Source: Conexibacter sp. SYSU D00693 (GTDB lineage: Bacteria; Actinomycetota; Thermoleophilia; Solirubrobacterales; Solirubrobacteraceae). From it: a stretch of 64,000 nt of DNA. Below are positions 1 to 64,000 of this stretch, in pieces. Each line of letters opens with the position of its first letter. Positions within the stretch are counted from its first letter, which is position 1. The stretch lies in the NCBI RefSeq assembly GCF_017084525.1, contig NZ_CP070950.1, forward strand, positions 3,782,001-3,846,000, given 5' to 3'. Made by a program: the position numbers and the translations under genes. A model generated the notes under the pieces. The model did no database searches, had not been told where the DNA came from, and saw nothing but the letters and a program-made list of their open reading frames with translations.

Positions 1-1
1 G

Positions 2-94
2 CCGCTGCTCGGCGGAGGCTCCGGCGCTCGCGGTCAGGGCAGTGGCTCGCAGGCCAACCCGACCGGCCTCCTCGACTTCCTCCTGGGCCCATGA
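2..94 (+). CDS. MCE family protein, C-terminal fragment (5' end outside window)
   Basis: This is the last 30 codons of a gene that starts before the window. The frame reads into a Gly/Ser-rich tail ending in LLDFLLGP and stops at TGA 92-94. The next MCE gene starts at ATG 91, giving an ATGA overlap, the same junction style used further down the operon. No MCE domain is visible in the fragment. Assignment to the MCE family rests on the operon position and on the low-complexity tail that such proteins often carry. The frame is sure; the family is an inference. Confidence 0.6.
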   Translation, partial: PLLGGGSGARGQGSGSQANPTGLLDFLLGP

Positions 95-1626
95 GGCGGC
101 GTCGCGCATCCATCGCCGCCAACCCGATCCTCGTCGGGGCGGTGACCGTGCTCGTGACGGTCACGGCGGTCTTCCTCGCCTACAACGCCAACAGCGGCCT
201 GCCGTTCGTCCCGAGCTACGAGTTCAAGGTCATCGCGCCCTCGAGCGCGCGCCTCGTGCCGGGCAACGACGTCCGCGAGGGCGGCGAGCGCATCGGCGCG
301 GTCAAGGAGATCAAGGTCGTCTCGACGCCGGAGGGGCGCAAGGCCGAGATCACGCTGAACATCGACGAGGCCTCCTCGCCGCTGCCCGAGGACTCGCGCG
401 TGCTGATCCGCCCCCGCTCGACGCTCGGCCTGAAGTACGTCGACCTGCTGCGCGGCGAGTCGACGCGGACGCTCGCCCAGGGCGACGCGATCCGGGTCGA
501 CCAGACCTCGGTCCCGCCGGAGCTCGACGAGTTCTTCTCGATCTTCGACGAGCCCACGCGGGAGGACGTCCGCACGAACCTGACGACGGGTGGTTCGGGG
601 TTCGCGGGTCGCGGGGTGGACCTCAACCGGACGCTGGCGGCGCTGCCGCAGCTGCTGGGCGACCTGGTGCCGGTCATGCGCACGCTCTCGGACCCGGAGA
701 CCGATCTGCGGGGCTTCGTGCGCGAGCTGGCTGATGCGGCGCGCGTGGTGCGTCCGGTGGCCGAGGACCTCGCGGGGGGCTTTCGGTCGGGCGCGCAGGT
801 CTTCGAGGCGGTCTCGCGCGATCCGCAGGCGCTGCGCGAGACGATCGCCGAGTCGCCGGCGACGTTGCAGGCGGGCATCGACTCGTTCGGTGAGCAGCGG
901 CCGTTGCTGCGTCAGCTGGCCTCGATCTCCGACGAGCTGCAGGGCACCGCGCGGGAGATCCGTGCCTCGGCGCCGACGCTGGGTCGTGCGCTGGGCGCCG
1001 GCACCGCGGTGCTGCCCGACACGCCGGCCTTCAACGAGCGCCTGGAGACGACGTTCAGCTCGCTGCGTGAGCTGGCGGGCGCGCCGACGACGAACCTGAC
1101 GCTCGCGGGCCTGGGCTCGACGCTGGAGACGCTGAACCCGACGCTGCGCTGGGTCGGCCCGCACATCACGGTGTGCAACTACTGGAACTCGTGGTGGACC
1201 TACCTGTCTGACCACATCAACGAGCAGGTGCCGTCCGGCACGCTGCAGCGCATCCAGGTCAAGCTCTCGAGCCCCTTCCAGCCCAACGGCCCGGCGGTCT
1301 TCAGCGCCAAGGAGCCCGCCAACGGCGACCCGCTGCCCGACCCGCCGACCAACGAGCTGACCGGCGGCGCGGCGTTCTTCCACGCCCAGCCCTACGGCCG
1401 GGCGGTCGACGAGGAGGGCAACGCCGACTGCGAGTCGGGCCAGCGCGGCTACCCCAACCGGCTCACCAACGACGCCGTGATCCCGCCGCAGTTCAACATC
1501 GCCACGTCGGCGCGCACCCCGGGCAACCAGGGCGCGACGTTCACCGGCAAGCCGCGCGTGCCTGAGGGCCAGACGTTCAGCGCCGAGCCCGAGGGCCTGG
1601 CCCCGAAGGTGGTGGGCACCCCGTGA
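91..1626 (+). CDS. MCE family lipid-transport protein
   Basis: A 511-residue protein of the mammalian-cell-entry (MCE/MlaD) family. These proteins assemble outside the cytoplasmic membrane into channels that move lipids or sterols for an ABC-type importer. One N-terminal membrane anchor is visible (about residues 12-30, rich in V, T and F), then an MCE domain (about 38-120, with the typical LIRPRSTLGLKYVDL stretch), then a long helical region (about 150-350) and a disordered Pro/Gly-rich C-terminus. Start ATG overlaps the upstream stop. The stop overlaps the GTG of the next gene. The stretch about 590-1150 uses more G/T-ending codons than the rest of the gene, a mild oddity. Substrate unknown. 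Confidence 0.88.
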   Translation: MRRRRASIAANPILVGAVTVLVTVTAVFLAYNANSGLPFVPSYEFKVIAPSSARLVPGNDVREGGERIGAVKEIKVVSTPEGRKAEITLNIDEASSPLPEDSRVLIRPRSTLGLKYVDLLRGESTRTLAQGDAIRVDQTSVPPELDEFFSIFDEPTREDVRTNLTTGGSGFAGRGVDLNRTLAALPQLLGDLVPVMRTLSDPETDLRGFVRELADAARVVRPVAEDLAGGFRSGAQVFEAVSRDPQALRETIAESPATLQAGIDSFGEQRPLLRQLASISDELQGTAREIRASAPTLGRALGAGTAVLPDTPAFNERLETTFSSLRELAGAPTTNLTLAGLGSTLETLNPTLRWVGPHITVCNYWNSWWTYLSDHINEQVPSGTLQRIQVKLSSPFQPNGPAVFSAKEPANGDPLPDPPTNELTGGAAFFHAQPYGRAVDEEGNADCESGQRGYPNRLTNDAVIPPQFNIATSARTPGNQGATFTGKPRVPEGQTFSAEPEGLAPKVVGTP

Positions 1627-3224
1627 GGCGCGGTGGCATGAGCCCCTTCCGCTGGGGCGTCCTGACGCTCGTCGCCGCGGTCCTCGTCGCCTACTTCGGG
1701 ACGACGCGCGACATCCCGTTCGTCAACGAGCCCTACGAGGTCAAGGCCGCGTTCAAGGACTCGAGCGGCATCAAGAAGGGCTCGCCCGTGCGCGTCGCCG
1801 GCGTCGACGTCGGCGAGGTCACGAAGGTCGAGGAGGTCGGCACGAGCGGTGGCCGTCCCGCCGCGGTCGTGACGATGGCCATCAAGGAGGACGGGCGCCC
1901 GCTGCACCAGGACGCCACGGCCAAGATCCGCCCGCGCATCTTCCTCGAGGGCAACTTCTTCGTCGACGTGCGCCCGGGCTCGCCGAGCTCGCCGCAGATG
2001 CCCGACGGCGCGACGATCCCGGTCGACCGCACCGCCAACCCCGTCCAGCTCGGCGAGGTCCTCACCGCGCTGCGCTCCGACACGCGCCGCGACCTGCAGA
2101 CGACGCTCGACGAGCTCGGCAGGACCGAGGACGCCGGCGGCGCGAAGGCGTTCAGCGACTCGCTGCCCGACCAGGAGGTCGCCTACCGCTACTCGGCCGT
2201 CGTGGCCGAGGCGCTGCTCGGCGAGCGCGACGGCGACCTGCGCCGGTGGATCGCGGGGCAGGGGACGGTCGCGGGCGCCCTGACCGAGGACCGCCGCGCC
2301 CTGCGCGACCTCGTCACGAACTTCCGCCAGACCTTCGCCGCGCTGGCCGACCGCGAGGACGACCTCCGCGCCGCGGTGGGCGAGCTGCCGACCACGCTGC
2401 GCACCGCACTGCCGACGCTCGAGCGCCTCAACGCCGCCTTCCCGGGCGTGCGGAGCTTCGCCCGCGCGTCGCTGCCGGCGATCCGCACCACGGGCCCGGC
2501 CGTCGACGCGCTGCTGCCGCTCGTGCGCCAGCTGCGCGGCGCCGTCGGCCCCGGCGAGCTGCGCGGCCTGAGCGCCGACCTGCGCCGCGCCACGCCGGCG
2601 CTGGCCCAGGTCTCGCGCGAGTCCCCGGAGGTCCTCGAGCAGCTGCGGCTCCTCTCGTCGTGCACCACCAACGTCCTGGTGCCCTACGGCGACACCGAGG
2701 TCTACGACCCGGACTTCCCGGCCACCGGCCCGGTGTACAAGGAGTTCCCGAAGTCGCTGGTCGGCCTCGCGGGCGAGAGCCGCTCCGCCGACGCCAACGG
2801 CTCGTGGTTCAAGGTCCTGGGCTCCGGCGGCGTCGAGACCGTGTCCCTGGGCAACGGCCTCTTCGGCCAGGTCTCCTCGCCGTTCCGCGGCGTGCGCCCG
2901 ACCCCGCAGAAGACGCCGCCGCCGCTCGAGCCGACGACGCCGTGCGAGACGCAGGAGCCGCCGGTGCTGCGCTCGGACACCGGCGCGCCGCCGGCCAGCC
3001 GCCGCATCGACCCCAACGACCCCAAGGTCAAGGCCCGCTACGAGAAGGCGCGCTCCGTGGCCATCGAGCTCGAGAACCGCAAGCTCAAGGCGCAGGGCCG
3101 CAAGATCCGCGTGCTCGACCGCGACGCCACGCTCAAGGACGTCAAGGCGCTGGCCGACAAGCTCGGCCTGGGCACGCAGCTGCGCAAGCTCACCGCGAAG
3201 GCCAAGACGGAGCCGACCCACTGA
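1623..3224 (+). CDS. MCE family lipid-transport protein
   Basis: A 533-residue MCE protein. It has an N-terminal membrane anchor (about residues 10-25), an MCE domain (about 35-125, with SPVRVAGVDVGEV and the KIRPRIFLEGNFFVDV stretch) and a long helical region full of LP and TLRTALPTL-like segments that would form the tunnel. The C-terminus is Lys/Arg-rich (KARYEKARSVAIELENRKLK). The GTG at 1623 overlaps the preceding stop (GTGA); an in-frame ATG at 1638 is an alternative start. The stop overlaps the next ATG by one base (TGATG). Being one of five consecutive MCE genes points to a hetero-oligomeric complex. Confidence 0.88.
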   Translation: MRRGGMSPFRWGVLTLVAAVLVAYFGTTRDIPFVNEPYEVKAAFKDSSGIKKGSPVRVAGVDVGEVTKVEEVGTSGGRPAAVVTMAIKEDGRPLHQDATAKIRPRIFLEGNFFVDVRPGSPSSPQMPDGATIPVDRTANPVQLGEVLTALRSDTRRDLQTTLDELGRTEDAGGAKAFSDSLPDQEVAYRYSAVVAEALLGERDGDLRRWIAGQGTVAGALTEDRRALRDLVTNFRQTFAALADREDDLRAAVGELPTTLRTALPTLERLNAAFPGVRSFARASLPAIRTTGPAVDALLPLVRQLRGAVGPGELRGLSADLRRATPALAQVSRESPEVLEQLRLLSSCTTNVLVPYGDTEVYDPDFPATGPVYKEFPKSLVGLAGESRSADANGSWFKVLGSGGVETVSLGNGLFGQVSSPFRGVRPTPQKTPPPLEPTTPCETQEPPVLRSDTGAPPASRRIDPNDPKVKARYEKARSVAIELENRKLKAQGRKIRVLDRDATLKDVKALADKLGLGTQLRKLTAKAKTEPTH

Positions 3225-4633
3225 TGGGCCGCCTCATCCGCAAGAACCTCACGCCGTTCCTCGCCGTCCTCGGGCTGGCGGCGATCGCCCTCGCCGTGGC
3301 GGGCGTGATCCTCGTCGGCCAGGACAAGATCGTCTTCCCGTGGGACGAGCAGCCCGTCCGCATGACGGCCGTGCTCGACAACGCGCAGTCGGTCACGCCG
3401 GGCCAGGGCCAGGGCGTCCAGGTCGCGGGCGTCGAGATCGGCAAGATCGTCGACGTCGAGCTCGAGGACGGGCGCGCGAAGCTCGGCCTCGACATCGACA
3501 AGGAGTACGTCGACGAGGGGCTCATCCGCCAGGACGCCAGCGCGCTGCTGCGCCCGCGCACGCCGCTCAAGGACATGTACGTCCAGCTGCTGCCGGGCTC
3601 GCGGCAGCAGCCGGCCGCCGGCAAGGGCTTCTCGATCCCCATCTCGCGCACGATGTCCGACGTCGACCTCGAGGAGATCCTCGCCGAGCTCGACACCCGC
3701 ACGCGCGACTACCTGACGCTGCTGGTCAACGGCACGGGCAAGGGCCTCAAGGGGCGGGGGGCGGACCTCGCCGAGGTCTTCCGCCGCTACCAGCCGACGG
3801 CCCGCGACCTCGCGCGCGTCAACCGCGCCGTGGGCCAGGAGCGGGTCGCGCTGCGCCGCCTGGTCTCGTCGCTGGGCGAGCTGAACACCCGCCTGGCCCG
3901 CAAGCCCGAGGACCTCTCGCAGCTCGTCACGAGCGCGAACGCCACGTTCGCGGCGTTCTCCTCCGAGGACGACCGGCTGCGCGACACGGTCTCCCAGCTG
4001 CCCCGGACGCTGCGCCAGGCGACGACGACGCTGCGCGACGTGCGCCCGCTGGCCGACGAGCTCGGCCCGGCCACGCAGGCGCTGGTCCCGGCCATGCGCG
4101 CGCTGGCCTCGGCCAACCGCGAGATCCGCCCCGCCGCCCGCCAGACGCTCGCGCCGGTGCGCGACCAGATCCGCCCGTTCGTCCGCCAGGCCCGCCCGGT
4201 GGTGCAGGACCTCGCGCCGGCCGCGGAGGACCTGTCGAAGACGTTCCCGGAGCTCGTCCGCGCCTCGAACGTCCTCAACCGCTTCTTCAACATGCTCGCC
4301 TTCAACAAGGGCGGGCGCGAGCAGCCGGGCGCCGCCGGTCGCGACGAGGGCTACCTGTACTGGCTGTCGTGGACGGCCCACAACGCGGCGAACCTCATCA
4401 ACGTCGACGACGGCAACGGCCCGATGCGCCCGATCTTCCTGACCGGCGCCTGCGGCACGCTGCAGACGCTCGTCAACGACACGCCGGCGCTCGAGTTCGC
4501 CCAGGGTCTGTCGGGCCTGCTGGCCACGGTCTGCGGCGACCCGGACACCGCCTCGATCTCGAAGTCGCGCGCGCTGCGCAAGGCCGGCTTCGTCAAGGGC
4601 GACGCCGCCAAGAAGGGCGGTGAGGGCCAGTGA
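3224..4633 (+). CDS. MCE family lipid-transport protein
   Basis: A 469-residue MCE protein. Residues 1-9 are basic (MGRLIRKNL), followed by a membrane anchor (about 10-30), the MCE domain (about 42-125, with GQGVQVAGVEIGKIVDVEL and SALLRPRTPLKDMYVQLLPG) and a helical region rich in RQARPVVQDLAPAAEDL-type segments. The C-terminus is short and basic. The open frame continues upstream to 2246, but that part is a shadow of the previous gene; ATG 3224 directly follows its stop and starts a proper membrane anchor, so I chose it. The stop at 4631-4633 overlaps the GTG of the next gene. Confidence 0.88.
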   Translation: MGRLIRKNLTPFLAVLGLAAIALAVAGVILVGQDKIVFPWDEQPVRMTAVLDNAQSVTPGQGQGVQVAGVEIGKIVDVELEDGRAKLGLDIDKEYVDEGLIRQDASALLRPRTPLKDMYVQLLPGSRQQPAAGKGFSIPISRTMSDVDLEEILAELDTRTRDYLTLLVNGTGKGLKGRGADLAEVFRRYQPTARDLARVNRAVGQERVALRRLVSSLGELNTRLARKPEDLSQLVTSANATFAAFSSEDDRLRDTVSQLPRTLRQATTTLRDVRPLADELGPATQALVPAMRALASANREIRPAARQTLAPVRDQIRPFVRQARPVVQDLAPAAEDLSKTFPELVRASNVLNRFFNMLAFNKGGREQPGAAGRDEGYLYWLSWTAHNAANLINVDDGNGPMRPIFLTGACGTLQTLVNDTPALEFAQGLSGLLATVCGDPDTASISKSRALRKAGFVKGDAAKKGGEGQ

Positions 4634-6096
4634 ACAACCAGAACACGCCGACCGTCGCGCGCGTCCTGACGATCGCCGGCTTCGCGCTGTCGTGCTTCGG
4701 CCTGCTGCTCTTCCTGTGGATCGCCTTCGGCGGCTCGTCCCCGCTCAAGCCCAAGGGCTACCGGGTCGAGATGGCCTTCGAGGACGCCGCGACCCTCGCC
4801 GTCCAGGCCGACGTCCGCGTCTCGGGCGTGCCCGTCGGCAAGGTCGTCTCCAAGCGCCGTGACCCCGCGGGCAACCGGACGCTCGCGACGATCCAGATCG
4901 ACCCGGAGTACGCGCCGCTGCGCAAGGACGCCCAGGCCATCCTGCGCCAGAAGACGCTGCTGGGCGAGACGTACGTCGAGCTCACGCTCGGCCACCAGCG
5001 CGCGGGCGCGATCCCGGAGGGCGGCCGCCTCGCGAACGCCCGCGTGAAGCCCGCCGTGGAGTTCGACGAGCTCCTGCGGATCTTCGACCCGGAGACCCGC
5101 CGCGCCTTCCAGCAGTGGCAGGCCGCCGGCGCCAAGTCCTTCTCGGGCGAGGGCGAGCGCGTCAACCGCGTCTTCGGCAACTTCCCGGGCTTCGTCGAGA
5201 ACGCCCAGTCGGTCGTCGACGTCCTCAACCGCCGGCGCGAGGCGCTCGGCCAGCTCGTGCGCGGCACCCGTGACACGTTCGGCGCGCTGACGCGCAACGA
5301 GGCGGCGCTGACGAACCTCATCACGAGCAACCGCCAGACCCTCGACGCGCTGGCCGGCGACCGCGAGTCCCTCGCCGAGTCCTTCCAGATCTTCCCGACG
5401 TTCCTGCGCGAGTCGCGCGCGACGCTCGACCGCCTCAAGACCTTCTCGCGCGAGACGACGCCGCTCGTGCGCGACCTCGAGCCCGTCCTGGAGGACGCCC
5501 AGCCGACGCTCGCGTCGCTGCGCCGCCTGGCACCCGACCTCGAGTCGCTCTTCACCGACCTGCGCCCGCTCATCTCCGCGGGGCGCACCGGCCTGCCGGC
5601 CACCGCCCGCGTGCTGCGCGGCATGTCGCCGACGCTCGCCGAGCTCGGGCCGCTGCTCCAGCAGCTCAACCCGATCCTCGAGTTCCTCGAGCTCTACCAG
5701 ACGACCGTCTCGGACTTCCTGAACATCGGCCCGAGCGCCCTGGCCAACACCCTGGCCCCGCGCCCCGGCACCAACGGCCACGCGCTGCCCCAGATCATCG
5801 TCCTGGGTGACCAGACGCTGCCGTCGAAGAACCGCATCCCGACCAACCGCGGCAACGCGTACCTCCCGCCCGACGGCTACCGCGACATCGCCCCGTACCT
5901 CAGCCCGCAACGCTTCTCGCTCCCGCAGTTCGACTGCCGCAACTCCGGCGAGAAGCCCCCGACCGCCGGATCCCCGGGCTGCGCCGAGGCGGGCAAGATC
6001 AACTTCCAGGGCAACCTCTCGAAGTTCCCGCAGGTCATGCCCGCCGCGCCGGGCGGCGTGTCGAAGCAGCCGGGCCGCGGCGTCCCGAACCCGTAG
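4630..6096 (+). CDS. MCE family lipid-transport protein, last gene of the mce operon
   Basis: A 488-residue MCE protein starting at GTG 4630, which overlaps the preceding TGA. The membrane anchor lies at about residues 12-33 (FALSCFGLLLFLWIAF). The MCE domain follows (about 42-130, with ADVRVSGVPVGKVVS and AILRQKTLLGETYVELTLG), then a helical region and a C-terminal part with two cysteines (DCRNSGEK, GCAEAGK) that may form a disulfide. It is the final mce gene: the next 866 bases hold no gene. The five consecutive MCE genes correspond to the mceA-F part of actinobacterial mce operons; the YrbE permeases would lie upstream, outside the window. Confidence 0.88.
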   Translation: MNNQNTPTVARVLTIAGFALSCFGLLLFLWIAFGGSSPLKPKGYRVEMAFEDAATLAVQADVRVSGVPVGKVVSKRRDPAGNRTLATIQIDPEYAPLRKDAQAILRQKTLLGETYVELTLGHQRAGAIPEGGRLANARVKPAVEFDELLRIFDPETRRAFQQWQAAGAKSFSGEGERVNRVFGNFPGFVENAQSVVDVLNRRREALGQLVRGTRDTFGALTRNEAALTNLITSNRQTLDALAGDRESLAESFQIFPTFLRESRATLDRLKTFSRETTPLVRDLEPVLEDAQPTLASLRRLAPDLESLFTDLRPLISAGRTGLPATARVLRGMSPTLAELGPLLQQLNPILEFLELYQTTVSDFLNIGPSALANTLAPRPGTNGHALPQIIVLGDQTLPSKNRIPTNRGNAYLPPDGYRDIAPYLSPQRFSLPQFDCRNSGEKPPTAGSPGCAEAGKINFQGNLSKFPQVMPAAPGGVSKQPGRGVPNP

Positions 6097-6123
6097 GCGT
6101 TCGCGCGGGGGCGGGCGCGGCCC

Positions 6124-6326
6124 GCGCTCCGCTCTGGCGTCGGCTGTGTGCGAGGCGGTCGCTGTCGAGCGGTGAGGGAGGGGCCGGAGCCGGCCGCGGC
6201 CGGGCCCGCGAGGCGTCGTCGTCGTCGACCGGGGACTTGGGGTCGCCCGGCGACTCCAACTCGCCGCTCGACGTCGACGCGGCGCGTGCTCGGGCCAGGG
6301 TCGAGCAGGCGCCGCCTCGACCGCCA
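6124..6326. repeat. Intergenic repeat copy 1 (289-bp period)
   Basis: This roughly 203-bp copy begins GCGCTCCGCTCTGGCGTCGG and includes GCGGTGAGGGAGGGGCC. A second copy starts 289 bases on, at 6413, and differs at only a handful of positions. An imperfect hairpin (GGACTTGGGGTCGCC facing GGCGACTCCAACTC) lies inside. Between the copies is a spacer with GGTTCCCCTCCTCGGTGCC, a motif that recurs in two other intergenic regions (near 33735 and 56876). No plausible gene was seen. Confidence 0.85.
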
Positions 6327-6412
6327 GCCGGCCGCGCGCACCACACGACGGCCGGCCGGTTCCCCTCCTCGGTGCCGACCGGCGACGGCACCGCGCCGCC
6401 GCCCCTCGGGCG

Positions 6413-6615
6413 GCGCTCCGCTCTGGCGTCGGCTGGGTGCGAGGCGGTCGCTGTCGGGCGGTGAGGGAGGGGCCGGAGCCGGCCGTCGCCGGGCCCGCGA
6501 GGCGTCGTGGTCGTCGACCGGGGACTTGGGGTCGCCCGGCGACTCCAACTCGCCGCTCGACGTCGACGCGGCACGTGCTCGGGCCAGGGTCGAGCAGGTG
6601 CCGCCTCAACCGCCC
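6413..6615. repeat. Intergenic repeat copy 2 (289-bp period)
   Basis: The second copy of the unit starting at 6124. It is co-linear throughout: matching positions are offset by exactly 289 bases at both ends. It ends near GAGCAGGTGCCGCCTCAACC. After it comes low-complexity C/G sequence with a short 20-bp-period repeat (GCGCGCCAGGCGACC at 6671 and 6691) reaching to about 6720. The whole gap 6097-6962 holds these repeats, the putative rpoB promoter and leader, and no gene I could support. Confidence 0.85.
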
Positions 6616-6871
6616 GCCCGCCAGACCGCCCCGCCCGGCCGCCTCGGCGGCCCGCCCGCCAGGCCGCCCCGCGCGCCAGGCGACCGCCTCGCGCGCCAGG
6701 CGACCCGCCGGCCGAGCGCACCCCCACTTCCGCGCCGCCGTCGGCTACACTGCCGCGGTCGGCCGATAGTCGCAGCCGCTCTCCTGACGCCCTCCGCGCC
6801 ACATACGCGGGCCGGGCTCGAGCGGGGTCCGTGAGCGCCGACTGCCCCCATGGGGGCCTCGGCCTGCCCTG

Positions 6872-6880
6872 TGCTAGGGT
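6872..6880 (+). promoter_or_regulatory. Putative rpoBC promoter, extended -10
   Basis: TGCTAGGGT fits an actinobacterial extended -10 (TGnTAnnnT). It lies about 80 bases before the rpoB GTG, which implies a leader of about 75 nt. No convincing -35 is seen. A GC hairpin (GCCCCCATGGGGGC) sits just upstream at 6844-6857. A ribosome-binding site, GAGGAG, lies near 6950. Another TAnnnT (TACACT, 6746-6751) is a weaker candidate. Confidence 0.4.
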
Positions 6881-6962
6881 GGGCGGTCGCGCGTCGTAGG
6901 CAGTCTCTCGCGACGCGCACCTCTCTCTGTGCCCACCGCCTCTTCCCCGAGGAGCCGCCGTA

Positions 6963-10607
<3,645 letters not shown>

Positions 10608-10619
10608 GAGAGCAGCACA

Positions 10620-14891
<4,272 letters not shown>

Positions 14892-14916
14892 CTCGTCGTC
14901 GCATCTCGCAGCTGTG

Positions 14917-14944
14917 CGGAGGGCGCCCCGGCGGGCGCCCTCCG
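14917..14944 (+). terminator. Hairpin terminator after rpoC
   Basis: A perfect 12-bp stem (CGGAGGGCGCCC with GGGCGCCCTCCG) and a four-base loop, 25 bases after the rpoC stop, followed by TCGTTC. It has no long T tract, as is common in high-GC genomes. Confidence 0.7.
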
Positions 14945-14966
14945 TCGTTCCAGGGCCGCGTTCTCC

Positions 14967-15017
14967 CATCGAGTGGCGTCTTCTCCGCTCCCCAGACGGA
15001 GAAGGCGCCACTCGATG
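14967..15017. terminator. Long inverted repeat between convergent genes (CATCGAGTGGCG family)
   Basis: Two 21-base arms (14967-14987 and 14997-15017) pair with a single mismatch that would be a G-U pair in RNA. The arms start CATCGAGTGGCG and end CGCCACTCGATG. The repeat sits between rpoC and the convergent gene stopping at 15022, so it can act on both strands. A closely similar inverted repeat lies at 48968-49020, also between convergent genes. Confidence 0.75.
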
Positions 15018-15021
15018 AGGT

Positions 15022-15576
15022 CTACGCCGCGTCGTCGCGCGCCAGCCCGTCCGCGAACGCGTGGAGCTTCGCCGCCGCCGCGTCGTCCAGCCCGCTGGGC
15101 GGCCGGGTCTCGACCAGGAGCGTCGGGACCCGCAACGAGCGCTCCGCCGCCCACGCCCAGCAGCGCTCGTCCAGGACGTCGTCGACGAACGCCAGCGGGC
15201 GGTCCGGGCCGGCCCACGCGGCGATGGACGGGAGCTTCCAGTGGCCGCGCACGGACCGCCGGGAGGGGACCGCCTCCCCGGGCCCGTGGCCGGCGGTGCG
15301 GGCCGCGTCGAGCTCGAGGTAGGGGAACGGGCCGAGGCCCAGCGCGTGGGGGAGGTGGGTGTTGGCGCGCTCCTCCCAGCCACTGGCCCAGATGACGTCG
15401 AACTTCGACTGCAGGTCGGAGAGGTGGATGGCCGCCGTATGAGAGAGGTAGTGGGGAATGCCCTCGATGTCCGCCCATCGACCATCCGGCCAGGCGCTCT
15501 GCGGGGTGCCGGAGGGCCAGCCCCAGAGGCTCAGGACGCCGTCGATGTCGCAGAAGAGCGCAGGTCTGGACCGCAA
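15022..15576 (-). CDS. HAD-like domain protein
   Basis: About 184 residues. The N-terminus holds FCDIDGV, the DxDGx motif I of the HAD superfamily (aspartate nucleophile), and FVDDVLDE later looks like the acidic motif IV that binds magnesium. A GWEERANTHL segment lies between them. The domain is small, without an obvious cap. The start is unsure: TTG 15576 puts motif I about nine residues in, as in relatives, while an in-frame ATG at 15691 would add a poorly conserved 38-residue stretch. Opposite strand to rpoC. It could be a phosphatase, but the substrate is unknown. Confidence 0.7.
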   Translation of the reverse strand: MRSRPALFCDIDGVLSLWGWPSGTPQSAWPDGRWADIEGIPHYLSHTAAIHLSDLQSKFDVIWASGWEERANTHLPHALGLGPFPYLELDAARTAGHGPGEAVPSRRSVRGHWKLPSIAAWAGPDRPLAFVDDVLDERCWAWAAERSLRVPTLLVETRPPSGLDDAAAAKLHAFADGLARDDAA

Positions 15577-15756
15577 TGCAGGGAAGAACGCTACGGATGG
15601 CGGTGCGTTGACGCGGTCGCGACAGACTCTCGTTACCCTGGTCCAGGACCTCGCAGAGAGGTCAAGCAGCGCGGGAGCCCTGCCGATCCACATGGACGTC
15701 GGATCGGTGCTGGCTCCGAGAGAGACGCGCCGCAACGCCGCACCCACCCCCTCTGC

Positions 15757-16668
15757 ATGACGATCCAGCTCGGAATCCTGCTGGCGCTCCTCTGCGCCAT
15801 CGCCGCCAACCTCGGCAACTTCCTCAAGCACCGCGGGTGCATGGGGGCGGTCGCCGTCGACATCCGCCACCCGTTCAAGACGGCGCGCTCGCTCTGGTCC
15901 CAGGGCTGGTTCGCGGTCGGCATGGGCGTGGGCGGTGTGGCGTGGGTCCTCCACGTGGCCGCGATCTCGCTGGCTCCGCTGTCGGTCGTTCAGGTCGTCC
16001 TCGCGGGCGGCGTGGTGCTGATCGCCGTCATGGCCGATCGCATCTTCGGCATGCAGGTCGGCCGCCGGCAGTGGTGGGGCCTGGGCCTCACGGCCGTCGG
16101 CCTCGGGATGCTCGCCGTGACGATGCCGGTGAGCTCGGACTCGAACTCCTCCTTCACGCTGGCCCCGATGATCGCCTTCGAGGCCGGGCTGTTCGCCATC
16201 GGCGGCCTGCTCATCCTCGGCCCGCGGGCCGGCGCCCCCGCCGAGCACCACGGCGTGATGCTCGCCGCCGCCTCCGGCATCCTCTTCGGCGTCTGCAACG
16301 TCGCCGTCAAGGCCCTCACCGGCCTGGTCGGCACGCACGGCGTCGAGGGCCTGCTGACCCCGTGGCTCCTCGTCGCGATGGCCGGCTCCTTCACCGCCTT
16401 CTTCGCCTCGGCCCGCTCGCTGCAGGACGGCGAGGCGGTCGAGGTCATCGCCATCACCGGCACCGCGGCGAACATCGCCTGCATCGCCGGCGGCATCATC
16501 GTCTTCGGCGACCCCATGCCGGGCGACGCGCTGGGCATCGTCGTCCAGTCCCTGGCCTTCGTCCTCGTCATCGTCGCCTCGGCGCTGACGCCGGCCCCGC
16601 GCACCGACGGCCGCAAGGCCGGCGCCGGGATCGCCGCAGGCCCCGCCCCCGCGGGCGCCGCGGCCTAG
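15757..16668 (+). CDS. EamA/DMT-type multi-pass membrane transporter
   Basis: A 303-residue integral membrane protein with about nine or ten hydrophobic segments. It begins MTIQLGILLALLCAIAANLG and shows two half-repeats typical of the drug/metabolite transporter superfamily; the SVVQVVLAGGVVL and FGDPMPGDALG segments resemble that group (NIPA-like or EamA-like). The C-terminus is Pro/Ala-rich. The frame is open upstream to 15061, but that part is antisense to the HAD-like gene, so I start at ATG 15757. No good ribosome-binding site is seen. A possible -35/-10 pair (TTGACG at 15608, TACCCT at 15634) has a long 20-base spacer. Substrate unknown. Confidence 0.75.
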   Translation: MTIQLGILLALLCAIAANLGNFLKHRGCMGAVAVDIRHPFKTARSLWSQGWFAVGMGVGGVAWVLHVAAISLAPLSVVQVVLAGGVVLIAVMADRIFGMQVGRRQWWGLGLTAVGLGMLAVTMPVSSDSNSSFTLAPMIAFEAGLFAIGGLLILGPRAGAPAEHHGVMLAAASGILFGVCNVAVKALTGLVGTHGVEGLLTPWLLVAMAGSFTAFFASARSLQDGEAVEVIAITGTAANIACIAGGIIVFGDPMPGDALGIVVQSLAFVLVIVASALTPAPRTDGRKAGAGIAAGPAPAGAAA

Positions 16669-16694
16669 CCCCGCTCGTCGGGTAGTGCCTCCGG

Positions 16695-17822
16695 GTGGCC
16701 CTGCGCCGCCCGGAGCTCCTCGGCCGCCTGCGCACCGCGTGGCGCGCGGCGACCGCCCGCTTGCGCGAACGCGGCTTCCTGCTCGTGCAGGCCGTCGTCG
16801 CCGCCGGCCTCGCCTGGGTCGTGGCCCACGAGCTGCTCGGGCGCGCCCAGCCGTTCTTCGCGCCGATCTCGGCGCTCATCATCTCCGGCCAGACGATGGC
16901 CCAGCGCACCCAGCGGGCCGTCGAGCTCCTGGTCGGCGTCGCCGTCGGGATCCTCGTCGCCGACCTCCTCGCGCTCGCCCTCGGCACCGGCACCGCGCAG
17001 CTCGTGCTCATCATGGGCCTCGCGATGGCGCTCGCCGTCCTGGTCGGCGGCGGGACGCTCCTCGTCACCCAAGCGGGCGTCAGCGCGGTCCTCGTCGTCA
17101 CGCTCCAGCCGCCGCAGGCGGGCCTCGCGCCGCTGCGGGCGGTCGACGCGCTCGTCGGCGGGGTGCTCGCGCTGGCCGTCTCCGGCCTCCTGCCCAAGGA
17201 CCCGTTGCGCCAGGTCCGCCACGACGGCCGGGCGCTGCTCGACGCGCTGGCCCGCACGGTCGGGGACGCCGCCGACGCGCTGCGCGAGGGCGACCGCGAC
17301 GCCGCTGACGCGGTCCTCGTCCGCGCCGGCGGCCTCGAGCCGCTGCTGGGGCGCCTGCGCGAGGCGGTCGACGCCGGCCTCGAGACCACCAGGCTCGCCC
17401 CGGGCCGCCGCCGCGCCCGGCCCGGCCTGGCGCCCTACGCCGAGGCGCTGAGCTCCCTCGACGCCGCGGTGCGCGGCGTGACCGTCCTCGGCCGCGGCGT
17501 GCGTCGCGCGCTCGAGACCCGGGACCGCGTCCCGCCGGCGGTGCCCGAGGCCCTCGATGAGCTCGCCCGCGCGGTCACCCGCGTGGCGACCTGGCTCGAG
17601 GACCCGCGCGCCGGCGCGGACGCGCCCGACGCGGCGCTGGCCGCGGCCGCCCGCGCCACGGCCATCCTCGACCAGACGACGAACCTCTCGGTGAGCGCGA
17701 TCGTCGGCCAGGTCCGCGCGACCGCCGTCGACCTGCTCAGCGCGACGGGCGTCGAGCGGCCCGCCGCGCGCGAGGCGGTGCGGGCGGCGCACCGCCCGGC
17801 GCCGCCGGCCCCTGCGCGCTAG
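16695..17822 (+). CDS. FUSC family (aromatic acid exporter-like) membrane protein
   Basis: A 375-residue protein from GTG 16695. The N-terminal half has about five or six membrane segments between residues 25 and 165, including FFAPISALIISG and QRTQRAVELLVGVAVG, which match the FUSC/ArAE (YgaE-like) family. The C-terminal half is soluble, helical and Arg/Ala/Leu-rich. Family members are linked to efflux of aromatic carboxylic acids; that function is known of the family, not shown here. It follows the EamA-like gene by 26 bases on the same strand. Its TAG overlaps the stop of the convergent SseB-like gene (shared CTAG). Confidence 0.75.
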   Translation: MALRRPELLGRLRTAWRAATARLRERGFLLVQAVVAAGLAWVVAHELLGRAQPFFAPISALIISGQTMAQRTQRAVELLVGVAVGILVADLLALALGTGTAQLVLIMGLAMALAVLVGGGTLLVTQAGVSAVLVVTLQPPQAGLAPLRAVDALVGGVLALAVSGLLPKDPLRQVRHDGRALLDALARTVGDAADALREGDRDAADAVLVRAGGLEPLLGRLREAVDAGLETTRLAPGRRRARPGLAPYAEALSSLDAAVRGVTVLGRGVRRALETRDRVPPAVPEALDELARAVTRVATWLEDPRAGADAPDAALAAAARATAILDQTTNLSVSAIVGQVRATAVDLLSATGVERPAAREAVRAAHRPAPPAPAR

Positions 17823-18481
17823 CCGCCCAGTGGCGCGCCGAGCGCCTGCGCCTCGGCCCGGCGCTCGGCGTCGAGCACGACGACCTCCATCGCGCTGCCC
17901 GGCGCCACGTGCGGCTGCATGGCGCGCAGCACGGCGTCGATCGCCGCCGGCCCGCCGCCGTCGGCCAGCGCCACCGCGAGGCTCGGCTGGTCCCCGCGGT
18001 CCACGAGCCACACGGCGTCGATGCCGTCCTCGCCCGCGGCGGCCGCGCCGACGGCCTCGCGCAGCTCCTCGGTCGCCCAGGACCCGGCCGGCGTGAACGG
18101 GGCGTCGCCGGCGGGGCGGGGGAGGGCCGCGAGGCGCTCGGCCTCCGCGCGGCTGAGGTAGCCGCCCTGCGGGCGCTCGGGGTCGATGTCGAGGCGCTCG
18201 GCCGGCGTCGCCAGCATCTGGTCGAGCACGGCGCGGGCGTCGAGCGTCGCCCAGCGCTCGGGCCTGCCACGCCACGCGTCGGCCTCGGCCTGGTCGGTGA
18301 ACGCCACCGCCACCTCGCGCCCGTCGCGGTAGCCGACGGTGCCGATGCGCGGGGCGCCGTCCCCGGGGTGCACCGGGACGACCAGCTGCGCCTCCAGCAG
18401 GGCGGGGCCGACCGCGCTGCTGTCGCCGGTCTCCTTGGCGACGGACAGGATCCGCCGCAGCTCCTCAGGGCTCGTGCTCAT
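17819..18481 (-). CDS. SseB family protein
   Basis: About 220 residues. The N-terminal part (ALLEAQLVVPVHPG, then AVAFTDQAEADAW) follows the SseB N-terminal domain pattern, in which a short protein carries a self-referring test value. The C-terminal part (AIDAVLRAMQPHVAPGSAMEVVVLDAE) resembles the SseB C-terminal domain. I start at ATG 18481 (MSTSPEEL); an ATG 33 bases upstream (18514) is possible. Function of the family is poorly known. It shares overlapping stops with the FUSC gene, and no terminator hairpin is seen. Confidence 0.65.
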   Translation of the reverse strand: MSTSPEELRRILSVAKETGDSSAVGPALLEAQLVVPVHPGDGAPRIGTVGYRDGREVAVAFTDQAEADAWRGRPERWATLDARAVLDQMLATPAERLDIDPERPQGGYLSRAEAERLAALPRPAGDAPFTPAGSWATEELREAVGAAAAGEDGIDAVWLVDRGDQPSLAVALADGGGPAAIDAVLRAMQPHVAPGSAMEVVVLDAERRAEAQALGAPLGG

Positions 18482-18536
18482 GGGCCCATCCTGCCAGCGC
18501 ACGGCCCCGGCCATGCGCGACTCGCCGTCGCGGACC

Positions 18537-19310
18537 TCAGCGCTTGCGTGGCTTCTCGCCGCCGATGCGCGCGAGCTCGCGCTCCAGGGCGCGCTCGACC
18601 GCCTCGGTCATCGCGACGCCGAAGGCGCCCACCACGGACTCGGCCGCCAGCGGCCGGATGCGTTCGAGCGCCTCACGGACCTCCGGCCAGCGCTCCGCCG
18701 GCTCGCCCGCCTCGTGGAACGGGCGCCAGACGTGCTCGAGGAAGACCTTCACGTAGGCCTTGGCGATGGCCTCGCTCTCCTTGCGCAGGATCGCGCCCAC
18801 CTCGACCACCGCGGTGAGCGGGACGCCGAGCTCGGCGAGCTCCGTGGCGACGCGGTTCAGGCGCGGGCTGGGCAGCTCCACGCGCCCGTCGGCGAGGGGT
18901 CGCACGAAGCCCTGCTTGACGAGCTTCTCGGTCAGCTCCGGGGTGAGCTGGTCCCCCCAGCGCTCGCCCAGCGCGGTGGCCTCGCGGATCTCGGGCTCCT
19001 CGTCGCTGAACGGCTGCACGACCGCGCGCGTGAACTGGAGGAGGGGCGAGACGCCACCCGGCGTCGCCTCGAGGATGCGCCGGATCGCCTCGAGGTTGAA
19101 GCCCTCCGCCTGGAGGTCCTTGACGAGCTCGAGGCGGGACACGTGCTCGGGCCCGTAGAAGCCGGTGCGCCCCCGGATCTCGGGCGGCGGGAGCAGACCC
19201 CGGGACTGGTGCGCGCGCACGTTGCGCACCGTCATGCCGACGGCCTGCGCGAGCTCGTCGATCGTCAGCTCGTCCTCGGGCTCGGCTGCCACGTCTGTGA
19301 TCGTACGCAC
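18537..19310 (-). CDS. MerR family transcriptional regulator
   Basis: About 257 residues. A MerR winged helix-turn-helix lies at the N-terminus: LTIDELAQAVGMTVRNVRAH is the HTH and RTGFYGPEHVSRLELVKDL is the wing and second helix, followed by GFNLEAIRRILE. The C-terminal 150 residues are helical with no cysteines, so metal sensing is unlikely; an unknown effector domain is likely. GTG 19310 was chosen because it gives a short lead-in to the HTH; GTG 19292 is an alternative. It is divergent from the 625-residue membrane protein gene at 19447, a plausible target. Confidence 0.85.
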   Translation of the reverse strand: MRTITDVAAEPEDELTIDELAQAVGMTVRNVRAHQSRGLLPPPEIRGRTGFYGPEHVSRLELVKDLQAEGFNLEAIRRILEATPGGVSPLLQFTRAVVQPFSDEEPEIREATALGERWGDQLTPELTEKLVKQGFVRPLADGRVELPSPRLNRVATELAELGVPLTAVVEVGAILRKESEAIAKAYVKVFLEHVWRPFHEAGEPAERWPEVREALERIRPLAAESVVGAFGVAMTEAVERALERELARIGGEKPRKR

Positions 19311-19355
19311 AGCGGATGCGACATCGATCGGTGTACCGTCGCCGCGGGTAGGGGT

Positions 19356-19391
19356 TACGATGCCGTAGCAATGGAGACTACGGGTCCGTAG
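19356..19391 (+). promoter_or_regulatory. Putative promoter and 6-codon leaderless ORF before the membrane protein gene
   Basis: TACGAT (19356-19361) fits a -10. Ten bases on, ATG 19371 opens a six-codon frame (METTGP, stop at 19389-19391). The perfect inverted repeat CTACGG-GT-CCGTAG (19378-19391) overlaps it. It could be a regulator site or leader structure for the gene at 19447. No -35 was recognised. Confidence 0.3.
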
Positions 19392-19446
19392 GATCGGCTC
19401 CTCCACCCCTGTCCCGACCGACGACCTCCAGAGAACGGACCACCTC

Positions 19447-21324
19447 ATGACGTCCCTCCTCGCCGCCACCTCCGTCGCGGAGAGCTCCCCCGCCGGGGGT
19501 GCCGCGATCGGCCAGATCGTCATCGCCACGCTCGGCGCGGGCGTGCTGACCACCATCCTGCTCGTCCTCGGCCTCGGCCACCGCAGCGGCAAGATCGGCC
19601 TGCTCGGCCGCTGGGCCGAAGGCGCCTCGCGCATGACCGGCCTGCCGCCGTGGGCCGCGCTGCCGACCCAGATCTCGACCCTCGCGCTCATCACCGCGCT
19701 CTTCGGGATGCTCTGGGACATCTCCCTCCACATCGACAACGGTCGAGACGAGGGACCGCTGGCCAACCCGGCCCACTACTTCATCCTCCTCGGGCTCTTC
19801 GGCATCTTCGCCGCCGGCCTCCTGGCGATCGTCCTGCCCGAGGGCCGCCCGAGCCGCGCGTCGGTGCGCATCACGCGCGACTGGTACGCACCCGTCGGCG
19901 GCCTCGTCTTCCTCGCCACGAGCTCCTTCTCGCTCATCGGCTTCCCGCTCGACGACGTCTGGCACCGCCTCTTCGGCCAGGACGTGACGCTCTGGGGCCC
20001 GACGCACCTGATGCTCATCGGAGGCGCCGGCCTGACGCTCCTGGGCCAGGCGATCCTGCTGGTCGAGGGCCGCAGCTCCGCGCCGTCGGCCTCCGCCGTG
20101 CCGCGCGGCTTCGGCAAGGTCCAGGACTACCTGCACCGCATGCGCTACGCCGCGGCGGCCGGCGGCCTGCTCATCGGCATGTCGACCTTCCAGGCGGAGT
20201 TCGACTTCGGCGTCCCGCAGTTCCGGCTGCTGTTCCACCCGGTCCTGCTCGCCTTCGCGGCCGGCTTCGCGCTGACCATCGCCCGCATGTACGGCGGGCG
20301 CGGCGCCGCCCTCTGGGCCGCGGTCTTCTTCATCGTCGTGCGCGGCATCATGGCCGTGCTGGTCGGCCCCGTCTTCGGCCAGTCGACGCCGTACTTCCCG
20401 CTGTACGTCGTCGAGGCACTGGCGGTGGAGGCCGTCGCGCTGTTCGTCTCGACGCGCCGCCCGTACACCTTCGGCGCCCTGGCCGGCCTGGCCGTCGGCA
20501 CCGTCGGCTTCCTCGGCGAGTACGCGTGGACGCAGGTCGGCTTCCCCATCGCGTGGCCGTCGCACCTGCTGCTCGACGGCGCGGTCGTCGTCCCGCTCAC
20601 GGGCGTCGCGGCCGGCCTCATCGGCGCCTTCGTCGGCACGATCCTCGCGGCCGCCCGCCGCGGCGAGCCGATCCCGCGACCGAGCCTCGCGCCGTCCGCG
20701 GCCGCGCTCGTGGCGATCTGCGCGGTCGTCGCGTTCGGCCTCAACACGAAGCCCGAGCCCGGCGTCCAGGCCGTCATGACGCTCTCCGACGCGACGCCGG
20801 GTCCCGACCGCACGGTGAACGCCACGGTGCGCATCGAGCCGGCCTCGGCGGCCAAGGACGCCGACTGGGTGACGATGACCGCCTGGCAGGGCAAGGGCTT
20901 CCACCTCGACCACCTGGAGGAGACGGCGCCCGGCGTGTTCCGCACGACGGAGCCGGTGCCCGTCCACGGCACGTGGAAGGCGCTCGTGCGCCTGCACAAG
21001 GGCGACGCGCTCATGGGCGTCCCGGTCTACCTGCCCCGTGACACCGCCATCCCGGCGCCCGAGGTCCCGGCGCAGGCGCAGATGACGCGGGCGTTCACCG
21101 ACGACAAGTCGATCCTCCAGCGCGAGGCCAAGGACGGCGTCTCGCAGGCGCTGTGGAGCGTCGGCTACGCGGTGGTCGGCCTCATCACGCTGTCGCTGGT
21201 CGTCGCGCTGGCGTGGGCGCTGACCCGGATCTCCGACGCGCTGGGCGGCCAGCCGCGCCGGCGCCGGCGGCGCGCGGCGACGGGCCCGGCCGTGCCGGCC
21301 GGCGGGGCGGGGGCGGCGGCATGA
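19447..21324 (+). CDS. Unrecognised polytopic membrane protein with C-terminal extracytoplasmic domain
   Basis: A 625-residue protein I cannot assign to a family. It has about ten to twelve hydrophobic segments (residues about 18-440). One loop carries WDISLHIDNGRDEGPLANPAHY, a motif rich in Asp, His and Asn that could bind a metal or cofactor. A further loop has DDVWHRLFGQDVTLWGPTHL with two more His. After the membrane part comes a soluble region (about 445-565) with VFRTTEPVPVHGTWKALV, which resembles a FixH-like beta domain. A last membrane segment (about 580-605) is followed by an Arg-rich tail. It is divergent from a MerR gene and overlaps a small frameshifted gene (ATGA). Confidence 0.8.
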   Translation: MTSLLAATSVAESSPAGGAAIGQIVIATLGAGVLTTILLVLGLGHRSGKIGLLGRWAEGASRMTGLPPWAALPTQISTLALITALFGMLWDISLHIDNGRDEGPLANPAHYFILLGLFGIFAAGLLAIVLPEGRPSRASVRITRDWYAPVGGLVFLATSSFSLIGFPLDDVWHRLFGQDVTLWGPTHLMLIGGAGLTLLGQAILLVEGRSSAPSASAVPRGFGKVQDYLHRMRYAAAAGGLLIGMSTFQAEFDFGVPQFRLLFHPVLLAFAAGFALTIARMYGGRGAALWAAVFFIVVRGIMAVLVGPVFGQSTPYFPLYVVEALAVEAVALFVSTRRPYTFGALAGLAVGTVGFLGEYAWTQVGFPIAWPSHLLLDGAVVVPLTGVAAGLIGAFVGTILAAARRGEPIPRPSLAPSAAALVAICAVVAFGLNTKPEPGVQAVMTLSDATPGPDRTVNATVRIEPASAAKDADWVTMTAWQGKGFHLDHLEETAPGVFRTTEPVPVHGTWKALVRLHKGDALMGVPVYLPRDTAIPAPEVPAQAQMTRAFTDDKSILQREAKDGVSQALWSVGYAVVGLITLSLVVALAWALTRISDALGGQPRRRRRRAATGPAVPAGGAGAAA

Positions 21325-21463
21325 TCGTCGCCCACGCCGGCCACTGGCTGATCTCGCTGGGCTTCGCCGGTCCGCCGGTCGCCTCGTCGGGGCGCTCGTG
21401 GCGATGGGCGTGCGCGACCGCCGGCGTGGCGACTGGGACGAGACCGAGCTCGACGTCGCCTAG
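21321..21463 (+). pseudogene. Small membrane protein gene with apparent one-base frameshift
   Basis: ATG 21321 overlaps the preceding TGA (ATGA). The frame reads MIVAHAGHWLISLGFAGPPVA to about 21383. If one base is added there, the continuation reads LVGALVAMGVRDRRRGDWDETELDVA and ends at TAG 21461-21463. That gives a coherent 47-residue protein: one membrane segment, a positive stop-transfer stretch, and an acidic C-terminus. Without the shift the frame runs into the antisense of the next gene as Arg/Ser-rich nonsense. Loss of one C from a CCC run (now GCCTCG) explains it. It may be a sequencing error, not a real mutation. Confidence 0.65.
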
Positions 21464-22056
21464 CGCGCGAGCGCGGCGGCGACGAGGGCCGTGGCGGCGT
21501 CGCCCGCCGCGGCCATCGCCTCGGTCGAGCGCGCGGCGCGGCTGAGCAGGAACGCGCCCTCGATCAGGGCGACGAGCTGGAGGCCCAGCGCGCGCGCGGG
21601 CTCGGGCGCCACGCCCGCGGCCTCGGCGCGCACCGCGAACGCCCGGACCCAGCTCTCGAAGGCCTCGTCGGCCGCCACCCGCAGGCGCTCGTGGGTGCTG
21701 GCGACCTCGCCCGCGACCGTCCCGATCGGGCAGGCGTCGAGGAAGTCGGTGGCCGTCAGCGTCTCGCCGGCACCGGTGAAGAACTCACGCGTGCCGGTCT
21801 CGAGGTCGGGCGCCGCGTCGGCGATCGTCTCGAACAGCGTGAGGAAGAACCGCCCGCCGACGCGCAGCACCTCCTCGCCGAGCTGCTCCTTGCCCTCGGG
21901 GAAGAAGTGGTAGAGCGAGCCGAAGGGCGCCTGGGCCTGGGTGATGACCTGCTTGACGCCGGTCCCGCCGTAGCCCTGGCGGCGGAAGAGCTCGGCGGCG
22001 GCGTAGAGGATCCGCTCGCGCGTCGGGACCTGCTGCTCCTGCGGCGCCGTGGCCAT
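21460..22056 (-). CDS. TetR/AcrR family transcriptional regulator (LmrA/YxaF-like)
   Basis: A 198-residue regulator. Residues 12-58 form the TetR DNA-binding domain: RERILYAAAELFRRQGYGG, then GVKQVITQAQAPFGSLYHFF. The C-terminal ligand domain includes DACPIGTVAGEVA, typical of the LmrA/YxaF group. A perfect 22-bp palindrome lies 18-39 bases upstream of the ATG, a likely autoregulatory operator. Its stop overlaps that of the small frameshifted gene (CTAG). The gene just upstream on the same strand, at 22104, ends only 48 bases before this start, so the operator may also affect read-through. Confidence 0.88.
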   Translation of the reverse strand: MATAPQEQQVPTRERILYAAAELFRRQGYGGTGVKQVITQAQAPFGSLYHFFPEGKEQLGEEVLRVGGRFFLTLFETIADAAPDLETGTREFFTGAGETLTATDFLDACPIGTVAGEVASTHERLRVAADEAFESWVRAFAVRAEAAGVAPEPARALGLQLVALIEGAFLLSRAARSTEAMAAAGDAATALVAAALAR

Positions 22057-22073
22057 GGCGCCACTCTAGGGCG

Positions 22074-22095
22074 CGGTGGAGCGATCGCTCCACCG
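22074..22095. promoter_or_regulatory. Perfect 22-bp palindrome, likely TetR operator
   Basis: The centre reads GGAGCGATCGCTCC and the symmetry extends to 22 bp without mismatch. It lies 18 bases upstream of the ATG of the TetR gene. Its form (TGGAnCGATCGnTCCA) matches the usual operator type of LmrA/YxaF-group TetR proteins, so autoregulation is likely. Confidence 0.8.
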
Positions 22096-22103
22096 GCGCC
22101 CGC

Positions 22104-22805
22104 TCAGCCGCCGGGCCGGGCCTCCTCGAGCGACCCGCCCAGGCGCCGGTCGAGGTTGCGCAGCCGCTGCAGCGCCTCGGTCTGCGTCGTGTCGAGCCGG
22201 CGCAGGATCGTCAGCGTCTCCCGGCCGATGCGGGCGAGCTCGAGCGTGGCGGGCGTGGCCTGGTCAGCGCGCCGGCGCAGCCGGACGGTCTCGTCCACCA
22301 GCGCGCCCGTCGCGGCCCGCAGCGCCCGCGTGTCGCGCGGCAGCCGCGTCAGCAGGCCGGACTCCCGCGCGTCGCGCAGCGCCTCGCGCGCGCCGCGCAG
22401 GACGATCGACGTGCGTCCGAGCAGCGAGCGGTCCTGCACCTCGCCACCCACCTCGAGCACGGTCTGGAGCGCCCGCACCATCCGGCCGTCGTCGGCCAGC
22501 TGCTCGGCGAGCGGCACCGTCGTGCGCAGCAGCCGCCGCGTGCGCCGGGTGACCTCGCGCGTCGGCGCCGCCTGCTGGCGCGCCTCGGCCAGGACCGGCG
22601 CCGCCGCCCGCAGGATCGGCAGGGTCTCCCGCACGAGCTGGGTCTGCTTGCGGTCCTGGTCGCGGACCGTGCGCAGCTGGTCGGTGAAGACGTAGCCGGC
22701 GACGAGGAAGAACGTCAGCGCGGCGACGCCGAAGGCGATGAGCAGGGCCCAGGCCTTCGCGGGCAGGGTGACCTGGATCGGCCCGTCGGCGGAGTCGAGC
22801 TGCAC
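22104..22805 (-). CDS. Single-pass membrane protein with long helical extracytoplasmic domain
   Basis: A 233-residue protein. A short N-terminal part (MQLDSADGPIQVTLPAKA) is followed by one membrane segment (about 18-42). The rest is a long, charged, mostly helical domain with repeated LP and Arg-rich segments (LVRETLPILRAAAPVLAEAR; TTVPLAEQLADDGRM). No cysteines. The helical composition resembles the C-terminal half of the MCE proteins at the start of this window, but no MCE domain is present, so this is only a similarity of style. No family recognised. Same strand as the QsdR-type regulator, 39 bases downstream of it. Confidence 0.65.
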   Translation of the reverse strand: MQLDSADGPIQVTLPAKAWALLIAFGVAALTFFLVAGYVFTDQLRTVRDQDRKQTQLVRETLPILRAAAPVLAEARQQAAPTREVTRRTRRLLRTTVPLAEQLADDGRMVRALQTVLEVGGEVQDRSLLGRTSIVLRGAREALRDARESGLLTRLPRDTRALRAATGALVDETVRLRRRADQATPATLELARIGRETLTILRRLDTTQTEALQRLRNLDRRLGGSLEEARPGG

Positions 22806-22844
22806 CGGCGCCAGCTACCCGGCCCGGCGTGCGGCAACCGCCGC

Positions 22845-23432
22845 TCAGCGCAGGAGCGCCCGGATGGCCTGTCCCGCCTTGGCCGGGTCTGGCTGTCCGC
22901 CGGCGATCATGTCGACGTAGAAGAACGACTCGTTGATGCGCACGATCAGGTAGGCGAGGTCGTCGACCTCGAGGGGCAGCGGGCGGCCGGGCAGCTCGTC
23001 GAGCAGCAGGTCGCGCGTCCACGTGACCAGGTGGCCCTGGAAGCGGCTGTGGTGGGTGGTGAGGATCCGCAGGGCGATCTCGCGCTCGCGGGCGAGGAAG
23101 GCGCGCATCGGCGCGTAGGCCTGCACGTCCTCGAGGAAGGCCTGGAGCGTCGTGGCGACGCCCTCGCCGCCGGTCGCCGTCGTGCGCGAGCGGGCGCCGT
23201 CGAGGGTCGGCCGGCCCAGCGACCACAGCACCTCGCCGAGCAGGACGTCGCGCGAGCCCACCCAGCGGTTCAGCGTCACCCGGCTCACGCCCAGGGTCTG
23301 GGCCAGCGCCGTCATCTCCACCCGCTCGCCCGCCATGAACTGCCGGCGCGCGAGCTTGAACGCGTCCAGCGCGGTCGGTCGCGGCGGCGCGGCGTCCGCG
23401 TCCAGCTGCCGCTCGAGGGCCGTCCGCTTCAC
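22845..23432 (-). CDS. TetR-type regulator, QsdR-like
   Basis: A 195-residue regulator starting at GTG 23432. The helix-turn-helix reads MTALAQTLGVSRVTLNRWVGSRDVLLGEV, a form used by QsdR-type proteins of the TetR family (VTLNRWVGSRD in place of the usual YxxFxxK). The C-terminal domain has AYLIVRINESFFYVDMIAG, also typical of that group. It is divergent from the secreted lipase-like gene at 23493. Two inverted repeats in the 60-base gap are candidate operators. It is the likely regulator of itself and of that hydrolase. Confidence 0.83.
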   Translation of the reverse strand: MKRTALERQLDADAAPPRPTALDAFKLARRQFMAGERVEMTALAQTLGVSRVTLNRWVGSRDVLLGEVLWSLGRPTLDGARSRTTATGGEGVATTLQAFLEDVQAYAPMRAFLAREREIALRILTTHHSRFQGHLVTWTRDLLLDELPGRPLPLEVDDLAYLIVRINESFFYVDMIAGGQPDPAKAGQAIRALLR

Positions 23433-23449
23433 GGTGACAGTCCTACCAG

Positions 23450-23486
23450 ACGCAACGTTGCGTTTACGGATCGAGATGTGTAAACA
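23450..23486. promoter_or_regulatory. Overlapping operator-like palindromes and promoter between QsdR-type gene and lipase
   Basis: ACGCAACGTTGCGT (23450-23463) is a perfect 14-bp palindrome. GTTTAC (23462-23467) and GTAAAC (23480-23485) form a second inverted repeat with a 12-base spacer. On the plus strand, TTGCGT (23458-23463) and TAAACA (23481-23486) are 17 bases apart, a good -35/-10 pair placing the start of transcription almost at the lipase ATG. A repressor bound here would block the promoter. Confidence 0.6.
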
Positions 23487-23492
23487 TCGGCC

Positions 23493-24803
23493 ATGGTCCT
23501 CCGCTCGACCCTGCAGACGGCGTGCGCGCTCCTGGCCTGCCTCGTCCTGGTCCTCGTCGCCGCGGCCCCGTCGGGCGCCGACGACGTCCCGCCCCTGGAC
23601 CGTCCCGGCCCCTCCCTGACGCCGCCGGCCAAGGACCTGCGCGCGAGCCTGACCTGCACGGGCGACCTCGACGGCAGCGCCGTCGCGCCGGTGCTGCTCG
23701 TCGCGGGCACGACGGTCAACTCGAAGGAGAACTTCGGCTGGAACTGGATGCCGTACCTCAAGCGCCTGGGCATCCCCTTCTGCGCGTCGGACCTCCCGGG
23801 TCGCCTGGCGCAGAACATGGGCGACATCCAGGCCCGGGGCGAGTACCTCGTCCACGCCATCCGCTGGATGCACGAGCGCGCCGGGCGCCGCATCGCGATC
23901 ATGGGCCACAGCCAGGGCGGCATGGCGATGCGCTGGGCGCTGCGCTTCTGGCCGGACACGCGGGCGATGGTCGACGACGTCATCGGGTTCGCGGCCACGA
24001 ACCACGGGTCGTTCGTGATCAACGCGCTGTGCGTGCCGAACTGCAGCGCGGCCCTGCGCCAGCAGCTGGACACCTCGCGCTTCCTGCGGGCGCTCAACTC
24101 GGGCGCCGAGACCTTCGCGGGCATCAGCTACACCGAGGTCTACACGCACACCGACGAGTTCGTGCAGCCCAACCTCGACGACGGCGGCACCTCGTCGCTG
24201 CACACCGGCCAGGGTCGGATCTCGAACGTCGCGGTGCAGGAGATCTGCCCGACCGGCGCCCCCGAGCACCTGCTGGTCGCGACGACCGACCCGGCGGCGG
24301 CCGCGCTCGCGGTGGACGCGCTGACCCACGACGGGCCGGCGGACCCGTCGCGCATCGACCGCGGGGTCTGCACCGTGCCGTTCATGCCGGGCGTGGACCC
24401 CGTGACCGGGCCGGTGCAGTTCGCCGGCGCGGGGGTCCGGATCGCCGCGCAGCTCACCGTGCAGGGCGAGCGCGTGGACCGCGAGCCCCCGCTGGCCTGC
24501 TACGCGACGGCGCGGGGCTGTCCCGGCCACGGCGACGCCCCTGCCGCACCGGCGGCCAGCGCCGCGGCGTGCACCCGGCGTCCCCGCGTCACGGTCGCGC
24601 TGCGCGGTCTCGGCTTCCGCGTGCGGCGCGTCACCGCCGGCGGCAGGCGCCTGCGCGTGGTGCGGCGTCGCAGCGGGCGGTCCGTCGTCGTCGACCTGCG
24701 ACGGGTGCCCGCCGGGGGTCGGGTCGTCGTGCGCCTGCGCGGCGTGACGGCCACCGGGCGCGAGCGCACCGCCACGAGGACGATCCGGCGCTGCGCGGTC
24801 TAG
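23493..24803 (+). CDS. Secreted lipase-like alpha/beta hydrolase
   Basis: A 436-residue secreted protein. Signal peptide at about residues 1-29 (CALLACLVLVLVAAAPSGA). The hydrolase core has VLLVAGTTVNS near the oxyanion region and the nucleophile elbow GHSQGG with Ser140. NHGSF and a later His (about LTHDG) may complete the site. The pattern (NFGWNW, GDIQARGEYLVHAI, PNCSAALRQQL) resembles bacterial lipases of the class-2/CALB-like group. A Cys- and Arg-rich beta domain of about 85 residues follows at the C-terminus. Substrate unknown. Probably regulated by the divergent QsdR-type gene. Confidence 0.8.
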   Translation: MVLRSTLQTACALLACLVLVLVAAAPSGADDVPPLDRPGPSLTPPAKDLRASLTCTGDLDGSAVAPVLLVAGTTVNSKENFGWNWMPYLKRLGIPFCASDLPGRLAQNMGDIQARGEYLVHAIRWMHERAGRRIAIMGHSQGGMAMRWALRFWPDTRAMVDDVIGFAATNHGSFVINALCVPNCSAALRQQLDTSRFLRALNSGAETFAGISYTEVYTHTDEFVQPNLDDGGTSSLHTGQGRISNVAVQEICPTGAPEHLLVATTDPAAAALAVDALTHDGPADPSRIDRGVCTVPFMPGVDPVTGPVQFAGAGVRIAAQLTVQGERVDREPPLACYATARGCPGHGDAPAAPAASAAACTRRPRVTVALRGLGFRVRRVTAGGRRLRVVRRRSGRSVVVDLRRVPAGGRVVVRLRGVTATGRERTATRTIRRCAV

Positions 24804-24868
24804 GACGACAGCCGTCCATGCAGGGTGGCGGTGCGTCGCCCGGTCTGGTTAGGGTCGCTAACGAGGAG

Positions 24869-25696
24869 ATGGAGCCCGCGATCCCTGAGCGGTCGGCGAC
24901 CCCTGCGCCGATCCTGGAGGTGCACAACCTGGAGGTCGTCTACAGCGACGTCGTCCTGGTGCTGCGCGGGGTGTCCCTGACGGTCGCCGACGGCGCGATC
25001 GTGGCGCTGCTGGGCGCCAACGGCGCCGGGAAGACGACGCTCCTGCGCGCGATCACGGGGCTCCTGGCGGTCCACCGCGGCAAGGTCACGAAGGGGTCGG
25101 TCGAGCTGGCCGGCGCGCCGGTGACGCGGCTCGACGCGCCCTCGATCGTGCGCCGCGGCATCGCTCAGGTCATGGAGGGCCGGCGGATCTTCGCCGAGCT
25201 CACCGTCGACGAGAACCTCCGCGCCGGAGGCGTGACGCGCTCGAAGGCCGAGGTGCGCGAGTCGACCGACCGCGTGCTCGACCTCTTCCCGGTGCTCGCC
25301 GAGCGCCGGCGCTCCACCGCCGGCTACCTCTCGGGCGGCGAGCAGCAGATGCTCGCCATCGGCCGCGCGCTCATGGCGTCGCCGAAGCTCCTGCTGCTCG
25401 ACGAGCCCTCGCTGGGCCTCGCACCGAAGGTCGTCGAGCAGGTGCGCGACGTCGTCGTCGAGGTCAACCGCCAGGGCACGAGCGTCCTGCTGGTCGAGCA
25501 GAACGCGACGATGGCGCTGTCGATCGCCTCGCACGGCTACGTGCTCGAGACGGGCAAGGTCGTCAAGGACGGGCCGGCCGACGAGCTGCGCGCCGACGCC
25601 GACATCCGCGAGTTCTACCTCGGGATGGGCGAGGCGGGACGGCGCTCGTTCCGCGACCTCAAGACCTACCGGCGCAAGAAGCGGTGGGCCGCGTGA
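24869..25696 (+). CDS. livF: ABC transporter ATP-binding protein, LivF type
   Basis: About 275 residues. Walker A is GANGAGKTT, the signature is LSGGEQQ, Walker B is [11 protein letters not shown], and the LVEQN switch-type ending marks the LivF group of branched-chain amino acid (HAAT) transporters. The C-terminus is basic. The frame is open far upstream, antisense-style, so I start at ATG 24869. TAGGGT at 24850-24855 could be a -10 that leaves a leader of only about seven bases. First gene of a six-gene operon with LivG, an acyl-CoA ligase, LivH, LivM and a binding protein. Overlaps the next gene by four bases. Confidence 0.92.
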
Positions 25697-26469
25697 GCGC
25701 CGGCGAGCCGCTGCTGGTCGTCGAGGACGTCGCGCTGCGCTTCGGGGGCGTCAAGGCGCTGGACGGCGTGAGCTTCGACGTGCGCCCCGGCGAGCTCTTC
25801 GCCGTCATCGGTCCCAACGGCGCGGGCAAGACGTCGATCTTCAACTGCCTCAACGGCGTCTACCACCCGCAGCGCGGGTCGATCCGCCTCGGCGGCGAGG
25901 ACCTGCTCAAGCGCTCGCCGGTGGAGATCGCGCGCCTCGGCGTCGCGCGCACCTTCCAGAACCTCGGGCTCTTCATGAACCTGTCGCTGGTCGACAACCT
26001 CATGCTCGGCCGCCACCATCTGATGCGCACCGGGTTCCTCGCCGGCGCCGTGTGGTGGGGCCGGGCCAAGCGCGAGGAGGTCGAGCACCGCGCGAAGGTC
26101 GAGGAGGTCGTCGAGCTGCTCGAGCTCGAGGCCTACCGCCACGTGCCCGCCGGTCTGCTGCCCTACGGCGTGCAGAAGCGCGTCGAGCTCGGGCGCGCCC
26201 TGGCGATGGAGCCGCGGCTGCTCCTGCTCGACGAGCCGGTGGCCGGCATGAACCTCGAGGAGAGCGAGGACATGGCCCGCTACGTGCTCGAGGTCCGCGA
26301 GGCGCTCGGCCTGGCGATGGTCCTCGTCGAGCACGACATGCACCTCGTCATGGACCTCGCCGACCGCGTGCTCGCGCTCGACTTCGGCGTGCCGCTGGCC
26401 GTCGGCACGCCGGCCGAGGTGCAGGCCGACCAGCGCGTGATCGACGCGTACCTCGGGGTCGCGGCGTGA
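25693..26469 (+). CDS. livG: ABC transporter ATP-binding protein, LivG type
   Basis: About 258 residues. Walker A is GPNGAGKTS, Walker B is [11 protein letters not shown], and the signature is the LivG-style PYGVQKR, in place of LSGGQ. The long segment between Walker A and the signature ([23 protein letters not shown]) is typical of LivG. GTG 25693 overlaps the LivF stop as GTGA; GTG 25684, nine bases upstream, is also in frame. It pairs with LivF to power import through LivH and LivM. The stop overlaps the GTG of the ligase gene. Confidence 0.92.
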
Positions 26470-28271
26470 CCGCCTCGGGCCCGACGCTCGTCCACGACCT
26501 GCTGCGCCACGCCGCCGAGCGGCCGGACGCCGTCGCGCTGCGCGACAAGCACCGCGGCATCTGGCGCGAGACGACGTGGGCGGGCTACGCCGACCGGGTC
26601 GCGCGCGCCGCGGCGGGGCTGCAGGCCCTGGGCGTCGGCCCTGGCGACCGCGTCGCCGTCCACGCCGAGAACCGCCCGGAGTGGCTCGTGGCCGACCTGG
26701 CGATCCAGGCGCTGGGCGCGGCGACCGTCGGCGTCTACCCGACGAGCTCGCCCGCCGAGGTCGAGCACGTGGTCGGCCACGCTGCCGCCACCGTCCTGGT
26801 CGCCGAGGACGAGGAGCAGCTCGACAAGGCGCTCGCGGTGCGCGACCGCCTTCCGGAGCTGCGCCACATCGCGGTCGTCGACCTGCGCGGCGTGGGCGAC
26901 GACGCCGGCGTGACGCCGTGGGCGACCGTCGAGGAGCACGCGCCGGCGGACCTCGCCGGGCTGGCGCAGGCGCTCGACCCCGAGGCGACGGCGACGCTCG
27001 TCTACACCTCGGGGACCACGGGCCCGCCGAAGGGCGCGATGCTCTCGCACCGCAACCTCCAGGCGGCCGCACGCGCGTGCCGCGAGGTCTGGGAGGTCGG
27101 CCCGGACGACGAGGTCCTCTCGTACCTCCCGCTCTGCCACGTCGCCGAGCGCCTCTTCTCCGTGGTCAACGCCGTCGGCACCGGCTACGTCGTGCACTTC
27201 GGCGAGGGCGGGTCGGCGCCCGTCGACGACCTGCGCGAGGTGCAGCCGACGGTCTTCCTCGGCGTCCCGCGCGTGTGGGAGAAGCTCCTGGCCGGCGTCG
27301 AGATCCGCATGGCCGACGCGGGCGCCGTCAAGCGCGCCGCCTACCGCCTCGGCCTGCGCCTCGGGGAGCGGACCGCGCCGGCGCGGATGGCCGAGCAGGC
27401 GGGCGCCGGCGACCGGCTGCGCTTCGCGCTGTCGTCGCTCGTGGTCGGGCGCGCGCTGCGCCACAAGCTCGGGATGGGACGCGTGCGCATCGCGCTCTCC
27501 GGCGCGGCGCCCATCGCGCCGCAGGTGCTCCAGTGGCTGTGGGCGATCGGCGTCCCGGTGCGCGAGGGCTACGGCCAGACGGAGAACACCGCGCTGGCGA
27601 CCTTCACGCCGCGCGGGGACGTGCGGCTGGGGACGGTGGGGCGCGCGCTGCCGGGCGTCGAGCTGCGCCTCGCCGAGGACGGCGAGGTCCTCACCCGCTG
27701 CGAGGGCGTCTTCCAGGGCTACTTCAAGGACCCGGACGCGACGGCGGCGACCGTCGACGCCGACGGCTGGCTGCACACGGGCGACGTGGGGGAGCTCGAC
27801 GCGGACGGCTTCCTCACGATCACCGACCGCAAGAAGGACATCATCATCACCGCGGGCGGCAAGAACATCTCGCCCTCGGAGATCGAGAACCGGCTGAAGG
27901 TGTCGCCGTTCGTGCGCGAGGCGATGGTCGTCGGCGACCGCCGCAAGTTCCTCGTCGCGCTCATCGGGATCGAGCTCGACACGGTCGGCGACTGGGCCAC
28001 CCGTCGCGGCATCGCCTACACCACCTACCGCGACCTCTCGCACAAGCCCGAGGTGCGGGAGCTCGTCGCGGGCTGGGTCGAGGAGGTCAACGCCGACCTC
28101 GCGCAGGTCGAGACGGTCAAGCGCTTCGCGCTGCTGGACAAGGAGCTCGACCCGGAGGACGGTGAGCTGACGCCGACGCTGAAGCTCAAGCGCCGGGCGA
28201 TGGAGGAGCGCTTCGCCCGCGAGATCGAGGAGCTCTACGCCTCCGACGCGCCGGCGGTGGCGGCGCGATGA
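26466..28271 (+). CDS. AMP-dependent acyl-CoA ligase (long-chain fatty acid-CoA ligase type)
   Basis: A 601-residue ANL-superfamily enzyme that makes acyl-CoA from a carboxylic acid, ATP and CoA through an acyl-adenylate. Seen: the P-loop [16 protein letters not shown] (about 180-195), GYGQTEN, the hinge aspartate region [20 protein letters not shown] and [12 protein letters not shown]. Layout and length match the FAA1-like (COG1022) group. It lies between the ATPase and permease genes of the transporter, with four-base overlaps on both sides, so it is surely part of the operon. This suggests vectorial activation of the imported acid. The actual substrate is unknown. Confidence 0.9.
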
Positions 28272-29158
28272 GCGAGTTCCTCCAGCTCGTCTTCGCCGGC
28301 CTGGCGCTCGGCGCGCGCTACGCCCTCGTCGCCCTGGGCTTCGTGATCATCTACAAGGCCACCGGGGTCATCAACTTCGCCCAGGGCGGGCTCGTGGCCC
28401 TCGGCGCGTACCTGGCCTACGCCTACAACAGCGTCACGCTCTTCGCCCTGGCGGTCGTGCTCGCCGCCCTGACGGCGGGCCTCGTCGGCGCGGCGGTGGA
28501 GCGCGTCGTCCTGCGGCGGATGGTCGGCCAGCCGGTCTTCGCGGTCCTCATGGTCACCATCGGGCTGCTCTTCGTCCTCGAGCAGGTCATCACCGCGGTC
28601 TGGGGCTACGACGCGCTGAACCTCGCCGACCCGTGGGGGGTCGACACGGTCAAGGCCGGCGAGGTCGTGCTCGCCGAGCGGGACCTGTGGACGCTCGGGA
28701 TCGCCGGCGCGGTGCTCGCGGCGTTCTTCGTGTTCTTCCGCTTCTCGACGCTCGGCGTGGCGATGCGCGCGACCGCCTTCGACCAGGAGGCGGCGCTGGC
28801 GCAGGGCATCAGCGCCCGGCGGGTGTTCGCCGCGTCGTGGGCGATCTCGGCGGGCCTTGCCGCGCTGGCGGGCGTGACGCTCGCCGCCGGACCCGCCGCG
28901 CTCACGCCGTCGATCTCGGCGATCGCCCTCGTCGCCTTCCCGGCGATGATCGTCGGCGGGCTGGACTCCCCGGGCGGCGCGGTGGTCGGCGGCCTGCTCA
29001 TCGGCGTGACCCAGTCGCTGACCTCGGGCTACCAGGAGGACGTCCTGCCGTGGGCGGGGCAGAACCTCGCCGCGGTCATGCCCTACGTCGTGATGGTCCT
29101 CATCCTGCTCGTGCGGCCCTACGGGCTGTTCGGCACGCGCGAGGTGCGGCGCGTCTGA
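28268..29158 (+). CDS. livH: Branched-chain amino acid-type ABC permease, LivH
   Basis: A 296-residue permease with about eight membrane segments. GLALGARYALVALGFVIIYKATGVINFAQGG at the N-terminus is the LivH hallmark (given here in part: ATGVINFAQGG). GLDSPGGAVVGGLLIG near the C-terminus is also typical. It forms the membrane channel with LivM. Start ATG overlaps the ligase stop (ATGA). The stop overlaps the LivM ATG by one base. Confidence 0.92.
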   Translation: MSEFLQLVFAGLALGARYALVALGFVIIYKATGVINFAQGGLVALGAYLAYAYNSVTLFALAVVLAALTAGLVGAAVERVVLRRMVGQPVFAVLMVTIGLLFVLEQVITAVWGYDALNLADPWGVDTVKAGEVVLAERDLWTLGIAGAVLAAFFVFFRFSTLGVAMRATAFDQEAALAQGISARRVFAASWAISAGLAALAGVTLAAGPAALTPSISAIALVAFPAMIVGGLDSPGGAVVGGLLIGVTQSLTSGYQEDVLPWAGQNLAAVMPYVVMVLILLVRPYGLFGTREVRRV

Positions 29159-30255
29159 TGGCCCGCCCGTCGCGCACCCTCACCCGCCGCTACGAGGACG
29201 AGCTGCGGCTGTTCCGCACCCGCTGGTCGCAGGCCGGCCTGGTCGCGCTCGTCGCGCTCTGGGCACTGACGCCGTACGTCCTGGCCGACGACTTCTGGCT
29301 GTCGGTCCTCGACTACGCGGGCATCGCGGCGATCGGCGCCATCGGCCTGAACCTCCTGACGGGCTATGCCGGGCAGGTCTCGCTCGGCCACGCGGCGTTC
29401 CTCGGCGTCGGGGCCTACAGCGCGGGCTACCTGGGCTCGGAGCTCGAGCTGCCCTTCCTGCTGTGGCTGCCGGCGGCGGCGCTCATCGGCGGCCTGCTCG
29501 GCGCGGTGCTCGGCCCGTTCGCGCTGCGCCTCCGCGGCAACTACCTGGCGATCGTGACGCTCGGCCTCGTCTTCCTCGCCGAGCACGTCTTCCGCAACCT
29601 GCGCGACGTCACGGGCGGCAACTCGGGGCGCTCGGTCCAGGCGCCGCCCGAGGTCGGCCCGGTGGACTTCAGCGACCTGTCCTTCGGCGGCGAGTCGTTC
29701 TCGAACAACCAGGGCTGGTTCTGGCTGGTGTGGGGGCTCGTCGCGGTCGTCGCGCTCCTGGCCAAGAACATCTCGCGCACGCGGCCCGGCCGGGCGCTGC
29801 AGGCGGTCCGCGACCGCGACGTCGCCGCCGAGGTGATCGGGGTCCAGCTCGGGCGCACGAAGGTCTGGGCCTTCGCGATCTCCAGCGCGTTCGCCGCGCT
29901 GGCGGGCGGCCTGTACGGCTCCTACCAGCAGTTCGTCTCGCCGGACGAGTTCTCGCTGTTCCTGAGCATCCAGTACATCGCGATCATCATCGTCGGCGGG
30001 GTCGGGACGATCTTCGGCGCGGTGCTGGGCGCGCTGTTCCTCGGCGGCCTGCCGGGGATCATCGAGCGCTACTCGGACTCGATCCCCGGCGTCGCGACGA
30101 GCGCCGGCGGCGACGGGTTCATCAGCGTCTTCTCGCTCAACCAGGCGATCTTCGGCGCGCTCATCGTCGGCTTCCTGGTGCTCGAGCCGCGCGGGCTCGC
30201 CGCGCTCTGGCTGCGGGCGAAGGCGTGGTTCAAGGCGTGGCCGTTCGGCTACTGA
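29158..30255 (+). CDS. livM: Branched-chain amino acid-type ABC permease, LivM
   Basis: A 365-residue permease with about ten membrane segments. Hallmarks: GLNLLTGYAGQVSLGHAAF and the coupling region GRALQAVRDRDVAAEVIGV, then AFAALAGGLYGSY. A 40-residue extracytoplasmic loop (SGRSVQAPPEVGPVDFSD) is longer than average. The C-terminus is Trp/Lys-rich. Start ATG 29158 shares one base with the LivH stop. It acts with LivH, LivF and LivG; the partner binding protein follows 29 bases downstream with its own strong ribosome-binding site. Confidence 0.92.
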   Translation: MARPSRTLTRRYEDELRLFRTRWSQAGLVALVALWALTPYVLADDFWLSVLDYAGIAAIGAIGLNLLTGYAGQVSLGHAAFLGVGAYSAGYLGSELELPFLLWLPAAALIGGLLGAVLGPFALRLRGNYLAIVTLGLVFLAEHVFRNLRDVTGGNSGRSVQAPPEVGPVDFSDLSFGGESFSNNQGWFWLVWGLVAVVALLAKNISRTRPGRALQAVRDRDVAAEVIGVQLGRTKVWAFAISSAFAALAGGLYGSYQQFVSPDEFSLFLSIQYIAIIIVGGVGTIFGAVLGALFLGGLPGIIERYSDSIPGVATSAGGDGFISVFSLNQAIFGALIVGFLVLEPRGLAALWLRAKAWFKAWPFGY

Positions 30256-30284
30256 GGTCAACCAGCAGGAGGAGGAGAGGGAGC

Positions 30285-31583
30285 ATGAGGACGGTTCTGA
30301 GCAGGAGGAGGCTCGCCGCCGCGGCGGCGGCGCTCCTCGCCGCGGGCGGCCTGGCGGCCTGCGGCGGCGCGGACGACGACGAGGGCGGGGGCGGCGGCGG
30401 GACCGCGAGCTCCGGCGAGCCGGGCAAGGTGGCGGGCTTCGACGGCACGACGATCCGCGTGGGCGTCCTGACGCCGCTCACCGGGCCGGTGGCGGTCATC
30501 GGCAAGCCGCTGACCGCGGGCAACGAGGTCTTCTTCGACGCCGTCAACGCCAAGGGCGGCATCGCGGGCAAGTACAAGGTCGAGCTGGTCCAGGAGGACA
30601 CGCAGTACCGGACCGACCTGACCGTCCAGAAGTACAACAAGCTCAAGTCCGACGTGGTGACGGTCGGGCAGGTGCTCGGCACGGCCAACACGCTGGCGAT
30701 CGTGCCCCAGCTGCGCCGCGACGGGCTCATCGCCGCACCGGCGTCGCTCGACGGCCTCTGGGTGCGTGAGGAGACGCTGCTGCCGATCGGCGGCCCGTAC
30801 CAGGTGCAGGCGATCAACGCCCTCGACCACTACGTCAACGAGGGCGGCGGCAAGGGCAAGAAGGTCTGCTCGTTCACCCAGGACGACGCCTACGGCGAGG
30901 CGGGCCAGCAGGGCCTCGAGTTCGGGGCCGAGAAGCTCGGCGTCTCGCTCGGGACCAACCAGAAGTTCAAGGTCGGCGACAAGGACGTCACCGGGCAGGT
31001 CCAGCGCCTGCGCTCGGCCGGCTGCGACATGGTCTTCCTCGTCGCGACGCCGACGGACGCCGGCACGATCTGGGGCACGGCGGCCAAGCTCGGCTTCGCG
31101 CCGCGCTGGGTCGGCCAGTCCCCGGCGTGGATCGACGAGCTCGGCGCCTCGCCGCTCAAGGACTACCTCGAGAAGACGGTGTGGATCGTCGCCGAGGGCA
31201 CCGAGTGGGGCGACACGAAGGTGCCGGGCATGGCCAAGATGGTCGACGACGTCAAGCGCTACAAGCCCTCCCAGCAGCCTGACTACTACTTCGCCTTCGG
31301 CTACAACCAGGCGCGGGCGGTGGCGGGCGTGCTCGAGAAGGCCGTCCAGTCGGGCGACCTGTCCCACGACGGCATCAAGCAGGCGCTCGAGGGCCTCGGG
31401 ACGTTCTCGTTCGACGGCCTGACCGGCGACTACCAGTACGGCCCGGCGGCCGACCGCGAGCCGCCGCGTTCGAGCACGATCTTCGAGGTCGACCCGGACA
31501 AGCCGTTCGGCCTTGGGACGCTGAAGTACAACGCGGAGAGCCCGCACGCCAAGGAGTTCACCTTCGAGAAGGCGGACCTCTAG
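30285..31583 (+). CDS. Substrate-binding lipoprotein of the Liv-type transporter
   Basis: A 432-residue periplasmic-binding-type protein (LivJ/LivK-like, Peripla_BP_6). The signal peptide ends in a lipobox LAAC with Cys26, followed by a Gly/Asp-rich linker, so it is likely a lipoprotein held at the outer face of the membrane. The mature part shows VGVLTPLTGP, NAKGGIAGKYKVELV and AYGEAGQQGLEF, the usual fold signatures. It has a strong ribosome-binding site (AGGAGGAGGAG) before ATG 30285, consistent with the higher dose needed for binding proteins. Last gene of the operon; a long hairpin follows. Confidence 0.92.
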   Translation: MRTVLSRRRLAAAAAALLAAGGLAACGGADDDEGGGGGGTASSGEPGKVAGFDGTTIRVGVLTPLTGPVAVIGKPLTAGNEVFFDAVNAKGGIAGKYKVELVQEDTQYRTDLTVQKYNKLKSDVVTVGQVLGTANTLAIVPQLRRDGLIAAPASLDGLWVREETLLPIGGPYQVQAINALDHYVNEGGGKGKKVCSFTQDDAYGEAGQQGLEFGAEKLGVSLGTNQKFKVGDKDVTGQVQRLRSAGCDMVFLVATPTDAGTIWGTAAKLGFAPRWVGQSPAWIDELGASPLKDYLEKTVWIVAEGTEWGDTKVPGMAKMVDDVKRYKPSQQPDYYFAFGYNQARAVAGVLEKAVQSGDLSHDGIKQALEGLGTFSFDGLTGDYQYGPAADREPPRSSTIFEVDPDKPFGLGTLKYNAESPHAKEFTFEKADL

Positions 31584-31600
31584 GCGGGCGGTCCTGGCCG

Positions 31601-31642
31601 ACCTCCGTCTCGCGCGCGCGTGTGCGCGCGCGAGACGAGGTG
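31601..31642. terminator. Strong bidirectional hairpin terminator
   Basis: A 14-bp stem of CGTCTCGCGCGCGC (31606-31619) with GCGCGCGCGAGACG (31624-31637) and a GTGT loop; with one bulge it extends by four pairs (ACCT with AGGT). It lies between the binding-protein gene and a convergent gene (stop at 31667). Confidence 0.8.
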
Positions 31643-31666
31643 GTCGCGCCGCGGGTCGCGCCGCGC

Positions 31667-32038
31667 CTAGGCGGCCGGCGGCTGGCGCCGGCGCAGGAAC
31701 GGCAGGCGCGTGATGTCGGCGTGCAGCCGGTCCAGCCGGCCGCCGAGGTCGTCGATGCCCGGGCCGAGGTCGTCGACGCCGCGGCGCATCAGGCCGACGT
31801 CCTCGGTCATGAGCTGCACGTCCTGGCGGACGGCCGCGAAGTCCTCGCGCAGCGCGTCGACGCCCTCCTCGAGGCGCAGGATCCCTTCGCGCATCGCGGT
31901 GGTGTCCTCGCGCATGCCGCGCAGGTCGCTGCGCATGCCGTCGAGCGAGCCGATCAGGCGCTCGATGAGACGGGGCAGCGCGACCAGCGGCTCGAGGGCG
32001 CTGCCCAGCGCCCGGGTCGGGTCCGGAAGCCGGGCCAT
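31667..32038 (-). CDS. Heptad-repeat coiled-coil protein
   Basis: A 123-residue protein, not recognised. After a short N-terminal part (MARLPDPTRALGSALEPLVALPRLIERLIGS is amphipathic; shown here only in part as LPRLIERLIG), eleven uninterrupted seven-residue units run to the end. In each, position 1 is M, L or V, position 4 is D or G (R once), and position 5 is hydrophobic or Thr: MRSDLRG, MREDTTA, MREGILR, LEEGVDA and so on. It ends with LPF and an RRRQPP tail. That is a perfect coiled coil. The neighbour at 32081 has the same pattern, so the two are paralogues. Confidence 0.75.
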   Translation of the reverse strand: MARLPDPTRALGSALEPLVALPRLIERLIGSLDGMRSDLRGMREDTTAMREGILRLEEGVDALREDFAAVRQDVQLMTEDVGLMRRGVDDLGPGIDDLGGRLDRLHADITRLPFLRRRQPPAA

Positions 32039-32080
32039 CGGGATGATCCTACGGGGGCGTCGGACGCCCGCGCGTTCGGC

Positions 32081-32368
32081 CTACCCCACGAACGGCAGGC
32101 CGCTGAGGTCGTCGCGCAGCTGCTCGACGGCCTTGCGCACGTCGTGGAGGTCCTCGTCCATCGGGCGCACGTCCGTGGCCATGTCGCTGACCGTCGCCTG
32201 CAGCCCCTTGAAGCCCTCGCCCATCTCGGTGAGCCCGTCGCGCATCTCGCGGACGTCGTCGTGCAGGGCCTCCATCTGGCGCTGCAGCCGGTCGAGGCGC
32301 TCGGGCAGCGCGACGACCGCCTCGAGGGCGTGGACGGGGAGGGCGAGGAGGTCCAGCGGGCCGAGCAT
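32081..32368 (-). CDS. Heptad-repeat coiled-coil protein, paralogue of the downstream gene
   Basis: A 95-residue protein. The N-terminus ([25 protein letters not shown], hydrophobic) is followed by nine exact heptads: [63 protein letters not shown], then LPFVG. Position 4 is D or G in six of nine. The same heptad rule and LPF ending occur in the gene at 31667, 42 bases downstream on the same strand. The pair may form homo- or hetero-coiled coils near the membrane. Function unknown. It is divergent from rpsL, whose promoter lies in the 74-base gap. Confidence 0.75.
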
Positions 32369-32423
32369 CGTGCACGGCGGCTGCCCGGCCTGGGTCGGCC
32401 CCGAACGGGACTGGGCGCGCCGC

Positions 32424-32432
32424 TGCTACCAT
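32424..32432 (+). promoter_or_regulatory. rpsL promoter, extended -10, near-leaderless
   Basis: TGCTACCAT fits TGnTAnnnT and ends 10 bases before the rpsL ATG, so transcription would start within a few bases of the start codon. No ribosome-binding site is seen in that gap. No convincing -35. Confidence 0.55.
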
Positions 32433-32442
32433 CCCGCGCCGC

Positions 32443-32841
32443 ATGCCGACGACGAGCCAGCTGATCCGCAAGGGTCGTTCGCCCAAGCCGAAGAAGATGG
32501 CCACTCCGGGCCTGAAGTCCGGCAAGGGCCGCAAGAAGAAGACCGCCGCCCCGCAGCGGCGCGGCGTGTGCACCCGCGTCTACACGACCACGCCGAAGAA
32601 GCCGAACTCGGCGCTTCGCAAGGTCGCGCGTGTGCGCATCACCGGCTCGATCGAGGTCACGGCGTACATCCCGGGTGAGGGGCACAACCTCCAGGAGCAC
32701 TCCGTCGTGCTCGTCCGTGGTGGCCGCGTCAAGGACCTGCCGGGCGTGCGCTACAAGGTCGTCCGCGGGACGCTCGACGCCTCGGGCGTCGCGAACCGCA
32801 AGAAGGCGCGGTCCCAGTACGGCGTCAAGAAGGGGAAGTAG
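32443..32841 (+). CDS. rpsL: 30S ribosomal protein S12
   Basis: A 132-residue S12, which lies at the decoding centre. Seen: [17 protein letters not shown] (with the lysine that is the usual site of streptomycin resistance changes present as wild type) and the [10 protein letters not shown] loop. An N-terminal basic stretch ([25 protein letters not shown]) is slightly longer than in E. coli. No Shine-Dalgarno precedes ATG 32443, and the putative -10 is only 10 bases away, so the mRNA is likely leaderless. rpsG follows three bases later. Confidence 0.97.
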
Positions 32842-32844
32842 CCC

Positions 32845-33315
32845 GTGCCGCGCCGCGCAGCCGCCACCATCCGGCCCATCGAGCCGGACGCCGTCCACCG
32901 CTCCCGCCTGGTCCAGCAGGTCATCAACAAGGTGATGCTGGACGGCAAGAAGTCCACCGCCGAGCGCATCGTCTACGACGCGCTGGCGATCCTGGGCGAG
33001 AAGACCGGCAAGGACCCGGTCGAGCAGCTCGAGGCCTCGCTCAAGGCCCTCACCCCGGCCCTCGAGGTCCGCTCCCGCCGCGTCGGCGGCGCGACCTACC
33101 AGGTCCCGGTCGAGGTCCCGCCGCGCCGCGCCCGCACCCTCGCGGTGCGCTGGCTCGTCACCTTCGCCCGTCAGCGCCGCGAGCGCACGATGGCCCAGCG
33201 CCTCGCCAACGAGCTCCTGGACGCCCAGAACTCCCAGGGCGGCGCCTTCAAGCGCAAGGACGACATCTACCGCATGGCGCAGGCCAACAAGGCCTTCGCG
33301 CACTACCGCTGGTAG
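32845..33315 (+). CDS. rpsG: 30S ribosomal protein S7
   Basis: A 156-residue S7, the primary head-assembly protein of the 30S subunit. Seen: [25 protein letters not shown]-type region as [19 protein letters not shown], and [17 protein letters not shown]. The usual C-terminal HRYRW is here HYRW, normal. Start GTG 32845 is three bases after the rpsL stop. In most bacteria fusA follows directly, but here a repeat module and an opposed membrane-protein gene intervene. Confidence 0.97.
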
Positions 33316-33342
33316 CGGTCGCTCCACCGCCTCCGTCTTGAC

Positions 33343-33372
33343 CGAACGCCCGGCCGCTTGGCCGGGCGTTCG
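33343..33372 (+). terminator. Hairpin terminator after rpsG
   Basis: A perfect 13-bp stem of CGAACGCCCGGCC with GGCCGGGCGTTCG and a GCTT loop, 27 bases after the rpsG stop, followed by TCGTTGTG. Confidence 0.8.
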
Positions 33373-33390
33373 TCGTTGTGGGGGTGGGTG

Positions 33391-33800
33391 GCGTTCCGCG
33401 CGGGCGTGGGCGGTGGCCGGCGCCGTCGCGGTCTCGCGGTGAGGGAGGGGAGCCGGGTTCGCGGGGCGGGCGGTCGCCGGCCGCCGGCGACCCTGGAGTT
33501 GACCGCCCGTTGCGCGTGACCCTGGAGTTGACCGCCGCATGGGCGGTGAAACTTCAGGCTCGCGGGCGCGGCGGCGATGACCCTGGGGTTCGGGGCCTGG
33601 GAGGACCTCAACCCCAGGCTCGCGGAGCCCCGTCGACGCTGACCCTGCGATCTCCGGTCTCCCACGCCGGAGACGACAGGGTCACGGCCGACGGACCGCC
33701 GGGGCGCCTCGCGAAACCACGCGCGCGCCGGCCGGTTCCCCTCCTCAGTGCGAGACAGCGGCGGCTCGCGAGCAGCGAACGCCGGAACGGAGCTCCCTCT
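33391..33800. repeat. Intergenic repeat module with hairpin array
   Basis: This gap holds no gene. It starts GCGTTCCGCG, then TCGCGGTGAGGGAGGGG, then a series of hairpins whose arms begin GACCCTG and end CAGGGTC or CAGGCTC (around 33490-33690, for example GACCCTGGAGTTGACCGCC twice, and a stem TGACCCTG...CAGGGTCA at 33639-33687). Near the end comes CCGGTTCCCCTCCTCAGTG and AACGGAGCTCC, which runs into the stop of the convergent gene. The same motif order is seen at 56651-56940 and in part at 6124-6420. Confidence 0.75.
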
Positions 33801-34554
33801 ACGTCGGGTCGTCCGCGAACCAGTCGTCCGGCTCGCGCCGCCCCGTCGGCGCGTCGTCCTCGGCCGGCTCGCGGTCACCGCCACGCCGGCGCCGCCGCGG
33901 AAGGCGCCGCGCTCGCGGGGCACGCGGCGCGGCGCGACCCTCCGGCGCGGTCCGGCCCTCCCGCCGCTCCCGCTCCCGCCCGGCGCCCGCGGCACCCCCG
34001 GCCCCCGCCGCCGCCCCCGCGGGCAGCAGGAACAACCCGCCACCCGCCAGCAGCAGCAGCGCGCCGCCCGCGGTCTCGAGGTAGTAGCCCGACTCCGGCC
34101 CGGCCGTCGCCTGCTCGTAGAGCTCGCCGACCTGCCCGGTGTCGTCCAGCGCGGGCAGGTCCCAGACGAGCGCGATCGCCAGCGCCGCCAGTCCGGCCGC
34201 GACGAGCGCCAGGGCGGCCGGCCGCGCGCCGCGCAGCGCCCCCGCGAGCATCACGAGCGCGAAGCCCGCGAGCACGAGGAGGGCCGGGCCGTGGCGCTCC
34301 CAGCCGGTGCGCTCCGTGTCGATGTCGGCCGCGATCTCGGAGGTGGTCAGGACCTCGATCTGGAGGACGAGCGAGAACGTCGCGACGACGAGCGCCACGC
34401 ACCCCGCGAGCCCGATGAGCGCGAGCAGCGCACGCACCGCGGAGGACGTCGGGACGCGGACGGCGGAGGTCAGCCCGGAGCGCCCCGGGGCATCCCGAGA
34501 TGCCGAGAGCGCCTTGCTATCATCGTCCTCCGCCCCGCGGTCTGGCGTGCTCAC
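33799..34554 (-). CDS. Four-pass membrane protein, family not recognised
   Basis: A 251-residue protein. Segments that could cross the membrane lie at about residues 40-62, 90-108, 112-130 and 160-180. The N-terminal 35 residues are hydrophilic ([15 protein letters not shown]). The C-terminal 70 residues are Ala/Gly/Arg-rich, then acidic ([24 protein letters not shown], in part DDWFADDPT). A TM1-TM2 loop ([20 protein letters not shown]) would be extracytoplasmic. An in-frame GTG at 34437 would drop the hydrophilic N-terminus and free the region holding a putative fusA promoter. It interrupts the usual rpsG-fusA order. Function unknown. Confidence 0.65.
34515..34523 (+). promoter_or_regulatory. 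Putative fusA promoter, extended -10
   Basis: TGCTATCAT matches TGnTAnnnT. It would give a leader of about 170 nt before fusA. It lies inside the 5' coding part of the opposed gene if that gene starts at 34554. No -35 recognised. Confidence 0.45.
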
Positions 34555-34642
34555 GCGTGCCCTCCCACGGAGCGCCTGTTGCCCGCCGATGCGGACCTCG
34601 AGGACATAGCGCGACGACCCAGGGACACCCCTGTCGTACGCG

Positions 34643-34667
34643 CGGGCCCGAGGGGCCCGTTTTCTTT
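34643..34667 (+). terminator. Terminator-like hairpin with T-rich tail in the fusA leader (possible attenuator)
   Basis: CGGGCCC (34643-34649) pairs with GGGCCCG (34653-34659) across a GAG loop and is followed at once by TTTTCTTT. T-runs are rare in this genome, so this is a textbook intrinsic terminator. It lies 32 bases before the fusA ATG. The nearest plus-strand gene upstream, rpsG, already has its own terminator, so attenuation of fusA is the simplest reading. A competing stem CAGGG-ACAC-CCCTG lies just upstream. Confidence 0.7.
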
Positions 34668-34698
34668 GCCCGCACTAGAGAAGAGCCGACCCAGAGAC

Positions 34699-36798
<2,100 letters not shown>

Positions 36799-36829
36799 GC
36801 CCCGGAACGCGCCCAATCTGCGGGCGCGC

Positions 36830-36835
36830 TACCTT
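36830..36835 (+). promoter_or_regulatory. Putative tuf promoter (-10)
   Basis: TACCTT in the fusA-tuf gap fits TAnnnT and would give a leader of about 55 nt. A good ribosome-binding site (TTAGGAGA) lies at about 36877-36884, 12 bases before the ATG. Confidence 0.4.
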
Positions 36836-36895
36836 CCCCTGGTTCGCCAGGACACGAGCAGTACGACTTCCACCCCTTAGGAGACACGAAGCGAG

Positions 36896-38080
<1,185 letters not shown>

Positions 38081-38094
38081 CACCGCTGTACGCG

Positions 38095-38121
38095 GGGGCG
38101 GGCCGGCCGGCGGCCCGCCCC
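38095..38121 (+). terminator. Hairpin terminator after tuf
   Basis: A 10-bp stem of GGGGCGGGCC with GGCCCGCCCC, loop of seven, 14 bases after the tuf stop. The following 200 bases up to rpsJ hold nothing else I can support, apart from the rpsJ leader. Confidence 0.65.
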
Positions 38122-38325
38122 TCGCGCTGACAACGAGGCCGGCGTGACAGGGAACCTCGGGGCACGGCCCCGCAGGCCCCATCGAATCGCCGGGGCGGCA
38201 GCGATCGCCCCACACCCGCCGGGCGGGTTTCGCGCGTTCTGCGACGGATCCACCGGCATCGGCGCGTGACGCGCCAGCAGACTTCCTACATCGGACAGCA
38301 GACGGAAGAGACAGCGAAGAGCCCC

Positions 38326-38652
38326 ATGGCCGCCGCCACCCAGAACAAGATCCGCATCCGCCTCAAGGCCTACGACCACTCGGCCATCGAGACCGCGGCG
38401 AAGGAGATCGTCGAGACCGCGACGCGCACGGGCGCGACGGTCGCCGGCCCCGTCCCGCTGCCCACGGAGAAGAACGTCTACGCGGTCCTGCGCGGCCCGT
38501 TCAAGGACAAGGACTCCCAGGAGCACTTCGAGATCCGCACGCACAAGCGGCTGATCGACATCCACTCGCCGACCCCGAAGACGGTGGACTCGCTCCAGCG
38601 CCTGGACCACCTCCCGGCCGGCGTCAACATCGAGATCAAGCTGGTGGGCTGA
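38326..38652 (+). CDS. rpsJ: 30S ribosomal protein S10
   Basis: A 108-residue S10, first gene of the S10-spc gene run. Seen: [25 protein letters not shown] and [24 protein letters not shown]. The open frame extends to GTG 38266, but those 20 residues ([18 protein letters not shown]) are not part of S10; ATG 38326 gives the family length. A GAAGAG-like ribosome-binding site lies just before. The stop overlaps the rplC ATG by one base. Confidence 0.96.
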
Positions 38653-39269
38653 TGCCGGCGATCCTCGCGAAGAAGCTCGGCATGACCCAGCTGTTCCTCG
38701 AGGACGGCCGGGTCGAGCGCGTCACGGTCCTCGAGGCCGGCCCCTGCCCCGTCACCGCGGTCCGCACGCAGGACCGCGACGGGTACGAGGCCGTGCAGCT
38801 CGCCTTCGGTGCCACGAAGGAGAAGCACCTGACCAAGGCCGAGCTCGGCCACCTCAAGAAGACCGGCGCAGGCCCGTACAAGCACCTCGTCGAGTTCCGC
38901 GACGAGGTCGGCGAGCTCACCGTGGGCGAGACCGTCAAGGTCGACGCCTTCGAGGTCGGCCAGAAGGTCAAGGTCTCCGGCACCTCCAAGGGCAAGGGCT
39001 TCCAGGGCACGATCAAGCGCCACGGCTTCGCGGCCGGCCCGAAGTCCCACGGCTCGCACAACGTGCGCGCCCCCGGCTCGATCGGCGCGTCCGCCTGGCC
39101 CGCCCGCGTGATGAAGGGCATCCGCGGCCCCGGCCAGATGGGCAACGAGCGCGTGACGCAGAAGGGCCTGGAGATCGTCCGCATCGACGCCGACCAGAAC
39201 CTGCTGCTCATCCGCGGCTCCGTCCCCGGTCCCAAGTCGTCCGTCGTGGAGGTGCGCACCGATGCCTAG
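38652..39269 (+). CDS. rplC: 50S ribosomal protein L3
   Basis: A 205-residue L3, an early-assembly 23S-binding protein whose loop reaches the peptidyl transferase centre. Seen: [32 protein letters not shown] and the loop HGSHNVRAPGSIGASAWPARV. Normal length. Start ATG shares a base with the rpsJ stop; the end overlaps rplD by eight bases. Confidence 0.97.
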   Translation: MPAILAKKLGMTQLFLEDGRVERVTVLEAGPCPVTAVRTQDRDGYEAVQLAFGATKEKHLTKAELGHLKKTGAGPYKHLVEFRDEVGELTVGETVKVDAFEVGQKVKVSGTSKGKGFQGTIKRHGFAAGPKSHGSHNVRAPGSIGASAWPARVMKGIRGPGQMGNERVTQKGLEIVRIDADQNLLLIRGSVPGPKSSVVEVRTDA

Positions 39270-39906
39270 CGCCAAGAACCTGAACGGGTCCGACGTCCAG
39301 CTGGACGACGCGGCCTTCGGCGCGCCGTTCAACGGCCCGCTGGTGCACGACTCGGTCCGCGCCGAGCTCGCGGCGCGCCGCCAGGGCACGCACGCGACCA
39401 AGACGCGCGGCCAGGTCCGCGGCGGCGGCGCCAAGCCGTGGCGCCAGAAGGGCACCGGCCGTGCCCGCGCCGGCTCGTCGCGCTCGCCGATCTGGACCGG
39501 CGGCGGCACCGTCTTCGGGCCGCAGCCGCGCTCCTACACCTTCAAGGTCAACCGCAAGGAGAAGCGCGCCGCCCTGCGCAGCGCGCTGAGCGTCCACGCC
39601 GAGCGCGGCACGGTCGCGGTCTTCGACCCGGCGTCGTTCATCGACACGCCGTCCACGAAGTCCGCCGCCAAGCTCGTGACCGACTGGGGCGCCAAGGGCT
39701 CCGTGCTGGTCGTCCTCACCGACGACCAGCAGCGCGCCGCCCTGTCCTTCCGCAACCTGCCGGCCGTCCGGGGCGTGCTGCCCGTCGACGGCGTCGGCGT
39801 GGTCGACGTCGTCGGCGCCGCGAACCTCCTCGCCTCCCAGGAGGCGCTGGACGCGCTCGCCGCGCGGGCCACGGGCACCAAGAGCGCCGAGGAGGTGCAG
39901 GCCTGA
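39262..39906 (+). CDS. rplD: 50S ribosomal protein L4
   Basis: A 214-residue L4, which lines the exit tunnel. Seen: the loop GGGAKPWRQKGTGRARAGSSRSPIW and FGPQPRSYTFKVNRKEKRAAL. The ATG at 39262 is inside the last codons of rplC. Four-base style overlap (TGATG) with rplW downstream. In other bacteria L4 represses the S10 operon; whether it does so here cannot be told. Confidence 0.97.
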   Translation: MPSAKNLNGSDVQLDDAAFGAPFNGPLVHDSVRAELAARRQGTHATKTRGQVRGGGAKPWRQKGTGRARAGSSRSPIWTGGGTVFGPQPRSYTFKVNRKEKRAALRSALSVHAERGTVAVFDPASFIDTPSTKSAAKLVTDWGAKGSVLVVLTDDQQRAALSFRNLPAVRGVLPVDGVGVVDVVGAANLLASQEALDALAARATGTKSAEEVQA

Positions 39907-40208
39907 TGGACGCCAGCAAGGTCATCATCCGCCCGGTCGTCAGCGAGAAGTCCTACGTCCTCGCCACGGCCGACAAGTACGTCTTCCGCGTCCATCCCGA
40001 CGCGCACAAGACCCAGATCCGCCAGGCGATCGAGGAGCTGTTCGACGTCCACGTCGTCAGCGTCCGCACGATGAGCGTGAAGTCCAAGCCCAAGCGCCGC
40101 GGCCTGCACAGCGGCCGCACGCGGGAGTGGAAGAAGGCCGTCGTGCAGGTCCGCCCGGGCGAGTCCATCCCGATCTTCCAGGGCCTGCAGGGCCTCGAGG
40201 AGTCCTAG
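39906..40208 (+). CDS. rplW: 50S ribosomal protein L23
   Basis: A 100-residue L23 at the exit tunnel mouth, a docking site for trigger factor and SRP. Seen: IIRPVVSEKSYVLA, YVFRVHPDAHKTQIRQAIEELFDVHV and the KPKRRGLHSGRTREWKKAVV loop. The start is ATG 39906, sharing one base with the rplD stop; the longer open frame upstream is a shadow of rplD. Confidence 0.96.
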   Translation: MDASKVIIRPVVSEKSYVLATADKYVFRVHPDAHKTQIRQAIEELFDVHVVSVRTMSVKSKPKRRGLHSGRTREWKKAVVQVRPGESIPIFQGLQGLEES

Positions 40209-40211
40209 GCC

Positions 40212-41054
40212 ATGGCCATCCGCAAGCCCAAGCCGACGAGCCCGGGTCGCCGCTTCGCGACGTACCCGGACTTCGCCGAGATCACGAAGACCACGCCGGA
40301 GAAGACCCTCGTCGAGGGCCTGACCAAGTCCGGCGGGCGCAACGCGCGCGGCCGCAAGACCGCCCGCCACCGTGGCGGCGGGGCCAAGCGCCTGTACCGC
40401 AAGGTGGACTTCAAGCGCCGCCGCGACGGGATCCCCGCCAAGGTCGCCGCGATCGAGTACGACCCCAACCGCACCGCCTACATCGCGCTGCTGCACTACG
40501 CCGACGGCGTCAAGAGCTACATCCTGGCTCCGGCGCGCCTGCAGGTCGGCATGACGGTGAGCTCCGGCCCCGAGGCCGAGATCGCCGTCGGCAACTGCCT
40601 GCCGCTGCGCAACATGCCGACCGGCACCGTGGTGCACAACGTCGAGCTCCAGCCGGGGCGCGGCGGCCAGCTCGGCCGCTCGGCCGGCACGTCGATCCAG
40701 CTCATGGCCAAGGACGGCGACATGGCGACCCTGCGCCTGCCCTCGGGCGAGATGCGCATGGTCCGCGCCGAGTGCCGCGCCACCGTGGGCGTCATCGGCA
40801 ACGCCGACCACCAGAACGTCAAGGTGGGCAAGGCCGGCCGCAAGCGCCACATGGGCGTGCGCCCGCAGACGCGCGGCACCGCGATGAACCCCGTCGACCA
40901 CCCGCACGGTGGTGGCGAGGGCTCGACCACGCCGGGCCGTCACCCGGTCACGCCGTGGGGCGTGCCGACGCTCGGCTACCGCACGCGCAAGAAGAACAAG
41001 CCGTCTGACCGCTACATCGTCCGCGGCCGCCGCCGTGGCAAGGGCAAGAGGTAG
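40212..41054 (+). CDS. rplB: 50S ribosomal protein L2
   Basis: A 280-residue L2, needed for subunit joining and peptidyl transferase activity. Seen: [41 protein letters not shown] and the catalytic-region [13 protein letters not shown]. Normal length. ATG 40212 is three bases after the rplW stop. Confidence 0.97.
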
Positions 41055-41060
41055 TAAGCC

Positions 41061-41336
41061 GTGAGCCGTTCGAGCAAGAAGGGCCCGTTCGTCGAGGAGC
41101 GCCTCCTCCAGCGTGTGGAGCGCATGAACGACGCCGGTGGGTCCAAGCAGATGATCAAGACCTGGTCGCGGGCCTCGACGATCTTCCCCGAGATGGTCGG
41201 CCACACGATCGCCGTGCACGACGGGCGCAAGCACGTCCCGGTGTTCGTGAGCGAGTCCATGGTCGGCCACAAGCTCGGCGAGTTCGCGCCGACGCGGACC
41301 TACCGCGGCCACGCCGACACCGGGAAGAAGCGATGA
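41061..41336 (+). CDS. rpsS: 30S ribosomal protein S19
   Basis: A 91-residue S19 of the 30S head. Seen: [56 protein letters not shown]. Starts at GTG 41061 and overlaps rplV by four bases (ATGA). Confidence 0.97.
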
Positions 41337-42025
41337 GCGACGCCGACGAGAAGACCCCCGACGTCGAGGAGACGCCGGACGTCGAGGAGACGGCCGCCGT
41401 CGAGGAGACCCCCGAGGCCAGCGCCGACGAGGCCGTCGTCGAGGAGACCCCTGCGGTCGACTCGGCGGAGGTCGCCGACGAGGCGCCGGTCGCCGCTGCC
41501 GCCACGGGCGCTGACGGGTCCGAGGCCGAGGAGGCCGAGGAGCCGAAGGCCGAGGCCAAGCCCAAGCGCTCCCGCGCGAAGAAGCCCGCCGCCGAGAAGG
41601 CGCAGGAGCCGGTCGAGGAGAAGACCCCGGCCGCTCCGGCGCCGACCCGCAAGCGCGACCGCCCCGCGGCCTCCAACGGCGAGGTCCAGGTCGTCCGCGC
41701 CCAGGCGAAGTTCGTGCGCACCTCCGCCCGCAAGGCGCGGCTGGTCTGCGACCACCTCCGCGGCAAGTCCGTCGAGGAGGCCCGCGCGATCCTGCTGCAC
41801 ACGCCTCGTCACGTGGCGCGCGACTGGAGCAAGCTGCTCGAGTCCGCCGTCGCCAACGCGGAGCACAACCACGAGCTCGTCGGCGACGAGCTGCGCATCC
41901 TGTCCATCACCGCCGACGAGGGCCCGACCATCAAGCGCTTCCAGCCGCGCGCGATGGGTCGCGCGACGCGCATCCGCAAGCGGACCGCGCACCTGTCGAT
42001 CGCCCTGACCACGAAGGAGTCCTGA
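41333..42025 (+). CDS. rplV: 50S ribosomal protein L22 with long acidic N-terminal extension
   Basis: A 230-residue L22; the family is usually about 110-120. The core runs from about residue 117 ([21 protein letters not shown]) to [10 protein letters not shown]. Residues 1-75 are made of VEETP and Ala/Glu-rich units, and 76-115 are Lys/Arg/Pro-rich. The start is fixed by the ATGA overlap with rpsS, so the extension is real coding. L22 lines the exit tunnel and its N-terminus lies at the ribosome surface, so the extension should hang free. Similar extensions occur on S17 and S5 in the same operon. Confidence 0.95.
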
Positions 42026-42028
42026 GTC

Positions 42029-42913
<885 letters not shown>

Positions 42914-43330
42914 ATGCTCTCCCCGAAGCGCGTCAAGCACCGCAAGCAGCACCGCGGTCGCCGTGCGGGTCTCTCGCGCGGCCAGACCAAGGTGCAGTTC
43001 GGCGAGTACGGCCTGAAGTCGCTCGAGGCCGGCTGGCTGACGAACCGCCAGATCGAGGCTGCTCGCATCGCGATGACCCGCAAGATCAAGCGTGGCGGCA
43101 AGGTCTGGATCAACGTCTATCCCGACAAGCCCTACACGAAGAAGCCGGCCGAGACCCGCATGGGCTCCGGCAAGGGCTCGCCCGAGGGCTGGGTCGCCGT
43201 GGTCAAGCCCGGGCGCGTCATGTTCGAGCTGGCCGGCGTGCCGGAGCCCCTGGCCCGCGAGGCGATCCGCCTCGCCGGCATGAAGCTCCCGGTGAAGTCG
43301 AAGTTCGTGACGGCGGAGGACGAGGGCTGA
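42914..43330 (+). CDS. rplP: 50S ribosomal protein L16
   Basis: A 138-residue L16, near the A-site tRNA elbow. Seen: [43 protein letters not shown] and [19 protein letters not shown]. Normal length. It follows the rpsC stop directly and overlaps rpmC by one base. Confidence 0.97.
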
Positions 43331-43533
43331 TGAAGGCCAAGGAGATCCGCGACCTCGAGGACCAGGAGCTCGTGGAGCACATCAGGACCGTGCGCCGCGA
43401 CCTCTTCGGCATCCGCTTCCAGCACGCCACCGGCGAGCTGGAGAACACCGCCGGCCTGCGCACCACCAAGCGCGACCTGGCCCGCGCCCTGACCATCGCG
43501 CAGCAGCGCGGCATCGACACCAGCAACCTGTGA
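43330..43533 (+). CDS. rpmC: 50S ribosomal protein L29
   Basis: A 67-residue L29. Seen: [40 protein letters not shown] (first half: KAKEIRDLEDQELVEHI), with the usual two-helix layout and KRDLARALTIAQQRG. ATG 43330 shares a base with the rplP stop; its own stop shares a base with rpsQ. Confidence 0.95.
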   Translation: MKAKEIRDLEDQELVEHIRTVRRDLFGIRFQHATGELENTAGLRTTKRDLARALTIAQQRGIDTSNL

Positions 43534-44186
43534 TGGCTGACGAGACTGAGAACCCCACCCCCGAGGAGCCCACGGCCGCCGCTGAGGCGCCCGAGGCCCC
43601 GGAGGCTGCCGACGAGGCTGCTGCGACGGCTGAGGCGACGGACGCCCCGGAGGCCGCCGGCACCGGCGAGGCCACCGAGACGGCCGACCCGACCAGCGAG
43701 CCGGAGGCCGAGGCCCCCAAGGAGCCCGGTCCCCCGCCGGCGACCCCGAAGGAGCGCAAGCTCGCTGCGCGCGCCCGCCGTGGTGCGCGCCGCCTGCAGA
43801 CGCCCGAGGAGCGCGCCGAGGCCCGCAAGCGCAAGGCCGCGGAGCGCAGCCGCTGGCGCGCCAAGCAGCGCGAGAAGAAGGCCAAGGACCGCGCCGAGAA
43901 CGGCCCGCGGTCGGTGACGCCGCCCAAGGAGCACGGCGAGGGGCGCCCGAAGGTGCGCCTCGGCACCGTCGTCTCCGACAAGGCGGACAAGACGATCACC
44001 GTCCGCATCGACGTCGCTCGCCGGCACCGGCGCTACGAGAAGATCGTGCGCTCGTCGTCGACGCTGCACGCGCACGACGAGACCAACGACGCCCGCACGG
44101 GCGACCTGGTCAAGGTCGTCGAGTCGCGTCCCCTGAGCGCCACGAAGCGCTGGCGCCTCGTCGAGGTCATGGAGCGGGCCAAGTGA
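43533..44186 (+). CDS. rpsQ: 30S ribosomal protein S17 with long bipartite N-terminal extension
   Basis: A 217-residue S17; the family is usually about 80-90. The core starts near residue 139 ([21 protein letters not shown]) and runs to the end. Residues 1-65 are Ala/Glu/Pro-rich and acidic; residues 70-125 are strongly basic and helical ([30 protein letters not shown], in part [12 protein letters not shown]). ATG 43533 overlaps the rpmC stop by one base; GTG 43530 is also in frame. A true extension, since no internal ATG or GTG with a good ribosome-binding site precedes the core. Overlaps rplN by four bases. Confidence 0.93.
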
Positions 44187-44551
44187 TCCAGAACGAGACC
44201 CGCCTCAAGGTCGCCGACAACACCGGCGCCCGCGAGATCCTCTGCATCCGCGTGCAGGGCGGCTCCCGCCGTCGCTACGCCGGTGTCGGGGACGTCATCA
44301 CCGCCACGGTCAAGCAGGCCGCGCCCAACGGCAACGTCAAGAAGGGCGAGGTCGTCAAGGCGGTCGTCGTGCGCACGAAGAAGTCCTTCGGCCGCGACGA
44401 CGGCACCTACATCGCGTTCGACGAGAACGCGGCGGTGATCATCGACGCCCAGAACAACCCGCGCGGCACCCGCATCTTCGGGCCGGTCGCGCGCGAGCTG
44501 CGCGAGCGCAACTTCATGAAGATCGTCTCGCTCGCGCCGGAGGTGCTCTAG
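44183..44551 (+). CDS. rplN: 50S ribosomal protein L14
   Basis: A 122-residue L14 at the subunit interface. Seen: [39 protein letters not shown] and the C-terminal [29 protein letters not shown] (end [12 protein letters not shown]). GTG 44183 overlaps the rpsQ stop (GTGA). Confidence 0.97.
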
Positions 44552-44552
44552 A

Positions 44553-44873
44553 ATGGGCCTTCGCATCCGCCGTGACGACCTCGTGCAGGTCATCGCCGGC
44601 AAGGACCGCGGCAAGACGGGCAAGGTCCTCCGCGTCGACCCCAAGAAGCAGCGGGTCTACGTCGAGGGCCTCAACCTCGTCAAGCGTCACCAGCGGGCCA
44701 CGCAGCTGAACCCGAACGCCGAGGTCGGCGTCGTGGAGCGCGAGGCCCCCATCCACATCTCGAACGTCATGCTCGTCGACCCGCAGACGAACAAGCCGAC
44801 CCGCGTGGGCGTGTCCCGCGAGGGCGGCGCGTACAACCGGGTCACCAAGGGCTCGAACTCCAAGCTCGACTGA
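44553..44873 (+). CDS. rplX: 50S ribosomal protein L24
   Basis: A 106-residue L24, an assembly-initiator protein. Seen: the KOW motif [31 protein letters not shown] and [17 protein letters not shown] 44553 is two bases after the rplN stop. The stop shares a base with the rplE ATG. Confidence 0.96.
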
Positions 44874-45475
44874 TGGCCGCCACGACCGACATCCCGCCTG
44901 CTCGCCTGAAGCAGGACTACCTCGAGCGCATCCGCCCCGCGCTGTTCGAGCGCTTCGGCTACTCGAGCATCATGGAGGTGCCGCGCATCGAGAAGATCAC
45001 GCTGAACATGGGCGTGGGCGAGGCCAAGCAGGACTCCAAGGTCCTCGAGGCCGCCACCGACCAGCTCTCGAAGATCGCCGGCCAGAAGCCGAACATCCGT
45101 CGTGCGCGCAAGTCGATCGCCCAGTTCAAGCTCCGCGAGGGCATGGCCGTCGGCCTCAGCGTCACGCTGCGGCGCGAGCGCGCCTACGAGTTCCTCGACC
45201 GCCTGACGACGGTCGCGCTCCCGCGCGTGCGCGACTTCCGTGGCATCAAGGCCACGTCGTTCGACGGCCGCGGCAACTACTCGATGGGCCTGCGCGAGCA
45301 GGTGATCTTCCCGGAGATCGACTACGACGCCGTCGACGCGATCCGCGGCCTCGACGTCACGATCACCACCTCGGCCAAGACCGACGAGGAGGCCTACGCG
45401 CTCCTCGAGGCCTTCGGGCTGCCGTTCACCCGCGAGGGCAACCCGTACGCCAAGACCCAGGACCAGGAGGGCTAA
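44873..45475 (+). CDS. rplE: 50S ribosomal protein L5
   Basis: A 200-residue L5, which binds 5S rRNA and P-site tRNA. Seen: [41 protein letters not shown], and [24 protein letters not shown] with [10 protein letters not shown]. Normal length plus a short N-terminal lead ([18 protein letters not shown]). Confidence 0.97.
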
Positions 45476-45481
45476 GCACCC

Positions 45482-45667
45482 ATGGCCAAGACGTCCCAGA
45501 AGGTGCGCCAGTCCCGGCCCGCCAAGTACAAGACCCGCGAGTACACCCGCTGCCGTCGCTGCGGGCGCCCGCGTGCCGTGTACCGCAAGTTCGGGGTCTG
45601 CCGCATCTGCCTGCGCGAGCTCGCGCACCAGGGCTTCATCCCCGGCATGACCAAGTCGAGCTGGTAG
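45482..45667 (+). CDS. rpsN: 30S ribosomal protein S14, zinc-binding (type Z)
   Basis: A 61-residue S14 of the short, zinc-binding kind. Two Cys pairs, CRRC (24-27) and CRIC (40-43), bind the zinc. The C-terminus [10 protein letters not shown] is typical. Type-Z S14 is the ancestral form; zinc-free versions are longer. ATG 45482 is six bases after the rplE stop. Confidence 0.97.
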
Positions 45668-45680
45668 GGGAGGTCGCAGC

Positions 45681-46088
45681 ATGAGCATGACCGACCCCGT
45701 CGCCGACTTCCTGACCCGGATCCGCAACGCGATCCAGGCCGCGCACGGCACCGTCGAGATCCCCTCGTCGCGCCTGAAGAAGGAGATGGCCCGGATCCTC
45801 CAGGAGCAGGGCTACATCGCCCAGCACGAGGTCCTCGACCCCGACGCCGAGCACCCCGGCGAGCGCATCCGCATCCAGCTCAAGTACACCGACGACCGTC
45901 GCTCGGCCATCTCGGGCCTGCGCCGCGTGTCCCGCCCGGGTCAGCGCCACTACGCCGGCCCCAAGGCCATGCGCAAGGTCCAGGGCGGCCTGGGCGTGGC
46001 GATCGTCTCGACGTCCTCCGGCGTCATGACCGACCACGACGCGCGCAAGGCGGGCGTCGGTGGCGAGGTCGTGGCGGAGGTCTGGTAG
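45681..46088 (+). CDS. rpsH: 30S ribosomal protein S8
   Basis: A 135-residue S8, a 16S central-domain binder. Seen: [38 protein letters not shown] and the C-terminal [33 protein letters not shown] (end GGEVVAEVW). ATG 45681 has GGGGAGG upstream. Confidence 0.97.
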
Positions 46089-46095
46089 CCACGAC

Positions 46096-46629
46096 ATGTC
46101 CCGCATTGGCCGCAAGCCCATCACCGTCCCCGCCGGCGTCACCGTCTCGATCGAGCCGGAGGTCGTCCGCGTCAACGGTCCCCGCGGTGAGCTCCAGGAG
46201 CGCATCCACCGCGACATCACCGTCGCCCAGGACGGCGACACCCTGACCGTGACCCGCCCGACCGACCGCGGCGAGCACCGCGCCCTGCACGGGCTCACCC
46301 GCTCGCTCGTGGCCAACATGGTCGAGGGCGTCACCTCGGGCTACCAGAAGGTCCTCGAGATCCAGGGCGTCGGCTACCGCGCGACCCTGAAGGGCAAGGA
46401 CCTCGAGCTGGCGCTGGGCTACTCCCACCCGGTCTCGATCAAGGCCCCCGACGGCATCGAGTTCGAGGTCCCGCAGCCGACGCGCGTCGTCGTCAAGGGC
46501 ATCTCGAAGCAGGTCGTCGGCGAGGTCGCCGCCAACATCCGCAAGCAGCGTCCGCCGGAGCCCTACAAGGGCAAGGGCATCCGCTACGAGGGCGAGTACG
46601 TCGCCCGCAAGGTCGGCAAGCGCGCCTAG
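46096..46629 (+). CDS. rplF: 50S ribosomal protein L6
   Basis: A 177-residue L6, near the factor-binding site. Seen: [17 protein letters not shown], the repeated L6 fold with [23 protein letters not shown], and [18 protein letters not shown]. An upstream in-frame start at 46060 would overlap rpsH and add unrelated residues; ATG 46096 is the conserved start. Confidence 0.97.
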
Positions 46630-46652
46630 CCGCCGACGAGGAAGAAGACTCC

Positions 46653-47002
46653 ATGAGCGTCACCACCAAGCCCGCCAAGCGGCTCAAGCGCCGCCGCCGC
46701 GTGCGCGCGAAGGTCATCGGCACGGCGACCCGCCCGCGCATCTCGACCTTCCGCTCCAACCGGGGCATCTTCGGGCAGCTGATCGACGACGAGGCCGGCC
46801 GCACGCTGGCCGCCGTCGCCTGGACCGAGGCCGACCTGCGGGGGCTCAAGCCCCTCGAGCAGGCGACCGCGGCCGGCAAGCTGCTCGCCGAGCGCGCCAA
46901 GGCGGCCGGCATCGACCGCGCGGTCTTCGACCGCGGCGGCTACCAGTACCACGGGCGCGTCAAGGCCTTCTGCGAGGGCTGCCGCGAGGGAGGGCTCGCC
47001 GT

Positions 47003-47006
<4 letters not shown>
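46653..47006 (+). CDS. rplR: 50S ribosomal protein L18
   Basis: A 117-residue L18, which binds 5S rRNA with L5. Seen: [68 protein letters not shown] (core [14 protein letters not shown]). ATG 46653; overlaps rpsE by four bases (ATGA). Confidence 0.96.
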
Positions 47007-47700
<694 letters not shown>

Positions 47701-47701
<1 letters not shown>

Positions 47702-47871
47702 TGAAGGTCACGCAGGTCAAGTCGAAGAACGGCTCCAACCAGAAGCAGCTCGACACGCTGCGGTCGCTCGGCCTGCGCCGGATCGGCCACACGGTCGAGG
47801 TCAAGGACACCCCCCAGGCGCGAGGCATGGTGCACCGCGTGCGCCACCTCGTCACGGTCCAGGAGGACTAG
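47701..47871 (+). CDS. rpmD: 50S ribosomal protein L30
   Basis: A 56-residue L30. It begins MKVTQVKSKNGSNQKQLDTL, followed by RSLGLRRIGHTVEVKDTPQARGMVHRVRHLVTV (the LGLRRIGHTVEV signature). ATG 47701 shares a base with the rpsE stop, and TAG at 47869-47871 is two bases before rplO. Family length and position (rpsE-rpmD-rplO) fit exactly. Confidence 0.96.
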
Positions 47872-47873
47872 CC

Positions 47874-48437
47874 ATGGCCGACGAGCAGCAGCAGGTCGAC
47901 GCGGCGGACGTCGCGCTCCACACCCTCAAGCCGGCCCCGGGCTCGCGCAAGCCGCGCAAGCGCGTCGGCCGCGGTGAGGGCTCGGGCACCGGCAAGACGT
48001 CGGGCCGCGGCCAGAAGGGCGCGGGCTCGCGCTCGGGCTCGAAGTCGCGCTCGAACTTCGAGGGCGGCCAGATGCCGATCCACATGCGGATGCGCAAGCT
48101 GCGCGGTCCGCACATGAAGAAGTCCATGCCGTTCGAGCCGTTCCGGACGCTCACGCAGGCCGTGAACCTCTCGGACCTCGAGGACCGCTTCGACGCCGGC
48201 GCCGAGGTCACGATCGACGCGCTCAAGGCCGCCGGCCTGGGCAAGCGCAAGGACGTCGCCATCAAGGTGCTGGGCCGCGGCGAGCTGTCGAAGGGGCTGA
48301 CCGTGCACGCGCACGGCTTCTCGGCCTCGGCGCGCGCCGCGATCGAGGGCGCCGGCGGCACGTGCGTCGTCGTCGAGGAGGGTCGCCCCTCCAGCGCGCC
48401 GAAGGTCCAGGCGGCCCCGGCCGCCGACGCCGAGTAG
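47874..48437 (+). CDS. rplO: 50S ribosomal protein L15
   Basis: A 187-residue L15, slightly long for the family (about 145-165). The N-terminal 15 residues (ADEQQQVDAADVAL) and the C-terminal 25 (Ala/Pro-rich, KVQAAPAADAE) are extra. The core has PGSRKPRKRVGRGEGSGTGKTSGRGQKGAGSRSG (in part GRGEGSGTGKTSGRGQKG) and GKRKDVAIKVLGRGELSKGLTVHAHGFS. In most bacteria secY follows; here a terminator, ohr and an opposed RTX gene intervene. Confidence 0.96.
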   Translation: MADEQQQVDAADVALHTLKPAPGSRKPRKRVGRGEGSGTGKTSGRGQKGAGSRSGSKSRSNFEGGQMPIHMRMRKLRGPHMKKSMPFEPFRTLTQAVNLSDLEDRFDAGAEVTIDALKAAGLGKRKDVAIKVLGRGELSKGLTVHAHGFSASARAAIEGAGGTCVVVEEGRPSSAPKVQAAPAADAE

Positions 48438-48466
48438 GCGCTGGGCCCACATCGCACGCAGGCTTC

Positions 48467-48495
48467 GACGGCCGTCCCCCAGGGGGCGGCCGTCG
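48467..48495 (+). terminator. Hairpin terminator after rplO
   Basis: CGACGGCCG pairs with CGGCCGTCG, and the stem continues inward as TCCC with GGGG to a short loop (13 pairs including one G-U). 29 bases after the rplO stop, it ends the S10-spc transcript. Confidence 0.75.
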
Positions 48496-48501
48496 CCGTT
48501 G

Positions 48502-48507
48502 TAGGTT
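48502..48507 (+). promoter_or_regulatory. Leaderless-type promoter of ohr (-10)
   Basis: TAGGTT ends six bases before the ATG of ohr, so transcription should begin at or next to the A of the start codon. It overlaps the end of the rplO terminator region. No ribosome-binding site lies between. Confidence 0.55.
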
Positions 48508-48513
48508 CGCGCG

Positions 48514-48957
48514 ATGGCGAAGGTGATCTACACGGCGGAGGCCCACGTGACCGGCGGTCGCGCCGAGGGCCACGGCAAGACGACCGACGGGGCGCTGGAG
48601 GTCGACCTGCGCCTCCCGGCCGAGATGGGCGGCCAGGGCGGCGGGACGAACCCCGAGCAGCTCTTCGCCGTCGGCTACGCGGCGTGCTTCGAGGGCGCGA
48701 TCGGGGTGGTCGGCCGGCGGCTCAAGGCGGAGGTCGGCGACGTCGGGGTCGACTCGAAGGTCTCGCTCCTGCCCACGGGCGACGGCGGCTTCAAGCTCGC
48801 GGTGCGCCTCGACGTGGCGCTGCCCTCGGTGGACGACGCCGAGACCGCGAAGCAGATCGTCGTCAAGTCCCACGAGGTCTGCCCGTACTCCAACGCGACC
48901 CGCGGGAACATCGACGTGGAGCTCTACGCCAACGGGGAGGCCGTCAGCGGGGCCTGA
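48514..48957 (+). CDS. ohr: Organic hydroperoxide resistance protein (Ohr, OsmC family)
   Basis: A 147-residue Ohr-type peroxidase that reduces organic hydroperoxides with a pair of cysteines: Cys58 in GYAACFEGA and Cys123 in EVCPYSNATRGN. Those motifs and the catalytic-Arg region (GGQGGGTNPEQLF) mark Ohr rather than OsmC. It lies alone between a terminator and an inverted repeat. Usually an OhrR regulator is adjacent; none is seen here. It separates rplO from secY together with the next, opposed gene. Confidence 0.92.
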   Translation: MAKVIYTAEAHVTGGRAEGHGKTTDGALEVDLRLPAEMGGQGGGTNPEQLFAVGYAACFEGAIGVVGRRLKAEVGDVGVDSKVSLLPTGDGGFKLAVRLDVALPSVDDAETAKQIVVKSHEVCPYSNATRGNIDVELYANGEAVSGA

Positions 48958-48967
48958 CCCGCTGCAT

Positions 48968-49020
48968 GCATCGATCGGCGGATCTTCCGCTCTGCAGGCT
49001 GAAGATCCGCCACTCGATGC
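48968..49020. terminator. Inverted repeat between convergent genes (CATCGAGTGGCG family)
   Basis: Arms of 20 bases, 48968-48987 and 49001-49020, pair with two mismatches: GCATCGATCGGCGGATCTTC and its partner ending CGCCACTCGATGC. The outer bases are the same as those of the inverted repeat at 14967-15017. It lies between ohr and the convergent RTX gene and could terminate both. Confidence 0.7.
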
Positions 49021-49044
49021 GCAAGCGCCCGCGGAGGACCCGGC

Positions 49045-50451
49045 TCAGCGGCGGATGACCCGCTCGCACGACCCGTCGGTCCGGTCGTCCTTGTCCAGGT
49101 AGACCGTGTCGAGCCCGGCACCGCACGCGACGTGCGAGGCGCGGCGGGCGTAGACGTGGACGGTGTCGTTGCCCGGGCCGGCGTCCACGGTGTTCGGGCC
49201 GCGGCCGCGCAGGCGGATGACGTCGTCGCCGGGACCGCCGAAGACGCGGTTGGTCCCGGCGCCGCCCTGGAGGTAGTCGTCGCCGTCCTCGCCGAAGACG
49301 TCGTTGCGCCCGGGCGAGCCGTAGACGACGTCGTCGCCCGGGCCGCCCCAGAGGCGGTCGGTGGCCTTCGAGGCGTCGCCGTGGACGCGGTTGCCCCAGA
49401 GGACGTCGCGGCCGCCGCGGCCGCGGATGCGGTCCGGGCCGTGGCCCCCGAGCAGCGTGTCGTTGCGGCCGGTGCCGCCCTTCTTGGCGCCGCGTGACGG
49501 CGCCAGCCAGGTGATGCCCTTCTCGGGGTCGCGCGCGGCCGCGCGCGTGAAGACGATCCGCTCGCAGCCCTTCACGCGGCCACGACGGCGCAGCTGGCGG
49601 TCGCTGACGCCACCGCGCTGCCCGTGGGGGTCCAGGTGGACGACGTCCTTGCCCGGGCCGCAGTCCACGAGCAGGTCGCGGCCGCGGTCGTTGGCCCACA
49701 CGACGTCGTCGCCCGGGCCGGCGAGGAGCTTGTCGGGCCCGGTGTCGCCGTAGACCTGGTCGTCGCCCGGGCCGCCCTGGACGACGTCGCCGCCCGTGCC
49801 GCCGTGCACGACGTCGGCCCCGGGGCCGCCGGCCACGCGGTCCTCGGCCGGGCCGGCGTTGAGGAAGTCGGTGCCGTTGGCGCCCTGGAGGCGGTCGTGG
49901 CCGAAGCCGCCGACGAGGACGTCCGCGCCGGTGCCGCCGAGCAGGACGTCGTCGCCCGAGGCGCCGTCGACCCAGTCGTCGCCGCCGCCGCCGAGCACGC
50001 GGTCCGCGCCCGTGTCGCCGTAGGCCTCGTCGTCGCCGCCGCGGGCCGAGACGAGGTCGGGACCCTCGAGGCCGCGCAGGTCGTCGCCGCGGGCGCTGCC
50101 GCGAACGCGGTCGGCGCCCGGGCCGCCGGTGCGCGAGCGCAGGGCGCGCTCGGGCGCGGGCGGCGCGGCGGGGGAGTCGGCCGACGACGGGTCGAAGCCC
50201 GGCGGCAGGCCGGGCGGCAGCGTGGTCGACGGCTGGGGCTGGCCCGGCGTCGCGGGCGCGGGCGGCGCGGCGGGAGAGGGGACCGGCGGCAGGTCGTCGG
50301 CGGGCAGGCCGACGGGCGACTCGGCCGGGGGCTGCACGCAGAGCACCGGGATGGGGCAGACGGGGCGCTGGGCCTGCGCGCCGCCGGGCAGCGCGAGGCC
50401 CGCCGCCACGGCGGCGGCCAGCACGAACGACGACGCTCCCCTTGCCGGCAT
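49045..50451 (-). CDS. Secreted RTX-type calcium-binding repeat protein
   Basis: A 468-residue secreted protein. A Sec signal peptide (about 1-27, ending GGAQA) is followed by a Pro/Ala-rich linker (about 30-105). Then come about twenty nonapeptide-type repeats of the form GGxGxDxhx: GGTGADVLVGG, GGPGDDQVYGD, GGPGDDVVYGS and so on, which form a calcium-binding beta-roll. They are interrupted near the middle by a 60-residue stretch with Cys. In Gram-negatives such repeats mark type I secretion; here a Sec signal is used. The high DNA repetition is due to the repeats. Probably cell-wall associated or secreted; function unknown. Confidence 0.85.
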   Translation of the reverse strand: MPARGASSFVLAAAVAAGLALPGGAQAQRPVCPIPVLCVQPPAESPVGLPADDLPPVPSPAAPPAPATPGQPQPSTTLPPGLPPGFDPSSADSPAAPPAPERALRSRTGGPGADRVRGSARGDDLRGLEGPDLVSARGGDDEAYGDTGADRVLGGGGDDWVDGASGDDVLLGGTGADVLVGGFGHDRLQGANGTDFLNAGPAEDRVAGGPGADVVHGGTGGDVVQGGPGDDQVYGDTGPDKLLAGPGDDVVWANDRGRDLLVDCGPGKDVVHLDPHGQRGGVSDRQLRRRGRVKGCERIVFTRAAARDPEKGITWLAPSRGAKKGGTGRNDTLLGGHGPDRIRGRGGRDVLWGNRVHGDASKATDRLWGGPGDDVVYGSPGRNDVFGEDGDDYLQGGAGTNRVFGGPGDDVIRLRGRGPNTVDAGPGNDTVHVYARRASHVACGAGLDTVYLDKDDRTDGSCERVIRR

Positions 50452-50539
50452 CGCACCTCGGATCGGCGCGTCGCCCCGGCCGCTTGAGCGGCGCGCGATG
50501 CCGCTGGACGGCGGTGCGCGGGCGCGACGGGCTTCCGGC

Positions 50540-50545
50540 TACCCT
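50540..50545 (+). promoter_or_regulatory. Putative secY promoter (-10), near-leaderless
   Basis: TACCCT ends 10 bases before the secY ATG, with no ribosome-binding site between. Since rplO ends with a terminator and an opposed gene intervenes, secY needs a promoter here. Confidence 0.5.
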
Positions 50546-50555
50546 TGGCCGTCGC

Positions 50556-51827
50556 ATGCTGTCGACCATCCTCAGCGCCTTCACGGTGGGCGAGATCCGC
50601 AAGAAGCTCGCCTTCACCGCCCTGATCCTGGCCCTCTACCGGGTCGGCTCGCACATCCCCGTGCCGGGCGTGAACGTGGATGCGGTCAACGACATCCAGG
50701 AGCAGTTCGGCGGCGGCGGCGTGCTGCAGCTCCTCAACGTCTTCAGCGGCGGCGGCCTCGGCCGCATCGCGCTGTTCGCGCTGGGGATCATGCCCTACAT
50801 CACGGCCTCGATCATCCTGCAGCTCCTGACGGTCGTCGTCCCGTCGCTGGAGAAGCTGCAGAAGGAGGGCGAGGTCGGCCAGCAGCGCATCACGCAGTAC
50901 ACGCGCTACCTCACCGTCGGCCTCGCGTTCGGCCAGGCCATCGGCTACGTCTTCCTCTTCCGCTCCTTCGAGGCCAACGCCGGCCAGCCGGTCATCGACG
51001 GCTTCGACGCCCCGACGGTCTTCCTCATCGTGACCTGCCTCACCGCCGGCACGGTGCTCCTGATGTGGATGGGCGAGCTGATCACCCAGCGGGGCATCGG
51101 CAACGGCATCTCGCTGATGATCTTCGCGTCGATCGTCAGCGGCCTGCCCAACGGCATCCAGGCGTGGTGGACCAACCCGGACCAGGTCTTCAAGGTGATG
51201 ATGCCGTTCGTCGCCCTCGCGGTGATCGCGGCGGTGGTCTTCATCCAGGAGGGCCAGCGCCGCATCCCGGTCCAGTACGCCAAGCGCGTGATCGGCCGGC
51301 GCATGAGCGGCGGCGGCCAGACCTACCTGCCGCTGCGCGTGAACATGGCCGGCGTCATCCCGGTCATCTTCGCCGCGTCGATCATGGCCTTCCCGCCCAC
51401 GATCGGCCAGCTCGTCACGTCGAACACGGCCAACGACCTCGCCGCGTTCTTCGACCCGCAGGACGCGCCCTACGTGATCGGCGAGGCGATCTTCATCATC
51501 CTCTTCACGTACTTCTACACCGCGGTGACGTTCAACCCGGTGGACCAGGCCGACAACCTGAAGAAGTACGGCGGCTTCATCCCGGGGGTGCGGCCGGGCC
51601 GCCCGACGGCGGAGTTCCTGGACCGCATCCTCGCCCGCCTGACCTTCCCGGGGGCGCTGTACCTCGCGGCCGTCGCGGCGCTGCCGACGATCCTGCTCGC
51701 CCAGACCTCGGCGAACTTCTTCTTCGGCGGGACGTCCCTGCTCATCGTCGTCGGCGTGGCGCTCGACACGATGAAGCAGCTCGAGGCGCAGCTCATGATG
51801 CGCAACTACGAGGGCTTCCTGAAGTAG
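50556..51827 (+). CDS. secY: Protein translocase subunit SecY
   Basis: A 423-residue, ten-segment membrane protein, the channel of the Sec translocon with SecE and SecG. Seen: ALYRVGSHIPVPGV near the start, GIMPYITASIILQLL (plug and TM2), ITQRGIGNGISLMIF, VFIQEGQRRIPVQYAKR and the cytosolic C5 loop. The open frame extends to 50442, but those 38 residues are Arg-rich non-family sequence overlapping a likely promoter; ATG 50556 (MLSTILSAF) is the proper start. Confidence 0.97.
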   Translation: MLSTILSAFTVGEIRKKLAFTALILALYRVGSHIPVPGVNVDAVNDIQEQFGGGGVLQLLNVFSGGGLGRIALFALGIMPYITASIILQLLTVVVPSLEKLQKEGEVGQQRITQYTRYLTVGLAFGQAIGYVFLFRSFEANAGQPVIDGFDAPTVFLIVTCLTAGTVLLMWMGELITQRGIGNGISLMIFASIVSGLPNGIQAWWTNPDQVFKVMMPFVALAVIAAVVFIQEGQRRIPVQYAKRVIGRRMSGGGQTYLPLRVNMAGVIPVIFAASIMAFPPTIGQLVTSNTANDLAAFFDPQDAPYVIGEAIFIILFTYFYTAVTFNPVDQADNLKKYGGFIPGVRPGRPTAEFLDRILARLTFPGALYLAAVAALPTILLAQTSANFFFGGTSLLIVVGVALDTMKQLEAQLMMRNYEGFLK

Positions 51828-51933
51828 CCGCCCGCGCGACGGATCGCCTACGATGCCGCCTTCCCCCGGGTCCCCCCGTCCCCGCCGCCGCTTCGAGCGG
51901 ACCTCCCGCTCCTCCGGATCTCCCGTCGCCGTC

Positions 51934-52605
51934 GTGCCCTCCGAGCTCAACCTCATCCTCCTCGGCCCTCCCGGGGCCGGCAAGGGCACGCAGGCCGAGC
52001 GCCTGACGCAGGACTTCGACCTGCCCTACCTCTCGACGGGCAACATGCTCCGCGCCGCGGTCTCCGAGGGCACGGACCTCGGCAAGCAGGCCGAGCCGAT
52101 CATGAACGAGGGCGGGCTCGTCCCGGACGAGATCATCATCGGCGTGACGCTCGAGGCGCTGGGCGAGGCCGACGACGGCTTCCTGCTCGACGGCTTCCCG
52201 CGCACGGTCGGCCAGGCCGAGGCGCTGACCAAGGCCCTGGAGGAGCGCGAGCGCAAGCTCACCGCCGCGCTGCTCATCGACGTCCCCGACGACGAGATCG
52301 TCCGCCGCCTCACGGGCCGGCGCACGTGCGCCAAGAACGGCCACGTCTACCACGTGGAGTTCGACCCGCCCAAGCACGAGGGCGTCTGCGACCAGGACGG
52401 CTCGAAGCTCGTCCAGCGCGACGACGACAAGCCCGAGACCGTGGAGAAGCGCCTCGTCGCCTACCACGACAAGACCGCCCCGCTCGTCGGGTGGTTCGAG
52501 GACCGCGGGCTCCTGCGGCGCTTCGACGGCACCCGGTCGCCCACCGAGGTCCACGACCACATCCGGGCGACCGTGGCCACGCTGCGCCTCGAGGACGAGC
52601 TCTAG
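51934..52605 (+). CDS. adk: Adenylate kinase
   Basis: About 223 residues; it interconverts ATP plus AMP with two ADP. P-loop GPPGAGKGTQAERL lies at residues 9-22. The AMP site has STGNMLRAAV and DGFPRTVGQAE. The lid has RRTCAKNGHVYHVEF and GVCDQDGS, with two of the usual four zinc-site Cys. The open frame begins at ATG 51853, but that ATG lies inside a putative -10 (TACGAT, 51849-51854) and the extra 27 residues are Arg/Ser/Pro-rich; GTG 51934 gives the family N-terminus. Start confidence is moderate. Confidence 0.93.
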   Translation: MPSELNLILLGPPGAGKGTQAERLTQDFDLPYLSTGNMLRAAVSEGTDLGKQAEPIMNEGGLVPDEIIIGVTLEALGEADDGFLLDGFPRTVGQAEALTKALEERERKLTAALLIDVPDDEIVRRLTGRRTCAKNGHVYHVEFDPPKHEGVCDQDGSKLVQRDDDKPETVEKRLVAYHDKTAPLVGWFEDRGLLRRFDGTRSPTEVHDHIRATVATLRLEDEL

Positions 52606-52615
52606 CCTCGACGCC

Positions 52616-53401
52616 ATGATCATCCGCAAGACGCCCGAGGAGATCGACCGCATGGCGGCGGCGGGCGCGATCCACGCGCGCTGCATGAAGCTCCTCGCGG
52701 GCAAGGTGCGCGAGGGCGTCACGACGGCGGAGCTCGACCTGGCGGCGGAGAAGTTCATCCGCTCGCAGGGCGCCGAGCCGTCGTTCAAGGGCTACCGCGG
52801 CTTCCCGGGCTCGATCTGCGTCTCGCCCAACTCCATGGTGGTCCACGGCATCCCGGGGCCCTACCGCCTGACGCGCGGGGACATCCTGTCCGTCGACATC
52901 GGCGTCACCTACGACGGCTGGGTCGCCGACGGCGCCTGCACGTTCCCGGTCGGGGAGGTCACGCCGGTCGCCGAGAAGCTCCTCGAGGTCACGCAGCGCT
53001 CGCTGTTCGCGGCCGTCGAGCAGTGCCGGGTCGGCAACCGGCTCGGCGACGTCTCGCACGCGGTCCAGGCCGTCGTCGAGGCCGAGGGGCTGAGCGTCGT
53101 GCGCTCGCTGGTCGGCCACGGCATCGGCCGCGACATGCACGAGGACCCGCAGATCCCGAACTACGGGGACCCGGGCCGCGGGCCGCTGCTCGAGGAGGGC
53201 ATGGTCCTCGCCGTCGAGCCGATGACCACCGCGGGCCGGCACATGGTCCGGATGGGCGACGACGGCTGGGCGATCTACGCCCAGGACGGCTCGCTGGCCG
53301 CGCACTTCGAGTTCACGATCGCCGTGACCGCCGAGGGTCCCCGGATCCTCAACCCCTGGCACGAGCTGCTCGGCGTGGAAGCGCCCGCAGCGGCCGCCTG
53401 A
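52616..53401 (+). CDS. map: Methionine aminopeptidase, type I
   Basis: A 261-residue metalloenzyme removing the initiator Met. Metal ligands: [17 protein letters not shown] (two Asp), [12 protein letters not shown] (His), AVEPMTT (Glu) and the last Glu in HFEFTIAVT. Normal length. TAGCCT (52603-52608) lies seven bases before the ATG and could be a leaderless promoter inside the adk stop region. The next gene, rpmJ, begins 161 bases on; infA, which normally lies between, is absent. Confidence 0.95.
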
Positions 53402-53439
53402 GCGGCCGGCTCGGCGCGCAGACCGTTCGGGCGCGAGCT

Positions 53440-53562
53440 TGCTATCGTGGCGGGTCCGCGTGCCTGCGCGAGTCCGTGCGCGCACGCGCCCCCGGCTGGG
53501 GTAGCGGCAACCTCGCGGTTGCCAGAGCTCCAGGCGGGTCCGAACCAGCTTGGAAAGGGATC
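53440..53562 (+). promoter_or_regulatory. Promoter and structured leader of the rpmJ-rpsM operon
   Basis: TGCTATCGT (53440-53448) is a good extended -10 (TGnTAnnnT). The leader of about 105 nt contains GTGCGCGCAC, then a perfect hairpin GGCAACC-TCGC-GGTTGCC (53506-53523), then a GGAAAGGGATC ribosome-binding region before ATG 53563. Such leaders of r-protein operons are often the sites of autoregulation (by S4 in other bacteria). That role is an inference. Confidence 0.5.
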
Positions 53563-53676
53563 ATGAAGGTACGACCGTCGGTCAAGCCGATGTGCGAGAA
53601 GTGCAAGATCATCCGCCGCCATGGCCGGGTGCTCGTGATCTGCCAGAACCCGCGCCACAAGCAGCGCCAGGGCTAG
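53563..53676 (+). CDS. rpmJ: 50S ribosomal protein L36
   Basis: A 37-residue L36, the smallest ribosomal protein. [20 protein letters not shown] begins it; zinc ligands are Cys11, Cys14, Cys27 and His32 ([17 protein letters not shown]). The length is normal for the zinc form. It heads the alpha operon here, with rpsM seven bases downstream. Confidence 0.97.
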
Positions 53677-53683
53677 GTCCAGC

Positions 53684-54067
53684 ATGGCTCGCATCGCCGG
53701 GGTCAACATCCCCCTGAACAAGCGCATCGAGATCGGCCTCACGTACGTGTACGGCATCGGCCGGTCGACCTCGAACCAGCTCCTCGCGGAGTGCGGCATC
53801 CACCCGGACACGAAGGTCCGGGACCTCACCGAGGACGAGGTGGGCAAGCTCCGCGACATGATCGACCGCGACGTCACCGTCGAGGGTGACCTGCGCCGTG
53901 AGCGCTCGCAGGCGATCAAGCGCCTCATCGAGATCCAGTGCTACCGCGGCCGCCGCCACCAGCGCGGCCTGCCGGTGCGCGGGCAGAAGACCAAGACGAA
54001 CGCCCGCACGCGCAAGGGTCCCAAGCGCATGTCCGTGGCCGGCAAGAAGAAGGCAGGCAAGAAGTAG
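53684..54067 (+). CDS. rpsM: 30S ribosomal protein S13
   Basis: A 127-residue S13 of the 30S head. Seen: [61 protein letters not shown] (core [16 protein letters not shown]) and the basic tail that reaches the P-site tRNA. Its stop shares a base with the GTG of rpsK. Confidence 0.97.
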
Positions 54068-54465
54068 TGAGCCCCGCTCCCAAGCGCCCGCAGCGCGGCC
54101 GCCGCAAGCCGAAGAAGAACATCCCGGTCGGCCAGGCGCACATCAAGACGTCCTTCAACAACACGATCGTCTCCCTCACCGACCGTGAGGGCAACGTCAT
54201 CGCGTGGGAGTCCGCCGGTGGCGCGGGCTTCAAGGGCTCCCGCAAGTCGACCCCCTTCGCTGCGCAGGTCACGGCCGACGCCGCCGCGCGCAAGGGCATC
54301 GAGCAGGGGCTCCAGAAGGTCGAGGTCTTCGTGAAGGGCCCGGGCTCGGGCCGCGAGACCGCCATCCGCTCGCTGCAGGCCGCGGGCCTCGAGGTCCTCG
54401 GCGTCCGCGACGTCACCCCGCAGGCCCACAACGGCTGCCGCCCGCGCAAGCGGCGCCGTGTCTGA
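54067..54465 (+). CDS. rpsK: 30S ribosomal protein S11
   Basis: A 132-residue S11 of the platform. Seen: [44 protein letters not shown] (in part [15 protein letters not shown]), [20 protein letters not shown] and [18 protein letters not shown] 54067 shares a base with the rpsM stop; the longer frame upstream is an rpsM shadow. Confidence 0.97.
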
Positions 54466-54487
54466 CCCCGCCGTCTGAGGAACTTCC

Positions 54488-55108
54488 ATGGCTCGCAACA
54501 CCGATGCCCAGTGCAAGCAGTGCCGTCGTGAGGGGCAGAAGCTCTTCCTGAAGGGCGAGCGCTGCCTCACCGACAAGTGCGGCGTCGAGCGCCGCGCGTA
54601 CCCGCCGGGCGACCACGGCCGCGGCCGCCAGAAGCAGTCGGAGTACCGCGTCCAGCTGCGCGAGAAGCAGAAGGCCCGCCGCTACTACGGCGTGCTGGAG
54701 AAGCAGTTCCGCCGCTACTACGACAAGGCCAGCCGCCAGCCCGGCATCACGGGCGAGAACCTGCTCGGCCTGCTCGAGGCGCGCTTCGACAACGTCCTGG
54801 TCCGCCTCGGCTTCGCCGCGTCGCGCCGCCAGGCCCGCCAGATGATCCGCCACGGCCACTGGACGATCAACGGCCGTCGCGTCGACATCCCCAGCTACCA
54901 GGTGCGCGAGGGCGACGTCATCGCCGTCAAGGCGGAGACGCCCGTCGAGGCCGTCATCCGCGACGCCACGGAGCTGACCGCGTCCGTCCCGGCCTGGCTG
55001 CAGGCCGACCATGACGCGCTGACCGCGCGCGTGCTGCGCAAGCCCGAGCGTCGTGAGATCACGACGCCCGTGCAGGAGCAGCTCATCGTCGAGCTCTACT
55101 CCAAGTAG
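54488..55108 (+). CDS. rpsD: 30S ribosomal protein S4, zinc-type
   Basis: A 206-residue S4, an assembly initiator of the 30S body. The N-terminus has the Cys set CKQC (9-12) and Cys26 and Cys31, as in zinc-binding S4. The S4 RNA-binding domain shows [30 protein letters not shown]. Normal length. In many bacteria S4 represses its own operon. ATG 54488 lies 22 bases after rpsK with GAGGAAC upstream. Confidence 0.97.
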
Positions 55109-55219
55109 TCCCCGCCGCGCGCGCTGCCGCCCGCGTCGGGCGGCGCGCGGCGCGCGCTCGCTTGAGGACGGCGGCCTCCGCACCCACCCCGCCGACCACC
55201 CCCGAAGAACAGGACCCAG

Positions 55220-56200
55220 ATGCTCGACTTCCAGATCCCCCGCATCACGGCTGAGTCCGTCGAGGAGAACCGCGGCTCGTTCGTCATCGAGCCCCTCGAC
55301 CGCGGCTTCGGCTACACGTTCGGCAACTCCCTGCGCCGGGTGCTGCTGTCGTCGCTGGCCGGGGCGTCCGTCACGAGCGTCCGCATCGAGGGCGTCGCGC
55401 ACGAGTTCTCGACGATCAACGGCGTCAAGGAGGACGTGACCGACATCGTCCTCAACCTCAAGGGCATCGTGTGCCGCATGCACTCGGACGCCACCGAGGT
55501 CGAGGCGCCGCTCGTCGTCACCGGCCCGGGTGAGATCACCGCCAAGGACGTCGACCTGCCCGCCGGCGTCGAGGTGCTCAACCCCGACGCGCACATCGCG
55601 ACGCTCGAGAAGAAGACGAAGCTCGAGATGTACATGACGATCGGCCGCGGTCGTGGCTACCGCCCGGCGGAGGACAACAAGTCCCCCGACCAGCCGATCG
55701 GCGTCATCCCGATCGACTCGATCTTCTCGCCCGTGCGCCGCGTCGCCTACTCGGTCGAGCAGGCCCGCGTCGGCCAGCGCACCGACTACGACAAGCTCAC
55801 GCTCGACATCGAGACCGACGGCTCGATCGACCCGCAGGCCGCGCTGCGCGAGGCCGCGGAGATCCTCATCTCGCAGCTGGCGATCTTCACCGACCCGGAC
55901 CGCGTCGAGGAGCTCCGCGTGGGCGCCGGCGGTCCGTCGTCGCTCGAGGCGGGCGACGTCGTGGGCGTCAACGGCGCCGGCGGTGGCGCCGGCGGCCCGA
56001 TGCACGACATCCTCATCGAGGAGCTCGAGCTCGGCGTCCGCTCCTACAACTGCCTCAAGCGCGCCGGCATCCAGACCGTCGGCGACCTCATCTCCAAGAG
56101 CGAGGGCGAGCTGGCCGCGATCCCGAACTTCGGCAAGAAGTCGATCGACGAGGTCATCGAGACCCTCCACGCGCGCGGCCTGGACCTGCGCGAGGACTAG
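55220..56200 (+). CDS. rpoA: DNA-directed RNA polymerase subunit alpha
   Basis: A 326-residue alpha subunit. The N-terminal domain ([23 protein letters not shown]) dimerises and starts core assembly. The C-terminal domain ([21 protein letters not shown], then [13 protein letters not shown]) binds upstream DNA and regulators. A Gly/Ala-rich linker ([10 protein letters not shown]) joins them. Normal length. A 111-base gap after rpsD contains a GC-rich inverted sequence (GCGCGCTGCCGCCCGC-like), possibly a weak attenuator. Confidence 0.98.
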
Positions 56201-56231
56201 GACCCTCAGGACTCCGGAAGGCCATAGGACG

Positions 56232-56585
56232 ATGCGTCACCAGAAGACCCGCGGCAAGCTCAGCCGCGACGCCGCGCACCGCAAGGCGCTCATGCGCAAC
56301 CTCTGCAAGGAGGTCATCGAGCACGAGCGGATCAAGACGACCGAGGCGAAGGCCAAGGCCGTCAAGCCCGAGCTCGAGCAGCTCATCACCCTCGCCAAGC
56401 GCGGCGACCTCCACGCCCGCCGGCAGGCCCTCAGCGCCCTGGGCCAGGACAAGTTCGCGGTGCACAAGCTCTTCGAGGAGGTCGCTCCGCGCTACGCCGA
56501 GCGCCCGGGCGGCTACACGCGCATCCTGAAGCTGGGACCGCGTCGGTCGGACTCGACCGAGATGGTCTTCCTCGAGCTCGTCTAG
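56232..56585 (+). CDS. rplQ: 50S ribosomal protein L17
   Basis: A 117-residue L17 near the exit tunnel. Seen: [24 protein letters not shown], then [32 protein letters not shown] and the ending [25 protein letters not shown] (in part [15 protein letters not shown]). ATG 56232 is 31 bases after rpoA. A hairpin terminator follows, and then a repeat module. truA, its usual neighbour, lies 1.4 kb further on. Confidence 0.97.
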
Positions 56586-56610
56586 CGCGCGTCGCGCGTC
56601 AGTCTTCCTC

Positions 56611-56637
56611 CGGGGGCGGCCTTGATGGCCGCCCTCG
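56611..56637 (+). terminator. Hairpin terminator after rplQ
   Basis: GGGCGGCC (56614-56621) pairs with GGCCGCCC (56627-56634) with a TTGAT loop; three outer pairs extend the stem to 11. It is followed by TCGTTCT. 25 bases after the rplQ stop. Confidence 0.75.
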
Positions 56638-56650
56638 GTCGTTCTGGGGT

Positions 56651-56940
56651 GGCGTTCCGCTCAGGCGGGCTGGGCGGGGCGGCACGGTCGCTGCCCGGCG
56701 GTGAGGGAGCGCAGGGACTGGCCGCGGCGTGGTTCGCGGGGCGGTCTGGTCGCCGGGCGCCGCTGACCCTGGACTCCACCGCCCTGCGCACCGTGACCCT
56801 GAAGTTGACCGCCTCATAGGCGGTCAACTCCAGGGTCACGAACGCCGCCTGCTGCCCCTGGACTGCGGGTGGCTGTCCCCTCCTCGGTCCCGAGAAGCGG
56901 ACGCCCGCGCCACGACCCACAGCGCGAACGGCGCTCCGCT
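56651..56940. repeat. Intergenic repeat module (third locus)
   Basis: This stretch between rplQ and a convergent gene carries no gene. It starts GGCGTTCCGCTC, then GCGGTGAGGGAG, then TTCGCGGGGCGG, then the hairpin described separately, then GTCCCCTCCTCGGTCCCGAG, and ends AACGGCGCTCCGCT at the stop of the convergent gene. The same motif order occurs at 33391-33800, and its outer motifs also delimit the repeats at 6124-6420. Length about 290, close to the 289-bp unit upstream of rpoB. Confidence 0.75.
56792..56840. repeat. Long hairpin, 23-bp stem, GTGACCCTG...CAGGGTCAC
   Basis: Arms 56792-56814 and 56818-56840 pair over 23 bases with one mismatch that would be G-U in one strand; the loop is CAT. 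The arm core TTGACCGCC/GGCGGTCAA also occurs twice in the module at 33391-33800 (as GGAGTTGACCGCC near 33493 and 33518). No T tail, so either a bidirectional terminator or a mobile-type repeat. Confidence 0.8.
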
Positions 56941-57545
56941 CAGGCCACGCGCGCCGCCACCGCCACGAGCGCCCCGTCAGCCGTCGCCCGCAGGGAGTGC
57001 GCCACGCCCGCCGGCACCCGCACGACCTCGCCGGCTCGCACGATCCGCTGCTGCACCGCCCCGAGCGTCATGTGCGCTGCCCCGGCCGTGACGGCGATGA
57101 CCTCCTCGGTCTCGTGCGCATGCTCCTCGCCCTCGCTCGCGCCCGCGTCGAGCTGCAGGACGACGACCGTCACGCCCGCGCCGTGGTCGGCGCCGTCGAA
57201 CACCCGCCCGGCACGTTCGCGGTCTGCCGGCAGGTCGGCCGCCGCGCGCACGCGCAGGTAGGTCCCGCGCTCCTGGAGCTCGTCCTCGACCGCGACCGCG
57301 TCGAACCACGCCTCCTGCGCGCTCGGCAGTCCCGCCGGCCGCGCCCGCAACGCCGCGAGCACGCCGGCGTCGTCGTGCTCGACCGCGAGGGCGTAGAGCT
57401 CGTCCTGCGCCACGCCCAGTCGCGCGAGGCACGTGTGGTCGACGGGACACCCGAACGTGAGCCCGTCGGCCTCACCGGCCGCCGTCAGCCGCGCCTTGTC
57501 GAGCATCCGCGGCAACCACGCGTAGCCTTCGAGCTCGGCGTCCAT
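56940..57545 (-). CDS. DUF5069-like and cupin domain fusion protein
   Basis: About 201 residues. The N-terminal 100 (GYAWLPRMLDKARLTAAG, LTFGCPVDHTCLARLGV, EAWFDAVAVEDEL) resemble DUF5069, a small domain of unknown function. The C-terminal 90 form a cupin: HAHETEEVIAV (His142, His144, Glu148) and VPAGVAHSL (His183) are the metal ligands. ATG 57545 has GGATGGAGG nine or more bases upstream. Cupins can be enzymes or sensors; the fusion suggests a metal-dependent small-molecule role, not known. Divergent from the next gene by 31 bases. Confidence 0.75.
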   Translation of the reverse strand: MDAELEGYAWLPRMLDKARLTAAGEADGLTFGCPVDHTCLARLGVAQDELYALAVEHDDAGVLAALRARPAGLPSAQEAWFDAVAVEDELQERGTYLRVRAAADLPADRERAGRVFDGADHGAGVTVVVLQLDAGASEGEEHAHETEEVIAVTAGAAHMTLGAVQQRIVRAGEVVRVPAGVAHSLRATADGALVAVAARVA

Positions 57546-57576
57546 GGGTCGCGCCTCCATCCGCGACCATGCTCCC

Positions 57577-57927
57577 ATGCCCCGCAGCGCCCGCGAGGAG
57601 GAGCTCGTCACCGCGGCCAAGGCCCGCCTCGACCGCCTGCGCCTCTTCCCCCGTCCTGTCGACGTCCGGCGCGTGCGGGTCAGGAGCACGCCGTGGCTCT
57701 TCGGCCTTCCGTGGTTCCGGCGCTTCCGCGGCTACGCGATCGGACCGCTGGTGCTCGTGAGGATGCCGATGGCCGACGTGCCCGAGGACCTCGTCGTCCA
57801 CGAGCTGTGCCACGTCTGGCAGTTCCAGCACCGGCCGCTGCGGATGTGGACGTCCTACCTGTGGCAGGGCTACCGCGACAACGAGCACGAGGTGCAGGCG
57901 CGCGCGGCGGTGAGCGAGACGCGCTAG
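57577..57927 (+). CDS. Small HExxH metalloprotease-like protein (DUF4157-type)
   Basis: A 116-residue protein. HELCHVWQFQH (His75, Glu76, His79) is an HExxH zinc motif of the HExxHVxQ kind found in DUF4157 domains, and NEHEVQARAA (Glu103 or Glu105) gives a likely third ligand. Before it, YAIGPLVLVR resembles the preceding strand. There is no signal peptide or membrane segment. It is much shorter than most DUF4157 proteins, which are parts of large toxins or secreted proteins. I start at ATG 57577; ATG 57544 is in frame but overlaps the start of the divergent gene. Function unknown. Confidence 0.7.
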   Translation: MPRSAREEELVTAAKARLDRLRLFPRPVDVRRVRVRSTPWLFGLPWFRRFRGYAIGPLVLVRMPMADVPEDLVVHELCHVWQFQHRPLRMWTSYLWQGYRDNEHEVQARAAVSETR

Positions 57928-57945
57928 CCGTACGCTCCGCGGCCG

Positions 57946-58716
57946 ATGGCGACGACGCGCCTCACCCTCGCCTACGACGGGACCGCGTTCGCGGGCTGGG
58001 CCCGGCAGCCCGGCGGGCAGCGGACGGTGCAGGGGGTCGTCGAGGAGGCGCTCGCGGTGCTGCACCGCGGGGAGCCGACGCCGCTGACCGTCGCGGGACG
58101 GACGGACGCCGGCGTGCACGCGTGGGAGCAGGTGGCCTCCTACACCGGCGAGCCGGTGCGGCTGCGCAGCCTGAACGCGCTGCTGCCGGGCGACGTCGCG
58201 GCGCTCGCCTGCGAGCCGGCACCCGACGGCTTCGACGCGCGGCGGTGGGCGACCTCGCGGCGCTACTGCTACCGCGTCCTCGCGCGCGAGGCCCCCGACC
58301 CGTTCCGCCGCACGACGACGCTGCACTGGCGCCACGGCGTCGACCTCGAGGCGCTGCAGGCCTGTGCGACGGCGCTCGCCGGGACGCACGACTTCACCGC
58401 CTTCACCCCGACCGACACCGAGCACGTGCGCTTCACGCGCGACGTCCTCGCGGCCTCCTGGACGCGCACCGCCGACGACGTCCTCGAGTTCCGCATCGAG
58501 GCCGACGCCTTCATGCGCCAGATGAACCGGATCCTCGTCGGGACCATGCTCCAGGTCGGCGGCGGCCGGCGCTCGCTTGGGGAGTTCGTCGCGCTGCTGG
58601 GCGGGGCCCACCGGCGCGAGGCGGGACCCACGGCGCCGCCGCACGGGCTGGCGCTGGCGGGCGTGTCCCACGGCGACGGGCCGACGCCGTGGAAGGACTC
58701 CGTGCCAACTCTGTGA
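57946..58716 (+). CDS. truA: tRNA pseudouridine synthase A
   Basis: A 256-residue enzyme that makes pseudouridine at tRNA positions 38-40. The catalytic Asp54 is in GRTDAGVHAW. LAYDGTAFAGWARQPG at the start and the RMNRILVG-type region (FMRQMNRILVGTMLQVGGGRR, in part) are typical. TACGCT lies nine bases before the ATG, a leaderless-type promoter, and no ribosome-binding site is seen. The start is 18 bases after the HExxH gene. Confidence 0.95.
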   Translation: MATTRLTLAYDGTAFAGWARQPGGQRTVQGVVEEALAVLHRGEPTPLTVAGRTDAGVHAWEQVASYTGEPVRLRSLNALLPGDVAALACEPAPDGFDARRWATSRRYCYRVLAREAPDPFRRTTTLHWRHGVDLEALQACATALAGTHDFTAFTPTDTEHVRFTRDVLAASWTRTADDVLEFRIEADAFMRQMNRILVGTMLQVGGGRRSLGEFVALLGGAHRREAGPTAPPHGLALAGVSHGDGPTPWKDSVPTL

Positions 58717-58766
58717 CAGCTCCGGGCGCGCTCGCGGAGGCGTCGTAGGGTAGGTCCCGAGCACAG

Positions 58767-59591
58767 ATGCGGGTCCTCCTCACGAACGACGACGGCATCG
58801 AGGCCGAGGGCCTCCAGACCCTGCGCGCGGCGCTGCAGGAGGTCGACGGGATCGACCTCGTCACGATCGCGCCCGACGGCAACCGGTCGGCGATCGGGCG
58901 CGGCATCACCACGCGCCGCCCGCTCATGGTCGAGCGCGTCGACCTCGGTGACGACGGCTCCACGCCGGCCTTCTCGTGCGACGGCACGCCCGTCGACTGC
59001 GTCCGCCTCGCGTCGCTGGGCCTCGTCGAGGGTTGGGCGCCCGACCTGGTCGTCGCCGGCATCAACCACGGCGCCAACCTCGGCGACGACGTGACGTACT
59101 CGGGGACCGTCGCGGCCGCGATGGAGGGCCTCGTGCTGGGGCTGCCGGCGATCGCCGTCTCCCAGCAGTCGCTCAAGCGCGAGATGGACTTCCGGCTCGG
59201 CGTCGAGTTCTCCTTCGGGCAGGCCGCGCGCTTCACGGCCCGGCTGGTCGAGGAGCTCGAGGACGTCCCCCTGCCGCCCTCGACGCTGCTCAACGTCAAC
59301 GTCCCCGCGGGCGATGCCGAGGGCGTCGAGGTCTGCCGCCTGGGCAAGCGGATCTACCGCGACCGCCTCGAGGACACGGGCGAGGGCGAGGGCGCCCGGC
59401 GCACGTTGTGGATCTACGGCTCCGACCCGGGCTTCGAGGACGAGCCGGGGACCGACCTCGCGGCGGTCCATGCGGGGCGCATCTCCGTCACCCCGGTCCA
59501 CCTCGACCTGACCCAGCACGACGGCATCGGCCCGCTGTCGATGGCCGAGCTCGGCCGCCTCGTCGCGCCCGCGGCCGAGGAGGTGGAGTAG
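58767..59591 (+). CDS. surE: 5'/3'-nucleotidase SurE
   Basis: A 274-residue phosphatase acting on nucleoside monophosphates. The metal site is TNDDGI (Asp8, Asp9), with Ser near SAIGRGIT and the ASN-type GINHGANLGDDVTYSGTVAAAMEG (in part NHGANLGDDVTYSGT). Normal length. TAGGGT and the overlapping TAGGTC (58746-58756) lie 10-15 bases before the ATG, so a leaderless or very short leader is likely. ligA follows three bases after its stop. Confidence 0.95.
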   Translation: MRVLLTNDDGIEAEGLQTLRAALQEVDGIDLVTIAPDGNRSAIGRGITTRRPLMVERVDLGDDGSTPAFSCDGTPVDCVRLASLGLVEGWAPDLVVAGINHGANLGDDVTYSGTVAAAMEGLVLGLPAIAVSQQSLKREMDFRLGVEFSFGQAARFTARLVEELEDVPLPPSTLLNVNVPAGDAEGVEVCRLGKRIYRDRLEDTGEGEGARRTLWIYGSDPGFEDEPGTDLAAVHAGRISVTPVHLDLTQHDGIGPLSMAELGRLVAPAAEEVE

Positions 59592-61667
<2,076 letters not shown>

Positions 61668-61765
61668 GCGCGGCGGACGCGGGCCATCAGGCGCGGGCGC
61701 GCGGATGCCGAGGAACGTGACGTGAAGCGCGACGAGGACCGCGCGGGCGCCGGTAGGTTGGACGC

Positions 61766-62719
61766 ATGAGGTGGGGAGCTCTCTTCGCGTCCCTCGTCGC
61801 GACGCTGCTGGTCGCGCTCGCGGTGGCGCCCGCGGCGAACGCCGCGTCGGTGACGGGCCTGCGCTGCGACTCGGGCCTGGCGAACGGCAAGACGCCGCTC
61901 CTCCTCGTCCACGGCACGAACACCGACGCCGGCGTCAGCTGGTCCTGGGGCTACGCGCGCGTGCTGCGCAACGACGGCCACGGCATCTGCACGATCGACC
62001 TCCCGCGCCGCGCCCTGGGCGACGTCCAGACGTCCCTCAAGCGCGTCGAGCAGGCGCTGCGCGAGGTCATCCGCCGGGCGAGGGGCCGGAAGGTCTCGCT
62101 CATCGGCCACAGCCAGGGCGCCTTCCACGCCGCGGCCGTCCTGCGCACCGCGCCGAGCCTCGCCAAGCGCGTCGACGACGTCATCGGCCTGGGCGGCGGC
62201 TACACGCGCGGGTCCGACGGCGTCGCCGCCGCGTGCGCCAACGGCTGCGAGCCGGCGCTGCTGCAGCTCGCTGCGGGCTCGAACTTCACCAGGGCCCTCA
62301 AGCGGCTGCCGATGCCCTCGGGCTCACGCATCACCGCGATCGGCTCGACGGCCGACGCGACGGTCACGCCGCAGCCGGCGGTCAACCGGCCCCCCTCGGG
62401 CCGCGGCACGTCGATCGAGATCCAGGACGTCTGCCCCGGCCGGAAGTTCTTCTACGGCTTCGACCACATCTCGCTCATCGGCGACGCCGTCGCCTTCGCG
62501 CTGGCCAAGGACGCGCTGGACCACCGCGGTGTCGCCCGGGCCGGCCGGATCGACCGCGGCGTCTGCGGGCAGGTGCTCATGCCGGGCGCCGACTTCCCCA
62601 CGTTCATGCGCAGCTTCCGCGAGTTCTCGCAGGCCAAGGCGCCCGAGAGCGTCGTCACGACGCGCGAGCCGGCGCTGCGCTGCCCGTTCAAGGCCGGCTG
62701 CAAGCGCCCGCGTCGCTGA
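61766..62719 (+). CDS. Secreted lipase-like alpha/beta hydrolase
   Basis: A 317-residue secreted protein. Signal peptide about 1-26 (LLVALAVAPAANA). The hydrolase core has LLLVHGTNTDAGVSWSWGYA and the nucleophile elbow IGHSQGAFHA with Ser116; His in GFDHISLIGDAVAFAL may be the catalytic His. Two Cys pairs (CDSG, CTID) may form disulfides. The layout follows the triacylglycerol lipase-type family (class 2). TAGGTT lies six bases before the ATG, a leaderless-type promoter. The next gene is a paralogue, five bases downstream. Substrate unknown. Confidence 0.82.
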   Translation: MRWGALFASLVATLLVALAVAPAANAASVTGLRCDSGLANGKTPLLLVHGTNTDAGVSWSWGYARVLRNDGHGICTIDLPRRALGDVQTSLKRVEQALREVIRRARGRKVSLIGHSQGAFHAAAVLRTAPSLAKRVDDVIGLGGGYTRGSDGVAAACANGCEPALLQLAAGSNFTRALKRLPMPSGSRITAIGSTADATVTPQPAVNRPPSGRGTSIEIQDVCPGRKFFYGFDHISLIGDAVAFALAKDALDHRGVARAGRIDRGVCGQVLMPGADFPTFMRSFREFSQAKAPESVVTTREPALRCPFKAGCKRPRR

Positions 62720-62724
62720 CGCGG

Positions 62725-63981
62725 GTGCGACGCCGGAGCCTCGCTCTCGCCGCGGCTGCGCTGGCCGGCCTCGCCGCCTGCGCCCCGCGCGCCCACGCGG
62801 CCGACGCGCTCGTCTGCGACGCCGGCGTGGCGAGCCGGCCCGCGACCCCGCTCCTGCTCGTCCACGGCACGAACGTGGACTCGCGGACGAACTGGTCGTG
62901 GGGCTTCGCCAAGGCGCTTCGCGAGCGCGGCCACGGCATCTGCACCGTCGACCTGCCGCAGCGCGGGACGGTCGACGTCCAGGACTCCATGCCGGTCGTC
63001 AACGCCGCCCTGCGCGAGGTCATCGCTCGGGCGGGCGGGCGCAAGGTGTCGTTGATCGGCCACAGCCAGGGCGGCTTCCACGTCGTCGCGGCGCTGCGCC
63101 TCGCGCCGGAGCTCGCGCCGCAGGTCGACGACGTCGTCGGGCTCGCAGGGCTCTACGACGAGGGCTCCACGGGCCTCGGCCACCGCTGCGACGACGGATG
63201 CCAGACGTCGCTCGTGCAGTTCGGCAAGGGCTCCCGGTTCATGGCGGCGATGCGGCGCTTCGCGTTCCCCGACGGGCCGGACGTGACGGCGATCGGGACG
63301 CTGCCGGACTCGACCGTCGCGCCGCAGCCCGCGGTGAACGAGCTGCCGCCGGGCGCCGGACGCTCGATGCAGATCCAGGACGTGTGCCCCGGCCGGGCCT
63401 TCGTCGACGGCCTCGACCACATCTTCCTCGCCGCCGACGCCGTGTCGTTCGCCCTCACCGCGGACGCGCTGGGCCATCCGGGTCCGGCCGACCCAGCGCG
63501 CATCCCGCGCTCGACCTGCTCCCAGCTCGTCTTCCCGCAGGCGGACCTCCTCGGGCTGGTGGGCATCGCGCCGGACGCGCTCGGCGCGACGGCGACGACG
63601 GGCTCCGGGACCCGTGAGGAGCCGCCGCTGCGCTGCCCGGTCGCGCCGGAGTGCGCCGCCGGCCCGGCCCACCCGGCCGCGAAGGCCACGGCCCGGATCA
63701 CCTCGAGGCGCTGGCGTCCCGGCGGAGGCGTCGCGGTCCGCGTCGCCCTGCCCGCCGCGGGCCGGGTGCGCCTCGCCTTCCGGGACGGCGCGGTCACGCC
63801 GTCGGTCGCGGCCCGGGCGGGCCGACGGACGGTGCGCGTCCCGCTGCGGCGGTGCGCGCAGGCCGGCCGCCGCTGCGCCGCCGTGCGCGCGGCGCACCGG
63901 CTGACGGTGACGGTCCAGGTCCGTGTCGGCCGCGAGGCCTTCCGCGCCGCGGGCCGCCCCGCCGTGCTGCGCCGCGGCTAG
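62725..63981 (+). CDS. Secreted lipase-like alpha/beta hydrolase with C-terminal beta domain
   Basis: About 418 residues from GTG 62725. The signal region MRRRSLALAAAALAGLAAC could be a lipoprotein signal (lipobox LAAC, Cys19) or end at AHA. The core is a clear paralogue of the gene before it: LLLVHGTNVDSRTNWSWGFA, GICTVDLPQRG and IGHSQGGFHV with Ser114, then GLDHIFLAADAVSFAL. After residue about 325 comes an Arg/Ala-rich beta domain (KATARITSRRWRPGGGVAVRV, in part ITSRRWRPGGG) like the tail of the hydrolase at 23493. The stop overlaps that of a convergent gene at the window end (CTAG). Confidence 0.82.
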   Translation: MRRRSLALAAAALAGLAACAPRAHAADALVCDAGVASRPATPLLLVHGTNVDSRTNWSWGFAKALRERGHGICTVDLPQRGTVDVQDSMPVVNAALREVIARAGGRKVSLIGHSQGGFHVVAALRLAPELAPQVDDVVGLAGLYDEGSTGLGHRCDDGCQTSLVQFGKGSRFMAAMRRFAFPDGPDVTAIGTLPDSTVAPQPAVNELPPGAGRSMQIQDVCPGRAFVDGLDHIFLAADAVSFALTADALGHPGPADPARIPRSTCSQLVFPQADLLGLVGIAPDALGATATTGSGTREEPPLRCPVAPECAAGPAHPAAKATARITSRRWRPGGGVAVRVALPAAGRVRLAFRDGAVTPSVAARAGRRTVRVPLRRCAQAGRRCAAVRAAHRLTVTVQVRVGREAFRAAGRPAVLRRG

Positions 63982-64000
63982 CCGTCGAAGTTCGCGATGA
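63978..64000 (-). CDS. Possible C-terminal end of a convergent gene (runs off the window)
   Basis: On the minus strand a frame enters from the right edge and reads IANFDG and a TAG stop at 63978-63980, overlapping the plus-strand stop. Two other convergent pairs in this window (17819-17822 and 21460-21463) share stops in just this CTAG way. Too short to judge otherwise. Confidence 0.3.

What the first reader, a model, noticed from the sequence alone, without database searches (positions are those of the whole stretch)
34515..34698. Terminator inside the fusA leader: a possible attenuator for elongation factor G
A perfect 7-bp GC stem followed by TTTTCTTT lies 32 bases before the fusA start. 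The upstream operon already has its terminator, and an extended -10 (TGCTATCAT) lies 120 bases before the hairpin. A competing stem (CAGGG/CCCTG) and a short frame (ATG at 34589 to TAG at 34609) lie in the leader. This is the layout of an attenuator that senses translation state.
Basis: partly seen in the sequence, partly recalled or inferred. Interest (0 to 1): 0.65.

Follow-up and report, generated by a model that had tools for sequence, protein, structure and literature searches.

The report
Leader-ORF attenuator before elongation factor G
Before the gene for the translation factor EF-G, soil bacteria of one order (Solirubrobacterales) carry a conserved switch: a promoter, a six-codon mini-gene and an RNA stop signal. 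It looks built to let ribosome movement decide how much elongation factor is made.

Summary
A model of the leader (mini-ORF plus terminator) finds the same element before fusA in 52 of 61 near relatives, and in 116 of 399 genomes drawn from the class. All listed hits lie in the window's own order; none lie elsewhere in the phylum sample. I read 120 leaders. All have an in-frame mini-ORF of 5-9 codons (89 of 100 distinct ones have six) ending about 30-40 nt before the terminator. In 94 of 95 scanned, an extended -10 lies upstream. So the terminator must be read through to express fusA, and hence is an attenuator. In most relatives a helix starting just after the mini-ORF stop competes with the terminator, with compensatory changes. 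Folding with a ribosome-sized block predicts that a ribosome at the mini-ORF stop frees the terminator, while one at its start does not (37 genera). Best reading: ribosome-mediated attenuation of fusA-tuf. Sensing of EF-G itself is inference: in one genus the leader precedes tuf alone. In the window's own genus the CAGGG/CCCTG hairpin abuts the terminator without overlapping it, so the antiterminator there is unresolved.

The parts
34515..34523 (+). Extended -10 promoter element TGCTATCAT of fusA
   Evidence: Sequence; an extended -10 of form TGnTAnnnT at 34-107 nt before the mini-ORF in 94 of 95 leaders vs 0.8 in shuffles
34530..34530 (+). Predicted transcription start (about 7 nt after the -10; +-2)
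   Evidence: Inference from the -10 position; not mapped
34589..34609 (+). Leader mini-ORF, 6 codons, MRTSRT*
   Evidence: Conserved in 120 leaders read: start ATG/GTG/TTG, 5-9 codons, in-frame stop
34604..34606 (+). Last sense codon ACA, a codon absent from 2,687 codons of ten window genes; an A-ending codon here in 77 of 100 distinct mini-ORFs
34610..34642 (+). Hairpin P2 between the mini-ORF stop and the terminator (core CAGGG 34620-34624 / CCCTG 34629-34633); in other families this segment is the competing antiterminator helix
   Evidence: Folding; spacer more stable than shuffles in the window's genus, mean z -2.5; helix covariation in other lineages
34643..34667 (+). Intrinsic terminator: 7-bp GC stem and TTTTCTTT
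   Evidence: conserved before fusA in the order
34699..36798 (+). fusA, elongation factor G
   Evidence: Pfam EF-G domains
36896..38080 (+). tuf, elongation factor Tu, next gene downstream and probably controlled with fusA
   Evidence: Reading frame; same leader precedes tuf alone in genus g8
33343..33372 (+). Hairpin that ends the rpsL-rpsG operon
   Evidence: Folding
33799..34554 (-). Opposite-strand ORF (weak DUF7937 match) that separates rpsG from fusA; true start uncertain
   Evidence: related DNA in relatives

Best explanation
This is a ribosome-mediated transcription attenuator of the fusA(-tuf) operon. RNA polymerase starts at about 34530. A ribosome loads on the six-codon mini-ORF (34589-34609) and polymerase meets a terminator at 34643-34667. 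If no ribosome reaches the end of the mini-ORF in time (none loaded, or one held near the start codon), the segment after the stop codon can fold into a helix that competes with the terminator, and fusA is transcribed. If the ribosome arrives quickly at the last codon or stop, it covers that segment, the terminator forms and transcription ends after about 136 nt. Slow elongation would then raise EF-G (and EF-Tu) output and fast elongation would lower it. Shown by sequence: conserved promoter, in-frame mini-ORF, terminator, and a covarying competing helix in other lineages. Predicted by folding: dependence on ribosome position. Inferred: direction in vivo, and that elongation speed is the signal.
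For: One leader per genome in 52 of 61 relatives and 116 of 399 class genomes. Extended -10 in 94/95; only 32 nt between terminator and fusA ATG, too little for a second promoter, so an essential gene must be expressed by read-through. Mini-ORF in 120 leaders: 100 distinct sequences, 89 with 6 codons, start substitutions only to GTG/TTG, always an in-frame stop. Competing helix: 81.8% of cells paired vs at most 46% when slid; 21 double changes vs 12.1 shuffled, 0/500. Folding by genus (37): mean terminator probability 0.62 with no ribosome, 0.64 at start, 0.86 at stop, 0.61 with a same-size block near the 5' end; stop above none in 25 genera, below in 4 (Wilcoxon p 1.6e-5); shuffles flat near 0.72 (all leaders). 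Families f5-f7 of the class keep rpsG-fusA 7-121 nt apart without such a leader.
Against: No transcript or ribosome data. In the window's genus the spacer hairpin hardly overlaps the terminator, and the folding shift in G000 itself is modest (0.71 to 0.88). No Shine-Dalgarno excess before the mini-ORF (0.19 vs 0.14 shuffled; fusA itself also shows none). Within single families the competing helix varies too little for significance. Some members of the order have promoter and terminator but no mini-ORF (G014, G025, G047, G279, G380). In genus g8 the leader precedes tuf alone, so feedback on EF-G cannot be the whole story.
Confidence: 0.72

Rival explanations
1. Attenuator controlled by a trans-acting factor such as ribosomal protein S7 (as proposed for rpsL leaders); the mini-ORF is incidental.
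For: S7 represses the E. [quoted passage not shown]
Against: The most constant features are start codon, frame, length and stop of a mini-ORF; no Rfam match; fusA no longer follows rpsG here.
Confidence: 0.1
2. Codon or tRNA sensor: the ribosome waits at the near-unused A-ending last codon (ACA), so supply of the cognate tRNA sets the switch.
For: A-ending codons are 4 of 2,687 in ten window genes, yet 77 of 100 distinct mini-ORFs end with one; the genome has a tRNA-Thr(UGU) gene.
Against: The amino acid changes freely (Thr, Arg, Ala, Gly, Lys, Ile, Pro, Glu); T-ending codons, also uncommon, are never used, which suggests selection for the base A before the stop; one subclade uses common codons.
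Confidence: 0.1
3. Plain insulating or constitutively leaky terminator with no regulation.
For: Terminators between operons are common; one alone is expected by chance in 4 kb.
Against: It lies downstream of the gene's own conserved promoter, after a conserved mini-ORF, and folding responds to ribosome position while shuffles do not.
Confidence: 0.08

Closest known systems
Leader-peptide transcription attenuators of amino-acid operons (trp/his/ilv type)
   Same: Promoter, short leader ORF, mutually exclusive helices, intrinsic terminator before the first gene
   Different: Mini-ORF of only six codons with no run of codons for one amino acid; controls translation elongation factors; predicted direction is ribosome at stop = off
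uORF attenuators of ribosome-rescue/resistance genes: vmlR (PMC9226507) and hflXr (PMC6310831)
   Same: Ribosome position on a short uORF decides between terminator and antiterminator; the gene acts on the ribosome
   Different: Those are induced by drug-stalled ribosomes, hflXr with an RLR arrest motif in 14 codons; here the gene is an essential housekeeping factor and the peptide sequence is not conserved
rpsL-leader; predicted attenuator upstream of fusA in streptococci (PMC2965389)
   Same: Terminator-based attenuator, in streptococci placed before fusA
   Different: No uORF is described there, S7 is the suggested effector, no shared sequence or structure is known, and it is a different phylum
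S7 autogenous control of the E. coli str operon (PMC10931766)
   Same: Controls EF-G supply
   Different: Translational, protein-mediated, acts between rpsL and rpsG

Membership tests
Ribosome-mediated (leader-peptide) transcription attenuator | Own promoter upstream of the leader | tested here: met
   Conserved extended -10 in 94/95; transcription start not mapped
Ribosome-mediated (leader-peptide) transcription attenuator | Short ORF in the leader kept in frame across relatives | tested here: met
   120 leaders, 5-9 codons, alternative starts, in-frame stops
Ribosome-mediated (leader-peptide) transcription attenuator | Intrinsic terminator before the first gene | tested here: met
Ribosome-mediated (leader-peptide) transcription attenuator | Helix mutually exclusive with the terminator | tested here: inconclusive
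   Met with covariation in families f2-f4 and some f1 genera; in the window's genus overlap is about 1 nt
Ribosome-mediated (leader-peptide) transcription attenuator | Ribosome on the leader ORF changes terminator folding | tested here: met
   By computation only:
Ribosome-mediated (leader-peptide) transcription attenuator | Leader ORF translated and needed for control in vivo | not testable with these tools
   Needs reporter and ribosome profiling
Amino-acid operon attenuator (trp type) | Repeated codons for the regulated amino acid | tested here: not met
   Peptides such as METSST, MERFTT, METLQN; no common run
Macrolide-type arrest-peptide attenuator | Conserved arrest motif such as RLR | tested here: not met
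   No such motif in the peptide list
rpsL-leader / S7 target | S7 binding to the leader | not testable with these tools
   No Rfam match to any family

The most novel reading that the evidence does not exclude
A dedicated elongation-speed gauge: a six-codon ORF just long enough that a ribosome at its start leaves the switch segment free and one at its end covers it, so the translocation rate itself feeds back on synthesis of EF-G and EF-Tu.
Probability: 0.35. Interest if true: 0.82.

Novelty: new variant of a known kind. Interest (0 to 1): 0.68.

Why it matters
How bacteria match elongation factor supply to translation demand is poorly understood outside S7 control of the str operon. Here is a compact, natural, order-wide leader that appears to read ribosome progress and set fusA-tuf transcription, with many sequence variants and natural losses to compare. 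It can be tested with simple reporters.

Tried and rejected
RNAalifold on plain MAFFT alignments found only the terminator, because loop lengths and helix registers differ between lineages. A permutation test for spacer-terminator pairing was significant across families but not within them. A role of the pre-ORF region in pairing with the terminator was not supported. A 5' hairpin with a CTCA loop is common (49 of 95 leaders vs 25.8 in shuffles) but was not resolved. Weak second model hits in G046 and G012 are not in front of translation genes. Stop codon identity as the signal (a release-factor sensor) was dropped because TAG, TAA and TGA all occur.

Full report
OBSERVATION. The sequence matches the finding to the base. 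fusA starts at 34699 (EF-G by Pfam). The terminator (7-bp CGGGCCC/GGGCCCG stem, TTTTCTTT) ends 32 nt upstream. The mini-ORF is 34589-34609 and the extended -10 is 34515-34523. rpsG ends at 33315, followed by a strong hairpin and an opposite-strand ORF (33799-34554), so fusA is cut off from the rpsL-rpsG promoter. A terminator-like site alone is within chance and Rfam has nothing here, so the case rests on comparison.

CONSERVATION. I took the DNA before fusA from 60 relatives of the same genus, family and order. Most show the same order of parts: TGCTAnnnT, a mini-ORF of the form ATG GAG ACC nnn nnn ACA TAG, a 30-40 nt spacer, and a GGGCCC-type terminator with T tail. A covariance model built from 43 of these finds one leader per genome in 52 of 61, in 116 of 399 genomes sampled from the class, with all listed hits in the window's own order, and in 10 of 397 sampled from the phylum, all of them in that order. 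A named Solirubrobacterales MAG has it; 79 other named fusA loci from many phyla do not. In three other families of the class (f5-f7) fusA lies 7-121 nt behind rpsG with no promoter-terminator leader. Inside the order, genomes in which a fusA still follows rpsG within about 115 nt lack it there (G029, G031). The simplest history is that fusA was separated from rpsG and gained its own promoter and attenuator in the ancestor of this order. This is inference.

MINI-ORF. Across 120 leaders there are 100 distinct ORFs: 89 of six codons, 6 of seven, 3 of five, one each of eight and nine. Starts are ATG 95, GTG 3, TTG 2; stops TAG 73, TAA 21, TGA 6. The first 95 were picked with a rule that favoured ATAG/ATAA ends; the other 25 were read without it from model hits or by eye, and all have an in-frame stop. 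The five departures from ATG are all to other start codons. The peptide is only loosely kept (METSST, MERFTT, METLQN, MQTSGT), so it is neither an amino-acid-run leader nor a known arrest peptide. One odd feature is strong: the last sense codon ends in A in 77 of 100 distinct ORFs, while A-ending codons are 4 of 2,687 in ten window genes and 1.8% in the first 200 codons of fusA in 34 relatives. Many amino acids occupy it and T-ending codons never do, so the base A before the stop, rather than one amino acid or rarity as such, seems to be selected.

COMPETING HELIX. In families f2, f3 and f4 and in several f1 genera, a motif about 7-15 nt after the mini-ORF stop (CCGGGC, CAGGGC, TTCGGGC) is complementary to the 5' arm and loop of the terminator (GCCCGG, GCCCTG, GCCCGAA). 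On 33 distinct sequences 81.8% of cells pair, against 46% at most when slid. Double-sided changes are 21 against 12.1 in shuffles (0 of 500), and the covariation score is 0.192 against 0.118 (0 of 500). The signal comes mainly from differences between families. In the window's genus (g1) and its near relatives the segment instead folds into a hairpin with the CAGGG/CCCTG core (mean z -2.5 in g1, -2.4 in g8) that ends at the base of the terminator and overlaps it by about one nucleotide.

RIBOSOME POSITION. I computed the equilibrium probability of the terminator stem with no ribosome, or with a 30-nt block at the mini-ORF start, at its stop, or near the 5' end. Averaged over 37 genera: 0.62, 0.64, 0.86 and 0.61. 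Shuffled leaders give about 0.72 throughout. Stop exceeds none in 25 genera and is below in 4 (p 1.6e-5), and exceeds start in 26 against 5 (p 4e-4) (all 95 leaders). For G000 itself the values are 0.71, 0.76 and 0.88. These are equilibrium folds without transcription kinetics, but native leaders differ from shuffles in the specific way an attenuator should.

MECHANISM. Completion of the mini-ORF should release the terminator, while no ribosome, or one held at the start, should favour read-through. The six-codon length suits this: a ribosome on the start codon reaches only to about nucleotide 16 of the ORF, while one at the stop covers about 10 nt beyond it. Slow elongation would then raise fusA-tuf transcription. 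The leader is not tied to fusA alone: in genus g8 (G013, G293, G367) it precedes tuf; in G013 fusA lies elsewhere without a leader. The signal is therefore more likely general elongation than EF-G as such. The direction in vivo is untested.

KNOWN. Leader-ORF attenuation is classical, and uORF attenuators control ribosome-rescue genes such as vmlR (PMC9226507) and hflXr (PMC6310831). An attenuator before fusA was predicted in streptococci as part of the rpsL-leader group, with no uORF described there (PMC2965389). EF-G control in E. coli is through S7 (PMC10931766). My searches found no report of a leader-ORF attenuator of fusA or of this leader in this order; subscription papers are mostly outside the library.

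Noticed in passing
34604-34606 and relatives: The mini-ORF's last sense codon is A-ending in 77 of 100 distinct ORFs although such codons are nearly absent from the genes checked; the reason is unknown (stop context, slow codon or RNA contact).
   Followed up: partly
L205 (G013), L196 (G293), L207 (G367): In genus g8 the same leader stands before tuf instead of fusA; in G013 the fusA elsewhere lacks the leader and encodes a more divergent EF-G (72% identity over 200 aa).
   Followed up: partly
32424-32442: An extended -10-like TGCTACCAT ends about 10 nt before the rpsL start codon, which suggests an almost leaderless rpsL mRNA.
   Followed up: no
33799-34554, minus strand: An ORF with a weak DUF7937 match lies between rpsG and fusA on the opposite strand; related DNA lies there in several relatives. 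If the start listed here is right, it overlaps the fusA promoter.
   Followed up: no
L264 (G279), L266 (G380), L019 (G014), L269 (G047): Shortened leaders with promoter and terminator but no mini-ORF: natural losses useful as controls.
   Followed up: no
Leaders upstream of the mini-ORF (window about 34541-34561): A 5' hairpin whose loop often reads CTCA occurs shortly after the predicted start (CTCA in 49 of 95 leaders vs 25.8 in shuffles).
   Followed up: partly
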